Assembly (NCBI GenBank): GCA_018882885.1
Contig: VERG01000009.1
Coordinates: 1 to 57,381, forward strand
DNA from: Candidatus Nanopelagicaceae bacterium
Lineage (GTDB): Bacteria; Actinomycetota; Actinomycetes; Nanopelagicales; Nanopelagicaceae
Direction of reading: 5' to 3'
DNA: 57,381 nucleotides
Positions within the stretch are counted from its first letter, which is position 1. Every line of letters starts with the position of its first letter. The notes beneath the pieces were generated by a model. It was not told where the DNA came from. It ran no database searches and worked only from the letters and a program-made list of their open reading frames with translations. The position numbers and the translations under genes were made by a program. Below are positions 1 to 57,381 of the stretch, piece after piece.

Positions 1-302
1 ATTATGAAACTGAAACTATCGGTGTCTATAAATGTAAAGCTTGTAACGCTGAGTTGTTTAGAAGTGATGAAAAATTCCACTCTGGCTGCGGTTGGCCCTC
101 TTTTTACGCGCCAACAAAGGATGATGCGGTAATCCTTCTAGAGGATCGCTCACTTGCGCCGCGGATTCGCACTGAGGTGCGTTGTGCAGCATGTGGCTCA
201 CATCTGGGTCATGTATTTGAAGGTGAGGGATATGCGGTTCCAACTGATCAGCGTTGGTGCATAAACTCAGTAGCTTTGGTGTTGGAGCCAAAAAGCAAAT
301 AG
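1..302 (+). CDS. msrB: Peptide methionine (R)-S-oxide reductase, 3' part
   Basis: Open reading frame runs in from before the window (first full codon at position 3) and stops at 300-302. MsrB reduces the R-epimer of methionine sulfoxide in proteins, using thioredoxin. The two zinc-binding CxxC pairs are visible (CKAC near the start, CAAC in the middle), as is the HSGCGWPSF motif. The catalytic cysteine lies in RWCINS near the C-terminus, where many homologues have RYCINS. About 100 codons are present, so only the N-terminal third or so is missing. It converges with the glycosylase gene on the other strand, 13 bp apart. Confidence 0.93.
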   Translation, partial: YETETIGVYKCKACNAELFRSDEKFHSGCGWPSFYAPTKDDAVILLEDRSLAPRIRTEVRCAACGSHLGHVFEGEGYAVPTDQRWCINSVALVLEPKSK

Positions 303-315
303 CCTTCTTAATTAG

Positions 316-990
316 CTAATCTTTATTCGGTAAAACCTCATTTGCCCGCCAGCAATACCAAGCAACATGGCTGCGATAGGGGGAGTAAGAGGCTCCTAAT
401 TTGAGCAATGTCTCTGGAGTTATCTCACTTCGCATACGGTGAATGCGCTCCCAACCTCTTCGAACCCCTAAATCTCCAACTGGCCAAACATCAACTCTTT
501 CAAGCTGAAACATCATAAACATCTCTACTGTCCATTTACCAATTCCATACATTGGCAGCAAATACTCCATTATTTCCTGATCACTTAGGCGATGCAGATT
601 TTTCATTGGAATCTGGTTAGTGACGCTTGCTTTTGCCAACTCTCTTACCGCGCGAGCCTTAGAGTTAGAACAGCCTGCTGCTCGCAATCTGGCGATAGAA
701 ACTCCAGCCAGTTTTTTGGGCTGCAAAGTACCGCCACAGATTTCCTCTACCCGGCCGATTATTGTTGCGGCTGCTTTTGTGGAAAGTTGTTGAGAAAGAA
801 TTGATGAGGCCAGGGAGGCAAAGTTTGAAACCTTTGCTTTCTTTGATTTGGTTACACCTTCAACTGAACGCCCATCAGCCTTGGCGCCGATAGTGCAGAA
901 TCCAGCCCGTTCAATTACAACCTCAAACTTAGGGTTTATTTGAATGATGTGGGAGGCGATTTTCCGCGCGCTAGGGAGGGTCTGAGACAT
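316..990 (-). CDS. DNA-3-methyladenine glycosylase, AlkA/HhH-GPD type
   Basis: Base-excision repair glycosylase expected to remove alkylated purines. The helix-hairpin-helix (LPMYGIGKWTVEMF) falls at about residues 145-158 of the 224-aa form, and the catalytic aspartate is D173 in VWPVGDLGVRRG. Start choice: the frame is open to an ATG at 1035, but that one has no ribosome-binding site. The ATG at 990 (MSQTLPSARK) sits 7 nt after a TAGCCT -10 box (998-1003 on this strand), the leaderless pattern seen repeatedly in this window, so 990 is preferred. The longer form would add 15 residues and shorten the spacer shared with the divergent lacI-family gene. The substrate cannot be fixed from sequence. 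Confidence 0.85.
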   Translation of the reverse strand: MSQTLPSARKIASHIIQINPKFEVVIERAGFCTIGAKADGRSVEGVTKSKKAKVSNFASLASSILSQQLSTKAAATIIGRVEEICGGTLQPKKLAGVSIARLRAAGCSNSKARAVRELAKASVTNQIPMKNLHRLSDQEIMEYLLPMYGIGKWTVEMFMMFQLERVDVWPVGDLGVRRGWERIHRMRSEITPETLLKLGASYSPYRSHVAWYCWRANEVLPNKD

Positions 991-997
991 AAACCGC

Positions 998-1003
998 AGG
1001 CTA
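998..1003 (-). promoter_or_regulatory. -10 box for leaderless glycosylase mRNA
   Basis: TAGCCT on the minus strand, 7 nt before the ATG at 990. Placement matches the other leaderless starts in the window. No clear -35. Confidence 0.5.
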
Positions 1004-1043
1004 GCAGTGCTATTTTTCAAAAAACCTCTAGTCATTTTCAGTT

Positions 1044-1101
1044 TTGCACTCTATTTTTAGCCACTTGCAGCAAATTGCAGGACTGAGTAATGCCTTTGCA
1101 G
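1044..1101 (+). promoter_or_regulatory. Four helically phased TTGCA(G/C) direct repeats
   Basis: TTGCAC at 1044 and TTGCAG at 1065, 1075 and 1096, in the same orientation with spacings of 21, 10 and 21 bp, which puts them on one face of the helix. They lie between the divergent glycosylase and LacI-family genes, and the last overlaps the region just before the regulator's SD. One further TTGCAG is at 3876-3881 before the binding-protein gene. This could be the operator of the LacI-family regulator, but LacI operators are normally palindromic; the only palindrome here is TTGCAGCAA at 1065-1073. Confidence 0.4.
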
Positions 1102-1116
1102 GGGTGGAGGTGAGTT

Positions 1117-2133
1117 ATGAATACCGGAAAAGTTGGCATTAAAGAGGTCGCGGCCGAAGCCGGGGTTTCAATAGCCACCGTCTCCCGCGCCTTGCGAGGT
1201 TTGCATCATGTAAATCCTGAGACGAGAAACAAAATTCTTAACGCTGCTGAAAAGTTAGATTATGCGATTCCACAATCCAGCGCTAAATCAATTTTTGGCC
1301 GCACCAATTCAGTAGGGGTTGTAGCTCCTTATATATCCCGTTGGTATTTTGCTCAGGTAATTAATGGTGCAGAGCAAGCCTTACGTGAGGCCGGCCTTGA
1401 TCTATTGCTTTATAACTTCTCCCAAATGAAGGGGCGAGAGAGGTTATTTCAACACCAATTACTAAAGGGTCGAGTTGATGCTTTGATTGTTATTAGCTTG
1501 CCGCCCACCGAAGAGGAGTTCGAGTCGATGCTGGGCCTTGGCATTCCAATTGCATTAGTCGGAATGCATCATGCGGATTGTTCAAGCGTTGCAATTGATG
1601 ATGTTGCAGGTGCCCGAACCGCGACTCAACATCTAGTAAATCTAGGACACAAAAAAATCGGTTTGCTCTCTGGGCGCCCAGATGACCCCTTCGGATTTAG
1701 CGTTCCTCAAGATCGAAGAAATGGTTTTATGCAGGTGCTGGCGGAGAGCGGTTTGGAGTGGAAACCATCACGTGAGGTATACGGGGATTTCACAATGCAT
1801 GGCGCTAGTAGGGCTATGGATGATTTATTGGCACGACCAGATCGACCAACAGCAATCTTTGCCCAATCAGATGAGATGGCACTGGGCGCTTTGCAGGCCA
1901 TCCGCAGAAATGGCTTAAAGGTGCCAGATGACATTTCAATAATCGGCTTTGATGGACATGAAATGGCGGAGTTCTCCGACTTAACAACGATTGAGCAACC
2001 CGTTCAATTAATGGGTGAAATGGCGGCATGGTCGATAATGGAACGTTTGAAATCACCCAAGAGCGAATCTCACTCCTTAACATTGCCAACCACATTAGTA
2101 GTTAGAAACTCAACTCGGCGGTTGGAGAGTTAA
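1117..2133 (+). CDS. LacI-family transcriptional regulator
   Basis: 338 aa. N-terminal LacI helix-turn-helix at residues 7-26 (IKEVAAEAGVSIATVSRAL), then hinge and a periplasmic-binding-protein-like sugar-sensing domain (IGFDGHEMAEF near the C-terminus). SD GGAGGTG lies about 5 nt before the ATG at 1117. Eleven nt separate it from the alpha-glucosidase gene, and the binding protein and permeases follow, so it most likely represses this alpha-glucoside uptake and hydrolysis set and is released by the sugar. The effector is inferred only from context. The phased TTGCAG motifs just upstream could mediate autoregulation. Confidence 0.93.
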   Translation: MNTGKVGIKEVAAEAGVSIATVSRALRGLHHVNPETRNKILNAAEKLDYAIPQSSAKSIFGRTNSVGVVAPYISRWYFAQVINGAEQALREAGLDLLLYNFSQMKGRERLFQHQLLKGRVDALIVISLPPTEEEFESMLGLGIPIALVGMHHADCSSVAIDDVAGARTATQHLVNLGHKKIGLLSGRPDDPFGFSVPQDRRNGFMQVLAESGLEWKPSREVYGDFTMHGASRAMDDLLARPDRPTAIFAQSDEMALGALQAIRRNGLKVPDDISIIGFDGHEMAEFSDLTTIEQPVQLMGEMAAWSIMERLKSPKSESHSLTLPTTLVVRNSTRRLES

Positions 2134-2143
2134 GAGTTTAAAG

Positions 2144-3823
2144 ATGAGTTCAGCGGTTGAGAAATCAAAGTTGTGGTGGCAAGAGGCCGCCATTTATCAG
2201 ATTTATCCGAGATCCTTTCAAGACACCAATGGCGATGGTGAAGGCGATTTACCCGGCGTTATTTCCCGATTAACTTATTTAAAAGATTTGGGAGTAGATG
2301 CGATCTGGTTGAGTCCTTTCTATACCTCGCCCAACAATGATGGTGGCTACGATGTTTCAAATCCACGAGATGTGGATCCAAGATTTGGCAAAATGTCCGA
2401 TGCGGTCTCACTCATTACTGAGGCACACAAGGTTGGCCTAAGAGTTATCGTTGATATTGTTCCAAATCACTTTTCGACCGAGCACATCTGGTTTAAGGCA
2501 GCGCTGAATTCCAAGCCCGGTTCAAAAGAACGCGCCCGCTTCCATTTTTATGATGGCAGGGGTGATGATGGAGCGATACCGCCAAACAACTGGTGTTCGA
2601 TATTTGGTGGACCAGCCTGGAGTCGAGTTACAGAATCAGATGGCAAAGCAGGTCAGTGGTATCTACATTTATTTGATTCCACTCAAGCTGATCTAAATTG
2701 GAAAAATGAGGAAGTTCATAAGGATTTTGAGGAGAGTTTGCGATTTTGGCTAGATAAAGGGGTAGATGGTTTTCGAATTGATGTCGCACATGGATTGGTT
2801 AAGGATGAAATACTGCGTGACCATCGAGATCCAGAAGGCTTGACCCGCGCCCTAAGACTTGATGTAAGTGATATGCCACGTGAGCAGAGAGAATCACTTC
2901 TATCTGATGTCCCATTTTTTGATCGTGATGGTGTCCATGAGATTTATCGAAAGTGGCGCAGGATTTTTGATTCTTATCCTGGTGATCGTATGAGCGTTGC
3001 TGAGGCGTGGGTTCATCCCAGCTCTAGAGCAACACTTTACGTAAGACCGGATGAGCTTCATCAAATCTTTAACTTTGATTTTCTAATTGCGGAATGGGAT
3101 GCGAATTTCTTGGCAAGCGCTGTTGAAAAAACACTGCATGAGGTTGCAGCAGTTTCGGCACCACCGACCTGGGTACTGTCCAATCATGACTCACCTCGTC
3201 TAGTTACTCGCATGGGCGGAGGCGACTTAGGAGAGCGCAAGGCGCGAGCTATCGCACTCCTGACCCACGCACTTCCCGGAGGGGTTTATGTATTCCAAGG
3301 CGAGGAGTTGGGACTCTCTGATGCGCCGCTTTCTGATGAAGATCGACAAGACCCGGTTTTCTTTAGAACCAAAGGTGTAGATAAAGGACGTGACGGTGCA
3401 AGAGCACCATTGCCTTGGAACGCTTCACAAACTAATTTTGGATTTACCTCCGGAAGGCCGTGGTTACCAATTCCCGCTGATTGGAAAGATAAAACTGTAG
3501 AGGCGCAAAAGAGTCTTACTGAAAAAAACTATCTTTCATTTTTGCAGCTTTATCAAAAATCTCTTCGACTAAGAAAGCAATTTTCTAACTTAGATTTTAA
3601 TTGGCTCATACGCAGTAATGAGGTCATTGGATTTAGCAGAGGCAGCGAGTACGCGGTTTATTCAAATACCTCAGCTGCAGAGCTTCAGGTGGCAGTTCCG
3701 GAGTTCTTTGCCGCATACGAGATCATGCTCTGCTCAGCCCCTGGAGATGAGCCCCGCAGCTCGGAGGGAGCAGTCATATGGCTGCCACCGCACAGTACGA
3801 CCTGGATAAAGCGGCTCAAGTGA
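2144..3823 (+). CDS. Alpha-glucosidase, GH13 family
   Basis: 559 aa, no signal peptide, so cytoplasmic. It hydrolyses terminal alpha-glucosidic bonds of imported maltose-type or isomaltose-type sugars. GH13 motifs in order: IYQIYPRSF near residue 18, DIVPNH at 104-109, nucleophile D213 in GFRIDVAHG, acid/base E287 in SVAEAW, and transition-state D349 in LSNHDSPR. The calcium-loop-like DTNGDGEGD at 27-35 is typical of oligo-1,6-glucosidase/maltase relatives. The ATG follows the lacI-family stop by 10 nt. It sits between regulator and transporter, consistent with hydrolysis right after uptake. Sucrose or trehalulose hydrolase activity cannot be excluded. Confidence 0.93.
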   Translation: MSSAVEKSKLWWQEAAIYQIYPRSFQDTNGDGEGDLPGVISRLTYLKDLGVDAIWLSPFYTSPNNDGGYDVSNPRDVDPRFGKMSDAVSLITEAHKVGLRVIVDIVPNHFSTEHIWFKAALNSKPGSKERARFHFYDGRGDDGAIPPNNWCSIFGGPAWSRVTESDGKAGQWYLHLFDSTQADLNWKNEEVHKDFEESLRFWLDKGVDGFRIDVAHGLVKDEILRDHRDPEGLTRALRLDVSDMPREQRESLLSDVPFFDRDGVHEIYRKWRRIFDSYPGDRMSVAEAWVHPSSRATLYVRPDELHQIFNFDFLIAEWDANFLASAVEKTLHEVAAVSAPPTWVLSNHDSPRLVTRMGGGDLGERKARAIALLTHALPGGVYVFQGEELGLSDAPLSDEDRQDPVFFRTKGVDKGRDGARAPLPWNASQTNFGFTSGRPWLPIPADWKDKTVEAQKSLTEKNYLSFLQLYQKSLRLRKQFSNLDFNWLIRSNEVIGFSRGSEYAVYSNTSAAELQVAVPEFFAAYEIMLCSAPGDEPRSSEGAVIWLPPHSTTWIKRLK

Positions 3824-3992
3824 GCATGCGCCGAGCCAACTGAAATCGTTTTTAGTTAATCAAACTGTTAATCATTTGCAGTTTTTTTACATGGGTTAAC
3901 CCTTGCCCTAACTGCGGGCTGGGAGAAGACTGTGCGGGATTCCTCAGAGCAATCTGAGGATTTTTATAGTCCTTTCGAAAGGGGAAAACTAT
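3824..3992 (+). promoter_or_regulatory. Leader of the binding-protein gene: attenuator-like hairpin plus SD-containing hairpin
   Basis: GTTAATCA occurs twice (3855-3862, 3867-3874), followed by TTGCAG (3876-3881). Next comes a perfect 7-bp stem, CCTCAGA (3942-3948), GCAA loop, TCTGAGG (3953-3959), followed by ATTTTTA: the form of an intrinsic terminator. Then CCTTTCGAAAGG (3971-3982), a perfect 12-bp palindrome that contains part of the SD AAAGGGG (3978-3984) of the ATG at 3993. The leader could therefore limit both transcription and translation of the transport genes, or trim expression between the enzyme gene and the abundant binding protein. This is inference from structure. Confidence 0.5.
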
Positions 3993-5345
3993 ATGACCGC
4001 AACTTTGCGGCGTCGTCGATTTGTTTTGGCGACATCAGCCTTTGCTGCGTTAACTCTAATTCTAAGTGGATGTTCAAGTTCAGATGACTCTGCTGGTGGA
4101 GCTAATTGTGATGCGTATGAGGCATATCAGGGACATGATGGAACTGAGGTTGAAATTTACTCTTCAATCCGCAGTCCAGAGGCAGAGATTTATCAGGAAT
4201 CTTTTGCTGAGTTTGAAGAGTGCACCGGAATCACAATCAACTGGAATGGAACAGCAGAGTTTGAAGCTCAGCTACCAGTCCGTGTTGAAGGCGGTACCGC
4301 ACCAGATCTAGCTGTATTCCCACAGCCTGGTTTGCTAAAAGCAATGGTGGCAACTGGAAAGATGTTTGCTGCAAGTGACGAAGTATCTGCCGCCGCTGAT
4401 GAGTATTACGGCGCAGATTGGAAGGCCTACGGAACAGTTGACGGAACCTTCTATGCCGCACCACTCGGTGCCAACGTGAAGTCATTTGTTTGGTACTCAC
4501 CAAAGACATTTGCTGATAATGGCTGGACAGTTCCAACCACATGGAGTGAGTTGTTGGCACTTTCAGACAAAATTGCTGCTGAAGGCAAAGTTCAACCATG
4601 GTGCGTCGGTTTTGGTTCAGGTGATGCAACTGGTTGGGCAGGAACAGACTGGATGGAAGATTTAATGCTTCGTGTTAACGATGCAGCTACCTATGATGCA
4701 TGGGTAAATCATTCAATGCCATTCAACGATGCCAAAGTCGCAGCAGTTCTAAAAGAAGCTGGAAAGATTCTAAAGAATCCAAAGTATGTTGGAAATGTTT
4801 CAGCGATTGCTACAACTACCTTCCAAGAGGGTGGCTATGGCGTAGTTGACGGCTCCTGCGCAATGCACAGACAAGCATCATTCCTAGGTGGAATTTTGGT
4901 TGCTGATAAGGGCGCAACAATTGTTACCCCAGAAGACACTGATGTAGAGGGCGGAATTACCACCTTCTACTTCCCAGGCGTAACCGCTGATCAGCGTCCA
5001 GCTCTTGGCGGTGGCGAGTTCGTTGGTGCGTTTGCAGATCGTGGAGAGGTAAAGGCTGTACAGCTATATCTCACTTCTCCAGAATGGAACAACAAGAAGG
5101 CAGCACTTGGTGGCTGGTTCTCAGCTAACAAGGGTCTTGATGTTGCAAATGTAGCTGACCCAGTTAATAAGAATGCTGTTGAGATTCTAAAGAATGCAAC
5201 AACATTCCGCTTTGATGGCTCAGATGCAATGCCAGCTGCAGTTGGAGCTGGTTCATTCTGGAAGGAAATGACCGCTTGGGTTGCTGAGAACAAGTCTGAC
5301 AAGGCTGTTCTTGATGCAATCGAGAAGTCTTGGCCTAAGTCCTAA
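3993..5345 (+). CDS. ABC transporter sugar-binding lipoprotein (alpha-glucoside type)
   Basis: 450 aa. N-terminal signal with RRRR, a hydrophobic stretch and lipobox LSGC (lipid-modified C27), so tethered outside the membrane. The rest has the layout of family 1 (MalE/AglE-like) solute-binding proteins. Codon use looks more uniform than in its neighbours, as expected for a highly expressed transport protein. It is followed by two strong hairpins (5352-5421) and then two permease genes. With the upstream glucosidase and regulator it forms an alpha-glucoside uptake locus; the exact ligand is not readable. Confidence 0.92.
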   Translation: MTATLRRRRFVLATSAFAALTLILSGCSSSDDSAGGANCDAYEAYQGHDGTEVEIYSSIRSPEAEIYQESFAEFEECTGITINWNGTAEFEAQLPVRVEGGTAPDLAVFPQPGLLKAMVATGKMFAASDEVSAAADEYYGADWKAYGTVDGTFYAAPLGANVKSFVWYSPKTFADNGWTVPTTWSELLALSDKIAAEGKVQPWCVGFGSGDATGWAGTDWMEDLMLRVNDAATYDAWVNHSMPFNDAKVAAVLKEAGKILKNPKYVGNVSAIATTTFQEGGYGVVDGSCAMHRQASFLGGILVADKGATIVTPEDTDVEGGITTFYFPGVTADQRPALGGGEFVGAFADRGEVKAVQLYLTSPEWNNKKAALGGWFSANKGLDVANVADPVNKNAVEILKNATTFRFDGSDAMPAAVGAGSFWKEMTAWVAENKSDKAVLDAIEKSWPKS

Positions 5346-5351
5346 AGATAG

Positions 5352-5421
5352 GCGAGTCAACTAAATAAAGTTGACTCGCTAGTCTAAGAAGAGGTGCGGT
5401 GGATTACACCGCACCTCTTTT
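5352..5421 (+). terminator. Double hairpin after the binding-protein gene
   Basis: First stem GCGAGTCAAC (5352-5361) pairs with GTTGACTCGC (5370-5379). Second stem GAGGTGCGGTG (5391-5401) pairs with CACCGCACCTC (5407-5417) and runs into TTTT (5418-5421). They probably give partial termination or protect the binding-protein mRNA end, so that binding protein exceeds permease. They also rule out the GTG at 5399 as the permease start, because it would lie inside the stem. Confidence 0.8.
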
Positions 5422-5479
5422 GCAAAGTAGATTTCTCCATCAGAATGGAATGAAAAGTTCGTTAGCGGAAGGAGTGGGA

Positions 5480-6481
5480 ATGCTAGAAATAGCAGCGCGG
5501 CAAACCCAACTCGAACAAGCTTTTTCAAAGTTAACTGGTTTAGTCATCACAGTTTTTCTCTTTGCACTAATAGTCATTGCAGCTTTTTGGCTCGCAGAGC
5601 GCACCTCAGAGAAATTGCAAAAGTACATTAAGTACCTAATATTTTTAACGCCTGCTTTGGTCTTTTTATTCATTGGTTTGATTGGTCCTGCTCTTCGTAC
5701 TCTTTACCTATCATTTCGCGATGCGCGGGGAGAGAATTTTGTAGGTTGGGAAAATTATCACTGGGCTTTCACGCAACCTGAAATTCTTGAGGTCTTGAAA
5801 AATACTGGAATCTGGATGGTTGTTGCGCCACTTGCATCAACTGGGTTTGGTCTAACTATTGCGGTGCTAACAGATCGAATGCGCCGTCCCGGAGTTGTTA
5901 AATCTTTGATATTTATGCCAATGGCTATTTCATTTGTTGGCGCTGGCATTATTTGGAAATTTGTATATCAATTTCAGCCCAACGATCGAGTTGCTGAAAT
6001 CGGACTATTAAGCCAGATCGCAGAGTGGTTGGGTTTTGTCCCAACCAACTGGATACTGACCTCACCGCTGAATACTTTCTTGTTGATTATCGTCTTTGTT
6101 TGGATACAAACTGGTTTTGCCATGGTGGTCTTATCAGCGGCGATAAAAGCTATTCCTGATGAAATCCTCGAAGCATCAATGCTCGATGGAGCTAGTGGAT
6201 GGAAACGCTTTGCCAAAGTAACAGTTCCTATGATCCGCGGCACGATTATCGTGGTTCTAAGTACCATCACAATTGGCGCGTTGAAAGTTTTCGACATCAT
6301 CCGAACCATGACTGGTGGAAACTTTAAAACCAGTGTGATTGCAAATGAAATGTATAACCAATCCTTTAGAGCCCTGAATTATGGAACCGGCAGCGCTTTG
6401 GCGATAATTCTTTTCATCGGCGTGCTCCCATTGGTTGTTTACAACGTTATCCATCTGCGTCGCGAGAGAGCGGAGCGATAA
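5480..6481 (+). CDS. Sugar ABC transporter permease 1 (MalF/AglF-like)
   Basis: 333 aa with six or more membrane segments. The permease EAA loop is visible as EASMLDGASGWKRF, followed by TVPMI. Start choice: the frame is open from a GTG at 5399, which lies in the terminator stem, and an ATG at 5450. The ATG at 5480 has a strong SD (GGAAGGAG, 5468-5475) at the right distance. Its stop overlaps the next gene's ATG (TAATG at 6479-6483), so the two permeases are translationally coupled. It pairs with the downstream AglG-like permease to form the membrane channel. Confidence 0.9.
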   Translation: MLEIAARQTQLEQAFSKLTGLVITVFLFALIVIAAFWLAERTSEKLQKYIKYLIFLTPALVFLFIGLIGPALRTLYLSFRDARGENFVGWENYHWAFTQPEILEVLKNTGIWMVVAPLASTGFGLTIAVLTDRMRRPGVVKSLIFMPMAISFVGAGIIWKFVYQFQPNDRVAEIGLLSQIAEWLGFVPTNWILTSPLNTFLLIIVFVWIQTGFAMVVLSAAIKAIPDEILEASMLDGASGWKRFAKVTVPMIRGTIIVVLSTITIGALKVFDIIRTMTGGNFKTSVIANEMYNQSFRALNYGTGSALAIILFIGVLPLVVYNVIHLRRERAER

Positions 6482-7410
6482 TGAAGATTTTGAATCGTAA
6501 TAAAGTTAGAGATATCGAGAGTGTTAAAACCCATCTTTCAAGTCCTTGGGCAAGTTTCGCCGCGATTTTGTTAGCAACAATTTGGACCATTCCAACTTTT
6601 GGTTTGTTCGTAACCTCATTTAGGCCAAGTTCGGGAATCAGCTCATCTGGTTGGTGGACAGTACTGACAAAGCCAGAGTTCACATTTGAAAACTACTCGC
6701 GGGTTTTATTTGAGGGCCGAGGAGCAACCCCGCCATTAAGTCAGTATTTCTTGAACACCTTTGCAATAGTTATACCTTCAACAATAATTCCAATTACGAT
6801 TGCGATTTTCGCCGCATACGCAATCGCTTGGTTTGACTTCAAGGGTCGCAACTTCCTCTTTTTCTCAATATTTGCCCTGCAAGTTATCCCACTTCAAATG
6901 TCACTCATCCCACTTTTGCAGCTGTTTTCAGGTGGGTTACACATTGGTTCAGTTACGGTAATTCCAAGTTTTGGCATAACCGGCACCTTCATTCCAATTT
7001 GGTTGGCACACACAATGTTTGGACTTCCGCTAGCAATTTTTCTACTTCATAACTTTATTGCTCAGTTGCCACGTGAGTTGATTGAAGCCGCACGAGTAGA
7101 TGGCGCTGATTACTTCAAGCTTTTCCGCCAGATAGTACTGCCGCTTAGTGTTCCAGCTATTGCATCATTTGCCATATTCCAATTTCTTTGGGTTTGGAAT
7201 GATCTTCTTGTTGCATTGACTTTTGGTGGTGGAAAGCGAGAAATCGCCCCGCTCATGGTGAGGTTGGCTGAGATGACTGGTACTCGAGGTGGGGATTGGG
7301 AGCTATTAACTGCCGGAGCATTTGTATCGATACTTGTTCCGGTCGCAGTTTTCTTTGCTCTACAACGGTACTTTGTCCGGGGATTGTTGGCTGGATCAGT
7401 TAAGGGATAA
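6481..7410 (+). CDS. Sugar ABC transporter permease 2 (MalG/AglG-like)
   Basis: 309 aa, about six membrane segments, and the EAA motif EAARVDGADYFKLFRQIVLPLS. Coupled to permease 1 by a one-base overlap. No ATP-binding subunit is encoded in this locus. In family 1 sugar importers a shared MsmK/UgpC-type ATPase encoded elsewhere usually serves several transporters, and that is the likely arrangement here. Confidence 0.92.
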   Translation: MKILNRNKVRDIESVKTHLSSPWASFAAILLATIWTIPTFGLFVTSFRPSSGISSSGWWTVLTKPEFTFENYSRVLFEGRGATPPLSQYFLNTFAIVIPSTIIPITIAIFAAYAIAWFDFKGRNFLFFSIFALQVIPLQMSLIPLLQLFSGGLHIGSVTVIPSFGITGTFIPIWLAHTMFGLPLAIFLLHNFIAQLPRELIEAARVDGADYFKLFRQIVLPLSVPAIASFAIFQFLWVWNDLLVALTFGGGKREIAPLMVRLAEMTGTRGGDWELLTAGAFVSILVPVAVFFALQRYFVRGLLAGSVKG

Positions 7411-7447
7411 CCCTTCAAAGTTACTTAAAGTTATCGTCGTAAAGTGG

Positions 7448-7453
7448 CATACT
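7448..7453 (+). promoter_or_regulatory. -10 box for leaderless aminotransferase mRNA
   Basis: CATACT, 7 nt before the GTG at 7461; no SD precedes that start. Confidence 0.45.
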
Positions 7454-7460
7454 GCTGGTT

Positions 7461-8609
7461 GTGACTAATTCAGTAAATGCTATGTCCCTGCAAGATTTGA
7501 GAAATAGAAAAAGTGTTAAGTGGCGACAATTTCCATCTGATGTTTTGCCGCTTCCAGTTGCAGAGATGGATTTTCCAATTGCTGAACCGGTCAAGTGTGC
7601 ATTAAGAGACATGATTGAAAGATCCGATACCGGATATCTGGGGCCATTTCCAGAGATGTTTGAAGCTTTTGCAGAGTTTTCAAAGCATAGATGGAATTGG
7701 AATGCTGATGTTGCGCAGATGAGAATTGCTACCGATGTTGGGGTTGGAACTGTAGAGGTAATTCGTACCCTTATTAATCCGGGAGATCGAGTGATGCTCA
7801 ACTCTCCGGTTTATGACAATATGTGGCGTTGGGTTGCTGAGGTAAAAGCAACTTTAGTCGATGTCCCACTTAATGAGAGCAACCTTGATTATTCACTTGA
7901 TTTGGATGCGATTGAACGCGAGTATCAAAAAGGGATCAAAGTTCACATTCTTTGTCATCCTCATAATCCAGTAGGAGTAATCTTTTCTAAAGAGGTACTG
8001 GCAAAACTTGCTGATTTAGCTGTGAAGTATCAGGTCAAAGTAATTAGCGATGAGATTCACGGTCCGCTTACCTATGAGCCTAATACCTTTACTCCGTTCT
8101 TAGCTGTTAGTGATGCCGCACGCGAGGTGGGGATTACCGTAACTAGCGCAAGCAAAGGATTTAACCTGGCCGGATTGAAATGTGCATTGATTATTACTAG
8201 CTCTCAAGAGCTAAAAGAGAAGATAAATTCCATGCCAATCTCAGTGGCATTTCGCGCCTCACTGTTTGGTGCGGTGGCAGCGACAGCGGCTTTTAGAGAT
8301 TCTTTGACTTGGTTGGACGGGGTTATTGCAACTTTGAATGAGAACCGAAATCTGATTAGAAAATTGATTGATACTCAATTACCTGCAATCGGCTATCGCA
8401 TTCCAGATTTTGGTTATCTTGCCTGGTTAGATCTCTCAAACCTTGGGTTAGGCGAAGATCCCACAAAACTCATATTGGAACGGGGGAAGTTGGCGATTAA
8501 TGGCGGAGTTATGTATGGTCCAAAACATACGAGCTTTGCCCGCCTTAATTTCGGGACCAGTCCCGAAATTATCACAGAAGCTTTCCATCGCATTCAAAAA
8601 AGTCTTTAG
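7461..8609 (+). CDS. PLP-dependent aminotransferase, MalY/PatB type (putative C-S lyase)
   Basis: 382 aa, fold type I PLP enzyme. D197 of the ISDEIHGPL motif contacts the pyridine nitrogen, and K232 in SASKGFNLAGLK is the Schiff-base lysine. The SDEIH..L and SKGFN(L/T)AGL signatures are those of the MalY/PatB cystathionine beta-lyase group rather than of aspartate aminotransferases. It probably cleaves cystathionine or cysteine to a thiol, pyruvate and ammonia. GTG start at 7461 with a -10-like CATACT 7 nt upstream; an internal ATG at 7482 is the alternative. In E. coli malY sits with maltose genes, so its place after an alpha-glucoside operon is curious but may be chance. Confidence 0.88.
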   Translation: MTNSVNAMSLQDLRNRKSVKWRQFPSDVLPLPVAEMDFPIAEPVKCALRDMIERSDTGYLGPFPEMFEAFAEFSKHRWNWNADVAQMRIATDVGVGTVEVIRTLINPGDRVMLNSPVYDNMWRWVAEVKATLVDVPLNESNLDYSLDLDAIEREYQKGIKVHILCHPHNPVGVIFSKEVLAKLADLAVKYQVKVISDEIHGPLTYEPNTFTPFLAVSDAAREVGITVTSASKGFNLAGLKCALIITSSQELKEKINSMPISVAFRASLFGAVAATAAFRDSLTWLDGVIATLNENRNLIRKLIDTQLPAIGYRIPDFGYLAWLDLSNLGLGEDPTKLILERGKLAINGGVMYGPKHTSFARLNFGTSPEIITEAFHRIQKSL

Positions 8610-8651
8610 AACTCCAAGAGTATTCAGATAAGGCAAACTAGGAAATTAATT

Positions 8652-10193
8652 GTGAATCTAGATTATGACGCGATAATCGTTGGTAGCGGTCACAACGGTT
8701 TGGTTGCAGCCTGTTATCTAGCAAAGGCTGGAAAGAGGGTTCTGGTACTCGAAAAAAATGATTATGTAGGTGGGGCCACAACAAGTATCTCTCCTTTTAA
8801 AGGGATTGATGCCCAGCTTTCTCGGTACTCCTACTTAGTTGCATTGCTTCCTGATCAGATAATCACTGATCTATCCCTGAATTTTGAATGCTTGAGTCGC
8901 GCAGTCTCGACTTACGCTCCATATTTTGATGAAACAGACCAAGGCCTATTAATTAATCGCATTTTTGATCAAGAGAGTCATGAATCCATGGAGTTGTTGA
9001 CCGGTGGTCGAGAGGAAGCTCAGGCTTGGATCAACTTTTACTCATCGGTTCAAGAGTTTGCTGGTGTTTTAGCCCCCACATTTTTGCAGCCGCTTCCTAC
9101 TGCTGCAGAGGTGCAAGAAATGGTGGATCCCTTGACTTGGGTCGAGTTAGTTGAAAATACTTTAGGTCAAACTTTGCATGACAATTTTTATGATGATCTT
9201 GTGAAGGGGATCGTTTTAACTGATGGATTGATAGGCACCTTTACTAATGCTGAAAGCCATGCTGCCAACATCTGTTTCCTCTATCACTTAGTTGGAAATG
9301 GAAACGGCGAGTGGAAGGTTCCCAAAGGGGGAATGGGAGCTTTAGTGGCTGAACTTAAGAGGCGTTGTCAGGAGTTAGGTGTTGAGATCAAAACAGAGAC
9401 CGAAGTTGTATCTGTAAATGAAGGCGCTGACGCTATAGAGATAGAGACTAAAGAGGGAGAGAGTTTCGCCAGCCAAGTACTGCTCGCAAATTGCGCGCCG
9501 AAAGTTCTTGAGAAAATAGCTGGAATTCCCGCCCCAGAGTTTCTCGACGGTTCACAGTTAAAAATAAATATGGTTTTGCGTGAGCTACCTAAACTTAAGA
9601 GCGGCGCCGATCCAAGAAAAGCCTTTGCGGGTACCTTTAGAATTAATGAGAGTTTTCATCAATTAGAACGAGCATATGAACAGGCTTTGCAGGGAAAGAT
9701 TCCCGATGAGATTCCGGCAGAGATGTACTGTCATACGATTACAGATCCTTCAATAATGGCCCCTTCTCTGATTAATGAAGGTTTTCATACCTTGACTTTA
9801 TTCGCTCTGCATTTACCCGCCTTCTTATTTGATGACGATCATGATGAGGTCAAAGAATTAGCGCTAACTAAAGTTTTGGAATCACTAAATGAGTATTTGG
9901 AAAAACCGATTCAGGATTATTTGGCCGTTGATAGTGAAGGCAATCTGTGCATTGAGGCTAAGACTCCCCAGGAGTTAGAGATAGCTCTTGGCCTACCGCG
10001 CGGAAATATTTTTCATGGCAATCTGCAATTTCCCTGGAAAACCGATGGTGACTCGCGTAAATGGGGAGTAGAGACAAAATCAAAGCGCATATTTATCGCG
10101 GGTTCAGGAGCTGTTCGTGGTGGTGGAGTTTCTGGCATAGCTGGACATAACGCAGCCATGGCCGCCTTGGAAAGTCTTGCTCAACTGGCGTAG
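8652..10193 (+). CDS. FAD-dependent oxidoreductase, phytoene desaturase-like (PYROXD2 type)
   Basis: 513 aa. N-terminal dinucleotide-binding motif GSGHNG (G11, G13, G16) with E34 closing the Rossmann unit, then GGATTS. The C-terminal FAD motif GSGAVRGGGVSGIAGHNAA is as in COG1233 proteins. These are related to carotenoid desaturases and ketolases, and a carotenoid role is tempting because the window encodes an actinorhodopsin, but this subgroup is also found without carotenoid pathways and no other crt gene is here. GTG start with weak AGGAA upstream. Confidence 0.85.
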   Translation: MNLDYDAIIVGSGHNGLVAACYLAKAGKRVLVLEKNDYVGGATTSISPFKGIDAQLSRYSYLVALLPDQIITDLSLNFECLSRAVSTYAPYFDETDQGLLINRIFDQESHESMELLTGGREEAQAWINFYSSVQEFAGVLAPTFLQPLPTAAEVQEMVDPLTWVELVENTLGQTLHDNFYDDLVKGIVLTDGLIGTFTNAESHAANICFLYHLVGNGNGEWKVPKGGMGALVAELKRRCQELGVEIKTETEVVSVNEGADAIEIETKEGESFASQVLLANCAPKVLEKIAGIPAPEFLDGSQLKINMVLRELPKLKSGADPRKAFAGTFRINESFHQLERAYEQALQGKIPDEIPAEMYCHTITDPSIMAPSLINEGFHTLTLFALHLPAFLFDDDHDEVKELALTKVLESLNEYLEKPIQDYLAVDSEGNLCIEAKTPQELEIALGLPRGNIFHGNLQFPWKTDGDSRKWGVETKSKRIFIAGSGAVRGGGVSGIAGHNAAMAALESLAQLA

Positions 10194-10203
10194 GCTTGGT
10201 GCT

Positions 10204-10365
10204 GTGATTAAGGCGCTGCGCAGATTAACCGCTTTTGTAACCTTGTTAGCTGTTGCATTTAAAGGGGTACTCTCATTCCTATCTTGGGTGGAAAAACAGG
10301 ATGAGGCACAAGCCGTATGGAATGAAGATGAAGATCGTGAAGAGAATTTAGAGGAAGCGTTCTAA
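10204..10365 (+). CDS. Small membrane protein (unknown)
   Basis: About 53 aa from a GTG at 10204: one hydrophobic segment after a basic start (VIKALRRLTAF...), then a strongly acidic tail (NEDEDREENLEEAF). The stop overlaps the next ATG (TAATG), which argues that it is translated. The frame is open to a TTG at 10177, inside the preceding gene. No family recognised. Confidence 0.6.
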   Translation: MIKALRRLTAFVTLLAVAFKGVLSFLSWVEKQDEAQAVWNEDEDREENLEEAF

Positions 10366-10757
10366 TGAGCCAATCAAGCGCTCCGGTTTACATTCCAGGT
10401 AGCTGCAATCTTGGAAGAGAAGAGATCAGACGGCGCCAACTCGTAGCAATTTTGGGCCTGGTTCTTTCAATATCAACCTTTGCTGGTTTAGTTGGTAGCG
10501 ATGCACCCTCCTCAGCTCGCTGGGGGATGTTTGTTCCGTTAATGGTTTTCTCAATTGGTTTCATTCAATCTCGCAGAAAGTTCTGTTTGGCCTACGGTTT
10601 TATGGGAACTTTCAATTTGGGCAAATTAGGCGATCTGTCACGGGTGCAAAGCCCTGAGGACCGTAAGGCAGATCGTAAAACCGCGTTAGGAATTTTGCTT
10701 CAAGCGGCAGGTTTATCTTTGATTTTGACCGTGGCAACGGTACTTCTACCGTTTTAA
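10365..10757 (+). CDS. Uncharacterised membrane protein, about three membrane segments
   Basis: 130 aa. Two hydrophobic segments in the first half (ILGLVLSISTFAGLV and GMFVPLMVFSIGFI), a cytoplasmic-looking charged stretch (SRVQSPEDRKADRK), and a third segment at the C-terminus. Translationally coupled to the small acidic membrane protein before it, suggesting the two act together. No family recognised. Confidence 0.7.
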   Translation: MSQSSAPVYIPGSCNLGREEIRRRQLVAILGLVLSISTFAGLVGSDAPSSARWGMFVPLMVFSIGFIQSRRKFCLAYGFMGTFNLGKLGDLSRVQSPEDRKADRKTALGILLQAAGLSLILTVATVLLPF

Positions 10758-10802
10758 TTTTTTAGACCCATACTTTTTAATATTGCTTCTGTAGGAATTC
10801 TC

Positions 10803-12122
10803 CTATTTTTTCGCAACCTTGTGCGCGATTAATCCAATAACAATTCCCCAAATCAGATCAATTGCCACTACAGAAACCGCTGTAATCAAGTAAACCACCG
10901 CCTCCGCTTTTGTCGTTGTCAAAGCCTCTTTTACCGAACGAGGGCTGGCGATTCGCAGCGAGGTACCTAATAGAACGCCCGCTAACACCGCGGTAGGAAT
11001 AATGGAAACAAGGGGAGCGAGCAATAAAACGACTAATAGCAAGAAGGCCGCATGAATCATCGCGGCTAATCTGGTACGCGCACCCGAGCGAACGTTAACG
11101 CTGGTTCGAGCGATAGCTCCGGTTGCAGGTAGTCCGCCGGCAAAGGCAGAGGCGATTGTCGCAAACCCTTGGCCCAGCAACTCTTTATTGGGTTGATGTT
11201 TTTGCTGCTCATGATCGATAGTTTTTCGAGCCATACCATCAGCTACTCGAGCAGATAACAATGACTCAATGGCTCCAAGTAACGCCACTACAATGATCGC
11301 ATAAACAATTCCACTCATTGGCAGACCAGAAAAACTTACCTCAAACTTGAACTCCAAATTTCTAGGAAGATTGCCAATTCGATCTACCTTTAAATCCAAA
11401 ACCTCACTAATGATGGTTAGGAATACAACGGCGATTATGCTAGCCGGGATGTGAGCCTTTAACCCTAGTTTCTCTCTGATCGCCGGCCAACTCCATTTAA
11501 CTAATAAAGTTGAGAGTACTAAAGCTATTGAAATCACCTTTATTTCCTGATGTAAGGCAAAGTTCAAAGTATCAATAGCAACACCCAAGGTGTGAGAACC
11601 TTCAGCTTTACCTACTTCAAAAATAAGTGGGATTTGTTGTAAAGCGATAATAACCGCTATTCCTAGAGTAAAACCCTCCATTACAGACCAAGGAACTGAA
11701 TCAATGAAACGGCCCAACCTTAAAAATGCCATTACAAGGATGAGCAGGCCAGCCCCGATGCCAATGGGTATTAGTGAATCAATTCCATATTTAGAAACTA
11801 TCGGAACTAAAACAACGGTCATAGCTCCCGTAGGTCCACTAACTTGAAAGTTGGAGCCACCAAATAAAGCTGCTATGAATCCAGCGATTATCGCGGTTGT
11901 TAAACCGGCGCTGGCAGGTGCCCCTGTAGTTATGGCAAAACCTAATGCCAGTGGTAGAGCAACAACACCTACGGTAATTCCGGCCCATAAGTCACTGCGC
12001 CAGAAGCGAAAAAGTGTCTTCCACTCTGTGGCATAGTTAAACTCGGCGAGAATCGAGGCTTTACTACGCCGCTGATGACTAGACATATACCGTAAGGCTA
12101 AACCTAATCTAGAGAGATTCAC
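10803..12122 (-). CDS. SulP-family anion transporter without STAS domain
   Basis: 439 aa, mostly membrane-embedded. Typical SulP stretches: DLWAGITVGVVALPLALGFAI near residue 43 and NFQVSGPTGAMTVVLVPI. The C-terminus ends right after the last membrane segment (GLIAHKVAKK), so the cytoplasmic STAS domain of BicA/SulP proteins is absent. The substrate may be sulfate or bicarbonate; not decidable here. Start is a GTG at 12122; an ATG at 12086 is an alternative that still leaves the first membrane segment intact. Confidence 0.9.
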   Translation of the reverse strand: MNLSRLGLALRYMSSHQRRSKASILAEFNYATEWKTLFRFWRSDLWAGITVGVVALPLALGFAITTGAPASAGLTTAIIAGFIAALFGGSNFQVSGPTGAMTVVLVPIVSKYGIDSLIPIGIGAGLLILVMAFLRLGRFIDSVPWSVMEGFTLGIAVIIALQQIPLIFEVGKAEGSHTLGVAIDTLNFALHQEIKVISIALVLSTLLVKWSWPAIREKLGLKAHIPASIIAVVFLTIISEVLDLKVDRIGNLPRNLEFKFEVSFSGLPMSGIVYAIIVVALLGAIESLLSARVADGMARKTIDHEQQKHQPNKELLGQGFATIASAFAGGLPATGAIARTSVNVRSGARTRLAAMIHAAFLLLVVLLLAPLVSIIPTAVLAGVLLGTSLRIASPRSVKEALTTTKAEAVVYLITAVSVVAIDLIWGIVIGLIAHKVAKK

Positions 12123-12255
12123 AGCATCTGTTTGGTAATTTCAGAGTGGATTAGGAAAGTGGGCAGGGAAGATTCTGGGGTAAGACCATTGTGGAGCATG
12201 GAACTCAGGAGTACCTTTTTCAATGAGGCTTTTGACCTTTGCTAGAGGAGTCAAA

Positions 12256-12600
12256 ATGAAAATTATTCTTCATAATCATGGTGCAACACTTGCCGCAGAT
12301 TTTTCTGATATATCAACAGAAAGACTGGAAAGACTTTCCCGATTCAATGTTCCGATAGATCGCATCGAGCTAGACATCAGGCACCAATCAAATCCACATT
12401 TCGGCAAGAAATCTCATAGAGTTGCAATAACTACCCATGGCTCTGGTCCTCTATTACGAGCCATAGGGGAGGGGTTCAATGATTTGGCCGCCTTTGATGA
12501 AGCGGCAGAAGCAATTGAACTGCAACTTAGAAAACATCATGAACGTGCGAAGAATTTTGATCGAACAACCTTGAGGAAGTTCAAAGCGGTAAATCGTTAA
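12256..12600 (+). CDS. Short ribosome hibernation factor-like protein (HPF/RaiA family)
   Basis: 114 aa, one HPF/RaiA domain (beta-alpha-beta-beta-beta-alpha; IELDIRHQSNPHFGKKSHRVAITTHGSGPLLRAIGEG), with a basic C-terminus (HHERAKNFDRTTLRKFK). Such proteins bind the 30S subunit and silence ribosomes in starvation or stress. The long-HPF C-terminal dimerisation domain is missing. The frame is open to 12223, but the ATG at 12256 has an SD (AGAGGAG) 5 nt upstream, so it is used here. Confidence 0.75.
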   Translation: MKIILHNHGATLAADFSDISTERLERLSRFNVPIDRIELDIRHQSNPHFGKKSHRVAITTHGSGPLLRAIGEGFNDLAAFDEAAEAIELQLRKHHERAKNFDRTTLRKFKAVNR

Positions 12601-12604
12601 GCTA

Positions 12605-13141
12605 TTAAAGATCCGCTGTGCCTGAAGGTTCTTTGCTTGTTCCGATTAAGAAATCCTGCGCAGTGAGGAACTCTTCGTAGTACGTCGCATTCCAACTTCC
12701 CGCTTTAGGGTCAAAGTAGGTTCCATCAATCGCAGTACTTCCGCTAAGGAAATTTATGGCTGCCTGTGTTTCTTCCACTAAGCTAGGGATTTGCTCGCGT
12801 TTGCTACGTAAAACGCACTTTGGAAATTTCTCCAATTCTTTATAAATAGTTAAATCATGACCGAGCACTACAATTACTGCGCTGGCCATATTTTCAACAA
12901 GAGGGATTCTTTCCTGGCTATCTACGGCTAGGGAAAGGTATTCATCAACCAACTTTCGATATTGAGTCCATGCGGCCTTGCCCTCCACTTCTTGGGCAAT
13001 GATCAACTCTCTAACAGATTGACACTCCAAAGCCTGCTGAGATGGCTTTCCAATTGGCCCAAAATGCGCTGTTCCCCAAATTGCCATTACTGATAGAGAG
13101 AGCAGGATTGGTAGCGCGATCCAATACCGGATGGTCTTCAC
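12605..13141 (-). CDS. Uncharacterised exported or membrane-anchored protein
   Basis: 178 aa. One N-terminal hydrophobic helix (YWIALPILLSLSVMAIWG), then a soluble outer part with two cysteines (LECQSVRE, FPKCVLR) that could form a disulfide. No family recognised. GTG start at 13141 supported by a TAGTCT -10 box 6 nt upstream. Its stop is 4 nt from the stop of the convergent HPF-like gene. Confidence 0.7.
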   Translation of the reverse strand: MKTIRYWIALPILLSLSVMAIWGTAHFGPIGKPSQQALECQSVRELIIAQEVEGKAAWTQYRKLVDEYLSLAVDSQERIPLVENMASAVIVVLGHDLTIYKELEKFPKCVLRSKREQIPSLVEETQAAINFLSGSTAIDGTYFDPKAGSWNATYYEEFLTAQDFLIGTSKEPSGTADL

Positions 13142-13147
13142 CGTCGT

Positions 13148-13153
13148 AGACTA
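13148..13153 (-). promoter_or_regulatory. -10 box for leaderless exported-protein mRNA
   Basis: TAGTCT on the minus strand, 6 nt before the GTG at 13141; no SD. Confidence 0.5.
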
Positions 13154-13179
13154 ACTGAGTAGTTGGATTAGGCCGATGA

Positions 13180-13222
13180 GCAACCTGGATTGCAACCTGG
13201 ATGGCAACCTGGATTGCAACCT
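13180..13222 (+). repeat. 12-bp tandem repeat, 3.6 copies
   Basis: GCAACCTGGAT(T/G) repeated at 13180, 13192 and 13204, with a partial copy at 13216. It lies between two divergent genes, in the presumed promoter region of the methyltransferase gene. Confidence 0.9.
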
Positions 13223-13263
13223 AGCTCTCAACTAGCGTCGAATAAAGGTGAGGAGAACTGGCT

Positions 13264-14526
13264 TTGATACTCAATTCTTCGATACTCAATTCTTCGATAC
13301 TCAATATTGAGCAGGCCCTTGCCCAGGCGGCCACCTTACTTGCCGACCCAACAAAGGTACGACGGATTATTTTTTCCGGAAAACAGCGCAACCTAATGCC
13401 GCCCTACCAGAGAATTGATATCAGGCCAGTTCAGTTAAAAGCTGGACTGCATTGGCAATGCGTAAGCCATGATGGCAAAAAGGACATAACTAAGAATCTG
13501 CCTTTAGATCAGCTCAATTTGGGTAACTACTTAATGGATGGTTATGCAAATCTAATTGTAGAAAACGATGTACAACAGTTTAATTTACGAGTTACTAAAT
13601 CAGGAAAGGCAGAATTTGGCTTTACTAAAGTGAGTCGTGACATTCCTAATGAAATCTCCCTAAGTCATGATCGAATCAAGATTAGATTACTGGATGAGAC
13701 TGATCCGATATTTATAGCATTGGGTATAAGTGACAATGATGGCGTACTAAAACCAACTCGAACTGACAAATTCAAGCAGGTGCAAGAATTTTTGAAGAAC
13801 ATAGTAGAAGTACTTCCTGAAGTAACAAAAAAGTCCTTGGCTAATAAAGCGATTAAAATAGTTGATTTAGGTTGCGGTCACGCCTATCTTACATTTGCTG
13901 CCTATAAGTATCTTAAGAACCAAGGTTTTGCTGTTTCAGTAATTGGAGTCGATGAGCGGACTGATAGCAGAGAACGAAATAGCCAAATCGCCCAACAATT
14001 GGGGGTTTCCGGAGAGGTTAAATTCGAAGCCAAGCAAATCTCCAATTTAGCTGATTTTGAGGTAGATGTTGCGATTGCACTACATGCATGCGATACAGCG
14101 ACAGATGATGCGATTGCTTGGGCTGTAAAAAATAATGCGCGAGCCATTTTGGTGGCTCCATGTTGCCAACATGATATTCAAAGACAAATGCAGGTTGCGC
14201 CGGCTCCTTGGTCAATTGCAACGAGACATGGAATTTTGCATGAACGGCTAGGTGACTTAATCACCGACTCTTTGCGCGCACAAATTCTGCGCATCTTGGG
14301 TTACAAAACCGAGATCATAGAATTCATTGCCGGATCTCATACACCCAAGAATCTAATGATCAGAGCCATGAATACCGGAGTACATAATCTGAATAGAACT
14401 CCAGCTGCCAAAAGTGATGAAGTTAAGGCAAAAGAATTTGCCGAGTACGACCTAATGTTGCAGCAATGGGGAATTACCCCGAAATTGCAGGAATTATTGG
14501 CTGCCCAGCTTGATGCGCTTCGTTAG
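13264..14526 (+). CDS. SAM-dependent methyltransferase, Methyltransf_32-like
   Basis: 420 aa. The SAM-binding motif VDLGCGHAYLTFA falls mid-protein (about residue 200), followed by VIGVDER. The later VAIALHACDTATDDAI and ILVAPCCQHDIQRQ stretches mark the METTL25/RRNAD1-like group; the substrate is unknown. TTG start with SD GGTGAGGAG upstream. The first 15 codons are a tandem repeat (SILN units), so the N-terminus may vary in length between strains. It is followed 28 nt later by argG. Confidence 0.85.
   Translation: MILNSSILNSSILNIEQALAQAATLLADPTKVRRIIFSGKQRNLMPPYQRIDIRPVQLKAGLHWQCVSHDGKKDITKNLPLDQLNLGNYLMDGYANLIVENDVQQFNLRVTKSGKAEFGFTKVSRDIPNEISLSHDRIKIRLLDETDPIFIALGISDNDGVLKPTRTDKFKQVQEFLKNIVEVLPEVTKKSLANKAIKIVDLGCGHAYLTFAAYKYLKNQGFAVSVIGVDERTDSRERNSQIAQQLGVSGEVKFEAKQISNLADFEVDVAIALHACDTATDDAIAWAVKNNARAILVAPCCQHDIQRQMQVAPAPWSIATRHGILHERLGDLITDSLRAQILRILGYKTEIIEFIAGSHTPKNLMIRAMNTGVHNLNRTPAAKSDEVKAKEFAEYDLMLQQWGITPKLQELLAAQLDALR
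13266..13307 (+). repeat. 15-bp tandem repeat at the start of the methyltransferase gene
   Basis: GATACTCAATTCTTC at 13266-13280 and 13281-13295, then a third copy diverging after GATACTCAAT (13296-13305). The period is a multiple of three, so copy changes keep the frame; it begins at the last base of the TTG start codon. Confidence 0.9.
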
Positions 14527-14530
14527 ATAA

Positions 14531-15907
<1,377 letters not shown>

Positions 15908-15971
15908 TTTTAAATTTTAATCAATTAGTTTCTGGCGAATACCAGGAGCCAAAATTAGAAACGGAGAAAGC

Positions 15972-17618
15972 ATGTCTAATAGCCCCATTTCAAAGATTCT
16001 AGATAATTTCATTGAAGAGGGAATCAAGCTCTCTCCTATTGGTGCAACCATGCTTGGTGTTCCTGGTCATGATGACAGGCTTGATGATTTCTCGATGGCG
16101 GGATACAAAAAGCAAGAGGATTTAGCGCGGAACACCCTCAAGGCGATTCAAGCCGAAACTCCAATCAATGAGTTTGATCGAATTGCAAAGGATGTAGCAA
16201 TAGAGCGTCTTTCATCAGAGCTCAAATTGAGTGAAAGTTTGGAGTCCAATATTCTTTTCAATCTGATTGCTTCACCCGTTACCCGGATTCGTCAGGTCTT
16301 TGAAATGATGAATAAGGAAAAACCGGAGACAGTTGCAAATGTGACCAAGCGTTTGAATGGTGTAGAGGAGGCTTTCCAGGGTTGGCGTTCAGCTTTATCT
16401 TTTGCCGCTGAAAAAGGAACGGTAAATTCCCGACGCCAGGTTTTGGCAACAGCAGGGCAGCTAGAGACATTTTCTAAGGGCGCATTCACCGCCGTTGCTA
16501 AGAAATTTGATCCTTCCGGTTCCAATCAGGAGTTATTCGCAGCTGCACAGCGTGCTGAAAAAGCTTCAGGTGATTTAGCAGGGTGGTTGCGCGATGAATA
16601 TGCCCCACAGAGCGATCCTAAAGATGGGGTTGGCGCAGAGCGATATCAGATGTGGGCCAGACACTTCACTGGTGCGGATTTAGATCTTAGAGATACCTAT
16701 GAGTGGGGTATAGAGCAGTTGAAGTTGATTAATGATCGTATGTGGGTAGCTGCAAAAAAACTTTATCCAGATGCGACTTCGCTTCGTGAAGTAGCGGATC
16801 GCTTAGATGAAGATCCACGTTATACAGTTGAAGGTGAAGAAGAGTTACTTAAAAAGTTACGTGATTTCATTACAGTAGCCGTGGACAGATTAGATGGCAA
16901 AGAGTTTGATATTGATCCACGAATTAAGAATTGCGAAGCGCGATTAGCGCCAGAAGGAAGCGCATCTGCCGCTTATTACATGGGACCCAGTGAAGATCTT
17001 TCTCGACCCGGAACAACATGGTTTCCAACTATGGGCAGAAAAGTTTTTGGTTGGTGGAATATTGTTTCTACTTGGTACCACGAAGCGGTTCCGGGACATC
17101 ATCTACAGGTTGCCACCACAAAAGTTAATACTGAACGACTGAATCGTTTCCAGAGAAATAGAGTTTGGGTCTCCGGATATGGTGAAGGCTGGGCGCTTTA
17201 TGCAGAGCGTTTAATGGATGAATTAGGAGCTTTTGAAGATCCAGGTTATGAGATGGGTTATCTATCTGCGCAAGGTTTGAGAGCAGCTCGCATAGTTGTT
17301 GATATCGGAATGCACTGTGGATACACCGATTTTGATGGACAGGTCTGGAATGCGCAGTCCGCTTTTAAGCTGCTTCATGAACGTGCTTTGTTAGATGAAA
17401 TTTCAGCGCGCAGTGAAGTGGATCGCTACTTGGGTTGGCCCGGACAGGCGATTTCATACAAAGTCGGTGAACGTTTTTGGATGGATTGCCGTGAAGCGGC
17501 CAAGCAAAGACTGGGCTCTAAATTTGAACTCAAGAAGTTTCACTCCTTTGCACTTAATTTGGGCCCAATGGGGCTTGACCCCTTCAAGCGGGAAATGGCG
17601 CTTTGGGATGGCAATTAA
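15972..17618 (+). CDS. DUF885-family putative metallopeptidase
   Basis: 548 aa, no signal peptide. The zinc-binding-like motif is YHEAVPGHHLQ (H370, E371, H376, H377), with GYGEGWALYAERL downstream (E405, E412) as a possible third ligand. These features define the DUF885 group, related to M32-like peptidases; substrates are largely unknown. SD GGAGAAAG before the ATG. Immediately followed by the FMN riboswitch of the riboflavin operon. Confidence 0.88.
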   Translation: MSNSPISKILDNFIEEGIKLSPIGATMLGVPGHDDRLDDFSMAGYKKQEDLARNTLKAIQAETPINEFDRIAKDVAIERLSSELKLSESLESNILFNLIASPVTRIRQVFEMMNKEKPETVANVTKRLNGVEEAFQGWRSALSFAAEKGTVNSRRQVLATAGQLETFSKGAFTAVAKKFDPSGSNQELFAAAQRAEKASGDLAGWLRDEYAPQSDPKDGVGAERYQMWARHFTGADLDLRDTYEWGIEQLKLINDRMWVAAKKLYPDATSLREVADRLDEDPRYTVEGEEELLKKLRDFITVAVDRLDGKEFDIDPRIKNCEARLAPEGSASAAYYMGPSEDLSRPGTTWFPTMGRKVFGWWNIVSTWYHEAVPGHHLQVATTKVNTERLNRFQRNRVWVSGYGEGWALYAERLMDELGAFEDPGYEMGYLSAQGLRAARIVVDIGMHCGYTDFDGQVWNAQSAFKLLHERALLDEISARSEVDRYLGWPGQAISYKVGERFWMDCREAAKQRLGSKFELKKFHSFALNLGPMGLDPFKREMALWDGN

Positions 17619-17628
17619 GTAGACTTAC

Positions 17629-17760
17629 GGAGTCGTTTCCGGGGTCGGTGTAATTCCGAACCGGCAGTTAAAGTCTGCGACCCGTTGGCAGCCAGTTAAC
17701 GGTGGACTTGGTGAAACTCCAAGACCGACGGTTAAAGTCCGGATGAGAGGGAACGCGGGT
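17629..17760 (+). ncRNA. FMN riboswitch (RFN element)
   Basis: Conserved RFN blocks in order: CGGGGTCGGTG, ATTCCGAACCGGC, AGTCTGCGACCC, GACTTGGTGAAACTCC, AAGACCGACGGTTAAAGTCC and GGATGAGAGG. It binds flavin mononucleotide and lowers expression of the riboflavin genes directly downstream. The expression platform (17874-17902) hides the ribD SD. Confidence 0.95.
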
Positions 17761-17788
17761 ACTTTCTATTTGTGTCTTTATCGGCACA

Positions 17789-17816
17789 TTGGATTGAACT
17801 CTTTGGATTGAACTCT
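17789..17816 (+). repeat. 14-bp tandem duplication in the riboswitch platform
   Basis: TTGGATTGAACTCT occurs twice back to back (17789-17802, 17803-17816), between the aptamer and the SD hairpin. Confidence 0.9.
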
Positions 17817-17873
17817 TTTCTGTCATGTCTTTTGACCTGTTCAGATAGAGCTCCTTTGGGATATCCCGTTTTT

Positions 17874-17902
17874 CGCCCCGGATTATTTTCAACCGGAGGG
17901 CG
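17874..17902 (+). promoter_or_regulatory. SD-sequestering hairpin of ribD
   Basis: CGCCC (17874-17878) pairs with GGGCG (17898-17902), and CGG (17879-17881) with CCG (17893-17895), leaving a GA bulge. The paired segment contains the SD GGAGGG (17895-17900) of the TTG at 17910. This suggests that FMN acts on translation. GGGATATCCC at 17858-17867 is a possible alternative hairpin. Confidence 0.65.
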
Positions 17903-17909
17903 CGCTTAA

Positions 17910-19010
17910 TTGAAGCAAAGGTTTGATATCTCGACGATCAATATTGATCGTCTAATGCTGCGTGCCAATGAGTTATCTAAAAAAGGTCTTGGTCTCACTT
18001 CCCCCAATCCCATAGTTGGCGCAGTCATTGTTGATTCAGGTGGAAATGAAATTGCCACAGGATTTCATGCGGGTGGCGAACATGCGGAGATAGCAGCTCT
18101 GAATGCAGCGAAGAGATCAGGCAAAAAAGATTTCTCTGATTGTGCCATCCTAATAACTTTAGAACCATGTAATCACTTTGGTAAAACTCCGCCTTGCACC
18201 GATGCCTTAATCGAGGCTGGATTTGCAGCCGTTGTTTTTGCCGTCAATGACCCCAATCAGATAGCTGCTGGGGGAGCGGAAAAAATCTCAAACACTGGAA
18301 TGACTGTGATCTCTGGAGTCCAAGAGGATTTAGTGAGTGCAACCAATCGTGCTTGGCTTAACAAGGTCAACAGAAAACGACCCTGGTTTGTCAGCAAAAT
18401 CGCTGCGACTTTGGATGGAAAGATCTCTGCACAGGATGGAAGTTCCAAATGGATAACTTCGGCAGTTTCTCGGGCTGATGTAGCGTTATTACGCAATCAA
18501 TCCGATGCCATATTGACTGGAACCGGCACTGTTTTGGCAGATGACCCACAATTAATCCCTAGATTTACCGATGCGAAAAATCCATCGGGACGAATCTCCA
18601 ATCCGGAGCGAATTGTGCTTGGAAATACCCAAATTCCGAGTAATTTCAAGGTTCATGATGCAACAGCTGCAACCCACTTCCTAAAGACCCATGATTTTGC
18701 TGTAGTTCTCGAGCTGGCCAATACAAAAGGCTGGAATCAAATACTGGTCGAAGCGGGAAATAAATTGAATTCCGCACTTTTTCAGGCAGGTTTAGTAGAT
18801 GAGATTCAGCTGTATTTTGCTCCAGGATTGTTGGGTTCGGGTACTAATTTCATATCGAATTTAGGGATAAACACCTTGGCTGATCGGATAGAGCTTTCCT
18901 TTGGGGAGATTGAAAGAGTGGGCCCTGATTTGAAAATGCAGATTTTTACCGCATCTCATGCCTGGCTTTCGCCATTTAGGGAGAACTCGAGAGTAGGAGG
19001 ATCACACTAA
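17910..19010 (+). CDS. ribD: Riboflavin biosynthesis deaminase/reductase RibD
   Basis: 366 aa, two domains. N-terminal deaminase: zinc ligands H58 (with E60 in HAE), C87 and C96 in [12 protein letters not shown]-terminal reductase from about residue 145 ([20 protein letters not shown]). Catalyses the second and third steps after GTP cyclohydrolase II. TTG start with SD GGAGGG at 17895-17900, hidden in a hairpin after the FMN riboswitch. The next gene starts at the base after its stop. Confidence 0.95.
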
Positions 19011-19652
19011 ATGTTTACCGGATTGGTACAGGGAGTCGGAGAGGTTATCTCTATTAGTAAGAGTGAGGACTGCGCATTAATCACTTTCGCTAGTGATTTA
19101 GCGGCGGAATTGGCTGTGGGAGATTCCATCTCCATCAATGGCGTTTGTCTCACCGCAACTGATATTAAGGAAAATACCTTTACCGCTGATGTAATGGTGC
19201 AAACTTTAAAGTTAACAACTTTAGGAAGTTTAGTTTCAGGATCTAAGGTGAATACTGAACTAGCTACTAGAGCCGATGCCAGGCTGGGTGGTCACATCGT
19301 TCAGGGTCATGTAGATGGTGTGGCAAAGGTAGTGGTAAGTGAGCCCGGTGATAAATGGCAAAGATTTGTTGTGGAGATTCCAGCTTCGTTGCGTCGTTAT
19401 GTAGTTAATCAAGGATCGATCTGTGTTGACGGTGTTTCGTTGACGGTCGGAGAGATTGAGGACAAGACCAGCAGGGTTACTCTTTGGTTGATTCCAGAGA
19501 CCTTAGCAAAGACCACTTTAGGATTGAGAAAACCAGGAGATTTCGTCAACATCGAAGTTGATGTATTAGCTAAATATGTAGAGCGCCTAGTGCAGGCTCA
19601 AAAACTTTCGCCGAACTCTGAGATCGACAACGCGACAGGAGATGAGAAATGA
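19011..19652 (+). CDS. ribE: Riboflavin synthase, alpha chain
   Basis: 213 aa, with the N-terminal MFTGLVQGVG signature and two tandem lumazine-binding barrels (second half begins near GGHIVQGHVDGV). Dismutates two molecules of 6,7-dimethyl-8-ribityllumazine into riboflavin. SD AGGAGG overlaps the end of ribD; the stop overlaps the ribBA ATG by 4 nt (ATGA). Confidence 0.95.
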   Translation: MFTGLVQGVGEVISISKSEDCALITFASDLAAELAVGDSISINGVCLTATDIKENTFTADVMVQTLKLTTLGSLVSGSKVNTELATRADARLGGHIVQGHVDGVAKVVVSEPGDKWQRFVVEIPASLRRYVVNQGSICVDGVSLTVGEIEDKTSRVTLWLIPETLAKTTLGLRKPGDFVNIEVDVLAKYVERLVQAQKLSPNSEIDNATGDEK

Positions 19653-20917
19653 GTAATCCTCAGCTTGAAGCGGCCTTGAAACTCTTTCAAAATGGCGGTT
19701 TTGTAATAGTTACCGATGATGAAGGTAGAGAGAATGAGGGTGACCTTTTTCTTTTAGCTAGCGCAGCAACCACTGAAAAATTAGCCTTCATGATCCGCTA
19801 TACATCCGGAGTTATCTGTGTTGCTATGACAGAGGCTCGGTCACGTCAGCTTCACCTTCCACTTATGGTGAAAAACAATCAAGACAACAAACGCACCGCC
19901 TTTACCGTTACCGTTGATGCGAAAAATGGCATCACTACGGGAATTAGTGCCGAAGAGCGTGCCATCACAATCAAGGCGTTAGGTGACACATCTGCCACGG
20001 CGGAGGATTTTGTTCGCCCTGGACACATATTCCCTCTGGTGGCAAATGAAAATGGTTTGTTGGCAAGGCAGGGTCACACCGAGGCGGTAGTTGAGATGTG
20101 TCGAATGGTGGGTGCAAGCGAGGTTGGAGTTATCAGCGAGTTGGTAAATGAAGATGGCTCCATGATGCGTGGAGCTGCGCTCGAAGAGTTTTCTAAACAA
20201 CACAATATTCCAATTGTCACTATCGAGGCATTGCTAGAGCGCATCAATATTGATCTGCAAAGAGATCTCAAGAGCGAGAGTGCGGGATCAGGTAATACCC
20301 AACCAGCTGCCTTAGGAAATGATGCAGCACAAAAACTACATTGGGCATTAATGCCGAGAACCTCAAGAAATAATCAGGGTGTCGCTAACTGGAGAATTGC
20401 CAGCTTTATCGGCCGAGGCGGTGTTGATCATGCGATTCTTCAACTTGGTGAGATATCAGATACGACACCGACCTTAGTAAGAATGCACTCTGAATGCCTT
20501 ACGGGAGATGTGCTTGGATCGCTGCGCTGTGATTGTGGTTCTCAACTTAAAACCTCATTAAAACTAATCGAATCCGCTGGCAGTGGAATAGTTATCTATC
20601 TGCGTGATCAAGAGGGAAGAGGAATTGGATTGGCGGAGAAGATTCGGGCATATCAATTACAGGATCAAGGATTAGACACGGTTGAAGCCAACCTTGCGCT
20701 AGGACATGAGGTTGATGAGCGGGAGTTCGATGATGCGGTCGAGATTCTTAGGTTGATGGGGGTCAATAGCGTCGAACTTCTGACAAATAATCCAGAGAAA
20801 TTAAAGAGCTTAAATGCAGCGGGAATAAGTGCATCAAGCACTCCGCTTCCTGGAGAGGTAAATGAGTTTAATAAGCGATATATCAAGACTAAACAGGAGA
20901 GACTTGGACATCTTTAG
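19649..20917 (+). CDS. ribBA: DHBP synthase / GTP cyclohydrolase II fusion
   Basis: 422 aa. N-terminal DHBP synthase (residues 1 to about 205; DDEGRENEGDL, GHTEAVVE) makes the four-carbon unit from ribulose 5-phosphate. C-terminal GTP cyclohydrolase II (from about 225) has zinc cysteines in ECLTGDVLGSLRCDCGSQL and the RDQEGRGIGL motif. Supplies both inputs of the pathway. 4-nt overlap with ribE. Confidence 0.95.
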   Translation: MSNPQLEAALKLFQNGGFVIVTDDEGRENEGDLFLLASAATTEKLAFMIRYTSGVICVAMTEARSRQLHLPLMVKNNQDNKRTAFTVTVDAKNGITTGISAEERAITIKALGDTSATAEDFVRPGHIFPLVANENGLLARQGHTEAVVEMCRMVGASEVGVISELVNEDGSMMRGAALEEFSKQHNIPIVTIEALLERINIDLQRDLKSESAGSGNTQPAALGNDAAQKLHWALMPRTSRNNQGVANWRIASFIGRGGVDHAILQLGEISDTTPTLVRMHSECLTGDVLGSLRCDCGSQLKTSLKLIESAGSGIVIYLRDQEGRGIGLAEKIRAYQLQDQGLDTVEANLALGHEVDEREFDDAVEILRLMGVNSVELLTNNPEKLKSLNAAGISASSTPLPGEVNEFNKRYIKTKQERLGHL

Positions 20918-20986
20918 GTGATTTGGATTCTGAAAAATTCATAGGTCAGCAGATAAAATCAAAGAAGTTAAGGAGTAGGAGAAGAA

Positions 20987-21469
20987 ATGGCAGGAGTAGC
21001 TCCGGCGATTAAGTTAGATGATATGAGCGGTTTTCGTGTTGCCGTTATCTCCGCAAGTTGGCATAAAGAGATTTGTGAGGCTTTAGTTGCAGGGGCCCAC
21101 CGCGCTTTAGAGTCTGCTCAGGTAAAGATTGAGCCGGTTAATTATGTGCCTGGATCTTTCGAACTTCCACTAGCAGCGCAGTATGCGTTGGATTCTGGTT
21201 TTGACGCTGCGGTAGTTCTCGGTGTTGTAGTACGAGGAGAGACTCCACACTTTGATTACGTGTGCCAAGGTGTAACTGATGGAGTAATGAAGGTTTCACT
21301 AGATCGCAACAAACCAATCGGTTTTGGCGTATTAACTGTTGATGATATTGATCAAGCAAAGGTTAGAAGTGGTGTTCCTGGCAGCAAAGAGGATAAAGGT
21401 TTTGATGCAACGGTTGCCGCTTTGGAGCTATTAAAACTGGCTAACGGTTTTGCGGGAAACCAAGGTTAA
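20987..21469 (+). CDS. ribH: 6,7-dimethyl-8-ribityllumazine synthase
   Basis: 160 aa. Motifs VPGSFELPLAAQ and GVVVRGETPHFDYVCQG. Condenses the two branches of the riboflavin pathway. Strong SD region (GGAGTAGGAGAAG) before the ATG. The 69-nt gap after ribBA holds no clear terminator. The 3' end overlaps the convergent mmsA gene by 29 nt. Confidence 0.96.
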   Translation: MAGVAPAIKLDDMSGFRVAVISASWHKEICEALVAGAHRALESAQVKIEPVNYVPGSFELPLAAQYALDSGFDAAVVLGVVVRGETPHFDYVCQGVTDGVMKVSLDRNKPIGFGVLTVDDIDQAKVRSGVPGSKEDKGFDATVAALELLKLANGFAGNQG

Positions 21470-22940
21470 TTCCACCGTGGCTTGGATCTAGCCAGCGGCT
21501 AGTTACCACTTTTCCGCGGGTGAAGAAGTGCACCCCTTCAGTTCCATGGGCATGGGTATCGCCAAATAGGGAGTTTTTCCAACCGCCAAATGAGTAATAG
21601 GCGGTGGGAACTGGAATTGGAACATTGATACCCACCATTCCAACCAAAACTTCATTTTGGAATTTGCGAGCAGCGCCTCCATCATTGGTGAAGATCGCGG
21701 TGCCATTTCCATATTGATGACGGTTGATTAACTCTAGGCCTTCTTCATAACTATTTACCCGAATTACTGAGAGAACCGGACCAAAGATCTCTTCTTGATA
21801 AATGCTCATCTCAGGAGTTACTTGATCAAATAAAGTTGGTCCCAACCAAAAACCCTCAGCAGCTCCATTTACCTGTGGATTTCTGCCATCAACTACAAGC
21901 TTTGCACCTTCACGCACCCCTGCATCAACATAAGAGGCAACCTTGTCACGATGCACCGCGGTTACTAACGGGCCCATGTCACTGCCGGCGGTTCCATCAC
22001 CTGTTTTCAAACCACTCATACGTTGGGCAATCTTTTCAATCAACGCATCAGCGATCGGCTCTACTGCTACCAGTGCGGAGATTGCCATGCAGCGTTCGCC
22101 CGCAGAGCCAAAACCTGCGTTAACTGCGGCATCTGCCGCTAAATCTAAATCAGCATCTGGCAAAACCAACATATGGTTCTTAGCGCCACCGAGGGCTTGC
22201 ACCCTCTTGCCGTTCTTAGTGCCATTTTCATAAATGTATTTTGCAATTGGTGTTGATCCCACAAAGGAGATGGATGAGATTCCGGGATGCTCTAACAATC
22301 TATCTACCGCAACTTTGTCGCCATGGATTACATTGAAAACTCCATCCGGCAATCCCGCAGCCTTCCAAAACTCGGCAATCAAGTTGATTGCCGAAGGATC
22401 TTTCTCGCTGGGCTTGATTATTACTGAATTACCCGCGGCTATCGCGATGGGGAAGAACCACATCGGAACCATTGCGGGAAAATTAAAAGGTGAAATGATG
22501 GCGCAGACGCCCAGGGGTTGGCGAATTGAGTAAACATCAATACTTGTGGAGGCTCCTTCAGAGTATGAGCCTTTAAGAAGATGTGGAATTCCACATGCGA
22601 ACTCCACGACCTCTAGTCCTCTAGTTACCTCACCGAGAGCGTCAGACAAAACCTTGCCATGCTCGGCGGTAATCAACTTAGCAATCTCTTCTTTACGAGA
22701 GTTAAGGATTTCTCGGAATGCAAAAAGTACCTGAGTTCTTTTCGCCAGCGATGCGTTGCGCCATTCTTGCTGCGCCTTGGATGCAATCTCAACCGCTTGA
22801 TCTACTAACTCAACAGTTGCAAAATCTACTTTTCCAGTTACCTGACCTAAAGCTGGGTTGTAAACATCACCCGTACGCTGTGCAGGCTGACTCCAATACG
22901 CACCATTTATAAAATGAGTAATTCTCTTAGGCTCAGTCAT
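21441..22940 (-). CDS. mmsA: Methylmalonate-semialdehyde dehydrogenase (acylating)
   Basis: 499 aa, aldehyde dehydrogenase fold, catalytic C284 in GSAGERCMAIS. The usual ALDH general-base glutamate is replaced in ALGGAKNHM (N255), the hallmark of CoA-acylating MMSDH. Converts malonate or methylmalonate semialdehyde to acetyl-CoA or propionyl-CoA. It starts 12 nt after the class III aminotransferase; together they form a beta-alanine (or valine/beta-aminoisobutyrate) breakdown route. Confidence 0.92.
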   Translation of the reverse strand: MTEPKRITHFINGAYWSQPAQRTGDVYNPALGQVTGKVDFATVELVDQAVEIASKAQQEWRNASLAKRTQVLFAFREILNSRKEEIAKLITAEHGKVLSDALGEVTRGLEVVEFACGIPHLLKGSYSEGASTSIDVYSIRQPLGVCAIISPFNFPAMVPMWFFPIAIAAGNSVIIKPSEKDPSAINLIAEFWKAAGLPDGVFNVIHGDKVAVDRLLEHPGISSISFVGSTPIAKYIYENGTKNGKRVQALGGAKNHMLVLPDADLDLAADAAVNAGFGSAGERCMAISALVAVEPIADALIEKIAQRMSGLKTGDGTAGSDMGPLVTAVHRDKVASYVDAGVREGAKLVVDGRNPQVNGAAEGFWLGPTLFDQVTPEMSIYQEEIFGPVLSVIRVNSYEEGLELINRHQYGNGTAIFTNDGGAARKFQNEVLVGMVGINVPIPVPTAYYSFGGWKNSLFGDTHAHGTEGVHFFTRGKVVTSRWLDPSHGGINLGFPQNR

Positions 22941-22952
22941 TGTTATCCCGAT

Positions 22953-24314
22953 CTACTTTTTATCTGTACCGGTGTAGTGCTTACCAATCAAAGCAAAGGC
23001 TTTATCCAGTATCTCAACGCCTTCGGCAAACTCCGCTTCAGAAATATTGCACGGCGGCACAACATGTATGCGATTGAAATTGCTGAAAGGCATTAAACCA
23101 AGTTTTTTACACTCCGCCACCAATTCATTCATAGCGGGGCTAGAACCAGCGTATGGCGCTAATGGCTCTCGAGTGTTGCGATCTTTAACTAGGTCGAGGG
23201 CCCAGAAAACACCAAGACCGCGTACCTCACCAATAACAGAGTGCTTCTTAGCTAGCTCCCGTAACGCTGGCCCAATTACTCGAGTACCCATATCAGCAGC
23301 GTGTTCAACGATTTTCTCTTCCTTCATAACATCTATGGTTGCTACCGCAGCGGCGCAGGCTAGGGGATGGCCAGAATAGGTAAGTCCACCGGGGAAAACT
23401 CGATCATTAAAGGTTGCGGCAACGGCTGCGGAGATTACAACTCCGCCAAGTGGGACATAACCTGAGTTAACGCCCTTAGCAAAAACAATTAGATCAGGCT
23501 CGGCAGCCGAATGCTGGTAGCCAAACCATTTTCCAGTTCTGCCAAAGCCAGACATGACCTCATCTGCAATCCAGAGAATCCCATACTTATCGCACAATGC
23601 GCGCACGCCTTCTAAGTAGCCAGCTGGTGGAATTAAAACTCCAGCCGTACCAACTACTGACTCAATCAATATTGCAGCGATGGTTTGTGGGCCCTCAAAG
23701 ATAATTACATTTTCTAGGTGTTCGAGGGCTCGTTGGCATTCCTGCTCTTCACTTTGCGACCAGAAAGCGCTGCGATATGAGTACGGGCCAAAGAAGTGAA
23801 CATGTCCATATGCAAACTCATTGGGCCAGCGCCTTGGATCCCCAGTCGCCGAGATAGCGGTGGTGGTATTGCCATGATACGAGCGATAGAAAGAAAGAAC
23901 CTTATGTCGTCCAGTATGCAATCTGGCCATTCGAATAGCGTTTTCTACTCCATCTGCGCCACCATTAGTGAAAAACACCTTCTCGTGGTGAGCACCAGCT
24001 AGCTCAACAATCCGCTTTGCCGCCTCGCCTCTTGCATCATTAGCAACCTGCGGCGCAACGGTGGAAAGTAGCTCTGCTTGTTTCTGAATGGCAGAAACTA
24101 CCTTTGGGTGTTGAAAGCCGATGTTGGTAAAGACTAATTGACAGGAAAAATCTAGATATCGCTTGCCATCAAAATCCCAAAAGTAAGAACCTTTTCCAGT
24201 CGCAACCGGTAACGGCGAGATCTGCGCTTGCGCTGACCAGGAGTGAAAAACATGTTTACGATCTAAGTCAAAGACCTCTTTGCCACGCGCAGGATTTGGG
24301 ATGAATTCGGACAT
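22953..24314 (-). CDS. Class III aminotransferase (omega-amino acid:pyruvate type)
   Basis: 453 aa. PLP lysine K280 in FAKGVNSGYVPLGG, D251 in IADEVMSGFGRTG, and NGGADGVENAIRMAR. Resembles beta-alanine/omega-amino acid:pyruvate transaminases, giving malonate semialdehyde as substrate for the downstream MmsA. Upstream, TTAGAT lies 6 nt before the ATG, a possible leaderless promoter, though the gene is also 12 nt after nnrD. Confidence 0.9.
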   Translation of the reverse strand: MSEFIPNPARGKEVFDLDRKHVFHSWSAQAQISPLPVATGKGSYFWDFDGKRYLDFSCQLVFTNIGFQHPKVVSAIQKQAELLSTVAPQVANDARGEAAKRIVELAGAHHEKVFFTNGGADGVENAIRMARLHTGRHKVLSFYRSYHGNTTTAISATGDPRRWPNEFAYGHVHFFGPYSYRSAFWSQSEEQECQRALEHLENVIIFEGPQTIAAILIESVVGTAGVLIPPAGYLEGVRALCDKYGILWIADEVMSGFGRTGKWFGYQHSAAEPDLIVFAKGVNSGYVPLGGVVISAAVAATFNDRVFPGGLTYSGHPLACAAAVATIDVMKEEKIVEHAADMGTRVIGPALRELAKKHSVIGEVRGLGVFWALDLVKDRNTREPLAPYAGSSPAMNELVAECKKLGLMPFSNFNRIHVVPPCNISEAEFAEGVEILDKAFALIGKHYTGTDKK

Positions 24315-24326
24315 GCCCCAATCTAA

Positions 24327-25139
24327 TCAGCAGTGTGCGAGGGACTCAAGAATGTCGGTAGCAACAACGGTTGAGTGAGATTTCTTGGCATGCTTGCCCG
24401 CTTTTGAGTGCAACCTAACGGCATCAGCCACCACTCTTTGCGCGGCATCAAGGTTCGCTGGTTTCCAACTAGCAAGAAAAGCGCCGATTAATCCTGCCAA
24501 GATATCACCCGACCCGGCGGTCGCTAACTCGGGACCACCTATTGAATCGATTATTGGTTTTTTGCCTGGTGCTGCAATGACGGTTCTATTACCTTTTAAA
24601 ACAACGATAACTTGCAACTCTTCGGCGATTCTCTGCGCCACCACTTTGCGATTTTTTTCAATCTGAAGAGAGGTAAATCGCTCATTTGAATTGTGAATTA
24701 TTTGATAACCAATTTTCTGCAGCTCTCCTTCATGAGGTGTCAGAACAATAATCTGATTTTGGTCCTTTCTTCCCATTCGTTTAGTTTTACCATTCAAAGC
24801 CAATGACATAGCAGCGCCATCAAGGACCACAGGGACAGGGCCGGGAAGAGAACGCAAGGAAACCGCTCCAGGGCCAACTACTAGAGAGTCAATTTTTTCA
24901 TCAATTAAGTTCTTAATTGGCACAACGTCAGGAAAATATTGCAAAACAATTTTGGCCAGTTCACCAGATTTAGCAAAAAACTTTACATATCCAGCACCAC
25001 CACGGCGCGCTCCTCCTACTGTTAACACTGCGGCCCCGGGATAACTTGCAGAACCTGCAACCACCGCAACCACGCCTCTGCTGTATTTGTGGTCGGAACT
25101 CTTGGGAACTCTGCGAAATAGATTTTTTTTACTGGGCAT
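24327..25139 (-). CDS. nnrD: ADP-dependent NAD(P)H-hydrate dehydratase
   Basis: 270 aa, ribokinase-like fold: GSASYPGAAVLTVGGARRGGAGYVKF near the start, LTPHEGEL in the middle and GSGDILAGLIGAFLA at the active site. Repairs hydrated NADH and NADPH. The usual N-terminal epimerase domain (NnrE) is absent, so epimerisation must come from another gene. ATG start without a clear SD, 38 nt after trhO. Confidence 0.9.
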   Translation of the reverse strand: MPSKKNLFRRVPKSSDHKYSRGVVAVVAGSASYPGAAVLTVGGARRGGAGYVKFFAKSGELAKIVLQYFPDVVPIKNLIDEKIDSLVVGPGAVSLRSLPGPVPVVLDGAAMSLALNGKTKRMGRKDQNQIIVLTPHEGELQKIGYQIIHNSNERFTSLQIEKNRKVVAQRIAEELQVIVVLKGNRTVIAAPGKKPIIDSIGGPELATAGSGDILAGLIGAFLASWKPANLDAAQRVVADAVRLHSKAGKHAKKSHSTVVATDILESLAHC

Positions 25140-25177
25140 AATTATTGGGCATTTTGGTTGCCATTTGTACTTGTCTT

Positions 25178-26080
25178 CTATTTGGCGCTTGAGGGCTGTT
25201 TTGCATCATCATGGGTGCATTTCAGATTCTTTGAATCTTTAACACAAGTATCGCAAAGCAGATATTGATTATGGCAGAAGTCATTGGCGCAGTTATAGAA
25301 GGTTTTGGTAGCTGATTTGCATACATCACATTTTCCAATGACTGGTGTGGAATCAGAAAAATCCACAGTCTTGCGACCATCGAAGGTGTAGAGAGATCCC
25401 TCCCACAAGCCTTGATCACCGTATTTTTCGCCATACCTAACGATGCCACCATCGATTTGATAAACCTCATTAAATCCACGCTGTTTCATCACAGTTGTCA
25501 GAATTTCACAGCGGATTCCACCGGTGCAGTAGGTAACAATGGTCTTATTCTTTAGATGATCATATTTGCCGCTATCCAGCTCGGTAATAAAGTCCTTAGT
25601 AGTTCGCACATCTGGAACAACTGCGTTCCTAAACCTTCCGATTTTCGCCTCATAGGCATTGCGACCATCGAAGAAAACCAAATCATCGCCCAATTCAGCT
25701 GCAAGCTTGTTTACCTCTTTTGGTTTGAGATGCCGGCCGCCGCCAATTACACCCTCTTCATCAACCTTCAGATCTTCAGGTACTCCAAATGCCACTAACT
25801 CTTTACGCGCCTTAACACTTAAACGGGGAAAATCATTTCCGGTTCCTTCTGACCACTTGAAATCAATCTTCTTAAAGCCCGGATATTGCTTTGTGGCCTT
25901 TATGTAACTCTTCAAATCTTTTATGGTGCCACCCAAAGTCCCATTGATTCCATGTTTTGAAATCAATATGCGTCCCTTCAAATTTAACGATTCACACAGA
26001 GTGTTTTGCCAAAGTCGAACCGCTTCTGGATCGGTCACAGGCGCAAAGCCGTAATAAAGGATTATTTTGTGAACCGCCAT
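25178..26080 (-). CDS. trhO: tRNA uridine(34) hydroxylase, rhodanese family
   Basis: 300 aa. N-terminal acylphosphatase-like part, then a rhodanese domain with catalytic C185 in [11 protein letters not shown]. The C-terminal cysteine cluster (CDVC, CANDFC, LLCDTC) probably binds zinc. TrhO (YceA) makes 5-hydroxyuridine at the tRNA wobble position. ATG start with TAATAT 6 nt upstream, divergent from the gene at 26167. Confidence 0.92.
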
Positions 26081-26086
26081 GGGGCT

Positions 26087-26092
26087 ATATTA
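26087..26092 (-). promoter_or_regulatory. -10 box for leaderless trhO mRNA
   Basis: TAATAT on the minus strand, 6 nt before the ATG at 26080; no SD. Confidence 0.6.
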
Positions 26093-26154
26093 ATAAACCC
26101 TGAAATTGGGGGTCAAATGTGTAGTTAATGAGAGCCTGGAAGGAAAATCAAGAC

Positions 26155-26160
26155 GATAAT
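26155..26160 (+). promoter_or_regulatory. -10 box for leaderless mRNA of the NTF2-like gene
   Basis: GATAAT, 6 nt before the ATG at 26167; no SD. Confidence 0.6.
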
Positions 26161-26166
26161 TGAGGC

Positions 26167-26619
26167 ATGGCTGAATCAGCATTCCATCCCAGAAGAGTTC
26201 TCTCTGTTTTAGTGGTTATTACGGTTTTACTGGCGGCTTTAGCAGCCTATCTCAGTACAACAACCGAGAACACTAAATATGCACCGAATTCTCCAGAGGG
26301 CGTGGTCCAACTTTATTTAACCGCTGCAATTGAAGGAAAGAATGACAAAGCTATAAATTACTTGTCATTAAACTCAGAATGCTCCGCAAGTGACTTAGAT
26401 CGAAGTTGGATGCCAGATTCAGTTCGAGTTAATCTAGGAAACACCGATTCTGATGGCGCGACGGTTTATGTCGATACGTTGATTGATATTTCATCTGGTG
26501 GCCCTTTTGATGATTACTACACTGAAAAACATAGTTTTCGATTAGTTAAAGAATCTGGAAACTGGCGGATTCAAGGAATTCCTTGGCCCATGTACTCATG
26601 TGGGGAGATGAATAAATGA
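26167..26619 (+). CDS. Membrane-anchored NTF2/DUF4878-like protein
   Basis: 150 aa. One N-terminal membrane helix (VLSVLVVITVLLAALAAYL), then an outer domain of the kind seen in small NTF2-like/lumazine-binding-like proteins (EGVVQLYLTAAIEGKNDKAINYLS ... WRIQGIPWP). Function unknown. Leaderless start; its stop overlaps the next ATG (ATGA), so it is coupled to the DUF5671-like membrane protein. Confidence 0.8.
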   Translation: MAESAFHPRRVLSVLVVITVLLAALAAYLSTTTENTKYAPNSPEGVVQLYLTAAIEGKNDKAINYLSLNSECSASDLDRSWMPDSVRVNLGNTDSDGATVYVDTLIDISSGGPFDDYYTEKHSFRLVKESGNWRIQGIPWPMYSCGEMNK

Positions 26620-28379
26620 TTTTCGGTTTACTGATTCCCTTATTCTTCATACTGATTATTATTGTTGTCGCTCGCAAACTGTTTGCCAAAGATTCTGCAG
26701 CTGCCCCCAGCACATTCTCCATTCGTAGATTGTTCCAATACCTGTTGCTATTTGGACTGCTGATTGTTTCTGCAACCGGAACCTCAGGGTTAATCGGTAG
26801 GTTGTTTGATTCAGGTCAGGTGATTGCAGAGAGCCGCAGTGACTTAGCAAGAGATTTAACCTTTGTGATTATTGGAATACCTATTTTTATAGCGGTTGGC
26901 TTGTGGACTAGACGCACACTCCACCAGGATGCTTCAGAGCGTCATTCGGCGGCATGGAATACCTATTTGACAGTCACCTCTATCACTGCACTAGCTACCT
27001 CGATGACTTCCGCATACTCAGTCTTAAATTGGGCGATAGGAAATGCCACATTTAGTGGGCAGCAGCTTTCCAGTTTTCTAGTTTGGAGCTTGGTATGGAT
27101 AACCCACTGGCAATTGATTCAAAGTAATAGCACTGAAGATGATGCCCGAATTCATTATGTAATTGGCTCTCTGATAGGCCTTGGAACATTGAGTTTCGGT
27201 GTAGGTGGTCTAATTTCCAGTGTTGCCAGATTAGGTATCGAAACCAATGAAAAAGCATTGCTAGTGGAAACCTCAAATCCAACAATCAAATACCTTATTT
27301 TGATCATTGTTGGCTTACCGGTTTGGTATCAGTATTGGTTGATTAAGGCTATAAATTCAACTCGCGAACTAATTTGGTATTCATATGTCTTGCTGATTGG
27401 TGTAGCTGGAGGTTTCATTACTCTGGTTGTTTCATCTAGCGTGATTATCTATGATCTTTTAGTCTGGACGGTCGGTGATCCGACAGAAGAGTTGGCTAGT
27501 AAGCATTTTGATAGTAGTGCCGGCGCTTTAGGTGGATTAATTGCCGGTCTATTGGTGTGGTGGTATCACGGTCGAGTAGTGAATACGGTAAAAGCTTCAT
27601 CAATTAAATCTCGCGATGAGATTAGAAGGGTTTATGAGTACATAATCTCTGGCATCAGCCTAATTTCAGCTGCGGCTGGTTTGATGATGATTATTGTTGC
27701 TATTTTAGAGTCTTTAACTCCCGGAGAAATTGTCTCAACATCTAGCTCCAGCAATACCTTGATGATCGCTATTACTTTGATATTGGTTGGAGCACCTATC
27801 TGGTATTTCTTCTGGTCTAGAATCGAAGCTCACGTAGTTGTAGGAGGCGAAGAAATTACTTCGCCGACGAGGCGCATATTCCTCCTTATGCTATTCGGCG
27901 TTGCATCAGTTGCGGCGGTTATCTCTCTTTTGACAGCCGTCTTCATACTCTTAGACAACCTACTAAATAACCAATTAGGTCTTGAGAGTTTAAGAGAGAT
28001 GCGATTTGCATTGGCGATATTGTTATCAAATGCCGGAATCGGCTGGTATCACTGGAGTATTTATCGAGAAGAGCGTGCTGTTGATATTAGAAAGAGTGAG
28101 CGAGAACGGTTCATTGTTTTGGTTGGGCCAAAGGATAAAGAGCTTGTTGCTCTCTTAAAACGAGAGTTTGGCGGACAGGTGCAAATGTGGCGCGCGTTGC
28201 AGGATGGTTATGGCGTGGTCGGCAAAATCAAAGGCGATCAAGAATCTATTGGAGAATTGGATGGCCAATGGGATCAGGAGAGAGTGTTGGAACTAGTAAA
28301 CTCCATTGATGCTCCAGAGATTATGATTGTTAAGGAAAAGCGGAACCTAAAAGCGATTCCAATTTCTCGCCGAGATTAG
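26616..28379 (+). CDS. Multi-repeat DUF5671-like membrane protein
   Basis: 587 aa. The same unit recurs about four times: a helix pair around S(A/V)xGxxxLIxxL..., then a DLxxxIIGIPIFxxVGLWTR-type loop ending in a tryptophan-rich segment (PVWYQYW, LVWWYHGR, PIWYFFW, GIGWYHW). This resembles DUF5671. A soluble C-terminal domain (from about residue 500, RFIVLVGPKDKELVALLKREF) follows. Overlaps the preceding gene by 4 nt. Role unknown; possibly a sensor or transporter accessory. Confidence 0.75.
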   Translation: MIFGLLIPLFFILIIIVVARKLFAKDSAAAPSTFSIRRLFQYLLLFGLLIVSATGTSGLIGRLFDSGQVIAESRSDLARDLTFVIIGIPIFIAVGLWTRRTLHQDASERHSAAWNTYLTVTSITALATSMTSAYSVLNWAIGNATFSGQQLSSFLVWSLVWITHWQLIQSNSTEDDARIHYVIGSLIGLGTLSFGVGGLISSVARLGIETNEKALLVETSNPTIKYLILIIVGLPVWYQYWLIKAINSTRELIWYSYVLLIGVAGGFITLVVSSSVIIYDLLVWTVGDPTEELASKHFDSSAGALGGLIAGLLVWWYHGRVVNTVKASSIKSRDEIRRVYEYIISGISLISAAAGLMMIIVAILESLTPGEIVSTSSSSNTLMIAITLILVGAPIWYFFWSRIEAHVVVGGEEITSPTRRIFLLMLFGVASVAAVISLLTAVFILLDNLLNNQLGLESLREMRFALAILLSNAGIGWYHWSIYREERAVDIRKSERERFIVLVGPKDKELVALLKREFGGQVQMWRALQDGYGVVGKIKGDQESIGELDGQWDQERVLELVNSIDAPEIMIVKEKRNLKAIPISRRD

Positions 28380-28524
28380 TTTTGAAGATTCATTTCCCTT
28401 CTAGTAAAGCGCATGACCCTACTTAGAAATCAGAATTTCTTTGGGGTAGATCATTTGGGAACTGAGAAGGGTGATTTTTAATTTGATTCAGGCAAAGCTC
28501 GCAAGATCAGGGTCAATACAAGAG
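28380..28524. other. Intergenic stretch before tRNA-Lys
   Basis: 145 bp between the DUF5671-like gene and tRNA-Lys on the other strand. No gene or convincing terminator seen. Confidence 0.5.
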
Positions 28525-28597
28525 TGGGTTGTGTAGGGATCGAACCTACGACCCGGTGATTAAGAGTCACCTGCTCTACCAACTGAGCTAACAACCC
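28525..28597 (-). tRNA. tRNA-Lys (anticodon CUU)
   Basis: Cloverleaf on the minus strand: acceptor GGGTTGT/ACAACCC, anticodon stem GGTGA/TCACC with loop CTCTTAA (anticodon CTT), T-arm GTAGG-TTCGATC-CCTAC, discriminator A. 73 nt; CCA not encoded. Confidence 0.97.
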
Positions 28598-28796
28598 GTT
28601 GACCGTGCGTACGGACAAGCGGGGGAAACTATAACCATATGCGCCTGAGATACCAATTCTGGGCATTCCTGAGGGCCCACCCTTCGAACCCTAGAACCTC
28701 GAGCTTTTCTTGCTTTACTCCGAATTTCCTGCCGATAACCTCGAACTCAATTTTGCGTCAAGGTGTTTTTTGAGGCTATTGCGGGAGAATCATGGT

Positions 28797-29660
28797 GTGA
28801 AGTTGCACCGAGGAAAAGCGGCAAGAAACAACCGGAAGTTGCACAAAGCATTCCCTATAGCTCTTTTGGCTATTTCAGCGATCAATATTTCAGCGGCTAA
28901 TGCTTCTGTATTTGAGACACAGAATAACTATCAATCTTCCTGGGAGTTGGCCATAACCAAGAAATTGGGTGAGTCGGCGCTAAGCAAAAAGGAGCTAATC
29001 AAGAGCGACCCAAGCAAGAGTGAACTAAGCAAAAGCGATCCAAGCAAAAGCGAACTAAGCAAGAGTGCGCAGAAAAGCCTCGAGATTGGCCTTACTTCAC
29101 AACAAACTTTAGAAATTCTCAAACAGATTCCTATTAAGGGTAGAGCGCCAAAAACTGGATACTCTCGCTCGGCCTTTGGTCCGCAATGGTCTGATGTAGA
29201 TCGCAATGGATGTGATACTCGAAATGACATCTTGAGGCGCGACCTAGTTAATGTTGTGTTCAGAGAAAAAACCAAGGATTGTGTTATTGAAAGTGGAATT
29301 TTAATTGATCCATTTTCAAATACTGAAATTAGATTTGAGCGTGGCTCAAAGAGCAGCATGTTGGTTCAAATTGATCATGTGGTTTCACTTTCTAATGCCT
29401 GGCAAACCGGAATTTTCCAAGCCAGTCTGAAAGAGCGCACCGCATTTGCCAACGATCCGATAAACCTTTTGGCGGTTAAGGGCTCACTAAATTCGCAAAA
29501 AGGCGATGGAGATGCAGCCACCTGGTTACCGCCCTACAAATCATTTCGCTGCAAATACGTGGCTCTGCAAATTAATGTTAAAGCGAAATATGGATTGTGG
29601 GTCACCCGAGCTGAACAGGAAGCTATGGTCAGAATTTTGAGCAGCCAGGAATGTAGATAA
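28797..29660 (+). CDS. Secreted HNH nuclease, DUF1524 type
   Basis: 287 aa. Signal peptide: basic start (KLHRGKAARNNRKLHK), hydrophobic core and an ANA cleavage site. A Ser/Lys/Asp-rich repeat linker follows (about residues 63-92), then the nuclease domain with IDHVVSLSNAW, FANDPINLLAV, NSQKGDGDAATWLPP and a C-terminal cysteine. Related secreted actinobacterial proteins act as extracellular nucleases. GTG start at 28797 has SD GGGAG; the frame extends to an ATG at 28710, which would spoil the signal peptide. It sits between two tRNA genes and just before the Tad pilus locus. Acquisition of external DNA or nucleotides is an attractive but unproven role. Confidence 0.85.
   Translation: MKLHRGKAARNNRKLHKAFPIALLAISAINISAANASVFETQNNYQSSWELAITKKLGESALSKKELIKSDPSKSELSKSDPSKSELSKSAQKSLEIGLTSQQTLEILKQIPIKGRAPKTGYSRSAFGPQWSDVDRNGCDTRNDILRRDLVNVVFREKTKDCVIESGILIDPFSNTEIRFERGSKSSMLVQIDHVVSLSNAWQTGIFQASLKERTAFANDPINLLAVKGSLNSQKGDGDAATWLPPYKSFRCKYVALQINVKAKYGLWVTRAEQEAMVRILSSQECR
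28983..29072 (+). repeat. 30-bp in-frame tandem repeat in the nuclease linker
   Basis: Three 10-codon units: SKKELIKSDP, SKSELSKSDP and SKSELSKSAQ (28983-29012, 29013-29042, 29043-29072). It keeps frame and forms a hydrophilic spacer between signal peptide and nuclease domain. Confidence 0.92.
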
Positions 29661-29754
29661 CTCTGCGCTTATTTGGGGAGTGTCGCCACCACCGAAAGAG
29701 AAATGATTAAATAAAAGCCCAAGGCAAAAAGCATGGGGAGAAATTCATGAACTT

Positions 29755-29874
29755 GCCATTGAGTTAGTGGGTTGTGCGACCGGTATTGAACATCGCCATT
29801 GAGATAGTGGGGTGTGCTACAGGTATTGAACATCGCCATTGAGATAGTGGGGTGAGCGACGGGGCTCGAACCCG
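29755..29874 (+). repeat. 40-bp tandem array made from the tRNA-His 3' end
   Basis: Three copies with a 40-bp period, marked by GCCATTGAG(A/T)TAGTGG at 29755, 29795 and 29835. The third copy is the real tRNA-His 3' end plus downstream flank. The two others carry mutated versions (GGTATTGAACAT where the tRNA has GGGCTCGAACCC), so they are decayed copies of the T-arm and acceptor. Confidence 0.9.
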
Positions 29875-29923
29875 CGACATCCCGGACCACAACCGGGTGC
29901 TCTACCAGCTGAGCTACGCCCAC
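29851..29923 (-). tRNA. tRNA-His (anticodon GUG)
   Basis: Minus-strand cloverleaf: acceptor GTGGGCG/CGCTCAC, anticodon stem CCCGG/CCGGG with loop TTGTGGT, T-arm GCGGG-TTCGAGC-CCCGT. Discriminator C and an encoded G at -1 (29924) are tRNA-His features. CCA is encoded at 29848-29850. Confidence 0.97.
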
Positions 29924-29924
29924 C

Positions 29925-30280
29925 ATGTCTTACCTGGCTTAGTTTCTTTAAGAAACAACCTGGTAATTCTTCATGCAAACCATCTCAAGATTTTGTCCTG
30001 GAGAGGTGATTGGCAAGAGCGTAATTCTAGCATCGCAAAAAAGCGCCTTGAAGCGTTATTAAACCGTCCCAGAGTGGGCAGCATCCGGAACCAAAGAAAG
30101 ATTCCTAAGCAGAGAGATTGCCCAACGAGCGTTTTCGCCAACAAAGGGTTAGGTGAGGATTCAACTAGTTAGACGCTGAGTAACACCCAGTAATACCTGG
30201 ATTTGAGTGCTTAAAAGTTATAAACAGGTCTTTCCTAAGGACACAAAGTTTGTCAGCCATCAATCGCCTATCAATAGGTC
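29925..30280. other. Intergenic stretch before the Tad locus
   Basis: 356 bp. Holds a GTTTCTTTAAGAAAC inverted repeat just upstream of tRNA-His and CCTATCAATAGG immediately before the CpaF start. The plus-strand open frame here overlaps the tRNA and has no family features. No gene called. Confidence 0.55.
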
Positions 30281-31483
30281 ATGAAAAACCCGGCTCGATC
30301 ATCGCGTGAGATAAAGAAACAAACTGAAGTCGTTCAAGAATTGAAATCCGAGATTGAGCGGATATCAAAATCTGATGGGAGAGCAAGAAGCGCAAATAGT
30401 TTAGTGAATCCTCTCGAAAACAATAATCTAAATAATTTCAGAGATGATCGCATTAAAGAAACTGGTGATGAATTTAGAATTGAAAGTGAAAACGAAGAAA
30501 GAAGTCTTAATTCAAGTAATGCGCCTTACGGAGCCCTCCAACCTTTACTTGACAATCCTGAGATAGAGGAAATTTGGATAAACTCACCACAACGTATATT
30601 TGTCGCAAAGAATGGGAAGTCAGAACTCACCAATGTTGTTCTAACCACAACACAACTCCAGGCAATCATGGATCGAATCTTGATGTGGTGTGGGAGAAGA
30701 ATTGATCTGGCACATCCATTTGTTGATGCCAGATTGCCTGATGGGAGTCGCCTTCACATATCAATCCCACAGATAACTGCAGAGCATTGGGCAATCAACA
30801 TAAGGAAGCATCTAATGAGGGGCAAGACTCTGCGTGATTTAGTCGAACTTGAAGTATTTGATAGCCAAATATTGGACCTTCTTCAAAGTTCAGTTAATCA
30901 GCGAAAAAACCTATTGGTGAGTGGATCAACTCAAGCTGGAAAAACAACCTTATTAAATGCCTTGGCCTCTGCAGTCCCAATCGGTGAACGAATAATTACG
31001 ATCGAAGAAGTTTTTGAACTTAAGCCAAGAGTTCCAGATTGCGTTGCCATGCAGACAAGAAGTGCCAGTCTGGATGGTGTGGGTGAAGTAAGTATTCGAA
31101 AGCTCATCAAAGAGGCGTTACGTATGCGGCCTTCTAGGCTAATTATCGGCGAGATTAGGGAGGCAGAATCGCTTGATCTACTGATTGCCTTGAACTCAGG
31201 TATTCCAGGAATGGCGACCATTCATGCTAACTCAGCACGGGATGCGATTAGGAAGCTACAGACACTTCCCCTCTTAGCAGGAGAAAACATCACTCAGGAT
31301 TTCATAACACCGACTGTTGCTCATGCCATTGATCTAGTTATTCATGTAGGTCTTGATGGCCTAGGTACTAGACGAGTGCTAGAGATCTGCAAAGTAAATG
31401 ATCGATGTGAAAATTCAAATATAGAGATGGAAAATCTATATTTATGGAAGGAAGATAAATATGTATCCGGCCTTTGCGATTAG
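30281..31483 (+). CDS. Tad pilus secretion ATPase (CpaF/TadA)
   Basis: 400 aa. The N-terminal 80 residues are charged and low in complexity. The ATPase core has Walker A GSTQAGKTT (K221), Walker B RLIIGEIRE (286-294) and the TIHANS histidine box (314-319). Powers assembly of Flp-type pili. It starts the Tad gene run here; no CpaE/TadZ precedes it. ATG without a clear SD. Overlaps the next gene by 23 nt. Confidence 0.93.
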   Translation: MKNPARSSREIKKQTEVVQELKSEIERISKSDGRARSANSLVNPLENNNLNNFRDDRIKETGDEFRIESENEERSLNSSNAPYGALQPLLDNPEIEEIWINSPQRIFVAKNGKSELTNVVLTTTQLQAIMDRILMWCGRRIDLAHPFVDARLPDGSRLHISIPQITAEHWAINIRKHLMRGKTLRDLVELEVFDSQILDLLQSSVNQRKNLLVSGSTQAGKTTLLNALASAVPIGERIITIEEVFELKPRVPDCVAMQTRSASLDGVGEVSIRKLIKEALRMRPSRLIIGEIREAESLDLLIALNSGIPGMATIHANSARDAIRKLQTLPLLAGENITQDFITPTVAHAIDLVIHVGLDGLGTRRVLEICKVNDRCENSNIEMENLYLWKEDKYVSGLCD

Positions 31484-32309
31484 TCCAATTATTTGCGCAT
31501 TCCTGGCTGCAATGATCTGTGCCATCGGTCTATTGATTGTTCAAAGTGGCTTTACTAGATTTGATTTGGGAAGAGGGTTCAGCAACAAGCTTAATAAAAT
31601 AAGACTGAAAACCCTATTACTGATATGCGTCTCAATGCTCTCAACTTTCATGGTGATGCTATTACTAACTAATTCAAAACAAATATCAATTGCAATTTCC
31701 ACGTTATCTACCTCAATTCCCTTTTTGATAAATAGGCAGAGAGCTGAAAAGGTGTTAAGAGCGCGGGAAAGTTCTTGGCCTGAGGTGATTGACTCCCTGG
31801 TCTCAGCTTTACAGTCCGGCGTTTCAATCTCGGATGCCTTACTAGCACTTGCCGAACATGCTCCAACTGCGCTCCGACCTAATTTCATCAAAGTGAAGTT
31901 CGCTGTTCAAAATGGAGAGGGTCTGGAGTTCGCATTAAGGAAAGAAAAAGAGGAGTTGAAATCTTCAATTTCTGATCAAGTCTTTGAAACTTTGATTGTT
32001 GCAAAGGAGTTTGGCGGTAGGGATTCCAATAATGCTTTGAGACTTTTATCTGAGTTTGTTCGTGATGACTTAGATGTCTTGGAGGAGATAAGAACCAAGT
32101 TTGGCTGGATCAAGAACTCTGCTGCGTTGGCGACTGTTGCGCCATGGATTCTGCTTCTTCTGCTTTCATCGCAGAGATCAACGGTAGAGGCTTTCTCGAC
32201 TAGCTCCGGTGTGAAAATTCTGGCCTGCGGAGTCTTTATGACGGCATTGGCCTATCTCTGGATGGAGCGAGTTGGTCGCATTCCAATCGCAGCCAGGGCG
32301 TTGCGATGA
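31461..32309 (+). CDS. Tad pilus inner-membrane protein TadB-like
   Basis: 282 aa. Two N-terminal and two C-terminal membrane helices around a cytoplasmic T2SF/TadB domain (RARESSWPEVIDSLVSALQSGVSISDAL). Forms the pilus platform with the TadC-like protein. SD AAGGAAG before the ATG, within the end of cpaF. Its stop TGA (32307-32309) overlaps the first ATG of the following repeat array. Confidence 0.9.
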   Translation: MYPAFAISPIICAFLAAMICAIGLLIVQSGFTRFDLGRGFSNKLNKIRLKTLLLICVSMLSTFMVMLLLTNSKQISIAISTLSTSIPFLINRQRAEKVLRARESSWPEVIDSLVSALQSGVSISDALLALAEHAPTALRPNFIKVKFAVQNGEGLEFALRKEKEELKSSISDQVFETLIVAKEFGGRDSNNALRLLSEFVRDDLDVLEEIRTKFGWIKNSAALATVAPWILLLLLSSQRSTVEAFSTSSGVKILACGVFMTALAYLWMERVGRIPIAARALR

Positions 32310-32409
32310 GGTTGTACTGGGAATACGTGGGGGAAATGAGATGAGGTTGTACTGGGATTACATGGAGGAATTGAGATGAGGTTGTACTTGGAATACGTGG
32401 GGGCACTGC
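32305..32409 (+). repeat. 35-bp repeat array forming three overlapping mini-ORFs between tadB and tadC
   Basis: Three 35-bp units (32305-32339, 32340-32374, 32375-32409), each starting GATGAGGTTGTACT. Each unit is one mini-ORF: 32306-32344 MRLYWEYVGEMR, 32341-32379 MRLYWDYMEELR, 32376-32414 MRLYLEYVGALR. Every stop overlaps the next start as ATGA; the first ATG overlaps the tadB stop and the last stop overlaps the tadC ATG. Each unit also has a purine-rich SD (GGGGG or GGAGG) about 7 nt before the next ATG. Removing the array would leave a direct ATGA overlap of tadB and tadC. Confidence 0.92.
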
Positions 32410-32410
32410 G

Positions 32411-33193
32411 ATGAATCCAACTTTATTTCAAAGCGAGTCATTTTTATCACTTCTGGTTGTAGCGCCATTACTTTTTTGGGGAGTTTGGATTGCGAGCGTA
32501 GAAAGCTTTGATGAGTTAAATTCTACAAACTTAATTCTAAAAAAGATGGAATCTGGCGGTAGATCTACTCGCAAAGCTTTACTCCCATTTTATTTTTTGG
32601 TTGCTTCTTTGGGAGTCGCGATTGTTGCAGTCGCATTCTTTACTAAAGGTGATTACTTAATCCCAATGATTGCGCTATCGGTCATGACGAGCGCATTTGT
32701 GACGATTGCCAAACGTAATAAAGTGAAAACAACTATTAATTTAACAAAGCAATTAGAAAGCGAACTTCCTGCCCAGATTCAATTATTAACAATTCTAATT
32801 TCGTCAGGTATTAGCCCTGGAAGGGCAATAGCCATTCTGGCCAATAAATCTGAGTCTTTAAGTTCTACTGCTTTCCTAAATGTGGTGCGAAATATTGAAA
32901 TGGGAGATTCAATTATTGAAGCTCTGGATAAACTAAAAAGAGATTTTGACTCCAATTCACTTCGTCGATTCGTAACCAGTCTGATCTTAGGGATAGAGCG
33001 TGGGTCAACATTAGGACCGATTCTGATTTCTCAAGTGAGAGATGCCAGGATGGCAAGCAAAAGCGAGATTATGGCTAAAGCGGGGAAAGCGGAGATTGGG
33101 TTGATGATCCCGGTCGTATTTTTGATTCTGCCAATATCAATTCTCTTCGCATTATGGCCCTCTTATCAACAGCTGGGCGGCTTCTTCTCTTGA
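32411..33193 (+). CDS. Tad pilus inner-membrane protein TadC-like
   Basis: 260 aa, T2SF-domain platform protein: N-terminal membrane helices, a cytoplasmic stretch (TKQLESELPAQIQLLTILISSGISPGRAIAIL), and two C-terminal helices (GLMIPVVFLILPISILFAL). The ATG is the end point of the 35-bp mini-ORF array, so its translation is likely fed by reinitiating ribosomes. Confidence 0.9.
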   Translation: MNPTLFQSESFLSLLVVAPLLFWGVWIASVESFDELNSTNLILKKMESGGRSTRKALLPFYFLVASLGVAIVAVAFFTKGDYLIPMIALSVMTSAFVTIAKRNKVKTTINLTKQLESELPAQIQLLTILISSGISPGRAIAILANKSESLSSTAFLNVVRNIEMGDSIIEALDKLKRDFDSNSLRRFVTSLILGIERGSTLGPILISQVRDARMASKSEIMAKAGKAEIGLMIPVVFLILPISILFALWPSYQQLGGFFS

Positions 33194-33300
33194 TTAATAC
33201 AGCCAGGTTTATCCACAGATTTTGACCGCCTCGACAATGAATGTCAGTGGCAATACAGGATTACCTCTTAACAAGCCATAGCGAATAGGGAGCGATATCG

Positions 33301-33798
33301 ATGAGATCAGTCGTTGAGAAGATCGAAGGCATTAAAACTGTTACAACATCTGCTGTTTATGGGGCAAGCCTAAAAGGAATTTCCTTTATGAACTTGGCCA
33401 AGAGTACTTTCAATCAGAAATTAGAGCGTAAATTGGATAGAAGCAATAACTTCAAATTATCTTCCCAGGCACAAGTTGGGCATTCATTGACTCACACGCT
33501 AAATGAACAAACTCCTACTAAAGAGCAAGGTGATGAAATCTCCAGCAAGGAGTGCGGAGAAAAATTTTCAACTAAAGCGCCAAGAGAATCTCGCAACGAG
33601 AGTTATATGTCTCAGGATACTGCGCTACATAGAATTATCGATTCAGCGCGGAAAGACTCCGAGAGGGGCGATGTGCCGGGTTGGGTCCTTGTGGTTTTAA
33701 TGACTACGGGTCTCGTCACAGCAATATGGACTATTGCTGCCCCGAGATTAAGCTCAATTTTGAAGAACTCGCTTGATGCTATGAATGGAATTCGATGA
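33301..33798 (+). CDS. Pilin-like protein of the Tad locus
   Basis: 165 aa. Long hydrophilic N-terminal half, then SERG|DVPGWVLVVLMTTGLVTAIWTIAAP (ERG at 121-123) and a short tail. Position after tadC and the ERG-plus-hydrophobic helix suggest a Flp pilin or minor pilin. The N-terminal extension is much longer than in ordinary Flp prepilins, so the start may be internal (ATG at 33607). SD AGGGAG supports 33301. Overlaps the next gene by 4 nt. Confidence 0.65.
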   Translation: MRSVVEKIEGIKTVTTSAVYGASLKGISFMNLAKSTFNQKLERKLDRSNNFKLSSQAQVGHSLTHTLNEQTPTKEQGDEISSKECGEKFSTKAPRESRNESYMSQDTALHRIIDSARKDSERGDVPGWVLVVLMTTGLVTAIWTIAAPRLSSILKNSLDAMNGIR

Positions 33799-34247
33799 GA
33801 TTTACCTTCAAGCTATACGACAGCAACCATGAATCCATACATGAATCCATACATGAATCCATACATGAATCTAGACAAGAATCCAGACAAGATTCGGACC
33901 ACAAATCTATACATCAGGATTTCGAGCGAGGATCAATCGAAGCTGGTCTGACTTTTATTCCAACCACTGCATTTTTCTTGATGGTGTTACAGCTGGTTTT
34001 ATCTGGTGGATTTCAGGTGGCAGAAAAATTGTCTCTACAAAATGTAGTAACAAGAGCCGCCCTTGGAGGCAGCCAGGAAGTTGAACTTTTTGCTTCCGAT
34101 AAGCGTGAATTGAGTACAGAGACAGTTCCATTGCCTGGAGGAGGAGAGTTAATCTTGGCGCGCTCTGAAATTTCCAGTCCGCGGATTACTAATTTGCTCA
34201 CTGGCAATCCCAAGATGAAAGCTGAAGCGATTGCGATTCGCGAGTAA
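33795..34247 (+). CDS. TadE-like pseudopilin with repeat-built N-terminus
   Basis: 150 aa. Residues 12-39 are seven 4-residue repeats; then FERGSIEAGLTFIPTTAFFLMVLQLVL (ERG at 44-46), the single membrane helix typical of TadE-like proteins, and an outer domain. ATGA overlap with the pilin-like gene before it and 17-nt overlap with the gene after it. Confidence 0.75.
   Translation: MRFTFKLYDSNHESIHESIHESIHESRQESRQDSDHKSIHQDFERGSIEAGLTFIPTTAFFLMVLQLVLSGGFQVAEKLSLQNVVTRAALGGSQEVELFASDKRELSTETVPLPGGGELILARSEISSPRITNLLTGNPKMKAEAIAIRE
33828..33911 (+). repeat. 12-bp in-frame repeat encoding HESI-type units
   Basis: Seven 12-bp units, the first three identical (CATGAATCCATA), later ones diverging step by step. 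They encode HESI three times, then HESR, QESR, QDSD, HKSI. The gradient of decay away from the 5' end suggests recent expansion there. Confidence 0.92.
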
Positions 34248-34758
34248 GAAGCTTTCCCCGAGAGCTCGCTTTCGCAGCCATCCTTTACTCTCAGGACTGG
34301 ACGTTGATGAACGTGGTTCGGCAGTTTCTGAGTTTGTCCTATTAGCAACGCCTCTCTTTCTACCAGCACTGCTGTTTTTTAACGCCATGCATAACACCGC
34401 GGATGAGGAGATTAATACCTCTATGTTGGCACGCCAGGCGGTACGTGCATTCGCAACCGCACCAGATCTATTTACCGGTCACCAACGGGTAAAAGTAATT
34501 CTTGATGAATATACCAAGTTGGAAGCTTCGGCAAACTCTTTGAATACTTGGAATTCGACAAGTTCAAGTAGAGAAATTGGGGGCAAATTTACCTACAACA
34601 TCAAATGTTTTGCAGAGAAATGTCTAACCCCTGGTTCGCTTATTGAGTTAGAGCTCTATCGAAAAATTGAATCCATTGATGGGCTTGAGGAAAGTAAGAA
34701 TCGCAAAGCTAGCGCGGTTGCCAGAACATATGTAGATAAATGGCGGGATGCGCCGTGA
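34231..34758 (+). CDS. TadE-like pilus protein
   Basis: 175 aa. DERG|SAVSEFVLLATPLFLPALLFF (ERG at 27-29, with the prepilin-type E at +5 after G) gives one membrane helix; the rest is an outer domain with two cysteines (CFAEKC). TTG start inside the end of the preceding gene. Its stop forms GTGA with the first codon of the 39-bp array. Confidence 0.75.
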   Translation: MRFASKKLSPRARFRSHPLLSGLDVDERGSAVSEFVLLATPLFLPALLFFNAMHNTADEEINTSMLARQAVRAFATAPDLFTGHQRVKVILDEYTKLEASANSLNTWNSTSSSREIGGKFTYNIKCFAEKCLTPGSLIELELYRKIESIDGLEESKNRKASAVARTYVDKWRDAP

Positions 34759-34871
34759 TTAAGTGTAATGAGCAGAGATTAAGTGGATGCGCCGTGATTA
34801 CTTGTAATGAGAAGCGGCTCAGTTGTTGATCAGCCATTACAGATAACGAGCAGTAGTTAGAGGGATGATCA
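34755..34871 (+). repeat. 39-bp repeat array filling the spacer between two pilus genes
   Basis: Three 39-bp units (34755-34793, 34794-34832, 34833-34871) fill exactly the space from the GTGA stop overlap to the next GTG start. Units 1 and 2 agree at about 27 of 39 positions, unit 3 is more decayed. A mini-ORF at 34755-34829 reads VIKCNEQRLS then VITCNEKRLS, one per unit. GATGCGCC precedes the GTGA at both unit junctions. GAGGG lies 7 nt before the GTG at 34872. Confidence 0.8.
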
Positions 34872-35396
34872 GTGAGAATTGTTGACGCTCGAAAGGCTCC
34901 AGGTTTATTGGTACAACCTTTGAATAGATTATTCAGGGCACCGGAAGAGTTCGACTCTGAAAGAGGTTCGATATCTCCACTCGTCATGCTCTATTTCACA
35001 GTTGCTATGTTGATGGCATTTGTTGTTTCTAATGTCGCCTCAACTTACGTGGCGCGCAGAGACTTGATTAATACAACCGAGGCCGCTCTTTCAATCGCCA
35101 CTCAGGAGCTAGATGAATGGGTTTACTACTACAGATTGCCAACCAAAGGGATTCCAGGATCAAACAGTGAGCTAGTTCCAATTAACTGCAGTGATGCAGG
35201 AAGCACATTTTCTCGGGAATTAGCTGCCATGAACACAAAACCATCTCCGGCGCGAATCATCAGCTATAGGTGTGATGGGTATTTATTGGGCGCAACAGTT
35301 GAACAGGAATACCAATTGCCCTTTGCTACATCAATCTTAGGAGTTGAATCATTCACAAATCGAGTAGATGTCTCGGTGCAGTCCACTTTTAAATAA
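34872..35396 (+). CDS. TadE/TadG-like pilus protein
   Basis: 174 aa. SERG|SISPLVMLYFTVAMLMAFVVS (ERG at 30-32) is the membrane helix; the outer domain has two cysteines (PINCSD, SYRCDG) that may pair. Last gene of the Tad run. GTG start with SD GAGGG, at the end of the 39-bp array. Confidence 0.72.
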   Translation: MRIVDARKAPGLLVQPLNRLFRAPEEFDSERGSISPLVMLYFTVAMLMAFVVSNVASTYVARRDLINTTEAALSIATQELDEWVYYYRLPTKGIPGSNSELVPINCSDAGSTFSRELAAMNTKPSPARIISYRCDGYLLGATVEQEYQLPFATSILGVESFTNRVDVSVQSTFK

Positions 35397-35401
35397 TCCA
35401 C

Positions 35402-35407
35402 TATTCT
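35402..35407 (+). promoter_or_regulatory. -10 box for leaderless prfB mRNA
   Basis: TATTCT, 7 nt before the ATG at 35415; no SD. Confidence 0.55.
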
Positions 35408-35414
35408 TGGCGCC

Positions 35415-36518
35415 ATGGCCGAGCGCGAGATTAACTCTGAGATTGCTGGGTTAAGCTCAACTTTGGCATCAATCGAATCTGTAATCGATATCGGAAAGCT
35501 TCGCAAAGAGCAGATTGAACTAGAAGCCAAAGCCGGCGAACCAGATCTTTGGAATGACCCAGATAATGCACAGAAAGTAACTAGTGCGCTTTCTCGTGTT
35601 CAGGGAACCATAAACAAGGTGACCGCACTGCGTTCGCGGATTCAAGATCTACCCATCATGTTGGAGTTAGCGGAGGCCGAAGGGGATAGCGGCGCAAAAT
35701 CTGATGTAGAGAAAGAGTTGGATGCTCTCGCTGCTCTAATCTCTGAGTTAGAGGTACAGACCCTTCTTAGTGGTGAATATGATCATCGTGATGCGCTAAT
35801 AACCATTCGATCTGAAGCGGGCGGAGTAGATGCTGCGGATTGGGCAGAGATGGTTTCGCGAATGTACTTTAGATACTGCGAACGACATCAGTATGGGGTA
35901 AATGTTTTGGAAACCTCTTACGCTGAAGAGGCCGGGATTAAGTCAACCACCTTTCGTGTCAGCGGCTCATATGCCTATGGAACATTGTCTGTAGAGCAAG
36001 GAACACATAGATTGGTTCGAATCTCACCTTTTGATAGTCAAAATCGTCGACATACCTCTTTCGCCGGAGTCGAAGTGGTTCCCGTAGTAGATCAAAGCGA
36101 CCACATTGATATTGATGAGAAAGATATCCGAGTTGATGTTTACCGATCTTCTGGTCCTGGAGGTCAAGGAGTAAACACAACAGATTCCGCGGTACGTATT
36201 ACCCATATTCCTACTGGAATTGTTGTTTCCTGCCAAAATGAAAGATCGCAAATCCAAAATCGAGCAACAGCAATGGCGGTCTTGCAGTCGAAGTTATTGG
36301 AAAAACGCAATCAGGAAGAGCGCGCAAAGATTGATGCGCTTCGTGGTGATACATCTGGATCTTGGGGGAATCAAATTCGTTCCTACGTTCTTCATCCATA
36401 CCAAATGGTGAAGGATCATCGCACTGATTTCGAAACAGGTAATACTCAGGCGGTCCTTGACGGGGATTTAGATGGCTTCATAGCGGCAGGAATTCGCTGG
36501 AGGCGAGAGAAAAGGTAG
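35415..36518 (+). CDS. prfB: Peptide chain release factor 2
   Basis: 367 aa. Releases proteins at UGA and UAA. SPF tripeptide at 204-206 (RF2-type stop recognition) and GGQ at 249-251 (PGGQGVN, the hydrolysis site). One continuous frame: the programmed +1 frameshift that autoregulates prfB in many bacteria is absent. Leaderless start. Upstream of ftsE, as in other actinobacteria. Confidence 0.96.
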
Positions 36519-36697
36519 TCTTAAAAGCTTGCCTTTCGATGAAAGCTAAAAGGTTCAAGTGTCTGACTCAATTGAATTGAGGAATCTCAGAGATTTCCGT
36601 TGATTTAATTAGTAGATTTCTGAGAATTACGCTCAATTTAGGTTTTTTCTCACTCAAAACGGGCGATTTTGTCCAAAACTTTAACCCCCAAACTACC
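36519..36697. other. prfB-ftsE spacer with inverted repeats
   Basis: Contains the perfect inverted repeat CTCAATTGAATTGAG (36567-36581) and an imperfect hairpin at 36581-36598, with no clean T-run. Possible weak terminator of prfB; no gene. Confidence 0.4.
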
Positions 36698-36703
36698 TAA
36701 AAT
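36698..36703 (+). promoter_or_regulatory. -10 box for leaderless ftsE mRNA
   Basis: TAAAAT, 7 nt before the GTG at 36711. It decides the start over the upstream TTG at 36669. Confidence 0.6.
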
Positions 36704-36710
36704 CACACCC

Positions 36711-37400
36711 GTGATTCGCTTTGAAAATGTAACAAAGGTCTACTCCAAGACCGATCGCCCTGCTCTCGACAATGTGAGCATTGATATTGAAAAGGGCGAG
36801 TTTGTTTTTCTTGTGGGTCTATCAGGTTCTGGAAAATCTACCTTCCTTCGTTTGGTGCTTCGAGAGGAGAAGCCAACCTCTGGAACTATTCACGTTGCTG
36901 GTAAAGATTTAGGAACACTCTCAAATTGGAAAGTGCCTGAATTGCGCCGCCAGGTTGGCACGGTATTTCAAGATTTTCGTTTATTACCAAATAAGACTGT
37001 TGCCGAGAATGTGGCATTCACATTACATGTTTTAGGTTTTTCTAAGAAGGAAATTGCACGTGAGGTTCCCGAGGTATTAGAACTTGTTGGATTAGAAGAT
37101 AAAGCAGATCGCAAACCAGGGGAGTTGTCTGGTGGTGAGCAACAACGTGTAGCAATTGCTCGCGCATATGTGAGCAATCCAGCGATTCTCATTGCTGATG
37201 AGCCAACCGGAAACCTTGACCCAGCTACATCTGTTGGAATTATGAAGTTGCTAGATCGCATTAATCGCGAGGGCACCACTGTCGTGATGGCGACCCATGA
37301 TGCGGGAATTGTGGATCAGATGCGCAAGCGTGTTATTGAGTTAGACAAAGGCCAAGTCATTCGCGATCAGGCGCGTGGCGTGTACGGATATACGGGTTAA
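36711..37400 (+). CDS. ftsE: Cell division ATP-binding protein
   Basis: 229 aa from the GTG at 36711, matching the family's usual length and its [11 protein letters not shown] start. Walker [11 protein letters not shown]-loop VFQDFRLL, signature [14 protein letters not shown], Walker [14 protein letters not shown], and the H-loop histidine in ATHD. With FtsX it signals across the membrane to peptidoglycan hydrolases at division. The frame is open to a TTG at 36669 (243 aa), which lacks support. Confidence 0.95.
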
Positions 37401-37402
37401 TC

Positions 37403-38305
37403 ATGCGCGCAAGATTTATTTTGAGTGAAGTTGGAATTGGACTCCGCCGAAACCTCACAATGACCTTCGCCGTCGTAATCACCGTGGCGATTTCCTTGTC
37501 GTTGCTAGGTATCGGATTGCTTTCCAACGCCCAGGTTCGGGTTATGAAGGATTATTGGTACGACAAGATTGAGGTGTCGGTCTACCTCTGCGGTTCTCTG
37601 TCAGATTCACCATCTTGCTCTGGCGGAGTTGTTACCCCCGAGCAACGTCTTGAGATTCAAAATGATTTAGAAGAGTTGCCGGTTGTTGAGACGGTTTACT
37701 ACGAGTCTCAATCAGAGGCATTTGAGCGATTCCAAGAGCGGTTTAAGGATTCCGCTATTTCACAAAATGTCACCGCAAATCAATTACCGGAATCTTTCCG
37801 AGTTAAATTGAAAGACCCAACTCAGTTTGCTGTTGTGCAAAGCGCTTTTTCGGGAAGACCTGGAGTTGATGTTGTCCAAGACCAGAGATCAATTTTAGAG
37901 AAATTCTTCCGCTTGCTAAATGTCTTGCGAGATGGAGCCTTGGCGATCGGCTTTGCTAGCGTTCTAACGGCCGCTTTATTGATTAGTAATACTTTAAGAA
38001 TCGCGGCCTTTAATCGTCGCCGTGAAACCAATGTAATGAAACTAGTTGGCGCGAGTTCATTTTCAATTCAGCTTCCTTTTATTCTTGAGGGAGTCTTCTC
38101 GGCAATTCTTGGTTGGGGCTTCTCTGTAGGTCTTCTATCGGGATTGAAATACGTTATTGATGATCGAATCGCTCCTTTGTTAACCTTCACAAACTTCTTC
38201 ACCTGGAGCGATGTTTGGTTGGCATCGGCTTATTTGTTGGCAACTGGAGTGGTGGTTTCATCACTGGCCTCAGTGCTGACTTTGCGTAAGTACTTGAAGG
38301 TCTAG
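37403..38305 (+). CDS. ftsX: Cell division protein FtsX
   Basis: 300 aa. First membrane helix near residues 20-40, an outer domain with a cysteine pair (YLCGSLSDSPSCSGG), then three membrane helices in the C-terminal half. Two nt after ftsE, so co-translated. The outer domain normally binds an amidase activator or peptidoglycan hydrolase. Confidence 0.94.
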   Translation: MRARFILSEVGIGLRRNLTMTFAVVITVAISLSLLGIGLLSNAQVRVMKDYWYDKIEVSVYLCGSLSDSPSCSGGVVTPEQRLEIQNDLEELPVVETVYYESQSEAFERFQERFKDSAISQNVTANQLPESFRVKLKDPTQFAVVQSAFSGRPGVDVVQDQRSILEKFFRLLNVLRDGALAIGFASVLTAALLISNTLRIAAFNRRRETNVMKLVGASSFSIQLPFILEGVFSAILGWGFSVGLLSGLKYVIDDRIAPLLTFTNFFTWSDVWLASAYLLATGVVVSSLASVLTLRKYLKV

Positions 38306-38350
38306 TTCGCTCCTTTTAGGTATTAGATGCCTTCTTAGGCGTTAGATATT

Positions 38351-38445
38351 ATCTGAGCTGTTAGTTATCGGCTGAGCTGTTAGTTATCGGCTGAGGTGTT
38401 AGTTATCGGCTGAGGTGTTAGTTATCGGCTGAGGTGTTAGTTAAC
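38351..38445 (+). repeat. 19-bp tandem repeat, five copies, between ftsX and the S41 protease gene
   Basis: Units of GGCTGAGGTGTTAGTTATC at 38351, 38370, 38389, 38408 and 38427. The two first have GAGC instead of GAGG and the last ends in AAC. An older, decayed unit may precede (CTTAGGCGTTAGATATT). Non-coding in all frames by stops. Confidence 0.93.
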
Positions 38446-38596
38446 TTCTCTGTTAATAGAATTCTTCTGAGGTAATGGATTGAGAGTCGGTAAGCTCAAT
38501 TTCGTTCCAAGGGACTTGAGAAACCGACCCAAATTGAGTTACCTTTCGTGTCAGGATTTGCTGGTTTACTAAGAAGATATGTCGGAGTTATAGCTG

Positions 38597-39946
38597 ATGT
38601 CGAAAAAGAGTGGTGGCCAAACCGGCGTCGGTAAGCAGCGCAAAAAAGCCTTAGAGTCCTCGAAACCCAAGACCAAGACCGCCAATTTTGAGGGAAGAAA
38701 AAAGACAAGCAAAGTCTCTAGTTCTACATCTAGCATAGGGAAAGTCCAAGAAAAACCTGCAGTGATTCGGGGAAACTCTAGTACTACAGAGACGCCAACT
38801 GGATTATGGCCAGTCAAACCAGAATCTAAATTCTTTCTTTCCGATCAACTCCGTCGAATTTCTATTTTGGCAATCTGCTCAACACTACTTTTTGGAATTG
38901 GGGTTCAAGTAGGCAAAAGTAGTAATGGAACTTTGGTTGATAACGCAATTGACAAAGTTTTAGAAACTGGAGCTCAAGAGTTGGACCGAAAGGTTTTGGA
39001 GAGGGCTGCGATTTCAGGCGTTCTTAAAGCGACTGGCGATGAGTGGGCGAACTACTTCCCGAAGAGTGCGTTGGAAGTCTTGCAAGAACAGAATTCCAAT
39101 ACCTTTACTGGCATCGGGGTATGGTTAACCAAGACGCGAAGTGGTCAGATAAAAATATCCTCCATTCAGGATGATTCCCCTGCCGCGAAATCTGGAATTC
39201 TTCCCGGGGATCAAATACTGGAAATAAACGGAACAGATGTAAGAGGTGCCTCCCTTACCTCGGTTGTTTCAATTATTCGTGGCAGTACCGGCAAGAGAAT
39301 TGAACTTCTTGTCGCTAGAGGTGAGAAAAAAGTTCTAGCTTCTCTTTCTGCTAAGAAAATCGTTGCTCGTTCGGTTGAGGCAACTCAAGTTGCAAAGGGA
39401 GTTGCACTTCTGGAGATTGCTAATTTTGCCCAGGGAACTACTCAGGAAGTAAAAGTCGCCCTACAGAACTTGAATTTTAACTCTGGAGTAATAATTGATT
39501 TGAGGGATAACCCTGGAGGTTTAATTGAAGAGGCGGTAGGAGTTTCCGAGTTGTTCATTAATCGTGGGGTTATTGTTTCTTATCAAGTAAATGACAATGA
39601 GAGAGTGTTCACGGCGAAGAATTCAAGTCCGATAAAGTCTCCAGTAGTGGTGATCGTGAACCGAAATACTGCTAGTTCTGCTGAAATCTTGGCAGGGGCA
39701 TTTCAGGATCGCAACAGAGGTGTTGTCATAGGAGAACGCACTTATGGCAAGGGTTCGGTTCAAGAGTTTGTCACTTTAAGTGATGGATCAAGAATTGAAT
39801 TAACTGTTGCATTGTTTAGAACTCCAAGCGGCAGGGCTATAGAAGAGTTTGGAATAACCCCGGATCTAGAGGTAATTGATTCCCAGGTGGGCTTGAAGGC
39901 TCTGCAAGTGCTAGGCGGATTGGCCGCGCTCGTTTCTCAAAAATAA
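38597..39946 (+). CDS. S41-family C-terminal processing peptidase (CtpA-like)
   Basis: 449 aa. Basic, low-complexity cytoplasmic N-terminus (about residues 1-85), one membrane helix (86-104), a PDZ domain around 165-240 (TFTGIGVWL, GILPGDQILEING) and the protease core: S361 in NRNTASSAE and K385 in TYGKGSVQE form the catalytic dyad. Cleaves envelope proteins from their C-terminus. SD GGAG upstream. Downstream comes smpB, as in related genomes. Confidence 0.93.
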   Translation: MSKKSGGQTGVGKQRKKALESSKPKTKTANFEGRKKTSKVSSSTSSIGKVQEKPAVIRGNSSTTETPTGLWPVKPESKFFLSDQLRRISILAICSTLLFGIGVQVGKSSNGTLVDNAIDKVLETGAQELDRKVLERAAISGVLKATGDEWANYFPKSALEVLQEQNSNTFTGIGVWLTKTRSGQIKISSIQDDSPAAKSGILPGDQILEINGTDVRGASLTSVVSIIRGSTGKRIELLVARGEKKVLASLSAKKIVARSVEATQVAKGVALLEIANFAQGTTQEVKVALQNLNFNSGVIIDLRDNPGGLIEEAVGVSELFINRGVIVSYQVNDNERVFTAKNSSPIKSPVVVIVNRNTASSAEILAGAFQDRNRGVVIGERTYGKGSVQEFVTLSDGSRIELTVALFRTPSGRAIEEFGITPDLEVIDSQVGLKALQVLGGLAALVSQK

Positions 39947-40024
39947 GCCGAGTTTTGCTGGAAAAATTTCGTACTTAGTTTCACAGACATAGCTAGGCAA
40001 TCAAAAATACTTGGGCAAACTCGA

Positions 40025-40030
40025 TACCCT
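40025..40030 (+). promoter_or_regulatory. -10 box for leaderless smpB mRNA
   Basis: TACCCT, 6 nt before the GTG at 40037; no SD. Confidence 0.45.
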
Positions 40031-40036
40031 TGCTCT

Positions 40037-40543
40037 GTGGTTAAGGAAATAGGAAAGAAGTTAATTGCCCAGAATAAGAAGGGGCGTCATGACTATTTCA
40101 TTGACGAGGTTTTTGAGGCCGGCTTGGTATTGATGGGTACCGAGGTAAAGTCTTTGCGGGCTGGGCGAGCAACGTTAACTGATGGGTATGCCGTTGTTGA
40201 GGATGGAGAACTTTGGTTGAGCGGGGTTCACATCCCGGAGTACAACGAGGGCTCGTGGACCAATCACGAACCTAGACGTAAGAGAAAACTTCTCCTTAAT
40301 CGCCGCGAAATAGCAAAGTTGATTGGAAAATTGAAAGAGGGCGGGATTACTTTGATTCCACTAACCCTTTACTTTAAAGATGGGAAGGCGAAGGTGGAAC
40401 TTGGTCTTGCCCGTGGAAAGAAAGCGCATGATAAGCGTGCATCTCTTATGGAAAAGCAAGCGAGTCGAGAGGTTGATCGAGAACTTTCACGTCGCGCTTC
40501 AGGTAAAGGTGGGTCATCACGCCGAGGAAGTTACGAGGATTAG
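40037..40543 (+). CDS. smpB: SsrA-binding protein SmpB
   Basis: 168 aa. [34 protein letters not shown] and the basic C-terminal tail ([26 protein letters not shown]) are characteristic. Carries tmRNA to stalled ribosomes; the tmRNA gene is 156 nt downstream. GTG start. Confidence 0.96.
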
Positions 40544-40699
40544 ATTTTGAGTTCGGGCAATCGGCCGCTTGTTTTGCTGGACACACCCGAAACTACTGAT
40601 TGAGAAAGAAAATACTGATTACGCTGGGAATAACTTGGTAGTTAGCTCGGTTGCGCCTAACGTACAATTACCTTTCAGCTTCTAATCCACGTTAATCGC

Positions 40700-41070
40700 G
40701 GGGGTGAACGGTCTCGACTTCGATTGTTGAGCCAGGGGAAGCGGGCCGAGGAAGCCGGGATGATCTCGTTAACCACACAAACCCGTGCATATAAACAGAC
40801 GCAGATAAAACTTCGTCTGATTACGATCTCGCTGCCTAAGCGAGCGCTGTAATCCGTTGCCCTGAGCTTGCTCTCGCCTCAGGATCCAACGTCGATAGAG
40901 AGCTTACTAACCGATAGCGTTGTGACTGTCGGAAAGGACATCTAACACAACTGAGTTCGTCGGTTACTTGTGTGCGTGAGAACCGGGACTGAGAAAACGA
41001 CTAGCACACTACGCCCGTAGAAGCCCTGTATCAGTGTCGAAGGACCCGGGTTCGATTCCCGGCACCTCCA
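40700..41070 (+). ncRNA. ssrA: Transfer-messenger RNA
   Basis: 5' end GGGGGTGAACGGTCTCGAC pairs its first seven bases with CACCTCC before discriminator A at 41070; the T-arm CCGGG-TTCGATT-CCCGG is present. 371 nt. The tag frame starts at GCA 40801 and reads ADKTSSDYDLAA, then TAA at 40837-40839. CCA is not encoded. Rescues stalled ribosomes with SmpB and marks the peptide for Clp proteases. Confidence 0.95.
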
Positions 41071-41223
41071 CCCGTTAGTACTTTTTATTGGTTGCTGGCG
41101 CCGTCGATTATCAATTGGACCGAGAGCTTTCTACTGATACCGAATTTCACGGCCTTAATCTCTTACTGAAATTGCAGCCTATTAATAATCTTTTTGCATC
41201 TTTAGATAATTCAAAGTATCCAT
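41071..41223. other. Spacer after tmRNA
   Basis: 153 bp, no gene, repeat or clear terminator recognised. Confidence 0.4.
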
Positions 41224-41514
41224 CTATTGCTTGCCGAATAATTTAAAAAGCGCCAGAGATCCCGTAGTTATGCCAATAAGCCCGATAATCGAACCGCCAA
41301 GACCAAAGTCAAGTGTCAGTAACCGCATCCCGACAAGGATGGCAGGAATGCTTAGTATTAGAATCACAAAAGAATAAATCCTAGAAATAAGAACACTGGG
41401 GCGCAAGTGAGCTCTTTTGTACCTTTTAAATAAAAAAACAAAAAATAACGAAGCTGGACCGCCAATACTTGCTATCGAAACGATTAAGGCTGCGAGCAGC
41501 GCCAGTGATTCCAC
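41224..41514 (-). CDS. Small membrane protein (unknown)
   Basis: 96 aa with three hydrophobic segments: residues 5-30, 45-65 and 70-90. GTG start at 41514 is supported by a TACTAT -10 box 6 nt upstream. No family recognised. Confidence 0.65.
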   Translation of the reverse strand: MESLALLAALIVSIASIGGPASLFFVFLFKRYKRAHLRPSVLISRIYSFVILILSIPAILVGMRLLTLDFGLGGSIIGLIGITTGSLALFKLFGKQ

Positions 41515-41520
41515 ATATGA

Positions 41521-41526
41521 ATAGTA
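41521..41526 (-). promoter_or_regulatory. -10 box for leaderless small membrane protein mRNA
   Basis: TACTAT on the minus strand, 6 nt before the GTG at 41514. Confidence 0.5.
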
Positions 41527-41550
41527 ATCCCGAGATTCTTATTCGAACTG

Positions 41551-42888
41551 TTAGGCAGACTCATGTATCGGTCGAGCCGGAACAATAAACTCCTTGCCCG
41601 CGGGAGAAATCCATCGGCAGGAACCATCGGCAAAACTCTCTAAATGCCAACCATCATGAGTTTTCATACGATGATGGCGACGACAAAGCAGCCCAAGATT
41701 TTCTGGAGATGTTTGTCCGCCCTCCTCCCAAGGAATCGCGTGATCAATATCTGAAACTCTTGCAGGTTGACTGCACCCCGGGAACCTGCAGGTTCGATCA
41801 CGTGCGGTTAAGAAATCAACTAAAGATTGTGACGGCATGTAACTTTCCCTACCGAGACTGAGTAAGTTGCCAGTGCCTGGATCTGTAATGAATTTTCGCC
41901 ATTTTGCATCACTGGAAAGTTGTCTTGCTACTGAGGCTGGAATTGGTCCATAACCATTGAGTTCTGCAGGGTTGTCAGCTAAACCGAGAGCTGTAGGTAG
42001 ATCCATAGTTATATTTATCGAAACTGGGCGACGATGCGGCTGATAATCATCAGAAATTCGGGCCAACAAATCGCCGCAAATCTCAGCCAAAGCATCGGCG
42101 CGCTTCATCTCGATATTGCGATTGTCGAGAGACTGGTGATTCCCAAAATCTTCCTTGGAGTTTAGAGAACAACTCCTTCTATCTCTCATAGAAATCAAAG
42201 AATTTATAGAGAGCATTACTGTTTGAGCATCCTCTATCGGCAAGAGAGCAATAAGTGTTGCCATTCCATCACCTTCGGGGTACATGCGAACGGAGCGTGT
42301 GTCACGGGCAGCGACAACTTTTTCTTCAAAACTCTCAGGAGATGCCTGGGCGAAAAGGGTTCGAAGCTTGCGTCCAACCTGTGCTGGAGTATGAAACTCA
42401 GCATGAGCTAGGGCCTTGTTTTCGATTATCAATAAATCTTCAGTCGAAATACCCCGCTTAATCGCCTCGGTAGATTCACGCGCAATCAAGGTCGCGTGGC
42501 TTGGTGAGATGTCACCATTTGCCAAAGCCTCACATGTTGCGGGTAAGTGATTAGTGAGCACTCGAGCCACATCTATGCGTATTTGTGCGGTACTGGAGGA
42601 TAGACGAAGGGCGGTAGCCACATCCTCTCGCTCGGACTCATCAACACCCTCCCAAAGATCTGAGCTTTCGGAGGGCTCAGAACCGGCGATTGCCAGAGTC
42701 GCGCGCTGGATGAGTGAGGTCAACCAGGAGTTTTGTTTCTCTAAAGCGGCTAAGTAATCGATTTTGCCTGCAGTTGTGAGGTTCTCTGGATTGATACCAA
42801 TCAAGTGACCCAGTGGTTCGTAACCGCCAGGTTGGTTGAGCAGCTCAATAAGCTGCTCTTCGACTGGTTTTTCTAGGGTGACTCGCAT
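41551..42888 (-). CDS. DUF222 protein with C-terminal HNH nuclease domain (13E12 type)
   Basis: 445 aa. N-terminal DUF222 helical domain, C-terminal HNH: RDRTCRFPGCSQPARVSDIDHAIPWEEGG then NLGLLCRRHHRMKTHDGW, with both zinc-type cysteine pairs and the catalytic H. This family, repeated in mycobacteria as 13E12, is found in multiple copies in actinobacteria, with unknown role. CAGAAT lies 6 nt before the ATG, a weaker leaderless candidate. Confidence 0.92.
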   Translation of the reverse strand: MRVTLEKPVEEQLIELLNQPGGYEPLGHLIGINPENLTTAGKIDYLAALEKQNSWLTSLIQRATLAIAGSEPSESSDLWEGVDESEREDVATALRLSSSTAQIRIDVARVLTNHLPATCEALANGDISPSHATLIARESTEAIKRGISTEDLLIIENKALAHAEFHTPAQVGRKLRTLFAQASPESFEEKVVAARDTRSVRMYPEGDGMATLIALLPIEDAQTVMLSINSLISMRDRRSCSLNSKEDFGNHQSLDNRNIEMKRADALAEICGDLLARISDDYQPHRRPVSINITMDLPTALGLADNPAELNGYGPIPASVARQLSSDAKWRKFITDPGTGNLLSLGRESYMPSQSLVDFLTARDRTCRFPGCSQPARVSDIDHAIPWEEGGQTSPENLGLLCRRHHRMKTHDGWHLESFADGSCRWISPAGKEFIVPARPIHESA

Positions 42889-42962
42889 AGGAGAATTCTG
42901 TAATAAGGCACTGACAAAAAGCCGATGTAAAAGTATTTAAATTAGTAAGTTGTGGAAAAGAA

Positions 42963-44354
42963 TTAAAGCGCTTTCAGCGCACCAACTACCTTAGTCAAAG
43001 AAGCCTTTGCATCACCAAACAACAAAGTGGTCTTGGAATCAAACAAAAGCTCATTTTCAATACCAGCAAAACCTGGTCGCATTGATCGCTTCAAGAAAAT
43101 AACATTTCCCGCCTGCGCAACATCCAAAATCGGCATTCCGTAAATAGGGCATCCCGGAGTGGTCTTAGCCGCCGGGTTTACAACATCATTTGCACCGATA
43201 ATCAACGCCACATCAGTTTGTGGGAAGGTGGGATTAACCTCTTCCATCTCTGATAGTTGTTCATAAGGAACATTGGCCTCCGCTAACAAAACATTCATAT
43301 GTCCTGGCATACGACCTGCCACCGGATGAATTCCGTAGGCGACATCAATTCCCTTAGCCGTTAACAGATCAGCTAATTCACGAACTGTATGTTGTGCCTG
43401 TGCCACCGCTAATCCAAAGCCAGGAACGATTACTACTCGACGGGCGTAGTTCAACAAGATGGCAACATCATCAGGGGTTCCAGATTTAACCGGCCTAGTT
43501 TCAGATGCCGTACCAGCCTCCTGAGGCTTTGCGGTAAATGCTCCAAATAAAGTGCCAAATAAAGAGCGCCCCATGGCCTCTGCCATCAATCGGGTCAAAA
43601 TAGTTCCCGATGCTCCCACCAAAGTTCCGGCGATAATCAACAAGGTTGCATCCAATACATAGCCGCCTGCAGCAACAGTTAAGCCAGTAAAGGCGTTTAA
43701 GAGCGAGATAACTATCGGAACATCCGCGCCGCCTACTGGCAATACAAATAGAACGCCGAACAGTAAAGAGAGCGCAGCCAAAACTAGTAATGGGGTAGTT
43801 CCTAATTCCATTACCACCCAAACCGCGCTTGCTAATGTTCCTATCAAAGTCGCCGCAATTACAAATCTGCCACCAGGGAAAACGACAGGACGGGTTGTCA
43901 TTAACTCCTGCAACTTCAAGAATGTAACGATTGAACCCGAGAATGAAACACATCCCACAAGAACGGTAAATACAGTTGCGATAACTACGCCGGTGGATGC
44001 GGTATTGCCTAGCTTCAAGTACTCCACAATTGCCACAAGTGCAGCTGCGCCGCCACCTACACCGTTAAATAAAGCGACTAGCTGCGGCATCGCGGTCATC
44101 TGCACTTTTCGCGCGGCCGGAACACCAACCAAAACACCAAAGGCTATTGCACCCAAAATCCAACCCAAGTTATTTAGCGGAAGCTCATTACCCTCAGATG
44201 CGTAGAAGAAGACCGCAATGGTTGCAACGGTTGCGCCAATTGCACCCAAAATATTTCCACGACGTGCGGTGCGTGGATGAGAAAGTCCCTTCAACGCCAA
44301 AATAAACATGACACCTGCGCCAAGGCCAATTAAATCGTAAATAGTGCGGCTCAT
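42963..44354 (-). CDS. pntB: Proton-translocating NAD(P) transhydrogenase, beta subunit
   Basis: 463 aa. N-terminal nine or so membrane helices, and C-terminal NADP-binding domain III (VVIVPGFGLAVAQAQH, GANDVVNPA). Uses proton motive force to make NADPH from NADH. Overlaps pntAB by 4 nt with SD GGTGA. An actinorhodopsin in the same genome could supply part of the driving gradient. Confidence 0.94.
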   Translation of the reverse strand: MSRTIYDLIGLGAGVMFILALKGLSHPRTARRGNILGAIGATVATIAVFFYASEGNELPLNNLGWILGAIAFGVLVGVPAARKVQMTAMPQLVALFNGVGGGAAALVAIVEYLKLGNTASTGVVIATVFTVLVGCVSFSGSIVTFLKLQELMTTRPVVFPGGRFVIAATLIGTLASAVWVVMELGTTPLLVLAALSLLFGVLFVLPVGGADVPIVISLLNAFTGLTVAAGGYVLDATLLIIAGTLVGASGTILTRLMAEAMGRSLFGTLFGAFTAKPQEAGTASETRPVKSGTPDDVAILLNYARRVVIVPGFGLAVAQAQHTVRELADLLTAKGIDVAYGIHPVAGRMPGHMNVLLAEANVPYEQLSEMEEVNPTFPQTDVALIIGANDVVNPAAKTTPGCPIYGMPILDVAQAGNVIFLKRSMRPGFAGIENELLFDSKTTLLFGDAKASLTKVVGALKAL

Positions 44355-44665
44355 TTTTTATCACCAGAGCCTTGACTAGCACGGTTACCAGACTTGCCCT
44401 TGAACATCTCGAGCATTCGATCTGTTACAACAAATCCGCCCACCATGTTGATGGTTGCCAGAACAATCGCCGCAACCGATAGCCCTAACTCTAAATTTGT
44501 TTCGCTGTGATCAGCCACAATAATCGCACCAACCAAAATCACGCCATGAATCGCGTTTGCACCACTCATTAATGGAGTATGCAGAGTCGAGGAAACCTTC
44601 GAAACAACCTCAAAACCAACAAAAACAGCGAGTACAAAGATAGTAATTATCGCTACTAAATCCAT
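44351..44665 (-). CDS. pntAB: NAD(P) transhydrogenase, small membrane alpha subunit
   Basis: 104 aa, three membrane helices (DLVAIITIFVLAVFVGFEVVSKV, GVILVGAIIVA, VAAIVLATINMVGGFVV) with the TPLMSGANAIHGVIL motif. Corresponds to the C-terminal membrane part of E. coli PntA, encoded separately here as in many actinobacteria. SD AGGTGA. Confidence 0.92.
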   Translation of the reverse strand: MDLVAIITIFVLAVFVGFEVVSKVSSTLHTPLMSGANAIHGVILVGAIIVADHSETNLELGLSVAAIVLATINMVGGFVVTDRMLEMFKGKSGNRASQGSGDKK

Positions 44666-44673
44666 AGTTTCAC

Positions 44674-45789
44674 CTATACGCCCTTCCGAACTTCGCCACC
44701 ATGTGTCAGGGCCGCCGCATTAATAATCTCATCTGCGAAATCGGGAACAATCGCACCATCTTTGCTCATTAACAAAAGCAGGTTCACAACATTTCGGGAG
44801 TAGAGATATGAAGCATGGAAGGGGAGCTGGCTCGGAACATCTTTGCCACCCCAAATCTTTATGCCATTTGAGGTAATAACAATCTCTCCAGACTTGGAAC
44901 CTTCGACATTGCCACCACTCTCAGCAGCCAAATCAACAATTACTGAACCCTCTGCCATTGACTCATACATCTCTTTAGTAACTAATCTTGGCGCTGGTCG
45001 ACCTGGTACCGCAGCAGTGGTAATCAAAACATGTGACTTAGAAATGTAAGGTTTTAACAATTCACGTTGTTTTGCGGCCCGGTCCTCAGTCATTTCGCGG
45101 GCATATCCGCCAGCGCCTTCCAATGCCTCAAGTTCTAACTCAATGAAACTTGCACCCATAGATTTAACTTCATCTGCAGATGATGGCCTGACATCGTAAG
45201 CTGAAACCACCGCACCAAGTCGACGTGCGGTTGCAATCGCCTGTAATCCAGCAACTCCAGCACCTAACACCAAAACATTTGCTGGTGTAACGGTTCCTGC
45301 AGCGGTCATTAATAATGGGAAAAACCGCGGTGATAAATCCGCAGCGACCAAGGCGGCGCGGTATCCAGCGCAAAGAGCTTGTGAGGTAAGGGCGTCCATG
45401 GATTGGGCACGAGAAATGCGTGGTACCGCCTCCAAAGAAAATGCAGTGACTCCGGCCTTAGCAAATGCGTTTATGGAGTCTTGTGCACTCGAAGGTGATA
45501 GAAATGAAATTGTTATGGCGCCAGATTTTAAAGTGCTAGCGACATCAGCGCTTAATGGCTGCACGGAAAGTATTACATCAGCATTTTTTAATTCGCCAGC
45601 TATTGCGCCGGCATCGCAAACAATCGCCCCAGCCGATTTGTAGGCTTCATCTGCAGCGCCAGCATTTAAACCGGCACCCGATTGAATAACGACTTCAAGA
45701 CCGGCGCGAGTTAATTTAGAAATAATGTCAGGCAACAAAGCCACACGTTTTTCGCCGCTTTTTACCTCAGCTGGAACGACAACGCGCAT
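44674..45789 (-). CDS. pntAA: NAD(P) transhydrogenase, NAD-binding alpha subunit
   Basis: 371 aa, domain I, related to alanine dehydrogenase: RVVVPAEVKSGEKRVALLP at the start, VLVLGAGVAGLQAIATARRLGAVV Rossmann unit, and VIVDLAAESGGN. Starts 9 nt after argF, with its own -10 TAGGCT overlapping the argF stop. Confidence 0.93.
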   Translation of the reverse strand: MRVVVPAEVKSGEKRVALLPDIISKLTRAGLEVVIQSGAGLNAGAADEAYKSAGAIVCDAGAIAGELKNADVILSVQPLSADVASTLKSGAITISFLSPSSAQDSINAFAKAGVTAFSLEAVPRISRAQSMDALTSQALCAGYRAALVAADLSPRFFPLLMTAAGTVTPANVLVLGAGVAGLQAIATARRLGAVVSAYDVRPSSADEVKSMGASFIELELEALEGAGGYAREMTEDRAAKQRELLKPYISKSHVLITTAAVPGRPAPRLVTKEMYESMAEGSVIVDLAAESGGNVEGSKSGEIVITSNGIKIWGGKDVPSQLPFHASYLYSRNVVNLLLLMSKDGAIVPDFADEIINAAALTHGGEVRKGV

Positions 45790-45795
45790 CTGTAA

Positions 45796-45801
45796 AGCCT
45801 A
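45796..45801 (-). promoter_or_regulatory. -10 box for leaderless pntAA mRNA
   Basis: TAGGCT on the minus strand, 6 nt before the ATG at 45789; it overlaps the end of argF. Confidence 0.5.
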
Positions 45802-46734
45802 GCCCTTAAGCTCGCCACGAACCAGGTGAAAAATGATGGCTTGGATTGTGGTGCGACGATGAAAGGCTTCCCGCCAAATAACAGATCGCGGACCATCTAT
45901 TACCTCGGCATCTACCTCTTCGCCCCTATGTGCTGGCAGGCAATGCATAAAGATGCTGTCTGATGCTCCAGTAGCCATTAATTTTTCCGTAATTTTAAAG
46001 GGCGCTAGCGCTATCTCTTTTTCTTTTCTTTCACTTTCGGGATCTCCCATAGACATCCAAACATCGGTATACAAAACCGAGGCATCTTTCGCAGCTGCAA
46101 TCGGATCATGGGTGAGCTCGACCGTTCCACCATTTGCTTGTGCAATCTTTGTGGCGGTCTCAATAACATTTTTATCTGGGGCCCATTTGCCCGATGGGGT
46201 AGCGGCGACAACATGCGCACCCATAATTGCACCCATCATTAACCAAGCCGTAGTTACATTATTGCCATCACCCAAATATACAAATTTACGCCCAGAGATA
46301 TCCTTCCCAAACTTCTCTCTGATTGTTATCCAATCCGCTAAAGCTTGGGTTGGATGATCGTAATCTGTTAATCCATTGATAACTGGAATAGTTGCGTTTG
46401 CCCCAAGTTCATCAACCTCTGCTTGAGCATAAGTACGAATTAGAAGAGCGCTACAGAACTGGCTTATTACTTTGGCGGTATCGGCAATAGTTTCGCCACG
46501 GCCAATTTGTAGCTCATCACTGCGCAGAAATATTGGTGTACCGCCCAAGTGAGCCACCGCGGTTTCAGTTGCCAATCGGGTGCGAGTGGAGGGTTTGGAC
46601 ATGTAAACCGCGACGCTCTTGTGGGCCAAGGTATCTGCGGCTGAGGTGGGATCTTTAGCAAACCTGGCAGCGGTATCCAGAAGTAGCTCGACATCGGCTC
46701 GAGAGAGATGCTCAGTCTTTAATAGATCCTTCAT
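45799..46734 (-). CDS. argF: Ornithine carbamoyltransferase
   Basis: 311 aa. Carbamoyl-phosphate site SKPSTRTR, ornithine/CP motif HPTQALAD and HCLPAHRG catalytic cysteine motif. Makes citrulline, used by argG elsewhere in the window. Leaderless start, divergent from the DUF3039 gene with only 57 bp between the two ATGs. Confidence 0.95.
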   Translation of the reverse strand: MKDLLKTEHLSRADVELLLDTAARFAKDPTSAADTLAHKSVAVYMSKPSTRTRLATETAVAHLGGTPIFLRSDELQIGRGETIADTAKVISQFCSALLIRTYAQAEVDELGANATIPVINGLTDYDHPTQALADWITIREKFGKDISGRKFVYLGDGNNVTTAWLMMGAIMGAHVVAATPSGKWAPDKNVIETATKIAQANGGTVELTHDPIAAAKDASVLYTDVWMSMGDPESERKEKEIALAPFKITEKLMATGASDSIFMHCLPAHRGEEVDAEVIDGPRSVIWREAFHRRTTIQAIIFHLVRGELKG

Positions 46735-46740
46735 CCGCTT

Positions 46741-46746
46741 ATCTTA
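46741..46746 (-). promoter_or_regulatory. -10 box for leaderless argF mRNA
   Basis: TAAGAT on the minus strand, 6 nt before the ATG at 46734. Confidence 0.6.
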
Positions 46747-46779
46747 CGTCGCGCTTAGTTCACTCTGAGAATTTAGCTT

Positions 46780-46785
46780 TATTAT
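46780..46785 (+). promoter_or_regulatory. -10 box for leaderless DUF3039 gene mRNA
   Basis: TATTAT, 6 nt before the ATG at 46792; no SD. Confidence 0.6.
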
Positions 46786-46791
46786 TCCGCT

Positions 46792-47133
46792 ATGAATCAA
46801 GCGCCAAACTGGAAAATGGGGTTGTTTTCCCGCGGCAAGGGTGGAGTAGGCGGCTTGGGATCGACTGACACTTTGATAGATGAGCAATTAGAAACGCAGC
46901 ACCAAGAAGATCTCGAATCGGGCGATCATGAGAGATTTTCGCACTACGTAAAGAAGGACAAAATCGTCGAATCAGCGGTTTCGGGAAAACCTGTCACCGC
47001 TCTCTGTGGCAAACGTTGGGTGCCATCACGTGATCCAAAAAAATTTCCTATCTGTCCAACCTGTAAAGAGATTCATGCCGGTCTGCGCAAGGGACCAGAT
47101 GACAATGGTGGCAGCGAAAACCCGCAATCATGA
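46792..47133 (+). CDS. DUF3039 protein
   Basis: 113 aa, soluble. DHERFSHYVKKDKIVESAVSGKPVTALCGKRWVPSRDPKKFPICPTCK with zinc-type cysteines (C75-ish ALCGK, and ICPTC) is the DUF3039 signature, an actinobacterial family of unknown role. Followed by clpS and DUF2017, a conserved actinobacterial neighbourhood. Confidence 0.9.
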   Translation: MNQAPNWKMGLFSRGKGGVGGLGSTDTLIDEQLETQHQEDLESGDHERFSHYVKKDKIVESAVSGKPVTALCGKRWVPSRDPKKFPICPTCKEIHAGLRKGPDDNGGSENPQS

Positions 47134-47177
47134 TTTATAAATGTCATGTGAAATCAACTTTTTAGAATTGAAAAAGA

Positions 47178-47468
47178 ATGGCACTAGGCACAATCACTGA
47201 ATCTGAAACCGAGACAGATCTACGCGCAGATCGACCTTGGGTTTGTGTGGTCTGGGATGATCCCGTTAATTTAATGAGTTATGTGACCCATGTTTTTATG
47301 GTGTTGTTTGGATACTCAAAAGATCGTGCAACTGAGTTGATGTTAAAGGTTCACAATGAAGGCAAGGCGGTAGTTACCACCGGAACTCGCGAAGAGATGG
47401 AACGGGATGTACAAAGACTCCACGAGTACGGTTTATGGGCCACTGTGCAAAGGGAGATTGAACCGTGA
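47178..47468 (+). CDS. clpS: ATP-dependent Clp protease adaptor
   Basis: 96 aa. [27 protein letters not shown] matches the ClpS core that recognises N-degrons and hands them to ClpC/Clp[22 protein letters not shown] follows. 28 nt before DUF2017. Confidence 0.94.
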
Positions 47469-47496
47469 AAAAGATTGAGTTGTAGGAGCTATAAGA

Positions 47497-48144
47497 ATGT
47501 CATCATTCCGCCAGCTCGATAACGGGGATTTATCAATCACCTTTACCTCTCAAGAGGCCCATGTGTTAATTAATTTAACCGAGCAACTTCTAGAGTTATT
47601 AGCAGATGGCGATGGTCAATCTCATCAAGTAGATCCACTTTTGCATCTGGTGGGTATATCTAATTCTGAAGCTCCGCCAGAGGATCCAGTTTTGAGAAGG
47701 TTGCTACCTAATGCCTACGACGATGAGCAGGCTGCGGGCGAGTTCCGTCGCTACACAGAGCATGGTCTGCGAGAAAAGAAGAAAGCTCATGCTTTATTGA
47801 TTTATGAAGCGCTCTTGCCGCAGGATGAGGATTGGAATGGCGATACCCCGTTAGATAAGGGTTCAATTCAAATCACATTACAAATGGCTGATTCACTGGC
47901 TTGGCTCGGTGGATTAAATGATTTGCGGTTAGCGCTGGCGGTACGCCTTGGTTTTGGCTCCGAGAAGGGCAGACCACAAGCGGATGGCGATAGTTCAAAT
48001 CTGGAAAATTCCGAGGCACAAAACTCGGATCTCCATAAGAAGTACGAGTTAATGGTCGAGAGCGATCCGATGAAGGCGGTTTACGCGGTTTACTCTTGGA
48101 TTGGCTGGTTGCAACAATCACTGCTTGAAGCGCTGGATAAATAA
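47497..48144 (+). CDS. DUF2017 protein
   Basis: 215 aa, soluble. DPVLRRLLPNAYDDEQAAGEFRRYTEHGLREKK and the C-terminal AVYSWIGWLQQSLLEAL are features of DUF2017, commonly next to clpS in actinobacteria. Function unknown. SD TAGGAG 8 nt before the ATG. Confidence 0.9.
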   Translation: MSSFRQLDNGDLSITFTSQEAHVLINLTEQLLELLADGDGQSHQVDPLLHLVGISNSEAPPEDPVLRRLLPNAYDDEQAAGEFRRYTEHGLREKKKAHALLIYEALLPQDEDWNGDTPLDKGSIQITLQMADSLAWLGGLNDLRLALAVRLGFGSEKGRPQADGDSSNLENSEAQNSDLHKKYELMVESDPMKAVYAVYSWIGWLQQSLLEALDK

Positions 48145-48147
48145 AAA

Positions 48148-48171
48148 CAGGGCCCGGTTTCCCGAGCCCTG
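48148..48171. terminator. Bidirectional hairpin between DUF2017 and actinorhodopsin
   Basis: CAGGGC at 48148-48153 pairs with GCCCTG at 48166-48171, with CCGG/CCGA inside. A-rich on the left (minus-strand T-run after the rhodopsin gene) and T-containing on the right; likely serves both convergent genes. Confidence 0.75.
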
Positions 48172-48196
48172 CCTTACTACTACTTACTTATTATTC

Positions 48197-48976
48197 TTAG
48201 TGATCGTCCTTCATGCCTTCTGCAATGGACTTCATGCGAGCGATCTTCAGAATTGTTAGACCCCATACGCACTTCGCAACAACGTCAGCGATGGTGTAAC
48301 CAACTTGACGTCCAACGAATGCTCCAGAGCTTGCTGCTCCATCTGCATCGATGATTGGAAGTAGATAGGAGATTGGGTAAACGCCCCATGATGCGATAAG
48401 TAGAAGACGTAGGCGACCAATGGTTGCAGCTACACCTTCTGGCTGACGATCAAGTGACTTACCAAGCTCTACGAATAGTACGTAAAGGATGTAAAGGAAT
48501 GGAATTGTGGAGAGAACGCCCCACATGATCTTCTCACCCTGATCTGAAGAGGTTTCTCCAGGATAGCCAAGTGCGATCATTGCTGCTGATGCAGGAACAA
48601 GACGCATAATCATTGACTTTGATGCTTCCTTAGCAAGTGCAAGAACTGCAATTACCTCAACAAGAAGCAATGGAACGGTAAGAATCCAGTCTACGTAACG
48701 GTATCCCTCATTGAATGCCATTGAGCTGGCATTTACATCATGGGCAACATTGAATGTGCCTTCTGCGGTTGCATCTTTGAATGAATCAAAGATACGTAGG
48801 TAGTGGTAACCAGCAATGAAGGTAACCATTGATGAAAGCACAAGCGCGTTGCGGTACTTAGGAAGAACGCGGTGCTGTGAAACTAGGGTGTAAACAGTTG
48901 TAGCAAGCATTGAGACAAGTCCGAATGAAAGGACGTTGTATACAACGCTCCACTGGGTTGCTGTTAATTGAAGCAA
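48197..48976 (-). CDS. Actinorhodopsin, light-driven proton pump
   Basis: 259 aa, seven membrane helices. Proton acceptor D96 and donor E107 in YVDWILTVPLLLVEV, with T100 between them, and retinal Schiff-base K235 in DVVAKCVWGL. H58 in GYHYLR corresponds to the histidine that pairs with the acceptor in proteorhodopsins. Leucine at the spectral-tuning position (L104) suggests green absorption. G153 in MWGVLSTIPF may leave room for a carotenoid antenna, by analogy with xanthorhodopsin. TTG start with strong SD GGAGG (48982-48986) 5 nt away. Codon use is uniform, as in highly expressed genes. Confidence 0.96.
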   Translation of the reverse strand: MLQLTATQWSVVYNVLSFGLVSMLATTVYTLVSQHRVLPKYRNALVLSSMVTFIAGYHYLRIFDSFKDATAEGTFNVAHDVNASSMAFNEGYRYVDWILTVPLLLVEVIAVLALAKEASKSMIMRLVPASAAMIALGYPGETSSDQGEKIMWGVLSTIPFLYILYVLFVELGKSLDRQPEGVAATIGRLRLLLIASWGVYPISYLLPIIDADGAASSGAFVGRQVGYTIADVVAKCVWGLTILKIARMKSIAEGMKDDH

Positions 48977-49216
48977 AATGGCCTCCGTGGGCTATTAGGT
49001 TCGCTCGGGTTTAATCGAGCCTGGTTTGCTCGGCCCAGTAAGAGCCAAGCGATCACCTCTTCCGTAGGCCCATATGAAGCCTCGGTCGACGCGATTAGGT
49101 AAAAGGGTCCTACTTACTCATGAGTTGTTCAAGCGGAAATCACGGCATTTCTTAAGAAATCTAACTTTTTTCTATGACTTTTCAGGGCAAATCGGACAGC
49201 GGAATCTGAAATATTA
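48977..49216. promoter_or_regulatory. Divergent actinorhodopsin/murI regulatory region
   Basis: 240 bp. Contains ACTCATGAGT (49116-49125) and ATTTCTTAAGAAAT (49147-49160), two perfect palindromes, plus a GCTCG/CGAGC hairpin near 49002-49020 in the likely rhodopsin leader. The leader is long, unlike most genes here. A -10 could not be placed with confidence. Confidence 0.45.
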
Positions 49217-50080
49217 ATGAGCCAGGCCACAGTTTTGCGGGGCTTTACACTTCAACCCGTGTCCTCAAGCGCTACATCGCCTTCAAATCAAGCCAATCAA
49301 CCGATTGGGATCTTTGATTCCGGACTAGGCGGCCTGACGGTAGCTCGAGCGATTATTGATCAGCTGCCAAATGAATCCACCATCTACTTCGGTGACACTG
49401 CGCGTGGACCCTATGGCCCGCGACCATTGGCGCAGGTGCGCACCTTTGCCTTGGAAATTATGGACTCCCTGGTTAATGCCGGAGTTAAAGCGATTGTTAT
49501 CGCCTGCAATACCGCAAGCGCTGCAATGCTTCGCGATGCTCGCGAGCGTTATTCGATACCGGTAATTGAGGTTATTCAACCGGCGGTACGACGTGCGGTC
49601 TCTGCAACCAAAAGCGGCAAGATTGGCGTAATAGGCACCCAAACCACAATTGATTCGCAGGCCTACAACGATGCCTTCGCTGCAGCGCCGCATTTAGATT
49701 TAACAACGGTGGCCTGCCCGGATTTTGTTAATTTCGTTGAGCGAGGAGAAACCTCAGGGGCTGCGGTTACTGCAGCAGCTGAGCGGTATTTTCAACCTTT
49801 GAAGAAAGCAGAGATAGATACCTTGGTTTTGGGATGTACTCATTATCCATTGCTAACCGGTGTTATCTCCTACGTCATGGGAAATGAGGTCACTCTGGTT
49901 TCAAGCGCTGAAGAGACCGCCAAAGATCTCTACCGGGTTTTGGTACAAAACAATTTGCTGCGCACAGAGATTTCTTCCGCAACACATCAATTTATCTCAA
50001 GTGGCGATCCAGAAAACTTCGCCAACCTAGCGAGAAGATTCCTCGGTCCAGAGGTCAACTTTGTTAAAGGTAAACTTTGA
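49217..50080 (+). CDS. murI: Glutamate racemase
   Basis: 287 aa. Makes D-glutamate for peptidoglycan. Catalytic cysteines in [11 protein letters not shown] and [10 protein letters not shown], and the N-terminal [13 protein letters not shown]. About 28 extra residues (MSQATVLRG...) precede the usual start, so the true start may lie further in. Followed by rph and rdgB, a conserved order. Confidence 0.93.
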
Positions 50081-50137
50081 GCATTACTTTTTTGATTTCA
50101 ATATTGAATTCAATTTCTCAAGTGAAAGAGAGCGCCA

Positions 50138-50881
50138 GTGTCAGCAAGTGAAAAAGCCTTAGTTCGTATTGATGGCAGAGGCGCAACTCAGCTAAGAGAG
50201 ATTAAATTTGAAAGAGGCTGGTTGAATCAGGCTGAAGGCTCGGTACTGGTTTCCTTTGGAAATACCCGAGTTTTGTGTGTCGCCTCATTTACTCCCGGGG
50301 TTCCAAGATGGTTGGTTGGATCTGGAAAAGGATGGGTCACATCGGAGTATTCAATGTTGCCGCGTGCCACACACACCCGATCTGATCGCGAGAGTGTTAA
50401 AGGAAAATTAGGCGGACGTACCCAAGAAATCTCCCGACTAATTGGCCGTTCATTACGTTCTATAGTCGACATGAAGGTCTTAGGTGAGAACACCATTGTT
50501 TTGGATTGTGATGTTTTACAAGCTGATGGCGGAACCCGCACCGCAGCGATAACCGGTGCCTATGTTGCATTAAGCGATGCAATCACTTGGGCAATGAAGC
50601 AGGGACATATCACCGGCAAATCTCCGCTATCAGATTCTGTAGCGGCGGTTAGTGTTGGAATCATCAATGGCACCCCGATGCTTGATCTTTGCTATGAAGA
50701 GGATGTCACCGCCGAAACCGATATGAATATTGTTTGCACAGGCGATGGAAAGTTTGTTGAGGTTCAAGGAACAGCAGAAGGAAAACCTTTCGACCGAGAG
50801 CTTTTAAATCAACTTCTTGATTTAGGTTCAAAGGGATGTCTCCAACTTGCAGAGCTGCAACAAGCGGCTTTGGCTCGTTAA
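50138..50881 (+). CDS. rph: Ribonuclease PH
   Basis: 247 aa. Phosphorolytic 3' trimming of tRNA precursors. [49 protein letters not shown] and [16 protein letters not shown] motifs. GTG start with SD GAAAGAGAG. Confidence 0.95.
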
Positions 50882-50902
50882 CTCTTTCTTGAAATTGTTA
50901 CG

Positions 50903-51505
50903 ATGAATGAACTGGTAGTCGCCACCCGAAATCAGGGGAAGATCGCAGAGCTGCAGAGATTGTTGTTGGAACATGCGCCAACTCTGCGCCTGCGTTCCGT
51001 ATCTGAATTTGATCTCGCTGATGTCGAAGAAACCGGCACCACATTTGAAGAGAATGCCTTACTCAAAGCCCAAACCATCGCCACGCTAACCGGCTTACCA
51101 GCGCTGGCAGATGACAGCGGAATCGCAATCGATGCCTTGAATGGCGCACCCGGAGTATTTTCTGCGCGCTGGGCGGGCAAACATGGTGATGATGCTGCCA
51201 ACATTGAGAAGGTACTTTTTGAGTTAATAGATATTCCACTTGAACAACGTGGAGCGCAGTTTGTCTGCGTCATCGCTCTTGCGATGCCAGATGGCAGAAA
51301 TCTAACCGTTAGGGCGGAGCTGCATGGAGTAGTTCGCTTTGCACCTGAGGGTGATTTTGGCTTTGGGTATGACCCGATTTTCCAACCGGATGGATTTTCC
51401 ATAACAACAGCGCAGATGACGCCGGAGCAGAAGGATGAGATTAGCCATCGCGGCAAAGCGTTGCGCGAAATCGCCCCGAAAATCCAGCCCTTTATTGGCC
51501 TGTAA
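50903..51505 (+). CDS. rdgB: dITP/XTP pyrophosphatase (HAM1/RdgB)
   Basis: 200 aa. Removes deaminated purine nucleotides. VVATRNQGKIAEL at the start, LADDSGIAIDALNGAPGVFSARWAG, FGFGYDPIF, and SHRGKALRE near the end. Follows rph by 21 nt. Confidence 0.95.
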   Translation: MNELVVATRNQGKIAELQRLLLEHAPTLRLRSVSEFDLADVEETGTTFEENALLKAQTIATLTGLPALADDSGIAIDALNGAPGVFSARWAGKHGDDAANIEKVLFELIDIPLEQRGAQFVCVIALAMPDGRNLTVRAELHGVVRFAPEGDFGFGYDPIFQPDGFSITTAQMTPEQKDEISHRGKALREIAPKIQPFIGL

Positions 51506-51600
51506 AGGCATCTACTTTCAAATTGCGCAGGTAGGCTTATGACATTGAATCTGCCTTGCAATCTTAGGCAAAGCAGCGAAATTACGTCGAAGGAGTAGTT

Positions 51601-52404
51601 GTGGCAGCAAAGAAGAAAGCTTCTGCAAAGCGCCCAGTTAAGAAGGCGGCTGTAAAGCGCCCCGCAAAAAAAGTGGCCAAAAAAACCACTAGCAAATCGG
51701 GCAAGAAAGCAGTTAAGAAAACCGCCAAGAAAGCTGTAAAAAAATCGGCAAAGCGTCCGATTAAGAAGGCCGCAGTTAAGAAGCCGGCAACCAAAAAAGT
51801 TTCTGCTAAGAAGAGTGCAAGCGCAAAGGTTGATGCCGCAAAGATCGTTATTCCACCAGTTCCATCTCGCAGCACCGCTGCAGTAACTAGCACACCAACA
51901 CCAGCAAAACCATCTGCACCAGCTGCTCCAGCCAAGAAAAGCTCAGGCAGTGTTTTGTTCCTAGTAATCGCTGGCGTGGTTCTTTTGGCGATATTTGCTT
52001 TAACCAACTCTTCCGATGATGAAGGTGCAACACCAACTCCTACAGCATCAGAGTCTGTCTCTGAAGAGCCAACCGCAGAACCATCTGAAAGCGCAAGTGA
52101 AGAGCCAGCACTTTCGGCTTATGAAGCTCCACAAAGCTTTGTTGCAATTGCAAATGGCAGCGAGGGTGTAACCCTGCGTTGGAAGGCTCCGACTGCGACA
52201 GAAGGTCTTACCGGATACGTAATCTCGGTTTCCTACAACGCGGTTGATTTCACTGAGGTAACCACAGTTGCAGCAGATCAACTCTCATATGCAATTGCAA
52301 AGGTCGGCGATGAGGGAGGAACTCAGTTCCTACTTCAATCGGTTTACTCCGATGGCACCAAGGTTGATGCTAAGAAGTTCTCACTTAAGGGTAAGTTTCA
52401 GTAA
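51601..52404 (+). CDS. Membrane protein with histone H1-like lysine-rich N-terminus and outer FN3-like domain
   Basis: 267 aa. Residues 1-80 are Lys/Ala-rich repeats (KKAxxKRPxKK type). A Pro/Ala spacer precedes one membrane helix (VLFLVIAGVVLLAIFAL), then an acidic Ser/Glu/Thr-rich linker (residues 140-170) and a C-terminal fibronectin type III-like domain (VTLRWKAPTATEGLTGYVISV). The basic part would be cytoplasmic and could touch DNA or RNA, tying it to the envelope; this is inference. SD AAGGAG before the GTG. Confidence 0.8.
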   Translation: MAAKKKASAKRPVKKAAVKRPAKKVAKKTTSKSGKKAVKKTAKKAVKKSAKRPIKKAAVKKPATKKVSAKKSASAKVDAAKIVIPPVPSRSTAAVTSTPTPAKPSAPAAPAKKSSGSVLFLVIAGVVLLAIFALTNSSDDEGATPTPTASESVSEEPTAEPSESASEEPALSAYEAPQSFVAIANGSEGVTLRWKAPTATEGLTGYVISVSYNAVDFTEVTTVAADQLSYAIAKVGDEGGTQFLLQSVYSDGTKVDAKKFSLKGKFQ

Positions 52405-52435
52405 CTCTTAATTAGAACTCTAATTACTTTAGAGA

Positions 52436-52465
52436 AACCGCCTCGAACTTCGGGGCGGTTTTTTA
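52436..52465. terminator. Bidirectional terminator
   Basis: ACCGCC at 52437-52442 pairs with GGCGGT at 52454-52459, followed by TTTTTT; inner CG/CG pairs extend the stem. A-run on the left side also serves the convergent acyltransferase gene, whose stop lies just inside it. Confidence 0.85.
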
Positions 52466-54217
52466 TTTATTTAAAACTTCGCGGATCGCTGCAACATAAG
52501 CATTGACCCCTGGTGGATTTAAATGAACACCATCGGTAGCAAAGTACTCTGGATGATTTTGAGAGATGCGATCCCAATCAACCAAAATCGTATTTGGATA
52601 ACGGGCTACAACTGAGCTGATAATTTGATTGTTCTCCTCTTTCCAACCACGAGGCACCGCAGTATTAACCACAATAATCCTCGGCTGATTTCGCACAATC
52701 TCCATAAGCGCTACTACATCAGACTCAACCAGTCGGTTGTTATTGCCCAGGTTTAATACCACGGGGGAGTTGGCAACAAATTGCTGATCAGTTTGTGTTA
52801 CCTCAATTAACTCATTTATTTGCCGTCCAACTCGGGCATTAATTAACTCAATCCGCTCGTACTTTGCCAAAACGTTGCGGATACCCAGGATTACCGAATC
52901 GCCAGTAACCCACAGGCCGGGCGTATCAGCATCGGTAATTACCTGATCAACTTCTTCTTCACTCTCAACTGCCGCCTGTTCTGCGGCGAGAATCTCATCA
53001 GCCTTTTTCATCGCATTCATAGATACGAGTGAGGTGGCAAATAAAGTGACAATCACAGCAACGGATGCGAAGAGTTTTTGACGTAACCGGACTGATTTGG
53101 TGCGATATTTCATGCCACGGAACCAGAGTTCGAAGTACCCACGTCTAACCGGAATCTCTATATAGCGAAGTGAGATATCAGCCAAAGCGAAAACAATTAG
53201 GACCCGCAATGCATATAAGGCCCAGTCATCGCCGACCAAATCAATTGAGGGCCTAGTAAGTTGAAAAACAATCCAGTGCCAGAGATAGATGCCATAGGAG
53301 CGCTCTCCGATCCAGATTAATACTCGGCTACTAAGTAGTGGAGCAAACCGTGATGCGGGATGAACTACCGAAACCAAGGTGAAACAACCAAATATGGCGG
53401 CGAGGGGGAATGCGATTCGATAGAGAGTTGGATCGCTTTCATTGATAAAGAGAAAGGTGGCAAGCAACCCAAGAAATCCAAATACTCCAAACAGATCAAC
53501 AAAATCCTGCGCTCGCTTAGAGATCTCCCTTGTTAAGTTCTGTGGTTTCCAGCTGACCGCCAAAGCTGATCCCAAAAACAAGCCAATGGAATGTGTATCG
53601 GTTCCAAAGTAAACATGGCTAATTGCTGATTCTTGGGTATCAATTCGAATGGAGTATGCAAACAGCGCTACACCTGAGGCGAGTGCAATGGCCAGCGCCA
53701 CAATTGAAATATTTTTTTTGCCAAAATAACGCAGAATAAAGAGAAGCACTAAGGGCCAAATCAGATAGAACTGCGCCTCTACTGCAAGCGACCAGGTGTG
53801 TTGCAATAACGGTGGCCTGCCTATGCTTTCAAAGTAATCCTGTTGCCGAGCCACTAGCGCCCAGTTCATGCTGCCACTCAATACATATGGAATATCAGAG
53901 ATGAAGCGACGCACGGTTTCTGGTGCATAAACACCGATATAGAGAGTTGTAAATACCAACATCGCAATTAGCGCTGGGAGTAAGCGGCGCACCCTACTCA
54001 GATAAAAGGCTCTGAGATCTAGAGTTCCTGAGCGGGCGATTGATTCTAGAATTAATCCGGTAATCACATAACCAGAGATTACGAAAAATAAATCAACACC
54101 TAGAAAGCCGCCGGGAATCCAATCGATACCGAGGTGATAAAGCAGAACCGCAATTACCGCAACCGCTCGTAATCCATCTACCGAGTGTATGTAGCGGTTT
54201 GTGGAGCTGGACATCAC
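52463..54217 (-). CDS. Acyltransferase 3 with C-terminal SGNH domain (OafA-like)
   Basis: 584 aa. N-terminal ten-helix acyltransferase 3 domain with the catalytic-type H in RAVAVIAVLLYHLG and GFLGVDLFFVISGYVI. C-terminal SGNH hydrolase-like domain: GDSVILG (Ser), LNLGNN (Asn) and DGVHLNPPG (Asp, His). Acetylates cell-surface sugars. Start is ATG 54214 (TGATG overlap with the upstream stop) or the GTG three bases before it. Confidence 0.92.
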   Translation of the reverse strand: MMSSSTNRYIHSVDGLRAVAVIAVLLYHLGIDWIPGGFLGVDLFFVISGYVITGLILESIARSGTLDLRAFYLSRVRRLLPALIAMLVFTTLYIGVYAPETVRRFISDIPYVLSGSMNWALVARQQDYFESIGRPPLLQHTWSLAVEAQFYLIWPLVLLFILRYFGKKNISIVALAIALASGVALFAYSIRIDTQESAISHVYFGTDTHSIGLFLGSALAVSWKPQNLTREISKRAQDFVDLFGVFGFLGLLATFLFINESDPTLYRIAFPLAAIFGCFTLVSVVHPASRFAPLLSSRVLIWIGERSYGIYLWHWIVFQLTRPSIDLVGDDWALYALRVLIVFALADISLRYIEIPVRRGYFELWFRGMKYRTKSVRLRQKLFASVAVIVTLFATSLVSMNAMKKADEILAAEQAAVESEEEVDQVITDADTPGLWVTGDSVILGIRNVLAKYERIELINARVGRQINELIEVTQTDQQFVANSPVVLNLGNNNRLVESDVVALMEIVRNQPRIIVVNTAVPRGWKEENNQIISSVVARYPNTILVDWDRISQNHPEYFATDGVHLNPPGVNAYVAAIREVLNK

Positions 54218-55098
54218 CGAGATTTCGCAGTTGTTTTCTTGACTTTGCTTTTAGCTTTTTTTGCGGTGTTTTTACTGCTCTTCTTTGCAGAACTCTTTGC
54301 GCCAGATGGTTTTGCAACAACGCCTCTGTTTTGGTTTTCATCGGCTGCACTTTGCTGTGCCTGCGCAACCCGGGCCGCCAACTTGGCATCACCAGTAGGT
54401 GTCCCATCTGCAGCAATTGCGCTAACTACCTGCTTCTGCAACTCTGCCAATCTGTTAAATGCAGACTCCAGACGGGCTCGAGATTGTGATATCGCATTTT
54501 CAGCCGCATCTAGTGATTGGGTTTGGATTCGATAAAGTCGCTCAGCCTCTGAAATAACTCCCGCCAGCCAGGTGCGATACTCGGAAACCTCTGTGGTTGC
54601 CGAAACTACAAGGCGCTCCGCTTCTCTCTTGGCGTTAGAAGTAATCTGAGATCCTTCACGTTTCTTACTGTTAATTAGATCCTCAGCCTCAGATTCCGCT
54701 TTGGAAACTAAATCGGCAGCATCACTTTCTGCAGCCTCTAAATATTTACGACCCCGTGACTCGGCCTGTGCCAAAGTGGATTTTGCTTTAGCTTCCGCAA
54801 TTTCAATCGCACTCGTCGCCTGCTTTTTGCTCTCAGACAAGAGGCGTTCGGCATTTGCATTCGCTTTTGACTCACGTTGTTGGGCGGTGCGAATAATCGA
54901 CATCGCGGTTTCAGTCGCCAAAATCTCAAACTCTTCTTTAGATAATGAAGTGATGTCACGCCTTGAACGCAGATCATTTAATTGAGACTCTAATTCGCGG
55001 ATTCGATCCAACGCCGCAGAACCGGCAGCAAGATTTGGTTTATCGGCCTCTTCTTCGCCCTTGAAACCAACCCATGATAAAAACTTCTTATCGGCCAC
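54214..55098 (-). CDS. Coiled-coil protein with lysine-rich tail (DivIVA/Wag31-like character)
   Basis: 294 aa. Long coiled coil from about residue 25 to 230 (heptad-rich ALDRIRELESQLNDLRS..., AEAKAKSTLAQAESRGRKYLEAAES), Ala/Glu/Lys-rich, then a Lys/Ala/Ser tail (AKKSSKNTAKKAKSKVKK). Layout recalls polar-growth DivIVA-type proteins, but the conserved N-terminal DivIVA motif was not recognised, so the family is uncertain. GTG start with SD GAGGAG. Translationally coupled to the acyltransferase gene. Confidence 0.7.
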   Translation of the reverse strand: MADKKFLSWVGFKGEEEADKPNLAAGSAALDRIRELESQLNDLRSRRDITSLSKEEFEILATETAMSIIRTAQQRESKANANAERLLSESKKQATSAIEIAEAKAKSTLAQAESRGRKYLEAAESDAADLVSKAESEAEDLINSKKREGSQITSNAKREAERLVVSATTEVSEYRTWLAGVISEAERLYRIQTQSLDAAENAISQSRARLESAFNRLAELQKQVVSAIAADGTPTGDAKLAARVAQAQQSAADENQNRGVVAKPSGAKSSAKKSSKNTAKKAKSKVKKTTAKSR

Positions 55099-55218
55099 GT
55101 TCTAGCTCCTCATCAATTCAGTGAACTCGGCGAATCTTCCCATGATTAAGTGGGTGTTGAAAATGGGGTGAACGCAGCGGAGTTAAGGTATTTGCGAAGT
55201 GAAAATATTGAAAGTTGG

Positions 55219-55297
55219 TGCGGGAGGTGGGACTTGAACCCACACGCCGAAGCACAGGTTCCTAAGACCTGCGTGTCTGCCATTTCACCACTCCCGC
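55219..55297 (-). tRNA. tRNA-Leu (anticodon UAG)
   Basis: Minus-strand: acceptor GCGGGAG/CTCCCGC, anticodon stem CAGGT/ACCTG with loop CTTAGGA (TAG), extra-arm TGCTTCGGCGT, T-arm GTGGG-TTCAAGT-CCCAC, discriminator A, CCA encoded at 55216-55218. 79 nt without CCA. Confidence 0.95.
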
Positions 55298-55364
55298 AAG
55301 AGTTGGATGGGAAGAATACCTGCAAATCCCAGGATAAAAAAATCCTAGCCGTGATCCCTTCGGA

Positions 55365-56576
55365 TTAGCTAGAAACCGCCCCACGCCTAGAAACCGCATC
55401 AATTGTTGCGGAAATTAGCAACACCGCACCGGTGACCATGAATTTGATTCCAGCGGGATATCCCAACAAAGCCATTCCATTGTCAATGACAGCAACTACC
55501 AATCCACCAAGAATGGCATCACTTACCTTGCCTTTACCGCCAAAGAGACTGGTACCACCAATAACTGCTGCGCCAACTGCATATAGCAAAGTGGAGCTAC
55601 CACCAGTAGTGGGAGAAATGGAGTTGGCCCGGGAAACAAAAATCATTCCTGCGACGGCAGCAAATCCAGAGCAGATCATAAATGCGGTGATGCGAACCAT
55701 TTTTACATTTATACCGGCACGTCGCGCCGCTTCTGCATTGCCACCGACAGCATAAATATGCAAACCATAAGAGGTTCTTGTCAGAACAAAAGTTGCACCT
55801 ACAAGTAAGAATAAAATTACCGGCACAACATAAGGTATTCCGCGCAGGCTGACCAAATCTGGATTATTGCTTCGCTCAACTGTAAGTGCTGAGGTGGCCA
55901 GGGTTCCAATCGCGACCATCGCTAAAGCTTTTATCAGCCAAAACTTGAAAAGATTGTCAATCAACCCGGCTTTACGTCGCTTGTAAAACTTCCAGAAACC
56001 GCCCAGCAAATATGCGCCAGCAGCTAATGCGAAAAATAACCAGCTATTTAGCACCGTTAAATTCTTATTTTGAATGGAGAGGATTACTGGATCCTCAATT
56101 CGGATTGTTCCACCTTCACCAATAATCAAGAGCAGTAAACCCTGGAATGCTAAGAAGGTAGCTAGAGTCACCACGAATGATGGAATCTTTAATTGCGCGA
56201 CCAAGTAACCAATAAAGCCACCTAAACAAACTCCCGCAAATACGCTAACTGGAAATGCGACGTACCAGGAGTAATCCATCTCAGTAATCATCACTACCAA
56301 GATTGCGCCACAGACCCCGGCTGCATACCCAGCAGAAAGATCAATCTCGCCCAACAGCAGAACAAAAATCAGACCCATCGCAATCACGGTAACCGCTGCG
56401 GCCTGAGTCAATAGATTGGCGAAGTTTCCGGGGGTGAGGAAAACCGAGCTCATGGAGCCAAAAACAATGCAGAGCACCAGCAAACCAAGGATCGCTGGAA
56501 GCGCTCCTACCTGTCCCGCTTTAACCCGGCTCCACCAATCACTCAAGGATTTTTCGATACTGATCTGCTCGCTCAT
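55365..56576 (-). CDS. Sugar ABC transporter permease (RbsC/XylH-like)
   Basis: 403 aa, about ten membrane helices. GLIFVLLLGEIDLSAGYAAG and GGTSLFGGKGKVSDAILGGL are signatures of ribose/xylose-type (CUT2) permeases. The length and the inserted charged loop (KFYKRRKAGLIDNLFK) resemble XylH. Overlaps the ATPase gene by 4 nt (ATGA). Confidence 0.9.
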   Translation of the reverse strand: MSEQISIEKSLSDWWSRVKAGQVGALPAILGLLVLCIVFGSMSSVFLTPGNFANLLTQAAAVTVIAMGLIFVLLLGEIDLSAGYAAGVCGAILVVMITEMDYSWYVAFPVSVFAGVCLGGFIGYLVAQLKIPSFVVTLATFLAFQGLLLLIIGEGGTIRIEDPVILSIQNKNLTVLNSWLFFALAAGAYLLGGFWKFYKRRKAGLIDNLFKFWLIKALAMVAIGTLATSALTVERSNNPDLVSLRGIPYVVPVILFLLVGATFVLTRTSYGLHIYAVGGNAEAARRAGINVKMVRITAFMICSGFAAVAGMIFVSRANSISPTTGGSSTLLYAVGAAVIGGTSLFGGKGKVSDAILGGLVVAVIDNGMALLGYPAGIKFMVTGAVLLISATIDAVSRRGAVSS

Positions 56577-57334
56577 TTTTTGCCCCCAGTCACGGTCTCG
56601 GCGCTACCGGTGGTTATTAATCGAACAACATCATTTTGCGAAACGGAGCTCTTATCAACCTGGGCCGCCATACTTCCTAAGTACATAGCAGCGATGTTGT
56701 CAGCAACCTGGAAAACATCATTTAAATTATGGCTTATAACAATTACCGCAAGACCATTGTCAGCCAATTGTCTTACAAGTTTCAAAACCTGTTCGGTTTG
56801 GGCTACACCGAGTGCAGCGGTTGGCTCATCCAGAATCACAACCTTGCTATTCCACAATACGGCGCGTGCGATAGCAACAGTCTGGCGCTGACCACCACTT
56901 AAGGAAGCCACTTTCTGCCGGATTGATTTAACTGTTCTAACACTTAAGCCATCTAGCGTTTTCTTTGCCAGCGACTCCATTGCTGATTCATTTAGCGTCA
57001 GACCACTTTTTTCTTCGCGGCCCAAGAACATGTTATGGACAATATCTAGGTTATCGCAGAGCGCTAGATCCTGATAAACGATTTCAATTCCAAGTGCTGT
57101 TGCATCACGAGGTCCACTAATCTGAACCGGTTTTCCTTCAAATATAAAATCACCAGACTCTGGTGTGTAAATACCGGCAATACATTTAATTAAAGTGCTC
57201 TTACCCGCACCATTGTCGCCAACTAATGCGGTTACCTGTCCCGCGTAGGCGTTGAAATTAACATCCTTCAAAACATGAACTGGCCCGAAGGATTTATTCA
57301 GATTGCGGAGGGAGAGGATTGGCTCTGCCATCAC
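56573..57334 (-). CDS. Sugar ABC transporter ATP-binding protein (XylG/RbsA-like, single domain)
   Basis: 253 aa, one ATPase domain: Walker A GDNGAGKST, signature LSGGQRQTVAIARA, Walker B VVILDEPTAAL. CUT2 ATPases are often duplicated (RbsA, XylG, about 500 aa); this single-domain form is common in actinobacteria. SD GAGAGGAAA. Starts at GTG 57334 or, with better spacing, ATG 57331. The substrate-binding protein is probably encoded just beyond the window. Confidence 0.9.
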   Translation of the reverse strand: MMAEPILSLRNLNKSFGPVHVLKDVNFNAYAGQVTALVGDNGAGKSTLIKCIAGIYTPESGDFIFEGKPVQISGPRDATALGIEIVYQDLALCDNLDIVHNMFLGREEKSGLTLNESAMESLAKKTLDGLSVRTVKSIRQKVASLSGGQRQTVAIARAVLWNSKVVILDEPTAALGVAQTEQVLKLVRQLADNGLAVIVISHNLNDVFQVADNIAAMYLGSMAAQVDKSSVSQNDVVRLITTGSAETVTGGKK

Positions 57335-57381
57335 ATTTCCTCTCTGTTAGGCACCGTAAGTGATACTTGTTGATTTCAATC

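Follow-up and report, generated by a model that had tools for sequence, protein, structure and literature searches.

A tandem array follows the tRNA-His gene

The stretch of DNA analysed here (the window) is the whole 57,381-base contig VERG01000009.1 of a Candidatus Nanopelagicaceae bacterium (assembly GCA_018882885.1). It carries an intact tRNA-His gene, flanked on one side by a converging gene whose product has a GmrSD_C (HNH-type) domain and on the other by the divergent gene for a TadA/CpaF-type ATPase, the first of a Tad pilus cluster (Table 1). As tRNA-His lies on the minus strand, the tandem array that we describe here, about 2.65 copies of a 40-bp unit at 29755-29860 on that strand, is downstream of the tRNA, and runs from its 3' end towards the converging gene, which ends at 29660. 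The GmrSD_C-domain protein adjoining the Tad cluster has a repetitive, KSELSKSDPS-type linker; its gene is kept beside tRNA-His in three genomes of the genus (G008, G016 and G023) and lies elsewhere in seven others. No terminator was found in 29600-30300, and the GC skew shows no lasting switch at the array. An 85-aa open reading frame spans the tRNA and the array (29669-29926), but a unit of 40 is not divisible by 3, and a coding reading was rejected.

Table 1. Genes, repeat units and tandem arrays at the tRNA-His and Tad locus (positions in the window)
Feature	Position	Strand	Evidence or remark
Gene converging on tRNA-His, GmrSD_C (HNH-type) domain	28710..29660	+	Pfam PF07510, 2.2e-20; open frame
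In-frame 15/45-bp tandem array in the linker of the GmrSD_C gene	28980-29067	+	TRF
Repeat unit U2, partial, 26 nt	29755..29780	-	3/26 differences to U0, 3/26 to U1
Repeat unit U1	29781..29820	-	3/40 differences to U0
Repeat unit U0, made up of the terminal 13 nt of tRNA-His, 13 nt flank and 14 nt spacer	29821..29860	-
T-arm piece placed inside the unit by the initial annotation	29861..29874	-	7/14 positions agree with the spacer of the other copies, close to chance
tRNA-His (gtg), intact	29848..29923	-	ARAGORN; Rfam RF00005, 61.6 bits
Gene for a TadA/CpaF-type ATPase, which opens the Tad pilus cluster; divergent from tRNA-His	30281..31483	+	PF00437, 5.2e-37
35-bp x 3.1 array, from the stop of one T2SSF gene to the start of the next (called TadB/TadC)	32305..32414	+	TRF
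12-bp x 5.2 array, in-frame, within a small ORF of the Tad region (33795-34247)	33828..33889	+	TRF
39-bp duplication of a gene 3' end (stop 34758) and flank	34746..34814	+	27/30 matches at lag 39; TRF reports period 19
19-bp x 4.8 array, spacer after ORF 37403-38305 (called ftsX)	38352..38473	+	TRF

The initial annotation, made from the letters of the sequence, had proposed 40-bp tandem copies at the 3' end of tRNA-His, and these were confirmed. Three 40-nt copies lie in register at 29755-29794, 29795-29834 and 29835-29874, with a spacing of 40/40, and TRF reports a repeat at 29748-29860 with a period of 40, 2.8 copies and 89% matches. The best lag score of the tRNA with its downstream spacer was 52, while the maximum in 300 dinucleotide shuffles was 12, and for this reason the array is real and not a product of chance.

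The extent of the copied tRNA depends on the repeat register

In the register used by the initial annotation, which includes the T-arm in the unit, the tRNA part shows 9/26 differences to either extra copy and the flank only 0/14 and 1/14. From this it had been concluded that the T-arm and acceptor end are repeated with substitutions, and that the flank is the better conserved part. The repeat is most uniform when it is read from 29860, in the acceptor strand of the tRNA, and the divergence between copies is then even (3/40, 3/26 and 3/26), with variable columns in 3/13 positions of the tRNA part and 1/13 of the flank (Fisher P 0.59). Since the copies differ evenly in this register, the flank is not demonstrably better conserved, and the contrast seen in the first register is largely an effect of the register itself.

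The repetition of the acceptor end and the count of 9/26 thus stand, while the claim for the T-arm does not: its 14 nt match the copies at 7/14 positions (P 0.04-0.07), and where the tRNA has these bases the copies read GATGTTCAATACC, so that what looked like a substituted T-arm in the extra copies is probably spacer of non-tRNA origin. Two of the last 12 tRNA nt also differ in the copies. Exactly how much of the tRNA was copied is uncertain (about 7 to 24 nt), because the start of the lag-40 block moves with the mismatch penalty: the strong block starts at tRNA nt 70 (29854) with a penalty of 2 or 3, and reaches nt 53 only with a penalty of 1 or 1.5. The T-arm match being borderline, the original copy could have taken in more of the tRNA, with later decay.

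Occurrence of the array in related genomes

Among the 24 genomes of the genus that were searched, with one genome per species, the array was found in the source genome only. Fifteen of the other 23 have a tRNA-His with a readable downstream flank, none of them with the array; of the remaining ones, G010 is cut inside the tRNA and seven show no tRNA-His. G008, G016 and G023 keep the same downstream gene, yet are devoid of the array. G009, which is closest by TadA (91%), lacks an assembled tRNA-His. The initial annotation had named one copy number common to all relatives as the outcome that would count against its own proposal of past integration; this did not occur, and an array confined to one of the genomes searched fits a local duplication.

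The surroundings of tRNA-His vary within the genus. In four genomes (G005, G006, G014 and G015) prfB directly adjoins tRNA-His. In G001, three contigs (L092, L093 and L094) end in tRNA-His, and two upstream contexts, one with Tad and one with prfB, meet a single downstream context. We read this pattern as mixed strains rather than as an element; this one MAG seems to combine versions of the locus with and without a Tad cluster separating tRNA-His from prfB.

Tandem arrays around the Tad locus

The array at tRNA-His has company. Counted with a TRF score of 60 and with overlapping rows merged, six tandem arrays lie in 28980-38473, about 10 kb around the Tad pilus genes, and nine in the 57.4 kb of the window, compared with 1 in 225.0 kb sampled elsewhere in the same genome (15 stretches). 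The other tRNAs of the genome had 0 arrays in 76.7 kb (27 loci, overlaps counted twice). The density per noncoding kb is raised as well, with 4 arrays in 1.3 kb of the zone and 1 in 12.7 kb of the background. The duplication at 34746 is the same kind of event as that at tRNA-His. In G009, a 35-bp array (L228, 1911-1994) occupies the junction of the same two Tad genes as the 35-bp array of the source genome; the unit length is the same and the letters differ. The 35-bp copies of G009 are 100% alike, which suggests, on the sequences compared, turnover within the species.

The arrays follow a rule of length. Among 42 arrays from eight genomes, a unit length divisible by 3 was found in all 24 situated in open frames of 120 codons or more, against 2/18 elsewhere, a test that is partly biased, as units of other lengths are prone to disrupt a frame. 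The pattern is explained by duplications that arise at random and are then filtered by selection on the frame. Phase variation by frame shift was also considered, and is not favoured by the same partly biased test, in which the arrays in frame have units divisible by 3.

The Tad zone is repeat-rich in many, though not all, related freshwater actinobacteria. In the genus, the Tad neighbourhood of G008 carries 9 arrays in 20.0 kb (background 0 in 60 kb) and that of G016 carries 7 in 19.8 kb (0 in 40 kb); the figures are 10 in 16.4 kb for G017 (1 in 35 kb), 3 in 14.5 kb for G013 (2 in 20 kb) and 2 in 12.9 kb for G003 (0 in 40 kb). Three further genomes, counted at this neighbourhood alone, have 2 in 10.6 kb (G023), 2 in 3.7 kb (G009) and 3 in 4.0 kb (G010), and G018 contributes a background only (0 in 40 kb). 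Array-poor genomes are G004 (0 in 19.6 kb; background 2 in 40 kb), G001 (0 in 3.1 kb; 1 in 40 kb), G011 (0 in 9.0 kb), G020 (0 in 4.9 kb), G015 (0 in 3.9 kb), G005 (1 in 20 kb; 1 in 40 kb), G007, G014 and G022 (1 each in 20 kb) and G006 (1 in 18 kb); among these, G005, G006, G014 and G015 are without Tad at tRNA-His.

In ten outgroup genomes, the region from -4 to +6 kb of TadA holds 45 arrays (89.5 kb) and the background 13 (273.1 kb), a ratio biased upward by the choice of twelve loci that already showed arrays, two of the twelve genomes being without background. Over all 60 outgroup loci, the density is 0.26-0.32 arrays/kb in three of the four 2-kb bins between -4 and +4 kb, 0.08 in the bin of TadA and 0.08-0.17 further out (0 in the last bin, of 3.6 kb). 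Our literature searches, which combined Nanopelagicales with the Tad pilus, and tandem repeats with Flp/tad or with Nanopelagicales, showed no description of such a zone among the papers listed.

Two candidate causes of the zone were rejected. One was the replication terminus: C25:21622, which we take to be a dif-like site, lies in a sampled, array-free stretch of another contig (C25), and hence the zone is not at the terminus. The other was Tad as the sole cause, as Tad clusters without arrays occur in G004, G007, G011 and G022. The neighbourhood is widely shared, with prfB in 32/60 and sucA in 32/60 outgroup loci, and Tad and position are therefore confounded. The data do not discriminate between relaxed selection, a raised duplication rate and selection on pili as causes.

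Origin of the array

Tandem duplication, by slippage or by illegitimate recombination, is very probably the best explanation of the array. The copies run head to tail with even divergence, as expected of a tandem duplication or VNTR. Replication slippage had been offered as one option by the initial annotation, and it gains support from further tandem duplications in the window that also sit at gene ends and have units of comparable size, namely the 39-bp doubling of a gene 3' end at 34746 and the 35-bp x 3 array at the gene junction at 32305. We infer the molecular step and the order of events as follows. Strand slippage in replication, or illegitimate recombination, would have copied 40 bp in tandem, starting within the tRNA-His acceptor strand and extending into the spacer; this stretch would then have been copied again, and the copies would since have drifted by about 8-12%. 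The tRNA would have stayed intact because the extra copies sit 3' of the gene. The location would be explained by the repeat-rich zone around the Tad pilus cluster, where like duplications are found at several gene ends and in linkers.

One observation is not predicted by a duplication of the tRNA end alone: the distal unit matches the leader of sucA better than background does. The spacer GATGTTCAATACC might thus be a relic of a sucA leader that followed an ancestral tRNA-His, joined to the tRNA end by the later duplication. In relatives with the order tRNA-His-sucA, the leader matches the distal unit (29755-29794) at 27/40 positions in G013 and at 25-26/40 in G014, G017 and G020, compared with a background maximum of 25/40 in 1.16 Mb; by locus, the matches are 27/40, 26/40, 26/40 and 25/40 at L249, L005, L007 and L008. 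The order of sucA and Tad is itself probably old, because sucA is near Tad in 32/60 outgroup loci. Nevertheless, the resemblance was noticed post hoc and by eye, and its P of about 0.01 is a hand estimate that takes account of the number of places inspected. The middle unit resembles the leader less closely, the relatives with the HNH neighbour have no such relic, and the sucA gene of this genome, located on another contig, is preceded by its own complete leader. We consider a sucA origin of the spacer unlikely.

Another origin offered by the initial annotation is that elements would have integrated serially at tRNA-His and been lost again, leaving the copies behind as att sites. Integration at the 3' end of tRNA-His does occur in other genomes. 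A 47-kb prophage in IMG/VR (IMGVR_UViG_2930334738_000001), which we used as a positive control, has the tRNA-His end plus flank at both of its ends, one of which has an integrase ORF (PF00589, 5.4e-23) next to it. This was the one record with a clear att pair, and accounts for two of the six stretches inspected out of the 27 in viral_contigs that match the tRNA-His 3' end pattern. In marine Actinomarinales, tRNAs are insertion hot spots according to the available part of one report (PMC7771536), and a class-level relative (G028) has an exact copy of 18-19 nt of its tRNA-His 3' end, without the flank, 114 nt further on.

Against this origin, the copies have nothing between them and keep an equal 40/40 spacing that includes flank and spacer. 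An identical core is also missing, with the two differences in the last 12 nt of the tRNA and 7/14 matches in the T-arm, where an att pair would have a long identical core at both ends. No integrase was found on the array's contig (C20, the whole window) among the matches listed, the integrase-family matches listed for this genome being on C25, C29 and C33. The unit pattern had 0 matches in viral_contigs and genome_contigs, from which the genome itself was possibly left out. The 15 genus relatives with a readable flank are without the array, and gave no sign of an occupied site, as no integrase lay on the tRNA-His contig among the matches listed. As in the tRNA-targeted genomic islands recognised by Islander, a tRNA 3' fragment lies downstream of an intact tRNA in the same orientation. 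Unlike those islands, the copies form a contiguous array without an island or integrase, and the interval is far below the 2 kb that the available text on Islander gives as the minimum between tRNA and fragment (PMC4383910). Leftover att sites are therefore not supported, and we regard them as very improbable.

Att-like patterns were seen at other loci. The copy in G028 (L096, tRNA-His at 1965-2040) is one of four further flanks at P 0.000 in our scan of tRNA flanks, the other three being neighbouring tRNA genes with mutually similar T-arms. In G034 (L097), a degraded 3' half of tRNA-His with a similar flank lies about 1 kb downstream of the intact gene, and could be either a true att relic or a segmental duplication.

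A functional RNA, either the processed tRNA-like 3' ends for RNA maturation of the initial annotation or an rtT-like small RNA freed from the tRNA transcript, is hardly credible: although the array lies directly downstream of a tRNA and the analogous array at E. coli tyrV is annotated with the rttR small RNA and tpr, the copies retain 2/5 and 1/5 of the T-stem pairs and 5/7 and 5/7 of the acceptor pairs (5/5 and 7/7 in tRNA-His), Rfam finds only two tRNAs above the gathering score in 28400-31000 and leaves the copies unmatched, the array folds no better than shuffles (z 0.17), and the readable relatives are without it.

Discussion

The array is an ordinary tandem duplication at a tRNA end; the kind is already known and the example is new. 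In E. coli K-12 (NC_000913), an array with a 178-bp spacing and 95% identity lies downstream of tyrV and overlaps the tRNA 3' end. Both there and here, an array of about three copies grows out of a tRNA 3' end, and the unit, repeated downstream, includes the tRNA end and its flank. The unit, however, is 40 bp here instead of 178 bp, no RNA or protein product is annotated here, and both the tRNA and the phylum are different, so that we draw an analogy only and claim no homology. The copy number of rtT varies, as seen, in the portion of the report available, in a 175-bp VNTR at rtT RNA that distinguishes two genomes of Salmonella Paratyphi A (PMC2658671). In some genomes of lake bacterioplankton, noncoding structural variants have been linked to intergenic tandem repeats and slippage (PMC9426551); by contrast with the present case, the available part of that report names neither Nanopelagicales nor Tad loci nor tRNA ends.

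Two cautions follow for the reading of such loci: a repeated tRNA 3' end is not by itself evidence of past integration, and the repeat register that is chosen decides what appears conserved.

The array itself being ordinary, the zone in which it lies may be of greater importance. Genome streamlining is expected to remove repeats, and yet a stretch centred on Tad is many times denser in arrays than the rest sampled, in the source genome and in several relatives, with arrays that are in frame inside genes and of any length outside. As a tentative proposal, which we hold as somewhat doubtful, the Tad neighbourhood (sucA or HNH gene, tRNA-His, Tad, prfB, ftsEX, smpB) may be a local hot zone of tandem duplication in many freshwater actinobacteria with streamlined genomes, one in which duplications would arise at a raised rate confined to the region, and not merely persist under relaxed selection. 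Such a zone would continually remodel the surface-pilus genes and the spacers between them, in frame, within a genome that is otherwise nearly free of repeats. If a local mutational process does drive the zone, it would offer a testable case of region-confined duplication at a surface structure.

Follow-up and report, generated by a model that had tools for sequence, protein, structure and literature searches.

A derived 39-bp tandem array between two TadE-like genes lies in a regional array hotspot near a DUF222-HNH gene

Two adjacent TadE-like genes of a Candidatus Nanopelagicaceae genome are separated by a spacer that is built of repeats, and a second repeat array of different sequence occupies another gene junction of the same operon. 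Did these arrays arise through a process that acts on overlapping stop and start codons, as was proposed in a first-pass annotation, or do they reflect a property of the chromosomal region in which the operon lies? We analyzed the array, the 57,381-nt stretch of DNA that contains it (referred to here as the window), and the corresponding locus of related genomes.

The spacer and its ancestral state

The spacer extends from the GTGA at the end of the upstream gene to the next GTG, and its length is 117 nt (3 x 39; positions 34755 to 34871), as originally annotated. The features of this junction are as follows.

34231 to 34758, + strand: upstream TadE-like gene (assigned by position; no Pfam match)
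34746 to 34784, + strand: 39-bp unit 1, of which the first 13 bp are the TadE-like 3' end (D-A-P codons and stop)
34755 to 34829, + strand: mini-ORF running across units 1 and 2; likely incidental
34785 to 34823, + strand: 39-bp unit 2
34824 to 34862, + strand: 39-bp unit 3, decayed
34863 to 34875, + strand: partial fourth unit (13 bp), which holds the downstream GTG start
34872 to 35396, + strand: downstream TadE/G-like gene, GTG start at 34872 (PF13400, E = 0.0013, below the cut-off)

The 3' end of the upstream ORF reads ...GATGCGCCGTGA. The unit opens with the final codons of this gene (13 nt), and the array thus grew from local sequence. Units 1 and 2 are identical at 32 of 39 positions (82%), while the maximum over 1,000 dinucleotide shuffles was 26/39. 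Unit 3 is clearly decayed, as the first reading of the sequence had it, with 21/39 matches to unit 1; this likeness is above chance (approximately 3e-4 of the 39-mers in the window reach 21/39). The partial fourth unit (GGATGATCAGTGA) matches units 1 and 2 at 10 of 13 positions. The copies are thus arranged head to tail in a constant register with above-chance likeness (weaker for unit 3), as in tandem repeats of the minisatellite type, and the array by itself is an ordinary tandem duplication. TRF reported a period corresponding to half-units of ~19 bp. Apart from the 39-bp pair, few comparisons between half-units are supported (1 versus 2, p = 0.007; 1 versus 5, p = 0.01), and 39 bp is therefore the better period. 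The mini-ORF that had been described across units 1 and 2 (VIKCNEQRLSGCAVITCNEKRLSC*) is present within a longer ORF (34740 to 34829). The predicted RNA fold of the spacer was not unusual (z = -1.1), and no Rfam match was found in it.

No spacer array was found at the homologous TadE-like junction in the genus relatives compared. The two pilus-type genes overlap in G009, G008, G004, G007, G011, G022, G003, G013, and G023 (i.e., a direct overlap that reads GATGCTCCGTGA in G009, an ATGA overlap in G008, and longer overlaps in G004, G007, G011, and G022). They abut in G016, which carries in-frame 15-bp repeats just inside the downstream gene. A direct overlap in array-less homologs had been raised as a possibility at the outset, and overlap or abutment is indeed the state in these relatives; the 117-bp spacer is therefore derived. 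The closest relative, G009 (~0.02 substitutions per site in a protein tree), lacks a 165-nt block of the window that comprises the array and ~49 nt of the 5' end of the downstream gene, and part of its downstream gene start resembles that of G008. Its clean overlap could therefore stem from a later deletion, and we base the polarity on the remaining relatives.

Tandem arrays across the window and at the same locus in relatives

Nine tandem arrays with many different unit lengths were detected between 13 and 39 kb of the window (26 kb) and none in its remainder, and nine were detected in 630 kb sampled elsewhere in the same genome. For intergenic arrays alone, the numbers were 6 in the 13- to 39-kb region and 2 in the 630 kb (0.14 expected per intergenic base; p of approximately 9e-9). 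These counts were obtained with one repeat finder and simple ORF calls from mostly draft assemblies, in which arrays may be collapsed, and the statistics treat related genomes as independent. Besides the 39-bp array, the region includes the following.

13175 to 13305, no strand assigned: a pair of arrays close to the far margin of the hotspot, with periods of 24/12 bp and 15 bp
29748 to 29860, no strand assigned: 40-bp x 2.8 array, also part of the hotspot
32305 to 32414, + strand: 35-bp x 3.1 array where two T2SSF (TadB/TadC-like) genes formerly overlapped by ATGA
33828 to 33889, + strand: 12-bp x 5.2 in-frame coding array (HESI repeats)
38353 to 38443, no strand assigned: 19-bp x 4.8 array between ftsX and a downstream peptidase-like gene

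A GmrSD_C-domain gene carries in-frame repeats of 15/30/45 bp in its N-terminal region (28980 to 29067), which also belong to the hotspot. Outside the window, the few arrays of the same genome (in L082, L085, L086, and L087) are mostly coding and have periods of 15, 18, or 30 bp.

The 35-bp array can be read as three 12-residue mini-ORFs (MRLYWEYVGEMR, MRLYWDYMEELR, and MRLYLEYVGALR) joined by ATGA. At its junction, the genes of most relatives overlap by ATGA, GTGA, or TTGA. In G030, a 20-bp duplication of independent origin occupies exactly this position. The earlier view that the same architecture arose more than once is thus well founded, given that both arrays of the operon were inserted at ancestral stop/start overlaps and that G030 adds a further duplication.

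The order of genes at this conserved locus is tad-prfB-ftsEX-(peptidase)-smpB-tmRNA-DUF222-pnt. The same locus is rich in arrays of different sequences in G008, G016, G009, G017, G020, G003, G029, G030, G032, G036, and others. The other contigs are clearly array-poor in G000, G008, G016, G032, and G029; those of G028 and G026 are not clearly poor, and coding arrays are common there too. Across the family, most hotspot arrays either occupy ordinary intergenic gaps or preserve the frame of the gene that contains them. Their periods are multiples of 3 for 57 of 61 coding arrays versus 13 of 47 intergenic ones, a pattern that fits unbiased duplication followed by selection. A hotspot of this kind is unusual and testable.

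Two assemblies showed further irregularities at this locus. The G009 ftsX gene (L049, 3050 to 3735) lacks ~70 internal codons relative to that of the window, through either a real deletion or an assembly error, and a 36-bp duplication is present at its 3' end. Two diverged versions of prfB-ftsEX occur in the single assembly G003 (L142 and L092), suggesting mixed strains or contamination.

Array density around the DUF222-HNH gene

Two further features of this locus are as follows.

40700 to 41073, + strand: tmRNA gene, flanked by smpB and the DUF222-HNH gene
41551 to 42888, - strand: conserved, predicted nuclease gene with DUF222 and HNH domains, a candidate cis source of the hotspot

The product of the latter gene contains a DUF222 domain (PF02720, E = 4.5e-29, above the cut-off) and a C-terminal HNH domain (PF01844, E = 3.7e-8). 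The HNH motif (D.DH ... N.G.LCRRHH) is intact in all 18 aligned proteins. Sequence searches retrieved no related solved structure. A scan with one SOS box consensus yielded 35 weak matches versus 21 expected, none of them clearly at the DUF222-HNH gene.

The number of intergenic arrays per 100 kb was 44 within 1 kb of the DUF222 gene; it was 12, 8.5, 7.5, and 10.5 in successive intervals out to 8 to 16 kb and then 3.9 and 2.0 (32 to 100 kb), compared with a background of 0.5. Part of this fall is due to the larger amount of intergenic space near the gene; per intergenic base, the enrichment is approximately 10-fold both within 2 kb and at 2 to 16 kb. The arrays of the window lie on one side of the DUF222 gene, at 3 to 29 kb, with none within 3 kb.

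Syntenic regions without the DUF222 gene contained no intergenic arrays in 185 kb, where the rate of regions that have the gene would give ~22, and 9.8% of their sequence is noncoding by the same ORF calls. A six-protein tree indicated five independent losses of the gene. The five corresponding sister contrasts between DUF222 loss and arrays all point in the same direction (sign test, 1/32, one-sided). In G014, for example, the DUF222 gene is gone without a remnant and the tmRNA gene is kept, while its close relative G020 keeps both the DUF222 gene and arrays. The smpB-ftsX part of the locus is on a separate contig in G028, and the intergenic arrays are on the contig with the DUF222 gene. The link was noticed after looking, in genomes that are related to one another; the genes whose presence was compared with arrays were the DUF222 gene, the Tad genes, the tmRNA gene, and the GmrSD_C gene. 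The other three do not track the arrays: Tad pilus genes are kept in the array-less G004, G007, G011, and G022; the GmrSD_C gene (at 28710 in the window) is present in array-less genomes and absent from several array-rich ones; and the tmRNA gene can be recognized by eye at the G014 locus, which lacks DUF222, and is thus not sufficient. The replication terminus was likewise rejected as a cause. A pattern search located dif in 7 of 8 genomes. In G024, which is complete, the site is opposite dnaA and distant from the hotspot locus; in the genome of the window, it is on a different contig. We also rejected Ku-dependent end joining, as no Ku was found in 21 genomes.

After the hypothesis had been formed, a fresh test was performed on 23 loci from previously unused genomes (one of them a new G023 contig). 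Their flanks contained 8 intergenic arrays versus 1.8 expected per intergenic base (p of approximately 6e-4). These arrays were confined to 5 of the 23 loci; the other 18 had none within ~1.5 kb and include all six single-contig genomes of one genus. The DUF222 gene is therefore not sufficient for arrays. No array was found near the DUF222 gene of G031 either. Among more distant Actinobacteria, G048 and G039 each carry numerous copies of DUF222 and showed no clear effect; their small excess of arrays was almost all coding, and we did not count it as support.

Candidate explanations and related systems

We assign a probability of roughly 50% to the reading that the spacer is a derived array of a regional hotspot at smpB-tmRNA-DUF222-pnt, for which nicking or breakage by the DUF222-HNH nuclease is the likeliest generator. 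A 39-bp piece that included the TadE-like 3' end and its stop codon would have been duplicated at the ancestral stop/start overlap, expanded to three units and a partial fourth, and subsequently decayed. Such an array could persist at any length because its first copy would keep the upstream gene intact and its last copy would keep the downstream start, which is consistent with the period data. From the linkage, the distance profile, and the gene losses, we infer that the adjacent nuclease causes the arrays through local nicking or breakage. The HNH enzyme would prefer its own neighborhood, and offset nicks would be converted into duplications by fill-in or slipped-strand synthesis without Ku; later growth in copy number would be ordinary replication slippage. 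The broader proposition that a chromosomal HNH nuclease of this DUF222/13E12 type is a cis-acting local mutator, which maintains a standing hotspot of tandem duplication and by which the same 20 to 30 kb has been remodeled in many related actinobacterial species, is tentative and, in our judgment, rather unlikely.

The recurrence of arrays in one operon had originally been taken to suggest a process specific to overlapping stop/start junctions. One form of such a process would be stalling of translation at ATGA or GTGA that promotes duplication. Two arrays of this operon and one in G030 are indeed located at former overlaps. However, only ~3 of the ~50 intergenic arrays of the hotspot are found at such junctions, a larger number of arrays is in frame within coding sequence, and the 630 kb sampled elsewhere holds just 2 intergenic arrays with all junction types pooled, which makes an overlap-specific process highly improbable. 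The array rate follows the chromosomal region, and the positions at junctions are those that would survive selection alone. Since a duplication spanning an overlap would leave both genes whole at any length and would be harmless there, these repeated "inventions" need no special process. It is somewhat less far-fetched, albeit still improbable, that the array is functional, i.e., that it sets the distance between the two pilus genes, their ribosome loading, or their translational coupling and that its tandem mini-ORFs are under selection. Mini-ORFs with stop/start overlaps are readable in the sequence, and a GAGG-like site precedes the GTG at 34872, but the decay of unit 3, the ordinary folding of the RNA, and the lack of an array in this spacer among the relatives, and hence of conservation, argue against such a role.

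A serious rival, which we regard as quite possible if not favored, is that the hotspot has another local cause (DNA structure, transcription, or replication conflict) and that the DUF222 gene is a mere marker, co-lost during genome streamlining. The array-less lineages do include small, compact genomes, many other loci in the family have the DUF222 gene but no arrays, and the arrays of the window are several kilobases or more from the gene. On the other hand, streamlining fits poorly with DUF222-less regions that retain noncoding sequence and yet have no intergenic arrays, and a marker would not readily account for five independent losses (one of them within the close pair G014 and G020) or for the drop in array density with distance from the gene. 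The exclusion of the terminus, with dif located elsewhere, removes one such local cause.

The arrays of the hotspot share several features with the intergenic tandem repeats and VNTR minisatellites of bacteria, which are attributed to replication slippage: direct repeats of ~10 to 70 bp at low copy number, variability between relatives, and coding periods in multiples of 3. For lake Planctomycetota, structurally variable tandem repeats between genes have been described (PMC9426551). The present arrays differ in their approximately 10-fold concentration per intergenic base at one conserved locus and in being missing where one neighboring gene is missing. Tandem repeats are common; if true, a hotspot at a fixed position that disappears with one neighboring gene would be a rare case of a gene-linked local mutator in a small-genome bacterium, with the DUF222-HNH enzyme as a testable suspect for the source of local mutation. 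Small tandem duplications induced by breaks or adjacent nicks have been studied in eukaryotes (PMC8355091, PMC5730883). Filling in of offset nicks would produce head-to-tail duplications as long as those seen here. The eukaryotic routes use end joining or Pol alpha-primase; in the present case, Ku is absent and nicking by the HNH enzyme is presumed.

The DUF222 + HNH architecture is shared with the REP13E12 proteins of Actinobacteria. Some 13E12-family HNH genes of M. tuberculosis were described as LexA targets, and a role in repair was proposed without a test (PMC4181829); the family has also been encountered as a repetitive element (PMC10589994). In contrast, the gene studied here mostly occurs once per genome, at a fixed position that has apparently been inherited vertically. 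Our literature search found no report of tandem arrays accumulating around a DUF222-HNH gene or of such a hotspot. A link of this kind, if true, would provide the first testable cellular role for the widespread and uncharacterized DUF222-HNH family. Two distinct copies of the gene are present at the smpB-pntB locus of G008 (L048, 3 to 953; L197, 692 to 2189), apparently through tandem gene duplication. The second copy is not an independent locus, since its contig carries pntB-pntA and hence represents the other side of the same locus. G008 is also the genome with the most intergenic arrays. A DUF222-HNH match with five stop codons in G091 (C21, 1233 to 2540) is possibly a decaying copy.
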